A stretch of DNA of 38,359 nucleotides from a virus: IMG/VR virus record IMGVR_UViG_3300037189_008897, positions 1 to 38,359 of that record, one strand, 5' to 3'. Positions 1-38,359 of the stretch are shown here, one piece after another. The translations under genes and the position numbers were made by a program. The stretch's first letter is position 1. Every line of letters starts with the position of its first letter. The notes beneath the pieces were generated by a model. The model was given only the letters and a program-made list of their open reading frames with translations, was not told where the DNA came from and ran no database searches.

Positions 1-1
1 A

Positions 2-43
2 CGCTGGGCCTCTGACAACAGCAGCGTGATCCTCGGAGCCTAG
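2..43 (+). CDS. Possible C-terminal tail of an upstream gene (partial)
   Basis: Reading frame 2 is open from the window edge and ends at a TAG at 41-43, giving the tail RWASDNSSVILGA. The other two frames stop at 15 and 29 and look less protein-like. Genes of the DUF2201 and DUF3150 type found just downstream often follow a MoxR-type AAA+ ATPase in phages, so this could be the end of such a gene. Thirteen residues cannot show that. Confidence 0.3.
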   Translation, partial: RWASDNSSVILGA

Positions 44-47
44 GAAC

Positions 48-95
48 CCTTGATCCCCTGCAGCAGCTAACCCTGTTGCAGGGGATTACTCCACC
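48..95 (+). promoter_or_regulatory. Leader hairpin 1, upstream of the 46-aa membrane peptide
   Basis: A perfect 10-bp inverted repeat (ATCCCCTGCA at 53-62, TGCAGGGGAT at 77-86) encloses a 14-nt loop and ends nine bases before the ATG at 96. The 3' arm holds the only Shine-Dalgarno-like purine run (AGGGGA), so folding would hide it. The flank CCTTGATCCC (48-57) recurs exactly at 2772-2781 before another hairpin. No T-tract follows, so a leader structure is more likely than a terminator. Confidence 0.6.
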
Positions 96-236
96 ATGGA
101 AACCATAAACGCAATAATAACCTTCCTCGCATCCTATTCGGTCGTGACCCTCGCCTCTATGGTGTCGGTCGCTGTCCGTGTCTGGGTTGTCATCGAAGTC
201 ATCAAAGCCACATCAATCCTTAACTATATCAAGTAA
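96..236 (+). CDS. Small single-pass membrane peptide, 46 aa
   Basis: ATG at 96 opens a 46-codon frame ending in TAA at 234-236. The product starts METINAIITFLAS and has one hydrophobic segment at about residues 5-36, broken by one Arg, and a short polar tail (KATSILNYIK). The stop overlaps the next start by one base (TAATG), so the downstream gene is probably translationally coupled. That coupling and the immediately preceding hairpin are the main arguments that this is a real gene. No family is recognised. A membrane role such as host-envelope modification or lysis is only a guess. Confidence 0.45.
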   Translation: METINAIITFLASYSVVTLASMVSVAVRVWVVIEVIKATSILNYIK

Positions 237-418
237 TGAGCAACAACATAACAAGTCCAAGCAAAGTAAAGAAATACATCCTCGAGTTCGCCAAGGAGAA
301 CCGAGCACACGAGTTCACAAGGGTAAGTCAACTTACTCTCGACAAGGTAGAGGCAGCAGCACGTTCCGCAGCCCGAGCCGCCGTCACATCAGCACCATCG
401 AAAGGAAAAACACTATGA
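236..418 (+). CDS. Small phage protein of unknown function, 60 aa
   Basis: The frame starts at the ATG of a TAATG overlap and ends at a TGA that overlaps the next gene's ATG by four bases (ATGA at 415-418). The product has a helical, basic N-terminal half (SPSKVKKYILEFAKENRA), then FTRVSQLTLDKVEAA, an alanine-rich helix, and a C-terminal SKGKTL. I recall similarly patterned small phage proteins with a conserved FTRVS segment and a PSKGKT-like tail, which supports a real gene, but no function is known to me. Tight coupling on both sides suggests co-production with the metallopeptidase/VWA protein. Confidence 0.65.
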   Translation: MSNNITSPSKVKKYILEFAKENRAHEFTRVSQLTLDKVEAAARSAARAAVTSAPSKGKTL

Positions 419-1602
419 GTAACACCAGCACAAAACCACGTAAGAAAGCCAACGCCAACGACGAAGCCGCTAGGGTAGAGAAGTCCGTAGTCAAGATGGT
501 CCTCGACCATCCGTTCTTCGCCGCACTCGCCCTCAAGATGCGGGTCGTGCAGGACTACAAAGTCCCCACGTTCTGCGTCGACGGAGTCCACATGAAATAC
601 AATCCGGACTTCTGCGCCACGCTCGACGATACCGAACTGCTCACCGTGCTCGGCCACGAGGTCTTGCACTTGGCGTTCGGCCATCTGTGGCGCAAGGGTA
701 ATCGCAGCATGAAGAAGTGGAACTACGCCACGGACTACGTCATCAACAACTACCTCATGAAATACAATGAGGATGAGGTCGCCGCTGGTAGGGTCGGCCC
801 GTTCAAGCTACCGCAGGGTGGTTTGCTCGACCCGAAGTATGACGGCATGGCAGAGGAGGAGGTCTACAATCTCCTACCCGAGCCTCCCGAAGGTGAAGGC
901 GGCGGTGGCGGTGGTGATGGCGATGGCGGCATGGGTGACTTCACCGACCCAGTCGACGGCGAGGGAAACACCGAGGAGGACTGGCGTCAACGTGCAGTCG
1001 AGGGTGTCAACGCAGCCAAGCTCCGTGGTCGTGAGTCTGGCAGCATGACCCGCGCCATCGAGCGTCACCTCAAGGGCACACAAGACTGGCGCGAGATTCT
1101 CCGCGAGTTGTTGTCTGCTCCTGCCAACGATGACTACGACGAGACGCGGCCCGATCGCCGCTTCATGGAGGATGACATCTTCCTGCCAACGTTGTATAGC
1201 GAGCGTGTCGGAACGTTCGTCGTTGCCGTCGACACGTCCGGTTCGGTCACTCCCGACCTGCTCGACAAGTTCATGGCCGAGGTTCAATACTGCTTGGACA
1301 CCGTCAAGCCAGAGAAGATCATCGTCATAGACTGCGATGCCGCAATCAACCAAGAGCGTGAGTTCGCCTATGGCGATAACGTCCGCGACTTCACTCTCAA
1401 GGGTGGTGGTGGCACGGACTTCCGCCCTGTGTTCGACAGGGTCAAGTCTCTGGCAGACTCACCCGAAGCGGTGGTCTACTTCACCGATGGCTATGGTGCC
1501 TTCCCCGACAGCCCTCCCGATTACCCTGTGATCTGGGTGGACTACGGCGGCACCGACTATCCGTTCGGCGAGGTAGTTAGAATCAACAGCGCAGACAAAT
1601 AG
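415..1602 (+). CDS. DUF2201-type metallopeptidase/VWA-like protein
   Basis: This 395-residue protein combines a zinc-metallopeptidase-like N-terminal half with a von Willebrand A-like C-terminal half, as in DUF2201 family proteins. The zincin motif HEVLH is at residues 81-85 with another His at 90. A linker at about 160-178 is almost all Gly, Asp and Glu. A MIDAS-type motif DTSGS is at 273-277, followed by GGGGTDF and FTDGYG, the other expected VWA metal-site segments. The start at 415 is preferred over an in-frame ATG at 178, because 178 would read through the whole 236-418 gene in another frame and 415 forms an ATGA overlap. Family members pair with MoxR AAA+ ATPases in chaperone-like complexes. 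The role in a phage is unknown, and peptidase activity is inferred from the motif only. Confidence 0.85.
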   Translation: MSNTSTKPRKKANANDEAARVEKSVVKMVLDHPFFAALALKMRVVQDYKVPTFCVDGVHMKYNPDFCATLDDTELLTVLGHEVLHLAFGHLWRKGNRSMKKWNYATDYVINNYLMKYNEDEVAAGRVGPFKLPQGGLLDPKYDGMAEEEVYNLLPEPPEGEGGGGGGDGDGGMGDFTDPVDGEGNTEEDWRQRAVEGVNAAKLRGRESGSMTRAIERHLKGTQDWREILRELLSAPANDDYDETRPDRRFMEDDIFLPTLYSERVGTFVVAVDTSGSVTPDLLDKFMAEVQYCLDTVKPEKIIVIDCDAAINQEREFAYGDNVRDFTLKGGGGTDFRPVFDRVKSLADSPEAVVYFTDGYGAFPDSPPDYPVIWVDYGGTDYPFGEVVRINSADK

Positions 1603-1633
1603 TAACAATCAGACAAGCCATGAGTGTCTCGGG

Positions 1634-1687
1634 CCTGCCGACAGGTTCTCACACTACGATCCTTTGTTGTTGGGGATCGCCGTGAGA
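1634..1687 (+). ncRNA. Structured leader: two hairpins upstream of the 222-aa gene
   Basis: The 210-base gap 1603-1812 holds clear inverted repeats. CCTG/CAGG (1634-1637 and 1642-1645) closes a 4-nt loop. A nested hairpin pairs TCTCAC (1647-1652) with GTGAGA (1682-1687) outside and CGATCC (1657-1662) with GGATCG (1674-1679) inside. No T-tract follows either. It may be a structured 5' UTR, a processing signal or a small RNA. It matches no riboswitch class I can recognise. Confidence 0.4.
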
Positions 1688-1718
1688 TGTAGTCCTTCGG
1701 TCTTTCATTGACAGCGTA

Positions 1719-1760
1719 TCCTTCCGCTGCTGGCAAACCTTGGTAGAAGGAACTTAACCA
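1719..1760 (+). promoter_or_regulatory. Leader hairpin 2
   Basis: TCCTTC (1719-1724) pairs with GAAGGA (1746-1751) around a 21-nt loop, and ACTTAACCA follows directly. GGAACTTAACCA (1749-1760) is nearly repeated as GGACTTAACCA at 4243-4253, after another hairpin and likewise upstream of an A-rich leader and a start codon. The shared flanks group these hairpins as one family of leader elements. Confidence 0.4.
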
Positions 1761-1800
1761 CAAACACAAACACAAATACAAATACAAATACAAATACAAA
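1761..1800 (+). repeat. Tandem hexamer CAAA(C/T)A in a translation leader
   Basis: Two CAAACA units are followed by four CAAATA units and a partial CAAA, ending directly at the ribosome-binding site AAAGGAG (1798-1804). The tract has no G and cannot pair with itself, so it should keep the ribosome-binding region single-stranded. It resembles A/C-rich translational enhancers. The following GGAGATACACATATG is close to the phage T7 gene 10 leader as I know it. Confidence 0.75.
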
Positions 1801-1812
1801 GGAGATACACAT

Positions 1813-2481
1813 ATGAACGTTAGAATATCAGGCGAACTGCAGAGCGATGTCCGCTCGCATATCAACAGCATGAGACTCAAAGATCTCCAGCTTCAGCTGG
1901 GGTCTTCGGAACAAGACAAATTATTCTGCATCAGCGGCTCAAGCACAGAGCTTCTCAATCTGGTATGGGGTAAACACCTACACTTAAAGTCGCAGATGCC
2001 AACGGAATGGATGAAAGATCTATGCAAAGAATACAGGCCGCACATCTGGATTAGAGTTCAATGGGACCAACTTACAACGGAACCCAAGTCGAAGAAGTTT
2101 CAAGTATATGTCCTGCATGGGGGATCATTCTTAGTTCCACCGCGAATGCAGTCTGGTAGCGAATTCTCTGTTAGGAAAGAAGATCTTACCGGAGATCTAA
2201 AACGTATCAACGATCTAAACGATCAGTGGGATGAGCTTTGTGCGAAGTGGACGAAGATATCCTCGGATGTCATCACCTATCTTAAGTCAGCCAAGTCCCT
2301 CAACTCGGCCCTTAAGAACTGGCCCGAACTCAAGGCGTTCATCCCGCAGGAATACTTGGATCGTGTGGCTACGAAACCGGAGCGCACTGCCGAGCGGAAG
2401 AAAGCCGAGGAGGCTCTGGCCAACATCGACCGCAACCTCGCTGTTACCAGCGCGACCATGGTCAAGTTGGCTACCACATGA
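1813..2481 (+). CDS. Phage protein, possibly Nmad5-like, 222 aa
   Basis: This 222-residue protein has an N-terminal mixed alpha/beta region and a C-terminal helical half. The strong AAAGGAG ribosome site nine bases upstream fixes the start. The segment SLNSALKNWPELKAFIPQEY (about residues 160-180) resembles a motif I associate with the phage Nmad5 domain (putative nucleotide-modification-associated). The tail is a charged helix rich in Glu, Arg and Lys. No catalytic motif is evident. Its stop overlaps the next start (ATGA at 2478-2481). The enhancer-like leader suggests high expression. The family assignment is tentative; the gene itself is secure. Confidence 0.7.
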   Translation: MNVRISGELQSDVRSHINSMRLKDLQLQLGSSEQDKLFCISGSSTELLNLVWGKHLHLKSQMPTEWMKDLCKEYRPHIWIRVQWDQLTTEPKSKKFQVYVLHGGSFLVPPRMQSGSEFSVRKEDLTGDLKRINDLNDQWDELCAKWTKISSDVITYLKSAKSLNSALKNWPELKAFIPQEYLDRVATKPERTAERKKAEEALANIDRNLAVTSATMVKLATT

Positions 2482-2765
2482 GCGACCAAGAGCCAGTAGA
2501 TTCTACGGCGATGCTTCGCCTGTCAGTCATTCGCCTCATCCTAGCCAACAACTTCGATGACTGCGAAATAATAAAATGTCTGGATACAAAGACGGGGGAT
2601 ACATGCAACGTGCTGTTCCTCCCCGCTATGGATCCCGACGATGGTGACGTGTATATGACGCCAGCATTTGCAATCCCAGAATCAGATATATCTGAGCAGG
2701 AGAGTAGATACTTGCCAGTAGATACGTTACCAAGAACCAACCTAACCAACTTCAAGAATAACTAA
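2478..2765 (+). CDS. Hypothetical phage protein, 95 aa
   Basis: The start codon overlaps the preceding stop by four bases, so it is probably co-translated with the upstream Nmad5-like candidate. The product is acidic. It has an N-terminal helix (AMLRLSVIRLILANNFDDCEIIKCLD) followed by a beta-rich region with DTKTGDTCNVLFLPA and a proline-containing C-terminus. This layout recalls small phage proteins that I know only as domains of unknown function. No metal site, nuclease motif or membrane segment is seen. Confidence 0.7.
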   Translation: MSDQEPVDSTAMLRLSVIRLILANNFDDCEIIKCLDTKTGDTCNVLFLPAMDPDDGDVYMTPAFAIPESDISEQESRYLPVDTLPRTNLTNFKNN

Positions 2766-2771
2766 ATAATT

Positions 2772-2820
2772 CCTTGATCCCTTGAGCCGATGAGCCAATG
2801 CTTACGGCCCAAGGGGTCTC
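2772..2820 (+). promoter_or_regulatory. Leader hairpin 3, upstream of the DUF3150-type gene
   Basis: The arm at 2777-2789 (ATCCCTTGAGCCG) pairs with 2805-2817 with one A-C mismatch and one G-U pair, around a 15-nt loop. The preceding CCTTGATCCC is identical to 48-57. The stem differs from hairpin 1 yet remains paired, as expected for a conserved RNA shape. A G-poor leader (ACCCAAAAACACAAATACAC) with no Shine-Dalgarno sequence runs from the hairpin to the ATG at 2851. Confidence 0.55.
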
Positions 2821-2850
2821 TCCAACACGAACCCAAAAACACAAATACAC

Positions 2851-3738
2851 ATGAGCACAATACGTAATCAAGCAATGTTGACCAGTCTGTCTATCGGCCT
2901 GTTCAACCCCAAGAAAACCGACCGCAACGTTACACGTGAGGTCTTGATCAGCAAGAACGCATCGCATAACGCTGGTGCGTTCGTGAAGAATATTCTCCCC
3001 GAGGAGAGTATCAAACCCATCCAGTCCGAAGCCGCCGCGTTGCGGACTTGGTTCTATCAGAACACCCTGCCATGGGGTGACGATGCCGTGCGTCTGTTGC
3101 CAGTCGCGCAGTGGGACAAGTTCACCGAAGACCTCCGAGCACGTCTCGCTTCGCTGAACTCCATGTTCGACAACTTCTGCAACAGCTACGAGCAGCACCG
3201 AGACAAGGCTCTCCTGCAACTCGGAGCGTTGGCGAACCCTGCGGACTACCCGCCGCTGTCGGAAATACGTAGCAAGTTCTACATAAGGGTGGCCTACCAC
3301 CCGATGCCCGACAGCCGCGACTTCCGCTTGGATGACATGCCAGAAGAAGCGATCGCACAGATCCGTGCCGAGACCGACCTTCGAGTTGCCGATGCAATCA
3401 ACGAGGCTCGCAACGATCTGTATCACCGCTTGGCCGACAGGTTGCAGCACATCATTGCTCGGATGGCCGAGGCCAACAAGAAGCGCGAAGGCACACGTCT
3501 CCACGCTTCGTTGATAAGCAACTTGCGGGAACTTTGCGAGTTGATCCCTAGCCTCAACGTCACCAAGGACGAGGAGCTTGAAGCTCTACGTGTCCGCGCC
3601 ATGCAGGAGATCGGTGTCTACGATATCGACGAAGTCCGCGACAACCCAGATGTCCGCGCCGAACTCAAGTCCAAGGCCGAGGACATCCTCGCCGCCATGG
3701 GCTTTGGTGGTAACAACGCTGTGCAGAAAGCGGCTTAA
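2851..3738 (+). CDS. DUF3150-type protein
   Basis: This mostly helical 295-residue protein matches the DUF3150 pattern as I know it. Cues are the LGLF-like start (TSLSIGLFNPKKTDRNVT), the early K/R-rich segment, a central LPW element (NTLPWGDDAVRLLP at about 70-83) followed by a long helix, and paired Leu/Arg helices near 190-235. In phages this family often neighbours a MoxR AAA+ ATPase and a DUF2201/VWA protein, and the latter lies 1.2 kb upstream here. It is likely a partner of that complex; its molecular job is unknown. There is no Shine-Dalgarno sequence; initiation probably relies on the A-rich leader after hairpin 3. Confidence 0.75.
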   Translation: MSTIRNQAMLTSLSIGLFNPKKTDRNVTREVLISKNASHNAGAFVKNILPEESIKPIQSEAAALRTWFYQNTLPWGDDAVRLLPVAQWDKFTEDLRARLASLNSMFDNFCNSYEQHRDKALLQLGALANPADYPPLSEIRSKFYIRVAYHPMPDSRDFRLDDMPEEAIAQIRAETDLRVADAINEARNDLYHRLADRLQHIIARMAEANKKREGTRLHASLISNLRELCELIPSLNVTKDEELEALRVRAMQEIGVYDIDEVRDNPDVRAELKSKAEDILAAMGFGGNNAVQKAA

Positions 3739-3742
3739 TAAC

Positions 3743-4009
3743 ATGAAGAAGACAAAACAATACTACGTAATGCAGTACGAGGACGTTGCCAGAGAACGTC
3801 TATACTTAGCCAAGGGGCCTTTCGATTCCATCGTTTCTGCCGAAGAATGGTTGAAAGAGGAAGCCAAAGACCTGCTGGAAAACTCGGGCGAACCCGTGAG
3901 TCGCAAAGACTGTGAATCTTGGGCTGGTCCTAGTCTTGTGGTCGAAGTGGTCAGGCAGTATCAACAGATACCGTCCTACCGAGTCGACATTAAACTGAAA
4001 CGGCTATAG
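3743..4009 (+). CDS. Hypothetical protein, 88 aa
   Basis: ATG at 3743 lies four bases after the preceding TAA; an open extension to 3578 would run inside the DUF3150-type gene and is rejected. The product alternates beta strands (KQYYVMQYEDVARERLYLA) with an acidic helix (SAEEWLKEEAKDLLENSG) and a basic C-terminus (VDIKLKRL). A small alpha/beta fold is plausible. No family recognised. Likely co-transcribed with the DUF3150-type gene. Confidence 0.6.
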   Translation: MKKTKQYYVMQYEDVARERLYLAKGPFDSIVSAEEWLKEEAKDLLENSGEPVSRKDCESWAGPSLVVEVVRQYQQIPSYRVDIKLKRL

Positions 4010-4015
4010 GCAACT

Positions 4016-4039
4016 ATGAGCCTTAATTTAAGGAGGTGA
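4016..4039 (+). other. Possible 7-codon minigene ending in tandem AGG codons
   Basis: ATG at 4016 opens MSLNLRR-stop, whose two terminal Arg codons AGG AGG form the core of the Shine-Dalgarno sequence for the next ORF. Short ORFs ending in rare tandem AGG codons can stall ribosomes and sequester tRNA-Arg in some phages. Here it may simply be a chance frame over a strong ribosome site. Confidence 0.25.
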
Positions 4040-4046
4040 TGCTTCC

Positions 4047-4175
4047 ATGCTACAACAACCGATAACGGTGCATCCACGTCTACGACAGGCTATATCCTTC
4101 GTGATAATGGTGCAGTCGATTACACCTCTAGTAGCTCTCGATAGATGTCCGGGGGTTGCGTATCCGGGTAACTAA
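4047..4175 (+). CDS. Short ORF or leader peptide, 42 aa
   Basis: ATG at 4047 is preceded by TAAGGAGGTGAT (4029-4040), a 12-base perfect match to the complement of the usual bacterial 16S rRNA 3' end. The 42-residue product (MLQQPITVHPRLRQAISFVI...) has a weakly hydrophobic middle and ends RCPGVAYPGN. Its stop falls at the end of a hairpin (4148-4171) that recurs 66 bases downstream. A strong ribosome site, a short peptide and hairpins before the next gene would fit a regulatory leader peptide. No family recognised. Confidence 0.45.
   Translation: MLQQPITVHPRLRQAISFVIMVQSITPLVALDRCPGVAYPGN
4148..4171 (+). promoter_or_regulatory. Leader hairpin 4 (first copy of a duplicated element)
   Basis: CCGG at the 5' side pairs with CCGG at the 3' side around GGGTTGCGTAT, and TAACTAAACAC follows. 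A diverged second copy lies at 4214-4236. Over about 23 bases the copies differ by five substitutions, all transitions, and one deleted base. Confidence 0.4.
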
Positions 4176-4179
4176 ACAC

Positions 4180-4201
4180 GCAAGTTGTATGCAAGTTGCA
4201 T
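4180..4201 (+). repeat. Tandem 11-bp direct repeat between two hairpins
   Basis: GCAAGTTGTAT (4180-4190) is immediately followed by GCAAGTTGCAT (4191-4201), one mismatch in eleven. It lies between the two copies of the duplicated hairpin and 69 bases before the next start codon. It could be a protein-binding site or a short slippage duplication. Confidence 0.5.
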
Positions 4202-4213
4202 AGTTCCATAGGA

Positions 4214-4253
4214 TCCGAGGGCCGCGCATTCGGTAATAACGCGGACTTAACCA
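4214..4253 (+). promoter_or_regulatory. Leader hairpin 5 (second copy) upstream of the 78-aa gene
   Basis: CCGA (4215-4218) can pair with TCGG (4230-4233) in the same position as CCGG/CCGG in copy one, a compensated change. Alternatively CCGCG (4222-4226) pairs with CGCGG (4240-4244). GGACTTAACCA (4243-4253) then matches the flank of hairpin 2. An A-rich stretch without a Shine-Dalgarno sequence follows to the ATG at 4270. Confidence 0.45.
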
Positions 4254-4269
4254 ATAGAAACATATACCC

Positions 4270-4506
4270 ATGAAAACAGACGATAGACGCCTCATGCTGG
4301 CAGGACACGCCCTCTCGGGACTGCTAGCCTCGCAACCAGAAAATAAGGGTTGGAACATCGACGCCCTGTCGGTAGTCTCCTTGAAGATTGCCGATACCAT
4401 TATCAGTATGGCATCTTTGGAGAAGCTACCGGAACTCAAAGCTCCGGACGATTCCCAAATGGAATTAAATCTGGAGACCAAGAACGATGAGGAACTACAA
4501 AGCTGA
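4270..4506 (+). CDS. Hypothetical phage protein, 78 aa
   Basis: The 78-residue product begins MKTDDRRLMLAGHALSGLLAS and continues with WNIDALSVVSLKIADTIISM, then an acidic tail. I know the pattern LAG.AL.GLLA...W....A...AD from small phage proteins annotated only as hypothetical, so the gene is credible. It lacks a Shine-Dalgarno sequence; the ATG is preceded by AATAGAAACATATACCC. Its last 20 bases overlap the HNH gene in another frame, implying coupled translation. No enzymatic motif is visible. Confidence 0.7.
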   Translation: MKTDDRRLMLAGHALSGLLASQPENKGWNIDALSVVSLKIADTIISMASLEKLPELKAPDDSQMELNLETKNDEELQS

Positions 4507-4699
4507 GTACGAAAACTACCAAGGCACCGAAGAGCAGAAGAAACGCCGTGCCGTGCGCAACGCAGCCAGACGCATGTTGATGCGCGATGGCCGCGTTCGC
4601 AAGGGTGACGGCAAAGATGTCGACCATATCAACGGTCTCCACAATGCAGCTAACAACCTGCGTGTTCTGTCTAAATCAACCAATCGCAGTATCAAGTAG
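4487..4699 (+). CDS. Minimal HNH endonuclease
   Basis: This 70-residue protein has a basic N-terminus (EEQKKRRAVRNAARRMLMRDGRV) followed by DVDHINGLHNAANNLRVLSKSTNRS. That is the HNH core: Asp-His, then spaced Asn residues and a basic helix. HNH proteins cut DNA using one divalent metal. In phages they act in packaging, as free-standing homing nucleases, or in host DNA breakdown. At 70 residues only the catalytic core is present, with no specificity domain. It overlaps the upstream gene by 20 bases. Family assignment is by motif; its cellular role is open. Confidence 0.8.
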   Translation: MRNYKAEYENYQGTEEQKKRRAVRNAARRMLMRDGRVRKGDGKDVDHINGLHNAANNLRVLSKSTNRSIK

Positions 4700-4721
4700 C
4701 TTAGCTACCAAACTACGATTG

Positions 4722-4838
4722 ATGATAGTAGCATGTTCGCTGGCTGTAGTTGTCGCGTTCGTAGTCCTGTCCAAGGGCTGCGAATTCGACGGCGGCAGGC
4801 CAGCGGATGCCTACTCAACGGTGTCAATAAGAAGTTGA
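4722..4838 (+). CDS. Possible membrane micro-protein, 38 aa
   Basis: ATG at 4722 opens a 38-codon frame that starts with a hydrophobic segment (MIVACSLAVVVAFVVL) followed by SKGCEFDGG and a polar tail. It could be an exported or anchored peptide; the Cys at 19 is not in a good lipobox (SKGC). There is no convincing ribosome site. It ends just before the promoter-like sequence at 4835-4862. It rests only on an open frame and a hydrophobic N-terminus. Confidence 0.3.
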   Translation: MIVACSLAVVVAFVVLSKGCEFDGGRPADAYSTVSIRS

Positions 4839-4862
4839 TACCCTAGTATTTTAAGATATAAT
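4835..4862 (+). promoter_or_regulatory. Near-consensus sigma70 promoter
   Basis: TTGATA (4835-4840, five of six matches to TTGACA) is followed after 16 bases by TATAAT (4857-4862, perfect). Transcription would begin near 4868-4870. It is the best host-type promoter I saw in the rightward block, and it lies directly upstream of the PDDEXK-like nuclease gene. Confidence 0.7.
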
Positions 4863-4929
4863 CCGCGTCTGTATTAAACAGAAACCTATATCTTCGAAAG
4901 ATAGCGGAGCACTCTACGAGCTTTCTTTC

Positions 4930-5286
4930 ATGGTCGAGTGCATGAAGCGGGGATGGAAAGTCAGCCTACCGATTGGCGAAGACTGTCGCTACGATGTCAT
5001 CGTCGACACACCCAAAGGATTAACTCGGGTTCAAATCAAAGCCTTGAGTCCAGATAAACTCGGTCGGCTGCGTCTCAAAGCTGTCTACGGCAATAGAGTT
5101 GCAAAATCCTATACTATTAAAGATTGTGACATAATCGCTGGGTACGCCATCTCCCTCAGTACTTGGTGGATAATTCCTGTTAAGTACTTGCAAACCAAGA
5201 TGTTAAATCTAAACAGAAAGTATCATGAGTTCAATTCAGCGTGGCATTTAATTGGATACAATGAGCAACCTAAAAAGAAGAAATAG
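4930..5286 (+). CDS. PDDEXK_5-like (I-Ssp6803I-type) nuclease, start uncertain
   Basis: From the ATG at 4930 the product is 118 residues. RGWKVSLPIG, CRYDVIVD and RVQIKAL resemble the PDDEXK_5 family of small nucleases related to cyanobacterial intron homing endonucleases. Putative catalytic residues are Asp22 and the Q-x-K pair Gln35/Lys37, with Gln in the usual Glu position as I recall for I-Ssp6803I. The helical catalytic Glu of that family seems to lie upstream of this ATG, in frame, within GALYELSF (Glu codon 4918-4920). The frame is open back to 4855 but has no ATG, GTG or TTG there. An ATT at 4873, near the predicted transcript start, could be the true start; otherwise the gene is 5'-truncated. 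The C-terminus is lysine-rich. Confidence 0.7.
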   Translation: MVECMKRGWKVSLPIGEDCRYDVIVDTPKGLTRVQIKALSPDKLGRLRLKAVYGNRVAKSYTIKDCDIIAGYAISLSTWWIIPVKYLQTKMLNLNRKYHEFNSAWHLIGYNEQPKKKK

Positions 5287-5410
5287 TATATTACTGTGTG
5301 CTGAGATTCTCGGAGCAAGCATGGTCGCGTCAGCCGTAATAGTGGCCAGCGGCCTATTCTGGACCAGTCTTTTCTGGTTGATCTATAAGTTGGTCCTGCT
5401 AGTTTCCTAG
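5261..5410 (+). CDS. Small membrane protein, 49 aa
   Basis: ATG at 5261 lies inside the 3' end of the nuclease gene (26-base overlap) and opens 49 codons. A basic start (MSNLKRRNS) is followed by two hydrophobic stretches, ILLCAEILGASMVASAVIVA and LFWTSLFWLIYKLVLLV. A two-helix or one-long-helix membrane protein is expected, with the positively charged N-terminus inside. No family is recognised. The next gene starts six bases after its stop, which fits a compact operon. Confidence 0.45.
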   Translation: MSNLKRRNSILLCAEILGASMVASAVIVASGLFWTSLFWLIYKLVLLVS

Positions 5411-5416
5411 CAACAC

Positions 5417-5761
5417 ATGAAGCCCCGGACTACCAAGAAGTCAACACCTGCCAAGCGCATCCCAACCATGCGTTTCAAGTTCGACGGAAGTTGGTGGAAA
5501 GTAAAGATACAAAGACCCCCAGAGCGGGAAGTCCTTGAGGGTCTGGTCCGCTACGACACCCGTACCATTTATTTGGATCCAAGGGCCGTGGCTTGCAACG
5601 GATTCGGGATCATCGTCCATGAAGTCGCTCACGCTGTCCTGCGTGATATCGCTGAAGACCCTATTCTTGAGCTTGAACGAATCTCCTCAACCGTGGCAAA
5701 GTTCGTGGCCAAGTACACAAAGGGAACCATATCAATCGGGAACCACAAGCCCGTAGAATAA
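5417..5761 (+). CDS. Small HExxH zinc metallopeptidase-like protein
   Basis: This 114-residue protein has a basic N-terminus, a strand-rich region (YDTRTIYLDPR) and a helix with HEVAH at 68-72 in the context GFGIIVHEVAHAVL. Glu69 would be the catalytic base and His68 and His72 zinc ligands; acidic residues at 77-83 are candidates for the third ligand. The layout recalls compact phage and ImmA/SprT-like zincins. Targets are unknown; repressor cleavage or DNA-repair roles of those families cannot be transferred. Zinc binding is inferred from the motif. Confidence 0.75.
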   Translation: MKPRTTKKSTPAKRIPTMRFKFDGSWWKVKIQRPPEREVLEGLVRYDTRTIYLDPRAVACNGFGIIVHEVAHAVLRDIAEDPILELERISSTVAKFVAKYTKGTISIGNHKPVE

Positions 5762-5765
5762 ATTT

Positions 5766-5954
5766 ATGAAGAAAAAAACAACAGCACCCAAACGCAAACG
5801 TAAACCCATTTACAATGCTGAGATCGAAGATGTCCTTGAAGGTATTCCTCCTATTGGCTACGTAGCCGTTACTTTTTGGGGGCGTTTTGTCCTAGCAGGT
5901 ATGTTCATCCGTAAAGCATTTGCTTGTCTATTCAAAGGCCAAACGTCTGTTTGA
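5766..5954 (+). CDS. Small basic membrane-associated protein, 62 aa
   Basis: It starts four bases after the metallopeptidase stop. The N-terminus is strongly basic (KKKTTAPKRKRKP), then comes IYNAEIEDVLEGIPPIGYVAVTFWGRFVLAGMFIRKAFACLF with one likely amphipathic or membrane helix at about 30-55. Its TGA overlaps the next ATG by one base (TGATG). No family recognised; the coupling and the basic/hydrophobic pattern suggest an inner-membrane peptide. Confidence 0.55.
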   Translation: MKKKTTAPKRKRKPIYNAEIEDVLEGIPPIGYVAVTFWGRFVLAGMFIRKAFACLFKGQTSV

Positions 5955-6097
5955 TGTCCGGACCACTCATAGTACTTGTAGGATTTATCTACGCATATGT
6001 TTCCATCGAACAAGGAACCAAAGGAAATATCGGGATGTGTCTCGCGTATGCGGGGTATTCTTTTGCCAATGCAGGACTCTACCTGCTCGCCAAGTAG
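5954..6097 (+). CDS. Two-helix phage membrane protein, 47 aa
   Basis: The ATG overlaps the preceding stop (TGATG at 5952-5956). The product MSGPLIVLVGFIYAYVSIEQ has one membrane helix, a short polar turn (GTKGNIG) and a second helix (LAYAGYSFANAGLYLLAK). I recall very similar small phage proteins with AGYAFSNVGLYL-type endings, so this is probably a conserved phage family despite its size. Its function is unknown. Confidence 0.6.
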   Translation: MSGPLIVLVGFIYAYVSIEQGTKGNIGMCLAYAGYSFANAGLYLLAK

Positions 6098-6098
6098 C

Positions 6099-6182
6099 AT
6101 GGCTTCTTTCGGCCTGTTCTTGGTTGTACTTTCTGTAGGCGTTGCTATCGTGGTCGACGCCATCAAAAACTACCACGAATAG
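6099..6182 (+). CDS. Single-pass membrane micro-peptide, 27 aa
   Basis: ATG at 6099 starts one base after the previous stop and encodes MASFGLFLVVLSVGVAIVV followed by DAIKNYHE. The product is one membrane helix with a short polar tail. The coding claim rests on tight spacing and the hydrophobic pattern; there is no clear ribosome site and the length is at the limit of what can be judged. Confidence 0.35.
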   Translation: MASFGLFLVVLSVGVAIVVDAIKNYHE

Positions 6183-6196
6183 AAGGAGGTGATTTT

Positions 6197-6346
6197 ATGC
6201 CGTTCAAATCCAAAGCCCAACAAGCCTACATGTTCGCTACTCAACCGAAGATCGCCAAAGAAATGGCTGGAAAGACTTCGAAGAAGCAGTTTGCTCAGAT
6301 GCCTGAGCACGTTAAGGCCAAAGTAAAAAAGAAACCTAAGATGTGA
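6197..6346 (+). CDS. Small basic protein, DUF3008-like, 49 aa
   Basis: An 11-base perfect Shine-Dalgarno sequence AAGGAGGTGAT (6183-6193) lies four bases before the ATG at 6197. The product MPFKSKAQQAYMFATQPKIA continues with KEMAGKTSKKQF, a central PEHVKAK and a Lys-rich end. This resembles DUF3008-like and related phage proteins that begin MPxKSKAQQ. Such proteins are small and basic; their function is not known to me. The TGA overlaps the next gene's ATG (TGATG), coupling it to the glycosyltransferase cassette. Confidence 0.7.
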   Translation: MPFKSKAQQAYMFATQPKIAKEMAGKTSKKQFAQMPEHVKAKVKKKPKM

Positions 6347-7047
6347 TGGATCTTCTACTAGCCATACAATCTTATACAGGAGCTAATAGTATAGTGGCTA
6401 GACACTGGCCTTACTACTTAAACTCTGGTGCCAAAGAAATCCATGGCATTGGAACTACTGATGGTGGATGCGTATGGCCGAGTAATGTCCCGAGCGTACT
6501 TATCGGAGAGAATAGATACATGGATGGTAAGCACCTACCAATTCGCCTACTTGACACTATAGAGTACTGCCTATCCACAGATTCTTCTCACTTCTGCATA
6601 GTCGAATATGACACACTATTCTTACGCAGTATACCGGAGTGGGTCGGGATCGCGGCTCATTTAGCAGGTGGGCAGACGTTTAATAGCAAGGCTTCGACAT
6701 TCATCCACAATCCTTGGTTTCTTGATCGTCCAACAGCTTTGGCAGTACTTAACGTGGGTAGAGAATTGGTGTCACAAGACTGGCCTATAACCCATACTTG
6801 GCATATTAGAAACTCAGAAGGATGGGGGTATGGATGCGCCGAAAGTTCTCCAGATGTATTTTTGGCTTGGGTATGTGAGGAGGCAAAAATTCCAGTTAGA
6901 TACGATCTTATGCGGGAGTTTAGTCGAAACAGTCTTGATAGACCCGGAGCACTCGAAGAAGCTCGGGCCGCACGTCTAGATGGAGTTGACATAATTCACG
7001 GAGTCAAATTGCAAAGTGAACTTGATTACATTATGTCGGCCCCATGA
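6346..7047 (+). CDS. Glycosyltransferase-like protein 1
   Basis: The protein (233 residues from the ATG; a GTG one codon upstream is also possible) has an N-terminal strand DLLLAIQSYTGA, a central FCIVEYDTLFL, and Trp-rich acceptor-side segments (THTWHIRNSEGWGYGC). The EYD acidic cluster after a hydrophobic strand, in the position of a GT-A DxD motif, points to a nucleotide-sugar transferase fold. The sugar and acceptor cannot be read. It opens a chain of overlapping genes that continues to 11938, suggesting joint production for one surface- or DNA-modification pathway. The ATG sits in a TGATG overlap, which decides the start. Confidence 0.6.
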   Translation: MDLLLAIQSYTGANSIVARHWPYYLNSGAKEIHGIGTTDGGCVWPSNVPSVLIGENRYMDGKHLPIRLLDTIEYCLSTDSSHFCIVEYDTLFLRSIPEWVGIAAHLAGGQTFNSKASTFIHNPWFLDRPTALAVLNVGRELVSQDWPITHTWHIRNSEGWGYGCAESSPDVFLAWVCEEAKIPVRYDLMREFSRNSLDRPGALEEARAARLDGVDIIHGVKLQSELDYIMSAP

Positions 7048-7679
7048 AAGTAATAGTAAATTCTAATATCAGAAACATCAAAACAACCATTGAGAAGATC
7101 AATGAGGGTGGGATTTTGGATAAGAACCCAGATGTATTTTACTTTATTGTGGGAGGATCGGCAGAACCTACTGAAATAGGATACCGCAATGTTTTCTTTA
7201 CGGACGTTAACTCATTTGATTTGACGGGTCTTATTTACTTGATAGAAAATGATTACAATTTATGCGGAGATGAATCTTTTTTCTACACCCACGACACTTG
7301 TTTCTTTGGAGATAGATTCTTGGATCTTTTAAACAATAGCAATTTAAAAGAAGCGCGGTTATTTGAAGGGGCCAATTGCTCTATGCATATAGGAATATAT
7401 ACTAAAAGTATTATTGAGAAACATAAAGACGAAATCTTAAAATTTAAAAACACAAACGATGACATAACCATCTTGAATGCTATTAAAAATAGTTTGATAC
7501 ACAATGAGTCTTTTGTCCTATTTGACTCTGGATTCTTAACCGGACAGAGACAGCCACTCGAAACTAAATGTGTGTACAATAATAATGTTCCAAGACTAGT
7601 TGAATATTTTCCAGAATTAGATTTTTATAAGTTCAAGGCAAACTGGCAAGCAAAACAAAATTACGAAATAAATCTATGA
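7044..7679 (+). CDS. Probable glycosyltransferase-like protein 2, AT-rich gene
   Basis: This 211-residue protein has a VFYFIVGGS strand, then FFYTHDTCFFGDRFLDLL, an acidic aromatic segment typical of the metal/donor site in GT-A-like transferases. The C-terminus carries DLDFYKFKANW. The gene is clearly more AT-rich than most of the window, with many AAA, ATT and TTT codons, suggesting a different origin. ATGA overlaps join it to both neighbours (7044-7047 and 7676-7679). The family is inferred from fold-like cues and context only. Confidence 0.45.
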   Translation: MKVIVNSNIRNIKTTIEKINEGGILDKNPDVFYFIVGGSAEPTEIGYRNVFFTDVNSFDLTGLIYLIENDYNLCGDESFFYTHDTCFFGDRFLDLLNNSNLKEARLFEGANCSMHIGIYTKSIIEKHKDEILKFKNTNDDITILNAIKNSLIHNESFVLFDSGFLTGQRQPLETKCVYNNNVPRLVEYFPELDFYKFKANWQAKQNYEINL

Positions 7680-8230
7680 AAAATACTCTACAAAAGATAT
7701 ACGAAAAACATGGGCTTGAAGGTGACGTAGGTCATGCCGATAAAGGTAACATTCACTCGTATATTCCAGTATATGAGGAACTGTTAAAACCCTATAGGGA
7801 ATCGGCCACCGTCTTGGAGATTGGATTGGCATTCGGGTATTCACTCCGTATGTGGGATGAATATTTTGGGGATGAAGCCAAGATTTTTGGTGCTGATATT
7901 CTAGTAGCATTTGACCCTATTGAGTTTAAAAGTCCTCGCGTAACCATCTTAGAGGTTGATGCCACTACTTCAGAATTGTTGACTAAACTTAATGGAACTA
8001 AATTTGATGTAGTTATTGATGATGGCTCGCATCAAGCTGTAGATCAAATTAATACCTTCAATCTACTTCGTGAATCCATGAACCCCGGAGGAGTGTATAT
8101 CGTGGAGGATATACTAGACTTCGATAGCGTGTCTTCTGCTTTTAAGTCTCTTCATGCTAACTGCGACGTAATTGATCTACGTAGCGTAAAAAACAGATTT
8201 GACGATGCTTTGATTGTATTGAAGTTCTAA
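7676..8230 (+). CDS. Class I SAM-dependent methyltransferase 1
   Basis: The 184-residue protein starts with DKGNIHSYIPVYEELL, then motif I VLEIGLAFGYS (47-57), an acidic ADI after strand 2, and the post-strand motif FDVVIDDGSHQ (110-120), ending with a beta strand. This order matches small O-methyltransferases of the macrocin/mycinamicin sugar type, which methylate sugar hydroxyls with S-adenosylmethionine; that subfamily likeness is from memory. In a glycosyltransferase cassette, sugar O-methylation is the natural guess. ATGA precedes it and a TAATG overlap at 8230 follows. Confidence 0.8.
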   Translation: MKNTLQKIYEKHGLEGDVGHADKGNIHSYIPVYEELLKPYRESATVLEIGLAFGYSLRMWDEYFGDEAKIFGADILVAFDPIEFKSPRVTILEVDATTSELLTKLNGTKFDVVIDDGSHQAVDQINTFNLLRESMNPGGVYIVEDILDFDSVSSAFKSLHANCDVIDLRSVKNRFDDALIVLKF

Positions 8231-8922
8231 TGAATACGGACATTTTTATTCGCTCGTACGTCAATGATTTTCGCTGGCTGACGTACTCCTTAAAATCCAT
8301 CAATCAACGAGCCAAGGGATTCCGTGACATACATATCGTAGTACCGCAGGGACAGGCCGAGCATCTCAAACACTTGACGCTGGAGAAAGTACATGAGTGC
8401 CCAGTCTACGGTGATGACTACCTTGGTCAGCAGATCACCAAGATGATGGCCGATACGTACACTGACGCCGACTTTATTCTACACATCGACTCCGATACCG
8501 TCTTTACGCAGGACGTGACACCGGACACGTTCATTATCGACGGCAAGCCAATCATCTACCACGAGCCCTACTCAAAAGTCGGCCTTGAACCTTGGTACCC
8601 TGTAGTCTCGGAAGTCTTGGGGTGGGCACCGGAGAACGAGTTTATGCGTAGGTTCCCTTTCGTGTATCCTCGTTGGTTGTATGGGGATTTTCGTGGGTAC
8701 CTAGAAACTCTTTACTACGATAGTTTTGAAAATTATGTATCCAGTAGACCTCATCGCAGTTTTTCTGAATTTAACATCATAGGTGAGTTTGCATGGAAGA
8801 CGCATCATGATAAGTTTACTTGGCGTAACCCGCATGACGATCCAACTTACGTCAGACAGTTTCGTTCGTGGGATGGGATTGACGGTCACCTACTAGAGCT
8901 AGATAAACTAACTGATGGATAA
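8230..8922 (+). CDS. Glycosyltransferase, DUF6492-like, with DxD motif
   Basis: The 230-residue protein has an N-terminal FIRSYVNDFRWLTYSLKSI, as in transferases that act on a list of sugars, and ADFILHIDSDTVFTQD with the metal-binding DSD at 87-89. Downstream acceptor-side elements include IIYHEPY and FNIIGEFAW. The pattern fits DUF6492-type GT-A enzymes. They transfer a sugar from a nucleotide donor to an unknown acceptor. It overlaps the methyltransferase stop by one base and the next gene by eight. Confidence 0.75.
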   Translation: MNTDIFIRSYVNDFRWLTYSLKSINQRAKGFRDIHIVVPQGQAEHLKHLTLEKVHECPVYGDDYLGQQITKMMADTYTDADFILHIDSDTVFTQDVTPDTFIIDGKPIIYHEPYSKVGLEPWYPVVSEVLGWAPENEFMRRFPFVYPRWLYGDFRGYLETLYYDSFENYVSSRPHRSFSEFNIIGEFAWKTHHDKFTWRNPHDDPTYVRQFRSWDGIDGHLLELDKLTDG

Positions 8923-9724
8923 AAATATAACTCTAGTAGCCATAGATTTTCTATGGCATGACTTAACTAGATACGCTATTGAGACAAGTCTAAAGCGTGT
9001 AAGTATATCCGAAATAATCACCATAAGCGACCGCGAAATAATCTCCGGAGCCAAATTTATATCACATAAACCAGTCAATTCTTTAGGTGAGTACGCCAAC
9101 ATTATGCTTAAAGAAGTTGTTGACCATGTTAATACAAGTCATGCTTTGTATGTGCAGTGGGATGGCATGGCCTACAATAAATTTTGCTGGGATTCACAAT
9201 TTCTCGATTATGACTACATTGGAGCACCGTGGCCTTTTGAAGTAGAAACCGAAAGTGTAGGTAACGGCGGCTTTAGTTTACGGAGTAAGAAGCTGCTCGA
9301 AGCATGTAGGGATAACGCGATACAGTTAACTGAAGAAATCCCAACGTCCGAAGATAAACTGATCGGCTATAAACACAGGCCATATCTAGAAGATAAGTAC
9401 AACATAAAATTCCCATCGATAGATACGGCCAGCCATTTCAGCTTTGAACTCGGCGTACACAAACCATGTCTAGGATTCCATGGACTTTGGAACGTATTTA
9501 ACCTTATGCCAGATGAAACTATGGATTACTACGCATCGCGCATCACCTACAAAGATTGGGAGTTGAATAAGTGGAGAAGAGTCTTGGAAGCCGTATTACG
9601 TAGGAAACGATTTGATTTATACAAAAACATGCTGGATAAAGTGCCGATAGACATAACAGCACAACTAACGCAGTCACTGAAAGAAGAGTGTGGACTTTCC
9701 GAAAGTGGCCTAATAGTAAAGTAG
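8915..9724 (+). CDS. DUF5672-type glycosyltransferase-like protein
   Basis: Diagnostic segments in order are YVQWDG (79-84), YDYIGAPW (99-106) and GNGGFSLRS (116-124), which together characterise DUF5672 proteins as I know them. Family members sit in glycan clusters and have a GT-A-like fold. The conserved GNGGFSLR loop is also seen in other transferases near the acceptor site. The last third is helical and charged. The start overlaps the preceding gene by eight bases. Donor and acceptor are unknown. Confidence 0.8.
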   Translation: MDKNITLVAIDFLWHDLTRYAIETSLKRVSISEIITISDREIISGAKFISHKPVNSLGEYANIMLKEVVDHVNTSHALYVQWDGMAYNKFCWDSQFLDYDYIGAPWPFEVETESVGNGGFSLRSKKLLEACRDNAIQLTEEIPTSEDKLIGYKHRPYLEDKYNIKFPSIDTASHFSFELGVHKPCLGFHGLWNVFNLMPDETMDYYASRITYKDWELNKWRRVLEAVLRRKRFDLYKNMLDKVPIDITAQLTQSLKEECGLSESGLIVK

Positions 9725-9725
9725 T

Positions 9726-10163
9726 ATGAAGTGGGATACACGATTCATCCAGTTAGCTAGACACGTAGCACAATGGAGCAAAGACCCCGGCACCCAATGC
9801 GGAGCAGTCATCGTTAGGCCAGACCGCACCATCGCCAGCATTGGTTTCAACGGACTACCTCGCGGTGTCGAAGACAGTCCCGAACGATTGCTAGACCGCG
9901 ACAAAAAGCTGCAATATGTTGTACACGCAGAAACTAACGCAATACTTGCAGCGCACGAACAGCTTAAAGATTACGCTATCTATGTGTGGCCTTTCCAACC
10001 CTGTTGCCACTGTGCCGCTGCCATCATTCAATCTGGAATCAAAGAAGTATACTGCCCAAATGCTCCGGTTATTAGATGGACAGAGTCCTTTGAGGTAGCT
10101 AGAAAAATGTTTTGCGAAGCCGATGTTTCCCTAAATCTATTAGATGATAATATACCCAACTAA
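9726..10163 (+). CDS. dCMP deaminase-type zinc deaminase
   Basis: The 145-residue protein begins with the helix WDTRFIQLARHVAQWSKDPG and a CGAVIV strand, typical of the dCMP/ComEB deaminase group. The zinc site is complete: His67 and catalytic Glu69 in HAE, and PCxxC with Cys93 and Cys96. Enzymes of this group convert dCMP to dUMP, feeding dTMP synthesis, and are common in phages. Its place inside a sugar cassette is unusual. The start is one base after the previous stop, and its 3' end overlaps the RmlC gene by 20 bases. Substrate choice (dCMP or a modified base) is not provable here. Confidence 0.85.
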   Translation: MKWDTRFIQLARHVAQWSKDPGTQCGAVIVRPDRTIASIGFNGLPRGVEDSPERLLDRDKKLQYVVHAETNAILAAHEQLKDYAIYVWPFQPCCHCAAAIIQSGIKEVYCPNAPVIRWTESFEVARKMFCEADVSLNLLDDNIPN

Positions 10164-10692
10164 TCTTAAAGACGTTCTGCTACTAAAACCTAGGATATTT
10201 GAAGACGAACGTGGTTGTTTTTTCGAACCTTGGAATCAAAAAACTTTTGATAACCTAAGCCTACCACTGACATTTGTTCAAGATAATGTCAGTTATTCCA
10301 AGAAGAATGTGCTACGCGGTCTCCATTATCAGCTACCAAATTCGCAAGGAAAGCTCGTATCCGTGCTCTACGGCCATGTGTTCGACGTGGTTGTAGACTT
10401 GCGTAGGTCATCCGATACGTTTGGAAAGTGGCAGGGATTCGAGTTATCCGAGGAGAATAGACTCATGCTGCTGATGCCCGAAGGATTTGCTCACGGGTTC
10501 CTCACGCTAAGCCATCACACCATATTCCAGTACAAGTGTACCAAACACTATGACCCAAACTCAGAGCACACACTACTTTGGAACGATGAAACTATCGGTA
10601 TAAATTGGCCTCTTCCAAAGAGTACCAGTCCGGTAATTTCTTCAAAAGATAGCTTGGGATATACATTCAAATCTTGCCCTAAATTTAAATGA
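10144..10692 (+). CDS. rfbC: dTDP-4-dehydrorhamnose 3,5-epimerase
   Basis: The protein is 182 residues, the usual length for RmlC/RfbC cupin epimerases. Signature segments are FEDERGCFFEPWN (19-31), FVQDN (44-48), LRGLHYQ (57-63, catalytic His61), the dimer/substrate strand GHVFDVVVDLR, PEGFAHGF (112-119) and the Tyr130 region, matching the catalytic Tyr position. RmlC epimerises dTDP-4-keto-6-deoxyglucose on the way to dTDP-L-rhamnose. RmlA, B and D are absent in the window, so the host must supply the precursor, or the enzyme makes another 6-deoxy sugar. It is coupled to its neighbours by a 20-base and an ATGA overlap. Confidence 0.9.
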   Translation: MIIYPTNLKDVLLLKPRIFEDERGCFFEPWNQKTFDNLSLPLTFVQDNVSYSKKNVLRGLHYQLPNSQGKLVSVLYGHVFDVVVDLRRSSDTFGKWQGFELSEENRLMLLMPEGFAHGFLTLSHHTIFQYKCTKHYDPNSEHTLLWNDETIGINWPLPKSTSPVISSKDSLGYTFKSCPKFK

Positions 10693-11291
10693 ACAAAATA
10701 ACAAACGACATCTATAAAAACTTTGACCCTTTGCCTCCAGATTTATTTGGCTGGCATGGGACTGGTTCACTATTTGGCAACCTTATTGACCAAGTAAAAC
10801 CCAGCCACATAATTGAAGTCGGCACTTGGAAGGGACAGAGCGCAATCACCATGGCCAAACATGTAAAGTTCACGGGTCTCGATTGTAAGATTACCTGTGT
10901 TGACACATGGCTCGGTGCATTGGAATTTTGGAAGGATTTGAGGGATACACCAGAGAGAGACTTGATGCTACATCGTGGATATCCTCAAGTTTACTACCAA
11001 TTTTTGTCGAATGTCGTTCATTCCGATGTTCAAGATATTATTCTACCAATGCCACTACCTTCTTCGATTGCTTGGAAGGCAATTGACGAGAAAGCGCAGT
11101 TGATTTATATAGACGGCTCCCACGAATATGAAGATGTCAAAGATGATTGTTTGAACTTCTGGAATTTGTTGGATGATGGTGGAGTCATGTTTGGAGATGA
11201 CATAAATTGGGCGGGAGTAAAAAAAGCCGTAGGAGAAGTTTTCCCTGATTCAGAAATAATCGAAGATATTTTTTGGGTCGTTAAAAAATGA
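10689..11291 (+). CDS. Class I SAM-dependent methyltransferase 2
   Basis: The 200-residue protein has motif I IIEVGTWKGQSA, a second-strand acidic CVDTW, and AQLIYIDGSHEYEDVKDD followed by LLDDGGVMFGDD, the motif order of Methyltransf_24-type enzymes. The IDGSHEYEDV block is characteristic of that group and of related cephalosporin-hydroxylase-like enzymes. It likely methylates a sugar or small metabolite in this cassette. ATGA overlaps join both sides. Confidence 0.8.
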   Translation: MNKITNDIYKNFDPLPPDLFGWHGTGSLFGNLIDQVKPSHIIEVGTWKGQSAITMAKHVKFTGLDCKITCVDTWLGALEFWKDLRDTPERDLMLHRGYPQVYYQFLSNVVHSDVQDIILPMPLPSSIAWKAIDEKAQLIYIDGSHEYEDVKDDCLNFWNLLDDGGVMFGDDINWAGVKKAVGEVFPDSEIIEDIFWVVKK

Positions 11292-11938
11292 GTAACTACC
11301 TAAATATAAACATACCCACATTCATGGCCTACCTTGACTATGGGTTCATGTTTAATGAGCAACCGGACATTAAACGCGAGCGTATGCTTGTCGAGGTGCT
11401 GGCCTTTACCAGCATACCGCAGCGATGTGGACTGTTCACCATCATGACGGAGTACGGCAGTCAGCACGCTCGCGTCCCAATCCACTACCTACACGCCGAG
11501 AAGGAGGGCGGCACGGACTTCCCACTCGACTGGGTTCAGCTATGGGATTCACTGAGCTATTACTGCTCGGCTACCATTCTTGAGTACTGCAAGAACCGTT
11601 CGGCCAACATCATGCTCAAAAACAAGACGCTCCACAAAGCGCAGTACATGTTCACCCTTGACTGGTGCATGGGTCCCCAGTACTCCAGTGGCTATGGAGA
11701 GATGGCAGCAGGACACAAATGCGGTCACGTATTCCGTGGTTCGGGTGGGCAATACTTTATTCAACCCAACAACCGAGTCCTTTGGATGGACGGCGGATCG
11801 TTCATCTGTTCCAAGTTCCATAAAAAACCAGACTGGAAAGTATTCGGTCACGAGTTCTCCTGCGAAAGCAGCGGATCACGATGGGTGAGCGAAAGCGAGG
11901 AAGACCTATGGTTCTACGAATTCAAGGAGCAATCCTAG
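11288..11938 (+). CDS. Hypothetical phage protein, 216 aa
   Basis: The 216-residue product is rich in Trp, Tyr, Cys and His and starts MSNYLNINIPTFMAYLDYGF. Notable segments are HYLHAEKEGGTDFPLDWVQLWDSLSYY, LDWCMGPQYSSGYGEM and VLWMDGGSFIC. No signal peptide or membrane helix is seen and I recognise no family. Its start is coupled to the methyltransferase (ATGA), so it probably belongs to the same module. Aromatic and His residues would suit sugar or metal binding, but this is only composition. Confidence 0.6.
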   Translation: MSNYLNINIPTFMAYLDYGFMFNEQPDIKRERMLVEVLAFTSIPQRCGLFTIMTEYGSQHARVPIHYLHAEKEGGTDFPLDWVQLWDSLSYYCSATILEYCKNRSANIMLKNKTLHKAQYMFTLDWCMGPQYSSGYGEMAAGHKCGHVFRGSGGQYFIQPNNRVLWMDGGSFICSKFHKKPDWKVFGHEFSCESSGSRWVSESEEDLWFYEFKEQS

Positions 11939-12180
11939 CGGCAGCACTTTGCGGGTGCGTATCTTCGTACCCTCCGCGCCCCTACCCTTGGAACTTTCCG
12001 CCCGTGGAAGAATGGAACGCCCCATTTGAGATGTCTTGGGTAAATTTTGTAGATACGGTCCGTAGGGTTACCGCACCCAAAGGGAAAATCTACGACTCAC
12101 TAATGCGTAACTACCAACCCGATTTCAGCATACATGAACTACAGACACACAGAACCACAAAGACGAGCGGCCCTAATTAG
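11908..12180 (+). CDS. Proline-rich lipoprotein, 90 aa
   Basis: From ATG at 11908 the N-terminus MVLRIQGAILAAALCGC is a lipoprotein signal with lipobox LCGC. It is followed by SSYPPRPYPWNFPPVEEW, a proline- and aromatic-rich linker. An earlier in-frame ATG at 11881 would add a charged extension before the signal, so 11908, with GAGGA about eight bases upstream, is preferred. The gene overlaps its neighbours by 31 and 47 bases. A small Pro-rich lipoprotein beside helical partners recalls outer-membrane spanins (Rz1), but no inner-membrane Rz partner is visible. Confidence 0.6.
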   Translation: MVLRIQGAILAAALCGCVSSYPPRPYPWNFPPVEEWNAPFEMSWVNFVDTVRRVTAPKGKIYDSLMRNYQPDFSIHELQTHRTTKTSGPN

Positions 12181-12376
12181 AGGCCTTGAACACCTAGCGT
12201 TCTGGGCCGAGGTCCAGAGATCTAGCGAAAAATCCATAACCGACATACTGCAGGCCCTACGTCAACGGGTACGCAAGCTGGAGGAGAATATTGTATCCGC
12301 TGGCCAGCGACCGCCGCCATCGGAGACTACTTCTTCCAGCACCAATCCGGTAGGCTTTCTCTCATCTCAGGAGTGA
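12134..12376 (+). CDS. Hypothetical helical protein, 80 aa
   Basis: The product MNYRHTEPQRRAALIRGLEHLAFWAEVQ continues with SITDILQALRQRVRKLEENIV, a probable amphipathic/coiled-coil helix, and ends in a Ser/Thr/Pro-rich tail. It overlaps the lipoprotein gene by 47 bases. Its last 50 bases overlap the 3' end of the converging leftward gene. It has no membrane helix, so it is not an obvious spanin partner. Function unknown. Confidence 0.5.
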   Translation: MNYRHTEPQRRAALIRGLEHLAFWAEVQRSSEKSITDILQALRQRVRKLEENIVSAGQRPPPSETTSSSTNPVGFLSSQE

Positions 12377-12920
12377 GCCCTTGATCCAAGGTTTCCTTGG
12401 GCACCCAGACCTGCACTTTATTGACGCAACCGCATACTTGGCAGTTGCGTAGTTGCGTATCATGAGGAGTCTGTCTGTCGCCTGTGGCGTTAAAGATCAT
12501 ACTCGCAATATTGGTACAGCCTGCACAGCCTTGAACGTTCACGTTGTACGGACATGTTGTGCAAATATGTGCTCTGCGATCAGCCTCTTCTTGCTCCACT
12601 AGAGTTGGATTTTGAAGTAGCCAATGCTTGAGAACTTTTAGAAAACTCACCACATCATGCATACCAAGAACCCTCTGTTTCAAAGGCGTAGGTTCTTCTT
12701 GAAGACAACGCGGTTCACCCCACCCCTGCTGCTGACAGACCTCGCTACCAATGGTCTCTTCGAAGTTAGGTCCGAGAGACATACCATTGGCGAGGCGATA
12801 GCTTCGTATGCGAGTGATCAGATCATTCCAAGTCGGGGCTGTAATTTTGAAATCTGTGTACGGATGCACATAAACCCAACCACCACTGGGAACCACATTA
12901 TCAATCTTTAACTTAATCAT
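12327..12920 (-). CDS. Cys-rich, probable zinc-binding protein; last gene of leftward block
   Basis: The N-terminal 60 residues are beta-rich (GGWVYVHPYTDFKITAPTW). The C-terminal half carries ICTTCPYN, QGCAGCTN, NCQVCGCV and WCWK, at least nine Cys, many as CxxC pairs, typical of one or two zinc ribbons. I do not recognise a named family. Being the terminal gene after the giant virion protein, it could be a late structural or regulatory factor. The 3' end runs 50 bases into the converging 80-aa gene. A probable ribosome site is not obvious. Confidence 0.7.
   Translation of the reverse strand: MIKLKIDNVVPSGGWVYVHPYTDFKITAPTWNDLITRIRSYRLANGMSLGPNFEETIGSEVCQQQGWGEPRCLQEEPTPLKQRVLGMHDVVSFLKVLKHWLLQNPTLVEQEEADRRAHICTTCPYNVNVQGCAGCTNIASMIFNATGDRQTPHDTQLRNCQVCGCVNKVQVWVPKETLDQGLTPEMRESLPDWCWKK
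12386..12400. other. Perfect 6-bp hairpin at the convergent boundary
   Basis: CCAAGG-TTT-CCTTGG forms a perfect hairpin ten bases past the last rightward stop, inside the coding end of the leftward gene. It is preceded by CCTTGATCC, the same flank as leader hairpins 1 and 3. Neither strand has a T-tract, so it is not a standard intrinsic terminator; it might weakly end rightward transcription. Confidence 0.3.
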
Positions 12921-12923
12921 TTT

Positions 12924-13037
12924 ATGGATACCAAAACTAAAGTCAAACTAGCCACTGAAATCGTAGCAACCGTAGTCATTACTCCAATACCTTTTTTACT
13001 ACTTATTCTGTTGATTACGTTCCTGTACCGTCTTTAG
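12924..13037 (+). CDS. Possible plus-strand membrane micro-protein, 37 aa
   Basis: ATG at 12924 opens MDTKTKVKLATEIVATVVIT followed by PIPFLLLILLITFLYRL. This is a polar, basic start and one long membrane helix, a believable membrane-protein pattern. It lies on the strand opposite its neighbours, fills the 78-base gap between two leftward genes and runs 39 bases into the 3' end of the giant gene. No ribosome site or rightward promoter was found. Confidence 0.3.
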   Translation: MDTKTKVKLATEIVATVVITPIPFLLLILLITFLYRL

Positions 13038-16000
13038 GAAGATACTCCTACGAGCCTTGCCCTCTTCGATACTTGGCGCATTCCTGAGCGTAGTCTCCAA
13101 GGTAATCGGAGATACTCTGAGTCTTGGAATTCTACCAGCCACAATACTGGCTGCATCTACATCGCTCAGCGTCTCGCTCAAGATACGTATAGCCGCTGGT
13201 TTAGGTACGCCTAGTCTAATTGCAGCCGAGTATGCTTTGATCATGTCATCGTATAGCTTATCGTGAGCAAATACCGCGTTGTCGTAAGCAGCGGGAATAT
13301 CGCTTAAGTCGACGCTTCCACGACTGTTAAGAACACTTGTCAGTAGTTGTTTCGCTTCAGATTGATTAGCCAAGAATGCCCTAGTCTTATTAGCTAAGCT
13401 AGTCTGGGCATCCACTTCACCCATTCGCTGGCCAGTAAAAATACCGGATAATTCGTTAGATAGGTCATAGCTCTTGGCTTGTTTAGACACCTGACCAGTG
13501 GCTGCTTTGTACACACGCCTACCCGCTCCACTAATAACTCCGGGTGCGAGCATGTTAGCGAGATACCCAAGTTTTGTGGCAGTAATATTCAGCGGTGTAT
13601 CTTGTTCGTTCCAAATGGGGCCACCCTGTGCTGTGCGATTTCTGGCCAAGTCCATGATGGTACCGACAAACAACTGCTCGGATGCAAATGGATCGATCAT
13701 CTGTGTAGCCGCATCCATAAACGCTTCGCCAACTCCACGCTCTCCACGCAACGCTCTAAAGAATGCAATGGCAGTCTCGGCCCTCATCTGTTGGGGATCC
13801 AGATAACTCAAATTTAAATAAGTAGCTTTCCCACCTTCGCGCTGTCCGATGTAGATCAATTGATCGTTTTTCTCATACTCGGGAACAAACTGACGCATAG
13901 CTTCATCGTCATCATCGTCATATCCAAATATAGCTTTGGCAGTAGCTGCCGCTACCGGAAGCAACGCAGCAGAGACCAAAGTTCCAGTAAGTGCTTTATA
14001 GCCATTCATCTGCATTGCAGAGTTTTTAGTCTCCCTACCAACTCGAATATCTTCTGCCGCTATACCAATTGTATTGGCTCCAGTTCTAAGAACTTCACTA
14101 GTCCACGTAATAAATGGAGCAATAAACGGAGTTCTACGAATCGACCGAGTAAGTTCTGGCGACATACTATATGTAGGCAGTTTATTTCGAACACGATTGG
14201 CCGCTTCCTGTTGAATCTGTGTTTCGCTCCAATCTGGATGAGCGTTCCGTTGGGATTTCTTCTCTTGTTCGTAGGCGAAGACTTTCCAGAAATCATCGAT
14301 TCCTTGGTAAATATTAGCTGCTTTATCGAAGACTGTTTTTGTAATACCAGTTGAAGTTTTTGCCAGACTCTTGAATTTTTGCTGCGCTTTGGTGTCTTTC
14401 CATAGAGAGTTTATTCCCGGCTGATCCATACTAGCTTGGATCATTTCTTTAAATAGACCGCTCTCAACATTGTCTCCAATTACGCCATTGCGTACATATT
14501 CTTCTCTTAGGGCCTGCACACCTTCATCAAATTTTAATCCTGTGTTAGCCAAAGCCGCACGTACAGCCAGCTTGGCATTCTTCATCATTCGTATTGGGTC
14601 AGTGTAACTGACAAACCCACCGCTCAAGATCAACAACGGGTTACCCAAAAAGTTTCTAATATATCCCTGTGGGAAGTTACCCACAGTCTTCATAGCCATG
14701 GTCCAAGCTGTAAGACCGGAGAACCATTTAGCCCATCCCTCTACAGTAGTAGTATCCCGCAAAGAGCGGAAAGCATCGCGGACATCTTTGGGAGCGTAAG
14801 CTTCTTTAAGTGGGTTGTATTCGCCGACAGTACCCGGAGGGTATATAGGTCGAAATCCTGCGGGAGCTTCAGTTCCTTCTGATACACCTTGTTTCCAGAT
14901 GTACCCACCCTTGATACCAGCATCGAGTAACTCGCGACCTGTATCTGTTGCGGCCATAAATGCCGACATCTTAGCGACAGACTTAACAAAGTTTGTCTCG
15001 TTATCTTCTATTTGCCCCCATAGTTCACGAATCTCTTTTGGTATTTGACCACGCTCTTTTATTATATCTAGCTTACGCTGTCCCGGAAGTAGACCAGTCA
15101 AAAGTAAATTATTCTCTTTGTCATCAGCCACACTCAAGTAGTCGACCAACATGTTATGAGCCTTAAGTGCGATATCATCTTTGTACGCTGAAGCTGCCTT
15201 TAGCGAATCATCGATGCTCATGTCGATCCCGTATTGTTTCTTCTCCATGCGGAGATCGCGAGCTATGTCAGCCTGAGCTTTCATGCGGAATAATCTATCC
15301 GCCGCATTCAAAATTCTCTCGTGCTCCGATCCCGGTTCTGGTTTCTCGAACAGTCTCTTCCACTCGGGGTTGTCGAAAATTTGGTAGGATCTATGGAGGT
15401 AAACATTTCGGTTAGCCTCAACGACGAGCTTCATTTTTGATGTGAGGTAGTTCCCCTCAAGGAGTTTAGTACCCAAGCTATCTATGGTATCCCGCATTTC
15501 ACGGATTACAGATACAAGTTCACTGGGTAGTTTACTCTGGGCATCGGCAATTCTGGCTTCGGCTGTCTTGATGTTCTCTTCCATGAACTGACGTACCAGT
15601 GCGGCTCTATCTTTATCACTAGCCGCCGCTTTTAGCTGGCGGAACTGATCGTCGGTGTATTTGTTCTCCGTGGATCCAAGTGCTGTATTTAGGATATCCG
15701 TAGGTATATCCGTATCTTTCTTATACAACTTACCTAGAACACGTTTGTATTTCTTGACTAGAAATTCTGCTTTGGTGAGATCGGCGGCAATCTTAAACTT
15801 CTTGCGAAGTTGGATATCGCGTTGCTGCGGAGTGAACTTACCAGACGATCCGAGACCACCAGTCTTCAGCGCGGTCTCGCTGTATCGCCCAGTGAACATA
15901 GCTTTTAGGTTACTCCACAGACCGCCTTTCTCCGGACCACCTAGCATACCCTCGCGGATACGTGTGTCGGGAGAGTATGAATAAAAATTAAATGTCCCCT

Positions 16001-19000
16001 GTACAAGTTTACCATCTTCACTAAGTTTTCCAGCATCGTTAACTTGAGCCAATGTACGCTCGGCCTTGGGAACTTCGACCTTCGCGATCCGTCTAGCGGC
16101 ATTCTCGTCACTTTTCGGCAGTGCTTCCGCGATAGCGTATTTTATCTCGGTAAATCGTTTATCATTAATTACCACATATCCGTCTTGATCAATCAACCTA
16201 CTTATAACGTTGCGGACAGCTGTAGCCGTATTGATTGCCCGTGTGCCCGTCTTTTTTCCTCCGCGACCGGGAAGTTTAACTATGAATTGCTTAAGTTCTT
16301 CCCCACCTTTGTAGCTTTCAAAAATGTTACCAACAAGATCGGCGTACTCAGGAGGAGCTTCACGCAATTCGAGGTCACTCTCTGGATAGACAGACTCTCC
16401 GTAAGCCATAGAGTCTAGTTCCCTAACCCCATCGCGAAGGTTCTTGAGTTGCTCGCGTAACGCAGGGTTACGCAGAGTCATAACGTGCGTTTCAAATCTA
16501 CGCCATATAGTTTTAATACTAGCAAGAATGCGCGCCAATAGACTTTTCTGCACACCCCTCAACTCTACCATTTCTTGAACGGATTCTCCGCGCTTCATGC
16601 GTTCAGCTAACATGGTCAGATATTCCATCGCCAAGTTGACTTGGCGATCCTCGGACAAAAACTCGTCGCGTGCGGCTAACCTATCGGCCTCGCTGGCAAA
16701 TATGACTTGGTTAAAGTAAAGGTCAGCAGCCAGTTCTTTCTGAGCTGTATTCAGACTTTTCCCTATCTCTTTCAACAGCTTCACACCGATCTTCCGTAGT
16801 AATCCAAGATGGAAGTATTCGTGCATTCCTGCCGCACGGATAAACGTAGCGGCCTGACTATCGTCCATGTTGCGTATAGCTTCGGCTATACGTTGTGGAT
16901 TCACAAATAGTGTGCGGCTTAGAGCATCATTAATGTGCATGCGCCCCCTACCATCCGTGATAATTACTTCACGGATTCCGGGATAGTGCTTACTGATAAC
17001 CTCTTTAACAATACGTAGGGCTCGACCGGACTCCTCGGTAGTGGCTGGATTTTCACTAGGAACTGCCGTTTCCGGATCAGCCGAGTAGTGGTTCTTTGAC
17101 GCACCTTTTTCAAAAGCCGCTGTGGATGCAAGCGGATTCTTGTCTAGATCACGCAGGACAGACATCGTGAAGTTAGATACTTCATCTTGTGAAAATCCCT
17201 TGAGTTTGCCATCTTTGGCCAGTTTACGGCGCAAAGTAAGCATTTCACGGGCATGTTGTTTGATGTAAGCCTCAGACCCACGATTGAGTTCTGGGTCAGC
17301 TGAAATAAGTCGGGCATGGCGCAGCGTGGTCTGACGATACACAAGCTCGTCGTAGTCAAGCATGTTGCGGAGGTTGTCGCCTTTGGTTTTGGAAACACGC
17401 TTCGGTTTTTCAACCACCCCTAGGCTCGGTTCATCGATAGCTTCCTCTGCTGGCATGGCACCCTCAAAATCCTCCAGCATGGTTGATATAGACGGTTTAT
17501 CTCCGTATACCTTGAACCCATCTTTAAATGGTGCATCGAGAGACACAACCTGTGGGCGGTATCTCTGCCTATCCAACAGCTTTTGTATAGCTTGCGAGAA
17601 AGCTCTTCTGGGGGTCACGTTCCTACCGCCCTTGCGGAAAGACTCTGCATAAAGAATGCCCGCAATTTGAGTCACTCTTGAGTCATCAACATTGGCGTTA
17701 GTCTCCCATGTGTTAAAAAATTTTATGGCGTTTTCGATGAGTTTTACTTGATCCCCACTCAACGGTTTCTGCCTTGAGACAACCTCGCTCTTTTCGTTTC
17801 TACTTACTCCATCAATGACATCGGCAATTTCAATCAACTCCTCGCGCAGCGGCTTGAAGTCGGTGTCCATAACTGTTTGCGCCTCTATGGCCGCATCCAC
17901 CAGTTGACCCGGAGCAGTCACTCGTGTTCCGCCATTGATCGCCGACACGGCAGAAGTAACTTCTCCGGTATTCGGATCAAAAGTAATTCCCGGAGCCACT
18001 TTCTGACGCATGTCCTCTGGTACAACCAGTTTGCGCCCTTGATCCAATTGACGGGCTGTAGTTTCGCTGTCGTTTACAAAAACATCCTCAAACGACACGT
18101 TTAGATTACCAGATAAGTATTCGACAGCATCGAACAAAATACCCTCGGCACCATCGGCTTCTACGAATCGTGCGTAATCGAAAAGTTCACCTTCGGTAGA
18201 CGGAGGCGCAACTAGTAACTCAGGATTAGGATCTGGAGAACTCGCCGTTAACGCAAACTCCATTACCTGCTGTCTTGTTTTATCAATTAATGTATTTAGT
18301 CGACTTTCAAGGTTAGCGGATTCTTTTTGGAGACTGCCGAGAAGTTCTTGAATTTCTTTTGTCTTAATTACTACACCGGGTCTACCTTCACCGGGCGCAC
18401 CTTGCATAGGTTTGTTACCGTACTCCGTAACAGTTAACTCAGAAACCGGAATTACCCTTGTATCTGTTTTAGAAAATTCAACTGGTACACCCAAATTTTT
18501 ACCGCCAACTACAAGTGAGCGAGGAGGTAGGGGGAAAGGTTTAGCAATTACTACTCCAGACTCGCCCTTAGATGTTATAACTTTACTGCCAGCCCAACGT
18601 AATCCTAACTCTCCTACTACGGTCGGGGATGTTTCTCTTTCGGAAAGAGAAAGCAGACGTTGACGAGTCTCTCGTATTTTCGCGTCTATTTCGTCTTTCT
18701 TTTCAATGAGACGCTGGATTTTCGGTAAACTCTTTGCAACTTTTTCGCTCATAGCAGCCGGGGCAACTGCTTCTGGACGTTCAATAACTAGCGTTCCAAC
18801 AACATCCCCAATATCATCTTTTATCTCATACGATCCGTTCGGGAGAGTTGCTAGATAGGCGCGGACTTTAGTTCGATTGTTGAAGATGGTATCCTCAATC
18901 TCCTCTTGCGTAGTGTTTGGATCGGGAGATTCTAAAACTAGATCAGCTGCATTTGTCAGCGAGCCCGGACTTGTAACCGTTGTCGAGATGCGATTTGGAA

Positions 19001-22000
19001 TGCGTAGCTCCCCGTCCAAGTCGGAAGTGAACTCAATGGTCTCAGGATTTGTGATACCGAGATCATTAGCCAGCTGGGTCTGCGCGTTCCGCTGAATAGA
19101 CTTAAGCGTAACGATAAGCCCGGAAGTTTCTTTGTCCGGTCGGATCTGTGTTCTGGCTTCCTTGAGTTGTTTCTTCGTGCGCCCTATGTAGTTATAGAGT
19201 CGCTTGATAACAGTACCCATGGAAGGGACGGCCTGCGTTTTACGGGCCTGCTCATAGAGGGACGCTTCTTCTTTGGAATCCGGGATTACTTGAGTCGGGG
19301 CAGCGACTCCTTGCTGCAGATCCGTGTTCGCTTGGTCCATGACTTCACGAACAAAATTCTTGAGTGACTTACGACCATTCCACCCCTTGCCTTTCATGTC
19401 CGCTTCGATCTCATCGAAGGAACGGCGAATGGTGCGAACCCCAGAATCGCTAGCTTCTTTGACAAGGTTCTGGCGGTATTCGATCAGACCTCCGGGCATA
19501 ACTCCCTCGGTTCTTTGTGGCGGTGTTATCTGTACCTGCGGACGCTCGCCTTCCGGTGCAGGGGCTAGCGGAAGTGTAGGTTCGGTTGTTGGGGTGGGGA
19601 TTGTAGTTGATTTGGTGCGCGAAGTAATAGGAACTGACCCTATACCACCCCTTTCGGATGCTCGCTTGGCATACTCCCTAGCCTGCTCTTCCGTCTCAAA
19701 ACTTTCATGTGTTAGTGACTCGCTACCTTGAAATATCGATACACGCCATTTCTTTTCTGGCTGACCCTGTGTAACAGCCCCAAGCTGTTCTGCTTCTGGG
19801 TCTGTAGTAGTTTCTCTTACCTGACCTTCTAAAGTATTCTTAGAAACAATAAATTTATTAGGACTTCCAGAAAGAAGCTCGCCAGTTTCCGGATCTCTTC
19901 TTTCGTAGGCAAAAGGAGCGGAAACTGTAGGAACTGCGGGAGTAATAGTAACCTGCGGACGCTCACCAGTCGGAGCCGGGGTCAGCGGCAAAGCAGCGGT
20001 GCGCTCCTCAAGCGGCCTCAACTCCGGAGTCTGCGCACGGGCGGTATTCCATGCTTCCTGCAAGTAATCTTTAATGCCATCCCACATGTCGGGGAAGTCT
20101 TGTTGGACACGAGCCGACCAGTCGGAGAAGCGGACGATACCTTCCTTGGCATAGTTGACCGCGAGTTTAACAGCCAGAAACGCCAACTCAGGATCGGCAC
20201 CCATGGATGCCTGCCCAAGTTTACCGCGCATCTGAGAGCGAATATCCTCCCGTTCAGTTTTGAGTTCCTCCAGTCTGGCTAGACGTTGCTGCGCTTTCTT
20301 GAAAGCTTCGTCGGTTGTTGCAGCAGCTGGTTCGGTGATGGCGGGAGCCGCGCCTGTTTCCGTTACGCTCGGAGCCGGGGTCTGCGCTCTGCGCGTACGT
20401 TCAGCGTTAATCTGCTGGAGTGCGTTGTTAGCCTGTGCTATTTGAACTTCATCCGTAGCTGTCTCGGACTTCTGTTGTTGGATAGTCTCTTCCTGATCCA
20501 GTTCGTCTTCGGTAAGGGCTTGCAAGCCTGTTGGGGCTGGAGCAGTTGGAGCGGCAGGTGTAGTGGCGGGAGCGGGAAAAGCAGGTGTAGTGGCGGGTGC
20601 GGCAGGGGCAGGTGCTACACCCTCGGCAGCTTGGAACAAAGGTAACCCTGCAGCAGGGGTGAACGGTGTCAGAGTTTCGCCGCGTTGACGTTTCTCCATC
20701 AATACAGTCGGTAAAGTCTTACGACCAATATCACCCAATCCGTTTTCTGTAAGCCACCCCATCACTTGTTCTGGGTTTTGCACTTCGGAAAGGCTACGGG
20801 TTCCCTGAGGAACTACGTTGTTGTCTGCAAGGAGCTTTAGAACTCCAACAGCAGAATTGAGACCCATCTTCTCCTCAACAAATTTACGGAAAGTATCTTG
20901 TTTTGGTAGTCCAAAAGTAGCCTCGCGCTCCTGTTCGACCTGCTCCGGAGTACGTAGTAAAGCAGGCGATGGTGCAGCAGTAACAGGTGTGGGTGCTGCG
21001 GTAACGACTGGAACGGGGGTAGCAGCAACGGGAGCAACCGGGGCGGGAGTGGTGGTAGCGGGAGCGGGTGCTGCGGTAACGACTGGAGCGGGGGCTGCGG
21101 CCTGTGCAGCCTGTTGCCTACGGAGATATTCGGCACGGGCGTTATCCAGAGCAAGTTGTAAAGATGCCCCGGATTGCGGGCTAATCTTTTGAGCCTCTAC
21201 AATAAGAGTCCCTAACTCCTTGCCCTTGGCTACCAAGTCTTCGTCCGTGAGTTTCTGCAGAGCTTCGGGTTTATACTCATCAGCCACCTCAATGACTGCA
21301 GCAGTCCCGGCAACGGTTGGCGAAGGTGTGACAGCAATCGGAGGTTTCTGCTCTTTGGCTGCGGCTTCTGTGGCGGCTTTTTCTTCTGCGGTTGGCTCAA
21401 TAGTCAAAGCACGCAGACGTTCTTGATCGGTGCTCTCCGTCATAGACTTGACGGTAGTATCGCGCACAGCTTTAGCGGTCAGCGGTGCATTGTTTTCTTG
21501 GAGCGTTTGTTCAACTTTAAGCGTCTCAGAAATCTTCTTGTCCTCGACAGCCTTCGCCGCACCCATATTTGACGCTATCTTACCCTGTACGATTTGTAGA
21601 CCGCCCGGAGCCGCTTCTCCCATGATTTCACCAAATACTGCTTTACCCTGTATAGGCTCCCCAGCAACCAAGGATCCTGCAACTTCCCCGCCACCACCCA
21701 AAGCAGCTTGTATCCCTAGTTCGGTAGTAGCCTCACGTGTCGGAGTCTTAACCGCCGCCTGTGCAACTCTGCCGAGTGGCGAGGTAACGGCTGCGCGCAC
21801 TACAGATTTCTCCGGAGCTTTTAGTGCAGTCTCAACAATCTTCCCCACACGACCGCCAATTCCAGCAGAAACAGCCTCAAACGCCGCGACAGGAATACCG
21901 TGCTCAAAAGCTTTAGTCTTGGCATCATCAACAAGTTTTTGATTCGAGAAGAACTGGACGATACTGTCCGGATTCTTCATATCCATCCCAGCATTTTGTA

Positions 22001-22643
22001 GTTCCTCCAGAACTTTGCTACCGTATTCAGTAGCTAAAGATCCAGCAAATGTTCCGGTGATTTGACCAGCAGTAAACCCAGCGGCAGTGCCTAAACCGGG
22101 AACTACTGAACCAACTCCAGCACCAGCTAGACCTGCCGTTGTACCAGCAGCCAACGCTGGAACGCTACCAGCCAAGCCTTCGGCAACGATATTCGTCGTT
22201 ACTTCGATAGGATTTGTAGCAAATGCTTTAACCGCGTCCCACCCTTCGGCCTCTTGGTACGCCTTGTACCCCGGAGCAAGGTTACGAGCTTGCTTGTTGT
22301 ATTCGAGTTTGGAGATTTCCTTGGCTTCGTCTGGAGTGACGCCACCAGTAACTGCCAAAGCTTGCTGCGAGGAATCCCAAGCATTAGCTGCTGAGTTTAT
22401 GATACCCTCAATAGTCCCGACTTCTTTGGGGACGAGAGATGTGAACTCTTCATTTTTCTTGGCTACGAAACTCTGGAAGTTGTTGCGCGGCGTATCGTCG
22501 ATAAATCCGCCGAAGGAGTTTCCGTATTCTTTAACTTTGGTTGCCCAGTTGTTGAATACTTGCTGTTTGACTTCGGGAGTCAGTTGTTGAAACCGATCGT
22601 CATTCTCAATCTCGCCCCATGGTTGAGGTTTTCGAATAGCCAT
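12999..22643 (-). CDS. Giant virion-type polyvalent protein, 3,214 aa
   Basis: This single 9.6-kb gene resembles phage large polyvalent proteins that are packaged and ejected with DNA. In order it holds a polar N-terminus; a Gly/Ala-rich hydrophobic segment at about 155-270 (glycine-zipper-like); several Pro/Ala/Thr-rich linkers between about 510 and 1000; mixed domains; a zincin motif HEYFH at 1941-1945 in AAGMHEYFHLGLL; helical regions; hydrophobic or membrane-like helices near 2640-2670 and 2895-2915; and a C-terminal part with IAPFITWTSEVLR and GYDDDDDEA that recalls LPD38-type domains. Likely roles are internal virion/ejection protein with a peptidase-like domain, but transglycosylase or polymerase motifs were not found. 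It starts three bases after the 528-aa gene's stop. The function is inferred. Confidence 0.85.
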   Translation of the reverse strand: MAIRKPQPWGEIENDDRFQQLTPEVKQQVFNNWATKVKEYGNSFGGFIDDTPRNNFQSFVAKKNEEFTSLVPKEVGTIEGIINSAANAWDSSQQALAVTGGVTPDEAKEISKLEYNKQARNLAPGYKAYQEAEGWDAVKAFATNPIEVTTNIVAEGLAGSVPALAAGTTAGLAGAGVGSVVPGLGTAAGFTAGQITGTFAGSLATEYGSKVLEELQNAGMDMKNPDSIVQFFSNQKLVDDAKTKAFEHGIPVAAFEAVSAGIGGRVGKIVETALKAPEKSVVRAAVTSPLGRVAQAAVKTPTREATTELGIQAALGGGGEVAGSLVAGEPIQGKAVFGEIMGEAAPGGLQIVQGKIASNMGAAKAVEDKKISETLKVEQTLQENNAPLTAKAVRDTTVKSMTESTDQERLRALTIEPTAEEKAATEAAAKEQKPPIAVTPSPTVAGTAAVIEVADEYKPEALQKLTDEDLVAKGKELGTLIVEAQKISPQSGASLQLALDNARAEYLRRQQAAQAAAPAPVVTAAPAPATTTPAPVAPVAATPVPVVTAAPTPVTAAPSPALLRTPEQVEQEREATFGLPKQDTFRKFVEEKMGLNSAVGVLKLLADNNVVPQGTRSLSEVQNPEQVMGWLTENGLGDIGRKTLPTVLMEKRQRGETLTPFTPAAGLPLFQAAEGVAPAPAAPATTPAFPAPATTPAAPTAPAPTGLQALTEDELDQEETIQQQKSETATDEVQIAQANNALQQINAERTRRAQTPAPSVTETGAAPAITEPAAATTDEAFKKAQQRLARLEELKTEREDIRSQMRGKLGQASMGADPELAFLAVKLAVNYAKEGIVRFSDWSARVQQDFPDMWDGIKDYLQEAWNTARAQTPELRPLEERTAALPLTPAPTGERPQVTITPAVPTVSAPFAYERRDPETGELLSGSPNKFIVSKNTLEGQVRETTTDPEAEQLGAVTQGQPEKKWRVSIFQGSESLTHESFETEEQAREYAKRASERGGIGSVPITSRTKSTTIPTPTTEPTLPLAPAPEGERPQVQITPPQRTEGVMPGGLIEYRQNLVKEASDSGVRTIRRSFDEIEADMKGKGWNGRKSLKNFVREVMDQANTDLQQGVAAPTQVIPDSKEEASLYEQARKTQAVPSMGTVIKRLYNYIGRTKKQLKEARTQIRPDKETSGLIVTLKSIQRNAQTQLANDLGITNPETIEFTSDLDGELRIPNRISTTVTSPGSLTNAADLVLESPDPNTTQEEIEDTIFNNRTKVRAYLATLPNGSYEIKDDIGDVVGTLVIERPEAVAPAAMSEKVAKSLPKIQRLIEKKDEIDAKIRETRQRLLSLSERETSPTVVGELGLRWAGSKVITSKGESGVVIAKPFPLPPRSLVVGGKNLGVPVEFSKTDTRVIPVSELTVTEYGNKPMQGAPGEGRPGVVIKTKEIQELLGSLQKESANLESRLNTLIDKTRQQVMEFALTASSPDPNPELLVAPPSTEGELFDYARFVEADGAEGILFDAVEYLSGNLNVSFEDVFVNDSETTARQLDQGRKLVVPEDMRQKVAPGITFDPNTGEVTSAVSAINGGTRVTAPGQLVDAAIEAQTVMDTDFKPLREELIEIADVIDGVSRNEKSEVVSRQKPLSGDQVKLIENAIKFFNTWETNANVDDSRVTQIAGILYAESFRKGGRNVTPRRAFSQAIQKLLDRQRYRPQVVSLDAPFKDGFKVYGDKPSISTMLEDFEGAMPAEEAIDEPSLGVVEKPKRVSKTKGDNLRNMLDYDELVYRQTTLRHARLISADPELNRGSEAYIKQHAREMLTLRRKLAKDGKLKGFSQDEVSNFTMSVLRDLDKNPLASTAAFEKGASKNHYSADPETAVPSENPATTEESGRALRIVKEVISKHYPGIREVIITDGRGRMHINDALSRTLFVNPQRIAEAIRNMDDSQAATFIRAAGMHEYFHLGLLRKIGVKLLKEIGKSLNTAQKELAADLYFNQVIFASEADRLAARDEFLSEDRQVNLAMEYLTMLAERMKRGESVQEMVELRGVQKSLLARILASIKTIWRRFETHVMTLRNPALREQLKNLRDGVRELDSMAYGESVYPESDLELREAPPEYADLVGNIFESYKGGEELKQFIVKLPGRGGKKTGTRAINTATAVRNVISRLIDQDGYVVINDKRFTEIKYAIAEALPKSDENAARRIAKVEVPKAERTLAQVNDAGKLSEDGKLVQGTFNFYSYSPDTRIREGMLGGPEKGGLWSNLKAMFTGRYSETALKTGGLGSSGKFTPQQRDIQLRKKFKIAADLTKAEFLVKKYKRVLGKLYKKDTDIPTDILNTALGSTENKYTDDQFRQLKAAASDKDRAALVRQFMEENIKTAEARIADAQSKLPSELVSVIREMRDTIDSLGTKLLEGNYLTSKMKLVVEANRNVYLHRSYQIFDNPEWKRLFEKPEPGSEHERILNAADRLFRMKAQADIARDLRMEKKQYGIDMSIDDSLKAASAYKDDIALKAHNMLVDYLSVADDKENNLLLTGLLPGQRKLDIIKERGQIPKEIRELWGQIEDNETNFVKSVAKMSAFMAATDTGRELLDAGIKGGYIWKQGVSEGTEAPAGFRPIYPPGTVGEYNPLKEAYAPKDVRDAFRSLRDTTTVEGWAKWFSGLTAWTMAMKTVGNFPQGYIRNFLGNPLLILSGGFVSYTDPIRMMKNAKLAVRAALANTGLKFDEGVQALREEYVRNGVIGDNVESGLFKEMIQASMDQPGINSLWKDTKAQQKFKSLAKTSTGITKTVFDKAANIYQGIDDFWKVFAYEQEKKSQRNAHPDWSETQIQQEAANRVRNKLPTYSMSPELTRSIRRTPFIAPFITWTSEVLRTGANTIGIAAEDIRVGRETKNSAMQMNGYKALTGTLVSAALLPVAAATAKAIFGYDDDDDEAMRQFVPEYEKNDQLIYIGQREGGKATYLNLSYLDPQQMRAETAIAFFRALRGERGVGEAFMDAATQMIDPFASEQLFVGTIMDLARNRTAQGGPIWNEQDTPLNITATKLGYLANMLAPGVISGAGRRVYKAATGQVSKQAKSYDLSNELSGIFTGQRMGEVDAQTSLANKTRAFLANQSEAKQLLTSVLNSRGSVDLSDIPAAYDNAVFAHDKLYDDMIKAYSAAIRLGVPKPAAIRILSETLSDVDAASIVAGRIPRLRVSPITLETTLRNAPSIEEGKARRSIFLKTVQERNQQNK

Positions 22644-22645
22644 GG

Positions 22646-24232
22646 TTATTTGCGAGTTGTTCTTTTTCCAGTTGTGGTAGGTTGATTCCTAACAATATCG
22701 TCGATTTCTTTGAACGATAGATTGCCCCTAGCAACTCCGGGATCGGAAGCTACCATCTTTAGAAACTCAGGGCGAACTTTTTGTAGGAACATGGCAGCAG
22801 CCATCACACGGCTATCTTTAGGGTTACCGATATCAAACTTCGGAGCCATGCCTCCTCCGCTGATCTCCGGGTAGACAAGTTCTAGGGCAGCTGCGACATC
22901 TTGCGCATTGTTCTCGTCCGCATCGGCCAGAGGATTTATATCAAGCTGTGCCTGTCGCAGTTCTTCAGCTTTAGCCCTAATTGCTGCATTTTCCGAAGAT
23001 AGAGCCTCATTAATCTGCCGTATTCCCCACGGCTGTTGGGCCAGTCCCGAAGCCTCTTCCATCGCACTTAGTTCCCCTGCTAGAGCAGTTTCTTTCTGTT
23101 TAGCTGCCATGAGTTCTGCTGCCGTCTTAGTCTTACTGGCAATAGGAGTGGGGGTGGAAGTCGCGCTTGGCTCGGTAGGAGATGTCGTGGGTGTAACTTG
23201 AACACCTGTTGGTGAAGGTTCTGAAGGGGTCATTGGTGCGGTACCAGCATTACCTTGAGTTGCAGATTTTGAAGGGGGAACTGCAACTCCCGGTGGGATG
23301 AGATCTGTGGTCCAATCGTACCCACCATCAGATTGCGCCCCATCGGACGGAGGCACACCTGCTCCGGGGATCAAGGACTTCGAATACTCTAGTAACTGCG
23401 TTTCAAGCGAGTTTTTCAAAGCAACAAGTTGTGGATCTGGATCGTCTCCCAGAGGAGTCTCAGCCAGCCTCCTAGAAACAATACTGTAGCTCTGTCGGAC
23501 ATTATCTATTTGTTTTTCAGCCTCGGCTTTCGCTTCTTTTTCAACGGCCTGTTTTGTCTTCTCCGATGTCAGAAGTTGTTCGCCACGGGCGACATCCAAT
23601 TCTCCCGTAGCCGTGACTGGGCTAAATGGCAAGTTTATCTCGGCACTTCCGGTGAGCACTTTCTCCCTACGGCCTGCCATATCGGAAAGATTTTTATGCA
23701 TGTTAATCAATTCTGTTTTAGACGCCACAGATGTTGGTAGGGATGCGTAAAATTTATCCACATCATATGTAGATGTTGCGTTATCAGCTGCAGCACGGAA
23801 CAAACTAGTAGCCCTATCTGTAACCAAAGTCGCTGTTTGTTGATCGTCCATTCCAAATTGGTTACTAGAAACTAGTTCACGCAATCCTTCTAAATTCTCC
23901 ACTTTATTTAATCCAGCGGTTAAGTTTGCCGAGTCTCTACGCATACGTGCATCTTTTTCAATATTGTTCTTTTGCGTAAGAAGATTAGACATGGAAGCAA
24001 TAGCTTCTGCCTGCGCTTTCATTGGAGCCAACTTTGCGTTTAGTTCCGCTTGAGCTACAGCCAAATTTGATTCGGCTAGTTGCCTACCCGCAGCGGATGC
24101 TCTAGCGGAAGCTTGTGCAGACTGTATATCCCCCGCTCTAACGTCACCGTATCGACCGTATTTACGTAATATCGGATCGCTACCATATTCGTCTTCGAAA
24201 TCAAATGGTGACTTGTAGTTATAATTAGCCAT
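22646..24232 (-). CDS. Virion-associated coiled-coil protein, 528 aa
   Basis: The N-terminus NYKSPFDFEDEYGSDPIL leads into an Ala/Gln/Glu-rich helical region (about 35-130) likely to form coiled coils. A Thr/Pro/Ser-rich linker (about 300-355) and another Ala-rich helix follow. The pattern resembles podovirus-type internal virion proteins and connects directly (two bases) to the giant polyvalent gene. No enzyme motif is visible. The assignment as virion protein is from position and composition. Confidence 0.65.
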   Translation of the reverse strand: MANYNYKSPFDFEDEYGSDPILRKYGRYGDVRAGDIQSAQASARASAAGRQLAESNLAVAQAELNAKLAPMKAQAEAIASMSNLLTQKNNIEKDARMRRDSANLTAGLNKVENLEGLRELVSSNQFGMDDQQTATLVTDRATSLFRAAADNATSTYDVDKFYASLPTSVASKTELINMHKNLSDMAGRREKVLTGSAEINLPFSPVTATGELDVARGEQLLTSEKTKQAVEKEAKAEAEKQIDNVRQSYSIVSRRLAETPLGDDPDPQLVALKNSLETQLLEYSKSLIPGAGVPPSDGAQSDGGYDWTTDLIPPGVAVPPSKSATQGNAGTAPMTPSEPSPTGVQVTPTTSPTEPSATSTPTPIASKTKTAAELMAAKQKETALAGELSAMEEASGLAQQPWGIRQINEALSSENAAIRAKAEELRQAQLDINPLADADENNAQDVAAALELVYPEISGGGMAPKFDIGNPKDSRVMAAAMFLQKVRPEFLKMVASDPGVARGNLSFKEIDDIVRNQPTTTGKRTTRK

Positions 24233-24237
24233 TCTAT

Positions 24238-25311
24238 TTATTGAAGAGCAGTTGGGTTGTATGTAAACGGTTTGTAATCTTCTGATTCAAAATAAGTGCG
24301 CCAAAATTGATCTACAGCCGAACTATTTGGATCATAATATTTTGCTAAATTTCGTTTGGATTCTGCTTCTATATCGTAAGCTGCACTCCTCTGTTTGTCT
24401 GATTGTGCTAATCTAGCCTGTTCCGCTGCCAAATTCCGCCTACGAGCACGTGCATCGTACCCAGCTTCTGTTATTTCTTTCTTACTTTTCTCAGTACCCA
24501 TCCCTTCTCTAGCATTAATAATATTCTGAAGCACAGCTTTCTCATCCTGCATTGCAATAAATTGCTCGCTCGAATAGGGGGCGGCACTTCCAGCACGAAC
24601 GGCACGTCCTTGAAGAGTTTCGGCCCTACGGATTTGGGTCAACCGTTTGTTCGCCTCGCGCTGCAGCTGAACTCCTTCGGCGTAGGCTTGTTTGTCGGAT
24701 TCCCATTGTTGACGTTTGGCAGTAGAAGCGGCACCCTCTCTTTTTTCGCGTTCCATGCGGAGGACACCACCGCGTTCGCGCATAGCGGCTAGGGCGAATT
24801 CTTTATTCCTAGAAGCCTCAAGATCAGCCACTCCTTTTGGTGTAAGTCGGGTAGATCCGTAACCATATTGGCCTGCTATTTGTCGGACTGCACCGCCTTC
24901 CGGCGTTTCAATCTCACGTGATACCGCCCCAACTCTGGATTCTTCGGGTATGGCTATTTTTTTACCTGTGCGCTCAGTAAAAGATTTCTTCGTCAATCCG
25001 GGTTCCGAAACCCAAAAATCTTGTGGATTTACGCCTTCTTTTTTCAAAGCTTTGTCAGCTTTGGACATGCTGGCCTCACGCTCCTTAAGCTGTCTTTTCT
25101 TCTCGCGCTTTGGATCCCTTGATTCCTTGATTGCCTGAGCCTCTTGATCCAAGGCGGCGTAGTAACGTTTGACTACATCTTCATCTGGTTCGTCGCGGGA
25201 ACGACGGAAGTCCGAGGGCTTTATTTTTTTCTTACTGAAAACTTCTCTAGCCTCCATGCCGTAGTCCGTCTCTCTCGGAGATTCGGAAAATCTGTAGTCT
25301 GAAATAGCCAT
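24238..25311 (-). CDS. Charged helical virion-type protein, 357 aa
   Basis: This 357-residue product is rich in Lys, Arg, Glu and Ala. It starts MAISDYRFSESPRETDYGME, followed by long helical stretches such as DPKREKKRQLKEREASMS and RREREKREGAAS-like runs. The C-terminus is more aromatic (YFESEDYKPFTYN). Such highly charged helical proteins sit between head and ejection-protein genes in many short-tailed phages and may be packaged or scaffold-like. There is no recognisable domain. Confidence 0.6.
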   Translation of the reverse strand: MAISDYRFSESPRETDYGMEAREVFSKKKIKPSDFRRSRDEPDEDVVKRYYAALDQEAQAIKESRDPKREKKRQLKEREASMSKADKALKKEGVNPQDFWVSEPGLTKKSFTERTGKKIAIPEESRVGAVSREIETPEGGAVRQIAGQYGYGSTRLTPKGVADLEASRNKEFALAAMRERGGVLRMEREKREGAASTAKRQQWESDKQAYAEGVQLQREANKRLTQIRRAETLQGRAVRAGSAAPYSSEQFIAMQDEKAVLQNIINAREGMGTEKSKKEITEAGYDARARRRNLAAEQARLAQSDKQRSAAYDIEAESKRNLAKYYDPNSSAVDQFWRTYFESEDYKPFTYNPTALQ

Positions 25312-25327
25312 TGTAGTGATCTTAAAT

Positions 25328-25654
25328 TTATTCTTGCAAACTCATCATTTCTTTTCGCGCTCTGGCAAGGCCCAGCTGACGCATTTCTTCTTCGTCGCGA
25401 AGTTTTCGTTTCTGCCTATCCACCATCATCTGATTATAAGTTTGTTGGGTGAGTGTATTTAATATATTTCTCTCTCTACGACGAAAATCTTCCTCACCTC
25501 TTAGAGTCCCCGGTTTCCGATCAAATGGGATGGTAGGATCCTCCATCATTTGTTTCCTAAGTCCTTCTCTGGAAGCGGGAGTATTTTTTATTTGCTCGTA
25601 TCGCTCCGCTGCTTTTTGAGCAGCAAGTAACTTCATTGCGTAATCTTCGTCCAT
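25328..25654 (-). CDS. Small charged helical protein, 108 aa
   Basis: The 108-residue product is strongly helical and charged, with DEDYAMKLLAAQKAAERYEQ at the start and MMVDRQKRKLRDEEEMRQLG near the end. It has the same composition as the adjacent 357-aa protein and could be its paralogue or partner. It starts four bases after the 319-aa gene's stop. No family recognised. Confidence 0.6.
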   Translation of the reverse strand: MDEDYAMKLLAAQKAAERYEQIKNTPASREGLRKQMMEDPTIPFDRKPGTLRGEEDFRRRERNILNTLTQQTYNQMMVDRQKRKLRDEEEMRQLGLARARKEMMSLQE

Positions 25655-25658
25655 AGTA

Positions 25659-26618
25659 TTAGTATTGTTTTGCCACGCGGTTGAGTCCGAATCCGTGTGG
25701 ACTGAACCGCATTGTATTGAACTGACCGCCTCGCTGTTCTCGCAACTCTGCGTTCAGCAGGGACAGAGCCTTTGTAAAGTATTCGTTGGATCTTTCCAAG
25801 TCATTTGTGTCCTCGTACTTAAGGGAAATGAGACCCAGCTTCAAGGCACCCATGTTTCCGGGGATTACTTCGTCATTCTCCGAAACTACAGGGACGTACC
25901 TACGCTTACACAGGGCACGGACAGTAGGGGTCTCGGAGGTATCGGCAACAGTGACGCGGTATCTACGATAGCTGACGTTGGTCTCTCCGGGCTCGTAGTC
26001 CCCGATCTGGGTTTCGGCGTTCGAGGAATCCACGGCCCAAAGGGTAAGGTATCCTAGAGTAGCTGGCTTCACAATCGAGGTAATGGTCGAAAAATACTGG
26101 GAAGTCGTATTCTCGGCTGACGCAAGGTTCAGAGTAATGCCCTCGGAACCATCGGAATCGTAGACCACTTTACCAGTAGAGTCTGTTCCTTTGATTAGGA
26201 CATAGTTACCGTTGCTCCTATCGGATGCATTGGGCACTTTGATACGAACACGGAATGAAGCATAGGGGGAGTCGGAATAGGTAGGGTATCCATCACCTTT
26301 ATCAACCACGATATCTGGGCCGCTGTAGGTACTGAGATCGATTTCTCCGGGACCGCCCGGAAGGAAACTATACCACCGCCCAAACGGGGTACGGGGTACC
26401 TTCTGTACAGTGACTCCAAGAATGGATTCGCAGCGGCGGGGTAGGGTTACGTATCCTTCAGAAGCATCTAAATCAACTTCAACCATCATTCCCTTCCACT
26501 TACCACTGACGAAAAAACGCTCACAAAGCTCGTTGACGCGAGCAGGTACCAGAATGGTATTCGGACCATCCGGGCTGATGTGCTGGTGTAAAAGCTGACG
26601 TACTTGCGAGAGGGTCAT
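25659..26618 (-). CDS. Structural protein, possible tail/adaptor component, 319 aa
   Basis: The N-terminal helix LSQVRQLLHQHI is followed by a VNELCERFFVSGKWKGM segment and a beta-rich core (EVDLDASEGYVTLPRRCESILGV, SYRRYRVTVADTSETPTVRAL). The C-terminus returns to a helix (NEYFTKALSLLNAELREQRG). The helix-beta-helix layout recalls tail-tube adaptor proteins (T7 gp11 type), where the terminal helices contact the portal, but sequence motifs do not prove it. It is in the middle of the virion block. Confidence 0.6.
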   Translation of the reverse strand: MTLSQVRQLLHQHISPDGPNTILVPARVNELCERFFVSGKWKGMMVEVDLDASEGYVTLPRRCESILGVTVQKVPRTPFGRWYSFLPGGPGEIDLSTYSGPDIVVDKGDGYPTYSDSPYASFRVRIKVPNASDRSNGNYVLIKGTDSTGKVVYDSDGSEGITLNLASAENTTSQYFSTITSIVKPATLGYLTLWAVDSSNAETQIGDYEPGETNVSYRRYRVTVADTSETPTVRALCKRRYVPVVSENDEVIPGNMGALKLGLISLKYEDTNDLERSNEYFTKALSLLNAELREQRGGQFNTMRFSPHGFGLNRVAKQY

Positions 26619-26623
26619 GGTAT

Positions 26624-27007
26624 TTAGTAATCTCGGTAATATTCCTGAGCAGTAACCGTAGGTTTACTTTTATATGCTTGAGACATGACTTTGTTGTATT
26701 CCGGTGCACCTTTTAATCCTTGCCTCCGTAAATTACTTGCATATGTGTTAAAATCTGTGCGTTCTTTAGATTCGGAAATGATTCTACGCAGGTCTGGTTT
26801 TTCGGGTGGTGTTCCAAGATATTTAGCACCGTACATGCTCTCCATTACTTTTTTAGGTTCTGCACTGATACCCATATCAGATTTTGTTGGTACCTGTCCA
26901 CGAGCTTCCGAGACCATATAGTCTTCATAGCTTTTTCTGGCCATACGCTTTCGGAGCATATCCTCATAGTCCATATCGCCGCCGCTATCTAGTCTATTCA
27001 TATTCAT
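26624..27007 (-). CDS. Hypothetical helical protein, 127 aa
   Basis: The product starts MNMNRLDSGGDMDYEDMLRK and continues with Lys/Glu-rich helices and a C-terminal PTVTAQEYYRDY. The 30-base gap to the upstream gene has no clear promoter. Five bases separate it from the 319-aa structural gene. A later ATG (residue 3) is also possible. No family recognised; likely a small virion or assembly factor by context. Confidence 0.55.
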   Translation of the reverse strand: MNMNRLDSGGDMDYEDMLRKRMARKSYEDYMVSEARGQVPTKSDMGISAEPKKVMESMYGAKYLGTPPEKPDLRRIISESKERTDFNTYASNLRRQGLKGAPEYNKVMSQAYKSKPTVTAQEYYRDY

Positions 27008-27037
27008 GTATTTGGTATACTTTAGATCAAGTTATTT

Positions 27038-27301
27038 TTAAAGAGAAATTTTATTCAGAAAATTACGGCGTTTGGCGCAAGGTGACTCTGGACGTAGTTT
27101 TTTTTGTTCATCTAGGCAAGGTAAATTCAATGCTTTGGCTACAGGTTTTGCCAGAGCTTCAACAATATCACCAAGCCCCCTAATCCCGTGGGGGCACTCA
27201 TCAGGAGCACCTACAGAGGCTCTCCATGCTGGATCAGATCGACAGGCACGGCAATGAGCGCGGCTGTGGCAGTGGACTGAATTGGAGAAGGCTATTCCCA
27301 T
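27038..27301 (-). CDS. Small Cys-rich phage protein, 87 aa
   Basis: From ATG at 27301 the product has HCHSRAHCRACRSDPAWR, then APDECPHGI, ALAKPVAKALNL and a C-terminal CLDE..CAKRRNFLN. This spacing of Cys/His resembles a short protein common among virion and tail genes of phages, ending in a CxxR..LN segment, with unknown function. The start is chosen because the 27331 alternative would overlap the 155-aa gene by 40 bases; 27301 overlaps by 10. A zinc site is plausible. Confidence 0.6.
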   Translation of the reverse strand: MGIAFSNSVHCHSRAHCRACRSDPAWRASVGAPDECPHGIRGLGDIVEALAKPVAKALNLPCLDEQKKLRPESPCAKRRNFLNKISL

Positions 27302-27759
27302 GAGAGTGTTGCTACACCTCCATATGCCCAACCGTCATTACCGCAGTTATCAGAATCTAACATGTTGGGAAGACTGCTTCCATTTGTAAAGTATGCCGCA
27401 GCAAATGCTGATCCGTCTTTATCTGGACCGCCGCCCCCGCCGGGAGGAACAAATGGATCAGCATCTGCTGCGCCATCATAAGATAGATAAAATTTCACTC
27501 CATTTTCATCAGAAAAACAAACAGCACGAATCCAGTTATTTCCATCATTATATGTCCAAAGTCCATTCACGCCGTCGATGAATTCATTGGCGGATGTTCT
27601 TGTAAGAACAGCAAAATTTAATGTTGGCGGATTGTCTGGAAGTCCAGATTTAGGTGGACATAGTGTTAATCCAGAAAATACAACGGTTATTTGATCTGGT
27701 AAAGATGCACACGGATCACAGCACTCTGGACAATACACACTTGATGTGTGGGTAATCAT
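27292..27759 (-). CDS. Structural-type protein with Cys-rich N-terminus, 155 aa
   Basis: The product begins with a Cys cluster, VYCPECCDPCA, followed by a beta-rich body (ITVVFSGLTLC, FYLSYDGAAD) and a flexible FVPPGGGGGPDKDG loop. Its C-terminus ends GYGG-like, GWAYGGVATLSWE. It is a plausible tail or decoration protein. Four bases follow the upstream stop. No family recognised. Confidence 0.55.
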   Translation of the reverse strand: MITHTSSVYCPECCDPCASLPDQITVVFSGLTLCPPKSGLPDNPPTLNFAVLTRTSANEFIDGVNGLWTYNDGNNWIRAVCFSDENGVKFYLSYDGAADADPFVPPGGGGGPDKDGSAFAAAYFTNGSSLPNMLDSDNCGNDGWAYGGVATLSWE

Positions 27760-27763
27760 TGGA

Positions 27764-28075
27764 TCAAAGATTGAGCGTCACCGTCACAGTACCGTTTTCA
27801 CACACTGCATCAATTGAGGCTTGGTCCAATCTTTTTTCAATTGCTGCAAGTCTGCTTAAAATATCTGTCGAAGGTATCCCATCCCAATCTGTTGAATTTT
27901 TATTGGAAGCAACTGCACCCCCACTAATTCGACCATTCACCAAAGACATACTCTGTAATACTGAAACGCTCGGGAAACTGCCCAAGGGGATAGGCTTATT
28001 TGTTGAATCCGAAGCAGAAGCAACTCTGCTGACAGATGCGATGCCTCTGCCGTTACCACTCGCGGTTTGAATCAT
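27764..28075 (-). CDS. Fibre-type small protein, 103 aa
   Basis: The first 70 residues are Ser/Asn/Gly-rich and low in charge (SVSVLQSMSLVNGRISGGAV), followed by a helix ILSRLAAIEKRLDQASID resembling a trimerising coiled coil, then VTVTLNL. That layout is common in tail-fibre or adaptor subunits. It overlaps the 133-aa gene by four bases (ATGA). Its function is inferred from composition and position. Confidence 0.55.
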   Translation of the reverse strand: MIQTASGNGRGIASVSRVASASDSTNKPIPLGSFPSVSVLQSMSLVNGRISGGAVASNKNSTDWDGIPSTDILSRLAAIEKRLDQASIDAVCENGTVTVTLNL

Positions 28076-28473
28076 ATAACTCGGCTTAAAGTCAAAGTAC
28101 CACGTGTGTAGTAAACTTTGCGGTTTGGTCGATCAAAATGTGATATGTAGATATAGAATGGCGTGAACGGGAATCCCGTACCTTCAAGAAGTACGGTTAC
28201 GAACCACTGATCAAATCGGCGGAAAAAATCGAATGATGGTGGAAGATACAGGGTTTCATTCTTAAATGGTGAACTACCCGAAGTGGAGATAACATCCGGT
28301 CCCGGTTTACCAGAATTGGGGTGCTCGAATTGTAAAATAATCTCGTCGATTACCGTAGAAGTAAACGGTTCGGGATTGGTGAAATTTACGGTACCAAAAT
28401 CCAAAGGTACCGTAGTGTAGTCACCCGGAACAACGGGGATCGTAAAATTTACTGATGGTGCTTCGATTATCAT
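28072..28473 (-). CDS. Beta-rich structural protein, 133 aa
   Basis: The product has alternating hydrophobic/polar strands (SVNFTIPVVPGDYTTVPLDF, QWFVTVLLEG, RKVYYTRGTLTL) and many Pro and aromatic residues, suggesting an Ig-like or baseplate beta domain. It starts two bases after the previous stop and overlaps the next by four. No family recognised. Confidence 0.55.
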   Translation of the reverse strand: MIIEAPSVNFTIPVVPGDYTTVPLDFGTVNFTNPEPFTSTVIDEIILQFEHPNSGKPGPDVISTSGSSPFKNETLYLPPSFDFFRRFDQWFVTVLLEGTGFPFTPFYIYISHFDRPNRKVYYTRGTLTLSRVI

Positions 28474-28475
28474 AC

Positions 28476-29132
28476 TCAGAAAGGTCCGAATATACTGTAT
28501 AGCTGACTATACGCATTATCTAACATAGAGTAGCTATTATTTTCATTATAAGCATTGAATTGAATTGCCGTTGTATTTGGTCTTCTCCAGCGTCTAACTG
28601 AGCTATTATTTGTAGCCAATGAATAAGTCTGATCTGGTGGCTGTATTACAGCTACCACTCCATAATAATAAACGATCGGGGTTGTAGGGCCGTAGGGGTC
28701 ATTAATATCTATGAGGTCACCTCCTGTAGTGATATAACCCGCATGGAGATCTATCAAAGTGTACACATCTACCCAGTTAAAAACTGGTATACTTACTCCT
28801 GATATTGTAGGAATAACTGCATTATTAAAAGAATTTAATGTAAAATTTAAAATTTGTGGTTCTGTTGGTATGTTGCTAGTTAAATTAAGAAAACGTCGAT
28901 TATTATCGGCGGTCCTCAAATTAGCGTTCGAGGGTTTCATAAGTTCGACACCATACTGTTTTAACGAATTTTCTGAGGGCTGGTATGGAGTCCAAGCCGA
29001 AGCAGTAGCTAACAATGGTGCTGCCCAACTACCGCGATCGACTCCATGGTCAATAAATCGATCCATACCGGGGGTATATTTCAACGCCACAGTATTATTA
29101 CTACTATCTTTTAATTTAATCCATTTACCCAT
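28476..29132 (-). CDS. Hypothetical structural protein, 218 aa
   Basis: This 218-residue protein is Asn-, Ser- and Tyr-rich with no signal or membrane segment. It begins MGKWIKLKDSSNNTVALKYT, a lysine-rich beta start seen in baseplate-like proteins, and ends NSYSMLDNAYSQLYSIFGPF. The ATG is one base after the previous stop, with an AAAGGAG ribosome site ten bases upstream. No family recognised; virion location is by context. Confidence 0.6.
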   Translation of the reverse strand: MGKWIKLKDSSNNTVALKYTPGMDRFIDHGVDRGSWAAPLLATASAWTPYQPSENSLKQYGVELMKPSNANLRTADNNRRFLNLTSNIPTEPQILNFTLNSFNNAVIPTISGVSIPVFNWVDVYTLIDLHAGYITTGGDLIDINDPYGPTTPIVYYYGVVAVIQPPDQTYSLATNNSSVRRWRRPNTTAIQFNAYNENNSYSMLDNAYSQLYSIFGPF

Positions 29133-29133
29133 G

Positions 29134-30444
29134 TTAGATAGGCTCCTTTACATACATTAATCGTTTCACCCAAATATTACCGTACCATGTTTTAATCTCA
29201 CCGCCAATAAGTAACTCTTGTCCGGGTATGTAGTTTGTAGGATTGCTGGCATCACCAAATCCAACCCGATAGACTACCCCACCGCGTGTTACTGATCCTC
29301 CACGAATCGACATAGGGGCCGGGGGGTGGATGGTGTTTGCAGGAATGTCAAAAAGTTGTTGCGCCCAAGAACGTGTCTCTACTTTGAAAAACGGAAGATT
29401 TGAGATATCCAAAGCAGGATCACTCTCCAAATGAAAAGTAGTAACCCACTTAGCGGCTACAATCATGGTGGTCGGCAGTCGGTTATCCAGCTGACCCATA
29501 TCGACGGAAATTTCACCCGTATCTTTTAGAATAGCTTTCCACGTATATATGATTCCGGGAAATGTGTATGTATCTGTTGTGTACTCCACGCGGGATGCTG
29601 GTAGTACTGGTTGCCCTGTGGCTGGATTTATCGGTAGTTCTTTGGTGGTGCGTAGTACATACGGAAACCGCATCGGGGAATCTTGTATGTCCATTGTTGC
29701 ACTTGTGAACACCGGAGCGGGTAGTGGCTGATATCGAGTCAAGAGTTCACGTTTTACTTGGACTACGATATTTTTCTCCACCGTCTCGTACGTACTATAC
29801 GGATCGGGCAACTTCTCCATCGTCCTGCGCTGGCGAGTGGCTTTGGAAACATCCTCGGCGATGACGGAATCTGAAACAAAAAGCCCAGTTGGATCCGGTA
29901 GTTCTCCGGGAGGCACCTGTTGGTTAACTACAGTCTCTATTACTCCGTATTCATTTATCTCGGTACTCGAGATTTCCGGTCCCGGAAGAGTTTCAAAAAC
30001 TCTGTTTACCTTTAGGTAAAGACTATTTAATTCGCCATCAGCAGGTTCAGCCTCTTCGTCAACAAGCCTAGCTCCAGCAAACAGGGGGTCAGGGGTTCCG
30101 TCTTCAAACGGCTTGTACTCATCACGCAACTCCAAATAAGTTCGTATGTATATAGGATGATTTTCGCTACCTCCGCTGTACTTGATGGCGTAGTTGTAAG
30201 CCTCTTGGTTTACGCGATCAGTGGCATAGATCCGTCGAACGAATCGGTCATCTTCTAGCGGTGCCTGTGAAATGAGTTTCGCCCCCGGAAAACGGGTTTG
30301 GTCCGGATACAGGGTTCCGTATTCCAAGGATTTGTAACCGGGAAGCCGTGAATCAACATCCAGAGTTATCACGATATCCGACACCTGAGGTGTAGGATAA
30401 GCTGTGATCGGTGTATCCGGTGCTACTGGACGTTTTTGGGCCAT
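29134..30444 (-). CDS. Hypothetical structural protein, 436 aa
   Basis: The 436-residue product is Pro/Thr/Tyr-rich and mostly beta. It opens AQKRPVAPDTPITAYPTPQ, has repeated short strands (FVRRIYATDRVNQEAYNYAI, IYIRTYLELRDEY), and a C-terminal GIIYTWKAILKDTG and TWYGNIWVKRLMYV. I cannot name a family. It looks like a baseplate/tail component or a minor virion protein. Two bases follow the lysin candidate's stop. Confidence 0.6.
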   Translation of the reverse strand: MAQKRPVAPDTPITAYPTPQVSDIVITLDVDSRLPGYKSLEYGTLYPDQTRFPGAKLISQAPLEDDRFVRRIYATDRVNQEAYNYAIKYSGGSENHPIYIRTYLELRDEYKPFEDGTPDPLFAGARLVDEEAEPADGELNSLYLKVNRVFETLPGPEISSTEINEYGVIETVVNQQVPPGELPDPTGLFVSDSVIAEDVSKATRQRRTMEKLPDPYSTYETVEKNIVVQVKRELLTRYQPLPAPVFTSATMDIQDSPMRFPYVLRTTKELPINPATGQPVLPASRVEYTTDTYTFPGIIYTWKAILKDTGEISVDMGQLDNRLPTTMIVAAKWVTTFHLESDPALDISNLPFFKVETRSWAQQLFDIPANTIHPPAPMSIRGGSVTRGGVVYRVGFGDASNPTNYIPGQELLIGGEIKTWYGNIWVKRLMYVKEPI

Positions 30445-30446
30445 GG

Positions 30447-30977
30447 CTAGGACTTGTCGATTAGGACGTAGGGGATTTGTTTAACCCCTGCACGGTTCAT
30501 CTCCATTTTCACGAGTTCGTAGAAGCCACTCCACTGCGATGGGGGTATCGTCTGACATCCGAGAGACGAGGTCGTAGAATTCGATCCTTTGTGGATATTG
30601 ATTCCAAACCATCCACTATCATCACCCTCTTTGTAACGAGAGACCGTAACTGGGGCAGCTTGAACCAATGCGGGATACTGGCGACTTTTTGCTTTGCTAA
30701 CGTTGTGGATGCCGAGCTTGTATTGCCAGACTCCCGGTTTAAGGCGTGCTACATGCGGTTTAAGGATCGACGGGTCCGTGTTCGCATTGAACGGGTAGAA
30801 GCCATACTTCGAAATAAGGAAGATGGCATCGTCGTACACATTGATATTATTGCCGTGAGGGGCAAATGTATCGCTGTAGTACCCGCGAACCCCGACCAAA
30901 GTAACCGGAGAATCCACGCCTTTCAGCATGGCTTCAGTTTCTTTTCGAGTCTGCTGCGGCTTAAACTTTGGGATCAT
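30447..30977 (-). CDS. Lysin candidate with L,D-transpeptidase-like motif, 176 aa
   Basis: From ATG at 30977 (ATGA overlap with the fibre gene; an extension to 31040 is rejected) the protein has a beta-rich body with GVRGYYSDTF and WQYKLGIHN, then GWFGINIHKGS, SSLGCQTIPPSQW. His129, Ser137/138 and Cys141 echo the H..G.....[ST]xGC motif of YkuD-type L,D-transpeptidases, with CQTIP in place of the usual HGCxR. Similar NIHKG..STSS.GCQTIPP proteins occur in phages, from memory. A cell-wall enzyme is the best guess, consistent with holin-like genes upstream. Cysteine nucleophile and substrate are inferred. Confidence 0.6.
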   Translation of the reverse strand: MIPKFKPQQTRKETEAMLKGVDSPVTLVGVRGYYSDTFAPHGNNINVYDDAIFLISKYGFYPFNANTDPSILKPHVARLKPGVWQYKLGIHNVSKAKSRQYPALVQAAPVTVSRYKEGDDSGWFGINIHKGSNSTTSSLGCQTIPPSQWSGFYELVKMEMNRAGVKQIPYVLIDKS

Positions 30978-32191
30978 TTGAATAGAGGGACTCGGAAAGA
31001 AGTATTGCTTCCGTTTGTAAAGACATTGACCTCCATCCAAGCAACAATGTTATTAAAGGCTGATCCAGCAGGGGTAGTGTTTGTACTAAACACCGCTGCT
31101 TGGAAGTTGGCATTGTTGGTGTTGGTGAGGGCTGGTAGGCCGAGTCTGAAGTTGGTTCTGCTAATTGCCCTATTCTCTTCAATATTTATATCGGCAAATC
31201 GTATTGGCTCGACAAATAATATATTATGGTAGAATGTCCACTGACCTGATTCACGAATAAACTTCACTGATTCCTCGGCGTTACTAATCGTAACAAAGTT
31301 AGTAGCGGTGCCAACCTGACGTACAGCCGTAACAGTGCTTGTCGAACCCCTGTGAGTAACTGTTGCGGAATCCCCGTCAAATGTTGCAGAATTTGTTGGC
31401 AAAGCGATCACATTAGTCACCCCCGAAATACTGGGTAACATGGAGTAGACATAAAGATTACGGGCATTTGTACCGTAATTTGTAGAATTTGTAAGTGGAT
31501 TGAATGTCTGAACCAGTGTTTGAATAGGTGCGGCTTGCCAAAAATTAGTCGGACTAACAACAGAACCATTAGTATTCACGGAAACAAGGCTGGTTCCAGC
31601 ATTTGTATTTGTGAGTGCAGGCCAACCAAGGCCAAGATTGGCTCTCCAAGTCGTAGCATCATTTGCCGTTTCAAATGTGAGAAAACCAGCATCGGTTACT
31701 CTAAACTCTTGCGCTTTAACCGTTCCTCCTCCAGCAGAAACATAAGCGGTGTCGATACTGCCGAAAGTAACCCCTGTGTTTGTTTCCCCAAGCCCTATTG
31801 CTGTGCGAAATTTAGAAACGTTGGTATTAGTTAGTGCTGACAAACCGAGTTCAAGGTTTGTTCTAGCTATAGCTGCATTAGTAGCTCCCGTCCCTCCATT
31901 GATGATCGCGGTAGTGCCAATAATATTGGTAGCACGTAGGTTTGTCAGGTTTACTGCATTACTTGATGCAAGGTTGGAGAGGGTCAGAGAAGATGGTTGA
32001 AACGCGGAAGAAGCGTTGGTCGCGGCACTGCCTAGACCGAGACCCGTACGTCCCTGCGAAGCATTGGCCGTCCAAAAATTAGACGGATACGTAATAGTAT
32101 AGTTGGACTTATTTACCATTACAGCGTTCTGTCCGTAAGCATTTATGGCTACCGACATTGCTGTAAACAAGATTGCTAGTTTTTTACACAT
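30974..32191 (-). CDS. Tail-fibre-like protein with signal peptide, 405 aa
   Basis: From ATG at 32191 the N-terminus MCKKLAILFTAMSVAINAYGQ is a Sec-type signal (basic start, hydrophobic core, AYGQ cleavage-like end). The body is Asn/Thr/Gly-rich and contains three copies of the module TNLGLG..ALTNTN..FR..IGLG also found in the 568-aa fibre. The C-terminus is beta-rich. The start is placed at the ATG eight bases before the upstream gene's stop, because the longer open frame (32251) puts a charged leader ahead of the signal. Phage fibres assemble in the cytoplasm, so an export signal is odd. Confidence 0.7.
   Translation of the reverse strand: MCKKLAILFTAMSVAINAYGQNAVMVNKSNYTITYPSNFWTANASQGRTGLGLGSAATNASSAFQPSSLTLSNLASSNAVNLTNLRATNIIGTTAIINGGTGATNAAIARTNLELGLSALTNTNVSKFRTAIGLGETNTGVTFGSIDTAYVSAGGGTVKAQEFRVTDAGFLTFETANDATTWRANLGLGWPALTNTNAGTSLVSVNTNGSVVSPTNFWQAAPIQTLVQTFNPLTNSTNYGTNARNLYVYSMLPSISGVTNVIALPTNSATFDGDSATVTHRGSTSTVTAVRQVGTATNFVTISNAEESVKFIRESGQWTFYHNILFVEPIRFADINIEENRAISRTNFRLGLPALTNTNNANFQAAVFSTNTTPAGSAFNNIVAWMEVNVFTNGSNTSFRVPLFK
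31787..31867 (-). repeat. ALTNTN module, copy in 405-aa fibre
   Basis: 81 bases encode a 27-residue unit beginning ARTNLELG and ending AIGLG with LSALTNTN in the middle. Weaker copies lie at about 31597-31655 (NLGLGWPALTNTN) and 31093-31170 (SRTNFRLGLPALTNTN). The unit recurs in the neighbouring 568-aa fibre gene. Confidence 0.7.
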
Positions 32192-33077
32192 CGACGAATT
32201 CATCTCCAAGCGCGAGTTGGTTATTTGGATTTCCTGACACACGCGCCTCATGCCAGTTTCCGGTTGTAATATTACGTAGTAACAGTCGACCTGTGGTCAG
32301 GTCAACCTTGTATCTATTTGAAGTCAAAGTAAATCCCACAGGGGGCGTATCTCCGAGAGATATGGTAGTTCCGTCAATGCCTCGTAGCAATACATTGACC
32401 CACACACCTGTATCGTCATTTTTAATCTGTAGAATCCCGTTATTGATGCGCACAAAATCATCTGACAATGAGGTAATCTCGTTGACGGGGCCGAGCACGG
32501 CATCGCCGAGAGAAAATGTAAAACTTCCGTCTTCCCCAGTGACAACAAGTTCTCTCCAATCATTGCCGTCGACATTACGGACGAGAAGTCCGTTGTCGTA
32601 GGATACTCCGACATACAATCCCGCTAGATCCATATCGGTAACGCGGTATCCGCTATTGACCAATGTATAATTAAACTCAACTTCTGTGATATAAGAGGAA
32701 GTACTGAGTTGAATGATTCCAAGAAAATCGGCTGACGGCAGGTCATTTCCCGGACCAGCGTCCAATTTCAGAGATTCTCGATAAGTGGTACCTGTTACTG
32801 AAACCTGACCATCGTAAAAAACAACCCCGGACGAACTAAAACTCGGAACCCTTGAAAAACTGTTCAAAGACCACAATGCAGCCACATCCCTGCGGCGGGG
32901 TTTCTTGACTAGGAACTTGACTGCGGTATCCGTAACCCGCCCACCACCGCTGCGGTATACAGCCACACGCAGGGTATACTGATCGCCATACTTATCCGAC
33001 CAAGTAGAGAAAGGCCGAGGATCGTCGATCCAGCGGCTGAGCTTTCCACTATCTAGGTCTATGGCTAGGCTTTTCAT
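32184..33077 (-). CDS. Tail protein with three C-terminal repeats, 297 aa
   Basis: The N-terminus KSLAIDLDSGKLSRWIDDPRP is followed by a beta-rich domain (YTLRVAVYRSGGGRVTDTAV), and from about 165 to the end by three ~35-residue repeats: GLLVRNVDGNDWRELVV, GILQIKNDDTGVWVNVLL and GRLLLRNITTGNWHEARV, each ending near a LGD. These G-L-x-x-(R/K)-N-x-x-x-x-x-W repeats suit a fibre or decoration shaft. It overlaps the fibre gene by eight bases and the 39-aa gene by 29. Confidence 0.65.
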   Translation of the reverse strand: MKSLAIDLDSGKLSRWIDDPRPFSTWSDKYGDQYTLRVAVYRSGGGRVTDTAVKFLVKKPRRRDVAALWSLNSFSRVPSFSSSGVVFYDGQVSVTGTTYRESLKLDAGPGNDLPSADFLGIIQLSTSSYITEVEFNYTLVNSGYRVTDMDLAGLYVGVSYDNGLLVRNVDGNDWRELVVTGEDGSFTFSLGDAVLGPVNEITSLSDDFVRINNGILQIKNDDTGVWVNVLLRGIDGTTISLGDTPPVGFTLTSNRYKVDLTTGRLLLRNITTGNWHEARVSGNPNNQLALGDEFVDV

Positions 33078-33168
33078 CGTCCTTGGGTTTTTCCTTTCGG
33101 GGTTTCTTACGTTTAATTTTTACTTCGCGAGGATACTCGTCTTCCTTGTACGGGTCAAACTTTGGCAT
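33049..33168 (-). CDS. Tiny highly charged protein, 39 aa
   Basis: ATG at 33168 lies one base after the preceding gene's stop and encodes MPKFDPYKEDEYPREVKIKR followed by a Lys/Pro/Arg/Asp-rich tail. It overlaps the 297-aa gene by 29 bases. Extreme charge and no hydrophobic segment suggest a disordered, nucleic-acid- or partner-binding peptide. Spacing supports it; no family recognised. Confidence 0.45.
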   Translation of the reverse strand: MPKFDPYKEDEYPREVKIKRKKPRKEKPKDDEKPSHRPR

Positions 33169-33169
33169 A

Positions 33170-33352
33170 CTAAAAATCCACTTTTCCTTTCAGCATGATG
33201 CTTTTGATAGGCTTTTTCAGTGAACCTCCAAGTTTGATATCAAGTTTAATAGATGCCAGAAGACGAATCCACCAAGGACGCTTATCAAGGTGGTCATGGA
33301 CAGGGTGCGGACGTGTGTTAAATATCGCATCCAGTCTGTCCTTCTCAGTCAT
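33170..33352 (-). CDS. Small basic protein, 60 aa
   Basis: The product MTEKDRLDAIFNTRPHPVHD continues with a Trp-containing basic helix (KRPWWIRLLASIKLDIKLGG) and ends SIMLKGKVDF. It overlaps the holin-like gene by eight bases. The amphipathic segment might associate with membrane, in line with the lysis neighbourhood. No family recognised. Confidence 0.5.
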   Translation of the reverse strand: MTEKDRLDAIFNTRPHPVHDHLDKRPWWIRLLASIKLDIKLGGSLKKPIKSIMLKGKVDF

Positions 33353-33659
33353 TAACGGCTGGGATAGCCTTGCGCACTTCGGTGTAAGTCACGGGGCCGG
33401 GGATACCGTCCTGCGTAGCATTAACCAGAGCTTGGATCTTTTTAATCCCGTCAGTTTGGACGGTGTTGGTCAAGTAGTTCACAGCGGCCATGATGCAGCT
33501 AACGACAAATCCGGTAACTGCTACCTGATCTACTTGGCTGGCTAGGCTAGAATCATACGAAGCGAGCTTGGCAATAGCGGCACCGACTGCCGTAGCAATA
33601 ATAGGGGTCAAGATGCCCCCGGCTCGGGATACCAAGAATTTAAGTAGCGTATTTTTCAT
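33345..33659 (-). CDS. Holin-like membrane protein, 104 aa
   Basis: The product has a basic start (MKNTLLKFLVSRAGG), a first membrane helix (ILTPIIATAVGAAIAKLA) and a second (VAVTGFVVSCIMAAVNYL), followed by a polar C-terminus with QALVNATQDGIPGPVTYTEV. Two helices and a position next to an LLH-type candidate and an XhlA-like protein suggest a holin or antiholin. The last part recalls a peptidoglycan-binding-like repeat but is too short. It overlaps the neighbouring gene by one base. Confidence 0.6.
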   Translation of the reverse strand: MKNTLLKFLVSRAGGILTPIIATAVGAAIAKLASYDSSLASQVDQVAVTGFVVSCIMAAVNYLTNTVQTDGIKKIQALVNATQDGIPGPVTYTEVRKAIPAVND

Positions 33660-33943
33660 TATTCCTCCAGTTTCAGTCTTTGCACAGCCGACTCAACGGT
33701 GAGACGGATAAGGCTCTCGGTTGCATTGATACCAAGTTCCGAAGCGGCCATGGTGAGATTTTTGATAGCCATATCGCGTTTCTGGGCTCCGGTTTTATCC
33801 AGATCGGACAAGCCTCGAACAATCTCAAGGGCGTACGGCAAAAGAGCGGCCATACCGGATGCGAATAACTGCTTGAGGATTGGGAGGTAGAAGTTAAGCA
33901 ACGCTGTGCTAATTCCTGTTAGTTTGGCTAGTAGTGTTTTCAT
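33659..33943 (-). CDS. LLH-type phage holin candidate, 94 aa
   Basis: The N-terminal hydrophobic half (TALLNFYLPILKQLFASGMAALLPYAL) is followed by the helix KRDMAIKNLTMAASELGINA and SLIRLTVESAVQRL, the C-terminal pattern I associate with LLH-family holins. Those make inner-membrane lesions that release or activate the lysin. Its position with two further lysis-type genes, and a lysin candidate 2.7 kb downstream, fits. One base overlaps with the 104-aa gene. Confidence 0.6.
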   Translation of the reverse strand: MKTLLAKLTGISTALLNFYLPILKQLFASGMAALLPYALEIVRGLSDLDKTGAQKRDMAIKNLTMAASELGINATESLIRLTVESAVQRLKLEE

Positions 33944-33945
33944 GG

Positions 33946-34158
33946 TTATTGGCTAAATACGTTTTTAAAGCTTGTAAGAACTATGGTTACAACGGCACCC
34001 ACCGCTGCCGAGAACCCGACTACATGGGATCGGTAGTTCTCCAAATTCTTGATCCTCTCATCGTGTTTTTCGAACAAAGAGCGAAACGAAGACTGGTTGT
34101 CCAAGACTATGTCTAGCTTGGTCTCCAGTCTTACTAGTCTCTCGATGTCTTCGTTCAT
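33946..34158 (-). CDS. XhlA-like membrane protein, 70 aa
   Basis: The product begins MNEDIERLVRLETKLDIVLD, has a coiled-coil helix through EKHDERIKNLENYRSHVVGF, and a C-terminal membrane helix SAAVGAVVTIVLTSF ending FKNVFSQ. A coiled coil then a C-terminal anchor is the XhlA (haemolysin/lysis) layout. Two bases separate it from the holin candidate, so the three form a lysis-like set. Confidence 0.65.
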   Translation of the reverse strand: MNEDIERLVRLETKLDIVLDNQSSFRSLFEKHDERIKNLENYRSHVVGFSAAVGAVVTIVLTSFKNVFSQ

Positions 34159-34192
34159 TCTATTTAGAAGTTAAGTTTTAGTAACCCGTAAG

Positions 34193-34612
34193 TCAATTCT
34201 GAACAGCCTCTTCAAGAAGTGGTGTCTCTTCTGGAAGCGGAGTCAGCACCACACTATTGCCATTCCACGAGAATTCACGGGATGGGTTAATAATGGCGCG
34301 AGGGCCAGAGTCTTTTGCGGCATCCAGCGATTGATTCAGTGCCGTTGCAGTTGCGGCTTGGAGCGCGATCAAACCTGTTACAGCTTCGGGGCCGAGATGG
34401 TTAAGCACTGCGGTGAGACGATCATCTGGCAAACTCCATACAGCGGCGTGTGCAGCGTTGAGGCTCTGCACAAGCAGTTGGCCATAGTAGGTGGTTCCGT
34501 TGGCTGCGCGGCTGATGTTCGACAAGTCTTGCTCAAGCTGCGTCTGTGGGACAAGTTGTGCGTTGACGGTTGGCGCGAGGGCCACGATTGCGAGGAGGAT
34601 TAGTTTTTTCAT
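34193..34612 (-). CDS. Secreted small protein with signal peptide, 139 aa
   Basis: ATG at 34612 follows the fibre stop by five bases. The N-terminus MKKLILLAIVALAPTVNAQ is a Sec signal with a cleavage-like VNAQ. The mature part is helical and Ala/Leu/Gln-rich (LVQSLNAAHAAVWSLPDDRL, LIALQAATATALNQSLDA) and has no known enzymatic motif. The longer open frame (34666) would place the signal internally and is rejected. It is the second of three signal-peptide genes in the block. Confidence 0.65.
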   Translation of the reverse strand: MKKLILLAIVALAPTVNAQLVPQTQLEQDLSNISRAANGTTYYGQLLVQSLNAAHAAVWSLPDDRLTAVLNHLGPEAVTGLIALQAATATALNQSLDAAKDSGPRAIINPSREFSWNGNSVVLTPLPEETPLLEEAVQN

Positions 34613-34617
34613 AGTTG

Positions 34618-36324
34618 TTACCAGTTTGTTAGTGAAGTGCGCCGCCATACGTTGTTGGAGACGCAAATGTAGAGGAAATTGTTGGTGTCGTAGCGCATAT
34701 CGCCAGCCGTGCCAGTGTCGGTTGAATTGGTCGGTGCCGTGCCTTGTAATCGGTGCTGGGCGTCTATGACGCTGTAGGCCGAATCGTCCGCGAGGCGAAC
34801 TTGCAACACGGTGTTGGTGCGTTTGAGGGCTGGGAAGTTGGTGGTCGTGCCGCCGAATTGAACCACCCCAGAAAACTCTGCGTTTGAGGCTCGAAGGCTC
34901 CCCGATGCATCTGTTGAGGTTCCGTTGCCAATCGCCAATACCCCCGATGCGGAACGCGACAAGCCCAAGTCAAAAACGGGGGCATTGTTTTGCACGGTTG
35001 CTCCAGCACCCCATCCAATTACCCCAACGGAAGCGCACCACTGTTTGCCAGCCCTCCAACTAAAATATGCGTTGGCTATGGAGGGCGTACCATTGTAAAT
35101 CTCAAAGTCAGCATAAGCTATTCTTGCGCCGATAGACTGCAACCCTCCAAGACTAATTCCTACAATATTGTTGTTGCCGACATTGCCGCCTACAATGAGT
35201 TGGGTTCCAAGAGTTCCAGTCGTTACCGTTGTTTGACCGTTTGTTGCAATGGTCATCCTCGTAGTCCCATCGGTCTGAAACTCCAGCGCCCTCGCCGTGC
35301 CGCCGCCGCTTCCCTTCTCAGTTCCAATGGTCAGCACATTGTTTGTCCAAGCAATTCTTCCACGTTCATAATTCGTGGAGTTGGAGTAGGTGTTGTAAAT
35401 GTTGTAGGTCTGGGGATTTGTGCCATTGCGGGATGCGAGCGTGTTTGTGGTATCGCGCAAAAGATAAGTATCACCAGTTACAGGCTGTGTAGTTGAGTTT
35501 CCCCAAGCCAATAGAAAGTCCGAATTAAACATTAGGTTATTTCCAAAATAACGCATTTGAGGTTCAGTCCCATCGGTAAATGTAAGTTCTCCTGCTGTTC
35601 TCTGATAGATGCCAACGGACGATCCAGTTAATACAAATGATGGATTTGTTGCCAAACCAGCACCTAATGTTAACTTTGGAAGTGTCGCCACAAACGCACT
35701 TCCACCAGCACCATCGGCAGTGAGTATGCTGTTGGTTGTAGCCGCTCCAGAGGGAACGCTGTTGTTAGTTGCAAGGGAGCCAAGGCCGATATCTGAACGA
35801 AAGTTTGTCACATTTGTATTGGTAAGCCAGCTTGCTCCAAGCCCAAGATTTGTCCTAGTCTGATTTGGAGATCCTCCAGATACAAAACTTATAGAGTCGC
35901 CAGCACCTAATGTTATTGGCCCACTAAAACCTCCAGTTGTTGCTATTGCACTTCCAATTTGAAGTCGTGTTCCCGTGATATCCGCAAAGGTTACATTTTG
36001 ATTTGTTCCGAGTCCGATATCTGTTCGGAAGTTTGAAGCATTGGTATTGGTAAGAGCAAGCCAGCCAAGTCCAAGGTTAGTGCGCGTTACTGCAATATTC
36101 GTCAATGCTCCCGTAAAATAAATAGCCCCCTCTACCGTCAAGTTATCTGCACCCAGATCAACAGAAGTAGCTTGACCAGTAAAAATAACAGGATTAGTAA
36201 ATGTGAGCGTGTTTGACCCAGAATACGCAACTTGCCCGTTGGTTGTGTTGTAGCCAAGGGTCTTGATCGTCTGCGAATATGCAGCCGCAGTTGTTAGCAA
36301 AATGGCAATTAGATATTTAATCAT
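34618..36324 (-). CDS. Tail-fibre protein with signal peptide, 568 aa
   Basis: The N-terminus MIKYLIAILLTTAAAYSQ is a clear Sec-type signal. The shaft is rich in Thr, Asn and Gly, with the module TRTNLGLG..ALTNTN..NFRTDIGLG twice (about 80-107 and 156-182). The C-terminal GDMRYDTNNFLYICV..WRRTSLTNW resembles fibre tips ending in Trp-containing C(V/I)(A/S)..W-K/R patterns. A trimeric receptor-binding fibre is likely. An export signal on it is unexpected. ATGA links it to the collagen-like fibre upstream. Confidence 0.75.
   Translation of the reverse strand: MIKYLIAILLTTAAAYSQTIKTLGYNTTNGQVAYSGSNTLTFTNPVIFTGQATSVDLGADNLTVEGAIYFTGALTNIAVTRTNLGLGWLALTNTNASNFRTDIGLGTNQNVTFADITGTRLQIGSAIATTGGFSGPITLGAGDSISFVSGGSPNQTRTNLGLGASWLTNTNVTNFRSDIGLGSLATNNSVPSGAATTNSILTADGAGGSAFVATLPKLTLGAGLATNPSFVLTGSSVGIYQRTAGELTFTDGTEPQMRYFGNNLMFNSDFLLAWGNSTTQPVTGDTYLLRDTTNTLASRNGTNPQTYNIYNTYSNSTNYERGRIAWTNNVLTIGTEKGSGGGTARALEFQTDGTTRMTIATNGQTTVTTGTLGTQLIVGGNVGNNNIVGISLGGLQSIGARIAYADFEIYNGTPSIANAYFSWRAGKQWCASVGVIGWGAGATVQNNAPVFDLGLSRSASGVLAIGNGTSTDASGSLRASNAEFSGVVQFGGTTTNFPALKRTNTVLQVRLADDSAYSVIDAQHRLQGTAPTNSTDTGTAGDMRYDTNNFLYICVSNNVWRRTSLTNW
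35779..35859 (-). repeat. ALTNTN-type module, copy 2 in 568-aa fibre
   Basis: 81 bases encode TRTNLGLG, ASWLTNTN, then NFRSDIGLG. The unit aligns over all 27 residues with copy 1 at 36007-36087, differing mainly in the middle. Confidence 0.75.
36007..36087 (-). repeat. ALTNTN module, copy 1 in 568-aa fibre
   Basis: 81 bases encode TRTNLGLG, WLALTNTN, then NFRTDIGLG. It recurs at 35779-35859 and, more weakly, three times in the 405-aa fibre (for example 31787-31867), showing that the two fibre genes share a repeat unit. Confidence 0.75.
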
Positions 36325-37289
36325 AGCTTTGTAGATGACAGATTCCCGTCATTATCAATAGTTATACGCCAACGCGAATTATTAGGCGATTTTAAAATAA
36401 CCCCTTTTGTGGCATCAGTTACTTCATAGTCGGTAGCCTGTTGAGTGAGGGCTAGTGTGCCTATGGCGTCTGCGGGGAAATACAACTCGCTTCCGTTGAT
36501 AGAAATTTTCTTTTCTTCAGCTTCTATAACTAAGCCAAATTCGGGAATGCTGATTCCACTTGGGCCGCTAATGACTAAGTGGCCTTGACCAGTTGAGTTG
36601 AGCACCCCAGAACCTAGGCCGCTGATGCGCCCATCGTTCCCTTCGCAAGCTGTGCCTGCCGTTGTTCCATAGGTGACTCCACCAGTTCCCCACTCGGTAT
36701 CGTAGCTGGTGTTAGTCTTTTTGCGGAGTACTTGACCAGTAGTTCCGCCTGCTGGAACTCCAGCAGCAGAACTTGCCTTGCCGTCCAATGCGGTCTGGGT
36801 TGCGGTGGAGACGGGTTTATTGGCGTCTGAAGTGTTATCTGCATTGCCAAGACCCACCATGGACTTGGTAATGCCTGATACCGTCCCAGTAAATGTGGGC
36901 GAGGCCAGATTAGCCTTTAGATTTAAAGCCGTTTGAGTAGCTGTGGATACTGGTTTGTTCGTATCAGATGTATTGTCTACATTGCCCAGTCCAACTGTGG
37001 ATTTTGTGATCGTGGTCCATTCTGGAGCAGTGGCTCCCGTATTTACCGTGAGAAACTGACCAGCGGTTCCGATAGCAAGCCTATCTGGAACGGTGGCGTT
37101 ACGGTAAAGAATATCTCCTCGATTGGTCAGGGCAGATGTCCCCGTAGGCCCTTGGATCCCTTGAATTCCTTGGATTCCCTGCGTACCTTGGTCGGAAAAA
37201 ACTACATCGTAGGAGATAAGTTGTGCCGCCACTGTACCATCAACGGTCAGTGTTTCATCATATGCTATCTCGTAAACTTTAAGGTTCAC
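36321..37289 (-). CDS. Tail fibre with collagen-like and fibre repeats, 322 aa
   Basis: After a short beta domain, a collagen-like GTQGIQGIQGIQGPTG (about 34-50) is followed by SALTNRGDILYRN. Two copies of a phage-fibre repeat, TVGLGNVDNTSDTNKPVSTA and MVGLGNADNTSDANKPVSTA, follow at about 97-160, each continuing TQTAL. The C-terminus is a beta domain ending GNLSSTKL. This is a typical trimeric side-fibre layout. It overlaps the BppU-like gene and the 568-aa fibre by four bases each. Confidence 0.85.
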   Translation of the reverse strand: MNLKVYEIAYDETLTVDGTVAAQLISYDVVFSDQGTQGIQGIQGIQGPTGTSALTNRGDILYRNATVPDRLAIGTAGQFLTVNTGATAPEWTTITKSTVGLGNVDNTSDTNKPVSTATQTALNLKANLASPTFTGTVSGITKSMVGLGNADNTSDANKPVSTATQTALDGKASSAAGVPAGGTTGQVLRKKTNTSYDTEWGTGGVTYGTTAGTACEGNDGRISGLGSGVLNSTGQGHLVISGPSGISIPEFGLVIEAEEKKISINGSELYFPADAIGTLALTQQATDYEVTDATKGVILKSPNNSRWRITIDNDGNLSSTKL

Positions 37290-37639
37290 AGGGCTTTAGT
37301 CGGTACTGACACCAGATCAAAGGTTCCTGAGACAAGGGTTGTGCGTGTCCCAGAAGCGGATTTCACTTTTATCCCGCGATAGTATTTGCCGGGAACATTG
37401 AGTTCGCTGGCAGAAATTGGGAGGGTTACCTCGCCCGTAGTGGGGGATGTCGGAGTGAAAGATTTGTGGATAAATGCCTCATCATCATTCCACGACAAAT
37501 CTTTGGTGATGGTTACCCAAAATGTCCATCCTGTAATATCTTTAGGATTCCCATCTGCATCAGACAGACGGACTACTGCAGCCCAATCGTCGCCGACTGG
37601 ATGAACTACATTATCGACGATGTAAGGGTAGTCGGCCAC
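37286..37639 (-). CDS. BppU/Ig-like baseplate or fibre-attachment protein, 117 aa
   Basis: The product MADYPYIVDNVVHPVGDDWA has a beta-sandwich pattern with VRLSDADGNPKDITGWTFWV and a strand ending RTTLVSGTFDLVS. The VRL.D..G.P.DITGW segment recalls N-terminal domains of baseplate upper proteins (BppU), which attach fibres. The four-base overlap with the collagen-like fibre supports an adaptor role. The family is inferred from the pattern. Confidence 0.6.
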   Translation of the reverse strand: MADYPYIVDNVVHPVGDDWAAVVRLSDADGNPKDITGWTFWVTITKDLSWNDDEAFIHKSFTPTSPTTGEVTLPISASELNVPGKYYRGIKVKSASGTRTTLVSGTFDLVSVPTKAL

Positions 37640-37642
37640 GGA

Positions 37643-37957
37643 CTATGCCATTTTCTTTTTCGAAGCAGCGCGGCGTTCAATTGCGGCGAGAAATCCTCCC
37701 TCAGAAGTAGGGGCCCCACCTTCTTCGGCAGACATATCCTCACCCTCCATACCCGCCTCTTCAGAACCGCCTTCGGCCTTATCTTCGGCCATGTCATCCT
37801 GTCCGCTAACAGGCATGCCGTCGATTTCTTTGAGGTACAGTTCACCACCCTCACCAAGTTGAACGGTAGCCATGACTTCAAACGTGTCTCCGGGATTGAC
37901 ACCTTCGGGAACTCCCATCCCTTCCGGAGCTTTAAATTCGATCGATTCTTTTTTCAT
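37643..37957 (-). CDS. Acidic phage protein with APEGM..GD motif, 104 aa
   Basis: The chosen ATG at 37957 has GAGGAT eight bases upstream. The product starts MKKESIEFKAPEGMGVPEG, then DTFEVMATVQLGEGGELYLKEIDGMPV, a conserved-looking beta domain, and continues with a long Glu/Gly/Met-rich acidic tail ending in a basic KKK. Similar APEG..GD.F small proteins follow capsid genes in phages. An alternative ATG at 38041 adds a CDCGCED Cys cluster, and a TTG at 38095 is open but would translate the hairpin. Possibly a virion or assembly factor. Confidence 0.65.
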   Translation of the reverse strand: MKKESIEFKAPEGMGVPEGVNPGDTFEVMATVQLGEGGELYLKEIDGMPVSGQDDMAEDKAEGGSEEAGMEGEDMSAEEGGAPTSEGGFLAAIERRAASKKKMA

Positions 37958-38052
37958 ATGATTATCCTCACACCCACAATCACACCCCTTGGCGTGCTTT
38001 CCACCCATTTTCGGTGGAGCTATTGCAATTACAAGTTCCATTTTATTGGGTT

Positions 38053-38090
38053 GGGGGAGAAGAGTTGCCGCGAGGCTTCCCTTCTCCCCC
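38053..38090 (-). terminator. Strong hairpin after the capsid-like gene, no T-tract
   Basis: GGGGGAGAAG (38053-38062) pairs perfectly with CTTCTCCCCC (38081-38090) and the loop includes a GCC/GGC mini-stem. It begins about 20 bases after the leftward capsid-like stop. On the leftward transcript it is followed by an A-rich rather than U-rich segment, so termination would be inefficient; it could act as an attenuator or mRNA-stabilising hairpin. Confidence 0.5.
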
Positions 38091-38109
38091 ACCAATGTTT
38101 ACTTATGGA

Positions 38110-38359
38110 TTAGGAGCAGGTCACCAGCGAAGCGGAGGCAATGCCATTGCCGCAACGGGTGTGCATGATCGCATAACCCCACTCAGGCCGAATCGGCTTG
38201 GATCCAGCCGAGAGGACACCACGGAAGTAACCGATCGTGCCATCAGGGTTCTGATCCTTGTCGCGAATGTTAAGCCATTTGAACTCGCCGCGATAAGAGA
38301 CGGGATCAAACGAGGTGCTGCCACCGGGGCTCGTGATCGGGGCCGGGATGACCGAGTGG
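38110..38359 (-). CDS. Capsid-type protein, C-terminal 82 residues (partial)
   Basis: Translating the leftward strand from the window edge gives an open frame ending in TAA at 38110-38112. Its end reads DPVSYRGEFKWLNIRDKDQN, PDGTIGYFRGVLSAGSKPIR, PEWGYAIMHTRCG. The sequence (GTIGYFRG...GSKPIRPEWGYAI) resembles C-terminal beta domains of phage major capsid proteins, where a long RNG-type arm and a conserved GSKP.RPE.G stretch recur. The rest of the gene lies beyond 38359. Position upstream of tail-fibre and lysis genes fits, but the identification is by resemblance. Confidence 0.5.
   Translation of the reverse strand, partial: HSVIPAPITSPGGSTSFDPVSYRGEFKWLNIRDKDQNPDGTIGYFRGVLSAGSKPIRPEWGYAIMHTRCGNGIASASLVTCS

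Follow-up and report, generated by a model that had tools for sequence, protein, structure and literature searches.

The leader pseudoknot of T4 gene 32 is a small H-type fold in a phage mRNA, located upstream of a DNA-metabolism gene, and it serves one protein. The DUF2800 and DUF3268 RNA motifs are likewise structured RNAs found upstream of phage-type genes. The STAXI motif (RF01728), reported in Enterobacteriales, is a pseudoknot with UUCG loops that is usually repeated three times (PMC2864571). Finally, it has been proposed that hammerhead ribozymes divide long phage transcripts into mRNAs of gene length (PMC3088659).

The window analysed here is the whole stretch of 38,359 nucleotides of a viral record (IMGVR_UViG_3300037189_008897). 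A preliminary description had reported five leader hairpins near its start, H1 to H5, and a sequence check located all five (48-95, 1719-1760, 2772-2820, 4148-4171 and 4214-4253). They had been taken as a single family, but alignments with relatives give three kinds: H1/H3, H2 and H4/H5. The leader structures are thus real and conserved and belong to three different kinds of element, H4 and H5 being copies of each other. The proposal of a repeated cis-acting RNA element, possibly of an undescribed class, holds for H4/H5, which are found in >100 viral contigs ahead of varied genes with decisive covariation, but not for the set of five. Covariation and recurrence upstream of phage genes, which had been put forward as the check, are both seen for H4/H5, whereas H1/H3 and H2 covary and recur only within their own phage group. 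Rfam 15 gave zero matches to the window at the gathering threshold and, with the cutoff relaxed to E 5, none to the leaders. A literature search for the motif, which did not extend to the 224 RNA candidates listed in 2017, returned nothing relevant.

H1, H3 and H2 in the phage group of the window

51 to 88, + strand: H1, 16-bp hairpin, stem 51-66/73-88, loop CTAACC
2776 to 2818, + strand: H3, two-tier hairpin, 2776-2784/2810-2818 plus inner stems, preceded by CCTTGA
About 1611 to 1751, + strand: H2 element, 5' hairpin, variable insert, then pseudoknot

H1 is placed between an upstream gene (stop at 40-42) and a small membrane-protein gene at 96, and H3 is the leader of a DUF3150-type gene at 2851. 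Both are far more stable than their dinucleotide shuffles (-28.2 kcal/mol, z -7.3 for H1; -28.4, z -5.8 for H3), whereas H2, H4 and H5 folded as simple hairpins are no better than shuffles (z -1.4, +0.4 and 0.0, respectively). The hairpin fold claimed for these three is replaced by pseudoknots, and an origin as chance hairpins is refuted for H1, H2 and H4/H5. H1 and H3 are confined to the phage group of the window, where relatives carry compensatory changes: both sides have changed at 2 pairs of H1 in an alignment of 4 sequences, and at 3 pairs of H3 when aligned with diverged homologues from 7 relatives. The two share CCTTGATCCC, as had been described, and CTTGATCCC is retained in near relatives, the exception being H1 of contigs L003 and L004 (CTTGGTCCC). 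The suggestion that purine runs in the 3' arms act as ribosome sites is possible for H1 only, whose arm is near its own ATG; it fails for H3, whose run lies >30 nt away from the ATG, and likewise for H2, which has a separate AAGGAGATACACATATG downstream.

The hairpin reported as H2 belongs to a larger pseudoknot element, of which it makes up the 3' part. Its 5' hairpin (1611-1615/1625-1629) has the loop AGCCATGAG, and the pseudoknot consists of S1 (1712-1716/1725-1729), S2 (1719-1724/1746-1751) and a conserved L3, CTGGCAAACCTTGGTA. In the alignment, 97.7% of the cells of the 16 pairs are paired and 6 pairs show changes on both sides, with a covariation score of 0.350 against 0.171 for shuffled alignments (0/500). 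A relaxed scan found the element in the home group only, plus two matches (L144 and L145) that were judged to be due to chance, as their flanks have no complementary arms; H2 as a widespread family was rejected. The GGA(A)CTTAACCA noted 3' of H2 and H5 is present in the window, but several relatives are without it. Relatives differ from one another by rearrangements of genes and leaders. H1/H3 and H2 may represent lineage-specific leader structures within the same operon as the pseudoknots formed by H4 and H5.

A pseudoknot family at H4 and H5

4031 to 4054, + strand: conserved box AAGGRGGTGATGC...CATGCTAC, near-identical in 10/10 aligned relatives
4046 to 4144, + strand: short ORF (frame 4046) under purifying selection, with no in-frame start codon
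4147 to 4183, + strand: PK4 (H4), H-type pseudoknot
4215 to 4244, + strand: PK5 (H5), H-type pseudoknot
4270 to 4506, + strand: 78-aa gene downstream of PK5

PK4 is built of S1 (4147-4152/4164-4169, with the core CGG 4150-4152/CCG 4164-4166), L1 GGG (4153-4155) and S2 TTGCG (4156-4160)/CGCAA (4179-4183). In PK5, S1 pairs CCGA (4215-4218) with TCGG (4230-4233), L1 is GGG (4219-4221), S2 pairs CCGCG (4222-4226) with CGCGG (4240-4244), and the ATG at 4270 follows after 25 nt. The gene that begins there matched no Pfam or PHROG family. Upstream, the ORF at 4046-4144 has an excess of synonymous changes (P 0.002-0.08, randomisation over five pairs) and its indels are multiples of 3. Its TAG (4142-4144) is followed by the PK4 core after 5 nt, so that PK4 obeys the post-stop rule of the family, a position about 5-15 nt past the stop of a co-directional ORF. 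In the window the conserved box extends to TAAGGAGGTGAT (4029-4040), which complements the 3' end of 16S rRNA.

These tandem copies share with their relatives the fold S1 (3 bp, any sequence)-GGG-N·CGCG-CAU-S1'-L3-CGCG·N', with a short L3 that usually ends in AA. Both fit the descriptor used for membership: a complementary S1, L1 GGG, S2 N(C/T)GCG with a complementary 3' strand, and L2 YAU. Among the 14 copies of the home phage group, 6 pairs show changes on both sides and covariation reaches 0.379 against 0.115 when shuffled (0/500). Scanning viral contigs with the descriptor gave 86 contigs with the element, and complementarity was 68/70 at the free S1 pair and 67/70 at the free S2 pair. When S1 was left free, at least 125 distinct matches were obtained, and S1 was fully complementary in 114 of the 125 distinct matches listed. 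Among the matches listed, 46 of 50 flank-nonredundant clusters were fully paired (shuffle mean 10.7, maximum 18 in 2000 shuffles), the four column pairs highest in mutual information were exactly the predicted pairs, and a fourth S1 pair was present in 14 of the 50. The GGG and CAU loops and the CGCG core are fixed by the search patterns, so that their conservation was gauged only through a generic local scan and the 14 home-group copies. The edges of the family are sharp at 27-28 nt.

Tandem copies occur in the window group and in L182, most other loci being single-copy. Among isolate phages, short BLAST queries gave one convincing match, the archaeal Methanosarcina virus MetMV, which carries one copy; the structure was absent from the matches in Familton and AP1 on reading the sequence, that in JustBecause was a 20-nt partial match, and plasmid matches were also partial. 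The pattern is rare in cellular genomes (5/388 and 1/300 sampled), and many matches in cells were GC-rich chance occurrences lacking S1 or S2 complementarity. The H4/H5 family is a 27-nt knotted RNA located between genes of numerous unrelated phages, and also present in one archaeal virus. Its recurrence suggests an undescribed signal, in wide use, for the handling of phage gene messages.

Gene context and possible function

Of 88 copies that have an upstream gene close by (made nonredundant by C-terminus), 59 start 3-12 nt past its stop codon, with a mode of 5-6; the typical gap is 5-9 nt and the upstream gene is co-directional. Copies often lie within recombination/replication operons, their neighbours including RecT, Sak4, exonuclease VIII, helicases, RusA, PDDEXK, SSB-like genes, DUF2800, DUF932 and GP88. 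The fold, this position, the mRNA orientation, the spread over unrelated viral contigs and the rarity in cells are shown, and we infer that the pseudoknot acts in cis on polycistronic mRNA. H4 and H5 are tandem copies in a co-directional gene gap, and we give about even chances to what seems their most likely task, delimiting cistrons. Intercistronic mRNA processing or end definition is our tentative reading of the family's role, at somewhat less than even chances. The pseudoknot would fold once the upstream gene is transcribed; it would then either undergo cleavage, autonomously or through a nuclease, or shield the upstream message at its 3' end, and the downstream gene would be left with a short A/C-rich leader, as in the action proposed for hammerhead ribozymes in prophages. 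Type II hammerheads do start ≤2 nt after a stop codon, followed by a leader and an ATG, in L205, L101 and L026; none was found at 12 further loci, and the analogy rests on these three contigs. No catalytic centre was recognised in the pseudoknot, and a self-cleaving RNA of 27 nt would be unusually small. It is unlikely, in our estimate, that the family is a new tiny self-cleaving or nuclease-guiding RNA that cuts messages into single-gene mRNAs and is interchangeable with type II hammerheads.

The closeness of the copies to the next ATG (median 18.5 nt downstream, 5-40 nt in most copies) suits translation control equally. The pseudoknot could bind the 30S subunit or a ribosomal protein, or serve as operator for a phage RNA-binding protein, and so set downstream initiation, which we regard as possible but rather doubtful. 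Many ATGs follow within 5-12 nt without a Shine-Dalgarno sequence, the neighbours often include SSB-like and recombination genes, and occurrence in such different viruses points to universal machinery or to a factor of viral origin. However, the spacing to the stop is tighter than that to the ATG, and Shine-Dalgarno sequences are as frequent in pseudoknot-led genes as in the background (30% in both), which also speaks against a role as their replacement. Moreover, the flanking genes form 74 clusters downstream and 80 upstream, and so do not point to any one autoregulated protein.

A small-molecule riboswitch or host-signal sensor is improbable: fixed loops and a fixed stem beside a variable one look like a binding pocket, but the genes that follow are for the most part diverse phage genes of DNA metabolism that share no metabolite, the pattern is scarce in the cellular genomes sampled, and neither a terminator nor a sequestration arm was seen. 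We give equally little credit to an element acting as DNA instead of RNA, such as a recombination or replication site or a fold of single-stranded DNA. The rearrangement of genes and leaders and the neighbouring recombination genes would fit it, whereas the orientation with the genes (++ 45 vs -- 3), the fixed placement with respect to the stop codon and G-U pairs in some copies fit mRNA.

A stop-to-pseudoknot spacing of 5-9 nt resembles that of viral recoding signals, and its mode of 5-6 nt in the family would suit a stimulator of readthrough or frameshifting. Such a role is nevertheless very improbable, as a weak stop and an open extension would be expected but TAA is the main stop (50/88), in-frame extensions are short and no longer than background (median 20 codons, other ORFs 25), and in seven copies a second stop follows at once. 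Although H4 and H5 as single-sequence hairpins do not exceed shuffles, chance hairpins or intrinsic terminators can practically be dismissed given the covariation and recurrence of the family and no consistent U-tract 3' of the copies listed.

With copies in >100 viral contigs and apparently no entry in Rfam, the family would represent a common, unstudied signal in the partitioning or translation of phage operons for DNA metabolism. That it is found both in bacteriophages and in a Methanosarcina virus suggests an RNA-intrinsic function or a tie to conserved machinery, and at ~27 nt it is easy to synthesise, probe and mutate.

Comparison with known systems

At the pseudoknot sites of 43 loci (some at the gathering threshold only), Rfam 15 gave no match, STAXI and RF02276 included. 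Like STAXI, the family is a short pseudoknot, and tandem copies close to ssb and further genes for DNA handling on mobile elements may be another likeness, tandems being seen here in the window group and L182; it differs in being mostly single-copy, in its GGG/CAU loops and in its hosts, and no Rfam STAXI match was obtained in the window or the loci. The DUF2800 and DUF3268 motifs differ in structure and likewise had no Rfam match at the pseudoknot sites of the loci scanned. The T4 gene 32 pseudoknot is also small, H-type and close to DNA-metabolism genes, whereas the present family precedes many unrelated genes and stays close to the upstream stop. The type II hammerhead (RF02276) has another fold and sequence, and the pseudoknot has no known catalytic core, but both occupy the same intercistronic niche right after the stop codon, on the same contigs.

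Leaders and genes at the left end of the window

At the left end of this 38.4-kb viral fragment (IMG/VR record), the genes run rightward:

starts 96, rightward: small membrane protein gene
418-1602, rightward: DUF2201 VWA/metallopeptidase protein gene
starts 1813, rightward: Nmad5-like protein gene (Pfam match under cut-off)
starts 2478, rightward: gene
2851-3738, rightward: gene with a distant phage homologue annotated DUF3150
start 3743, 4270 and 4487, rightward: genes

The PHROG 1314 label of the 418-1602 protein, HNH endonuclease, looks wrong against its Pfam assignment (DUF2201 metallopeptidase and VWA-like domain). A minus-strand ORF of 3214 aa lies at 12999-22643 (-).

The preliminary description had placed five hairpins (H1-H5) in the leaders of this region. 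Only H1 (51-88) and H3 (2776-2818) folded well above shuffled sequences, and H2, H4 and H5 did not hold as simple hairpins. The covariation sought in homologous phages was found for H1, H2, H3 and H4/H5, as compensatory or both-side changes in relatives (ten contigs of related phages, in which the product of the 2851 gene is 68-100% identical). H1 keeps 16 pairs with two compensatory changes. At the position of H3, five contigs (L006, L007, L019-L021) carry a diverged two-tier hairpin instead, again with a CCTTGA-like sequence 5' and the same gene 3'.

H2 is part of a larger element (∼1611-1751). Its 5' hairpin is conserved (AGACA/TGTCT in the window and GGGCA/TGCCC in L006/L007) and is followed by a stretch that varies and by a pseudoknot with stems S1 (CAGCG/CGCTG) and S2 (TCCTTC/GAAGGA; elsewhere of CCCCTT/AAGGGG, CCCGTC/GACGGG or CCCGCC/GGCGGG type). 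In the alignment, 97.7% of cells are paired and both sides change at six pairs; the covariation score is twice the shuffled mean and was reached by 0/500 shuffles. A scan of viral contigs returned the home group and two chance matches, and nothing else. The leaders travel together with genes or independently of them: L003/L004 have the order VWA gene, H3, 2851-type gene, then H2 and 1813-type gene, and in L006/L007 H2 stands immediately ahead of H3. A CAAACA/CAAATA repeat leader (1758-1812) precedes ATG 1813, and a similar A/C-rich leader, without a Shine-Dalgarno sequence, precedes ATG 2851.

A pseudoknot family at H4 and H5

The main result of our analysis is H4 and H5, here PK4 (4147-4183) and PK5 (4215-4244), which both match S1-GGG-N(C/T)GCG-YAT-S1'-L3-S2'. 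In 14 copies from this phage group, six pairs change on both sides and the covariation is 0.379 against 0.115 in shuffles (0/500), a signal that was lost once partners were slid by 1-3 columns.

A pattern with one free pair per stem matched in 86 viral contigs, and the free pairs were complementary in 68/70 and 67/70 of the distinct matches. With the whole of S1 free (at least 120 rows of matches), three complementary S1 pairs were present in 114 of 125 distinct matches among those listed. When the listed matches were reduced to 50 clusters by flanking sequence, all three S1 pairs were Watson-Crick in 46 (shuffled mean 10.7, maximum 18), the free S2 pair was kept in 47 (24.7 shuffled), and the four column pairs with the highest mutual information were the four predicted pairs. 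Since the next outward position pairs in only 14 of these 50 listed clusters, S1 of the family at large is three base pairs long. Conservation falls steeply beyond the element edges, except for a frequent A just 3'.

Local scans, whose counts are biased because the loci had been fetched using the same pattern, gave N(C/T)GCG stems nearly exclusively when S2 was free, and 0-12 matches with altered loop motifs against 102. Loops and stem core therefore appear to be under sequence constraint, and not under pairing alone.

Position, spread and possible role

The analysis covered 141 distinct copies. The S1 core usually starts 5-9 nt past the stop codon of a same-strand upstream gene, and the median distance to the next ATG is 18.5 nt. 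By a crude gene caller, 45 copies have forward genes on both sides and 3 have reverse genes on both sides, a ratio that is indicative, as 57 of 128 copies overlap an ORF from that caller, mostly antisense. The proteins encoded next to the copies fall into 74 clusters downstream and 80 upstream, and those that could be recognised include RecT, Sak4, exonuclease VIII, helicase, RusA, PDDEXK, SSB-like, DUF2800, DUF932 and GP88 families. The Methanosarcina virus MetMV (MK170447; L143:3000-3026), an archaeal virus, has a perfect copy ahead of a gene, and the pattern occurs rarely in cellular genomes (5/388 and 1/300 in two phyla). An unrelated phage contig carries tandem pseudoknots (L182:7716-7790), of which the second has, like PK4, an extended third loop. 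L003 (8519-9240) differs from window 4147-4270: PK4 and the 4270-type gene are separated by a GP88-like gene and there is no PK5, which looks like a replacement of the interval.

A startless ORF precedes PK4:

4046-4144, rightward: 33-codon ORF ending 5 nt before PK4, with synonymous-biased changes

This ORF, which lacks an in-frame start codon, shows purifying selection in one frame and comes after a conserved box with AAGGRGGTGATG in it (window 4031-4144: AAGGRGGTGATGC...CATGCTAC). Another frame, starting at ATG 4047, likewise stays open in 10/10 relatives. The stop of the ORF obeys the pseudoknot position rule, which supports a real gene that would be expressed through non-standard initiation or a frameshift.

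Fold, position and spread of the pseudoknot are established, and two readings of its function were weighed. Processing or end definition of messages is slightly favoured, because spacing to the stop varies less than spacing to the start and, by analogy, because type II hammerhead ribozymes, proposed to divide long phage transcripts into mRNAs of gene length (PMC3088659), follow stop codons in three of the same contigs, starting ≤2 nt after the stop and followed by a leader and ATG:

L205:61-119: type II hammerhead
L101:4827-4885: type II hammerhead, just under the Rfam gathering score
L026:6989-7050 (-): type II hammerhead

Translation control is nearly as likely, as the pseudoknot end is also close to the ATG. 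Genes downstream of the pseudoknot carry Shine-Dalgarno sequences at the background frequency. Stop-codon readthrough is disfavoured, as upstream genes end most often in TAA, extensions in frame past the stop are short, and in some copies a second stop follows immediately.

Comparison with known RNA families

In Rfam 15, no family matched the leaders or pseudoknot sites (43 loci searched), and the motif is undescribed in the literature searched, a scope outside which lie subscription papers and a 2017 list of 224 motifs. Identity with STAXI was rejected, as the match to its Rfam model failed; in shape and neighbourhood, STAXI is the nearest published analogue of the pseudoknot (PMC2864571).
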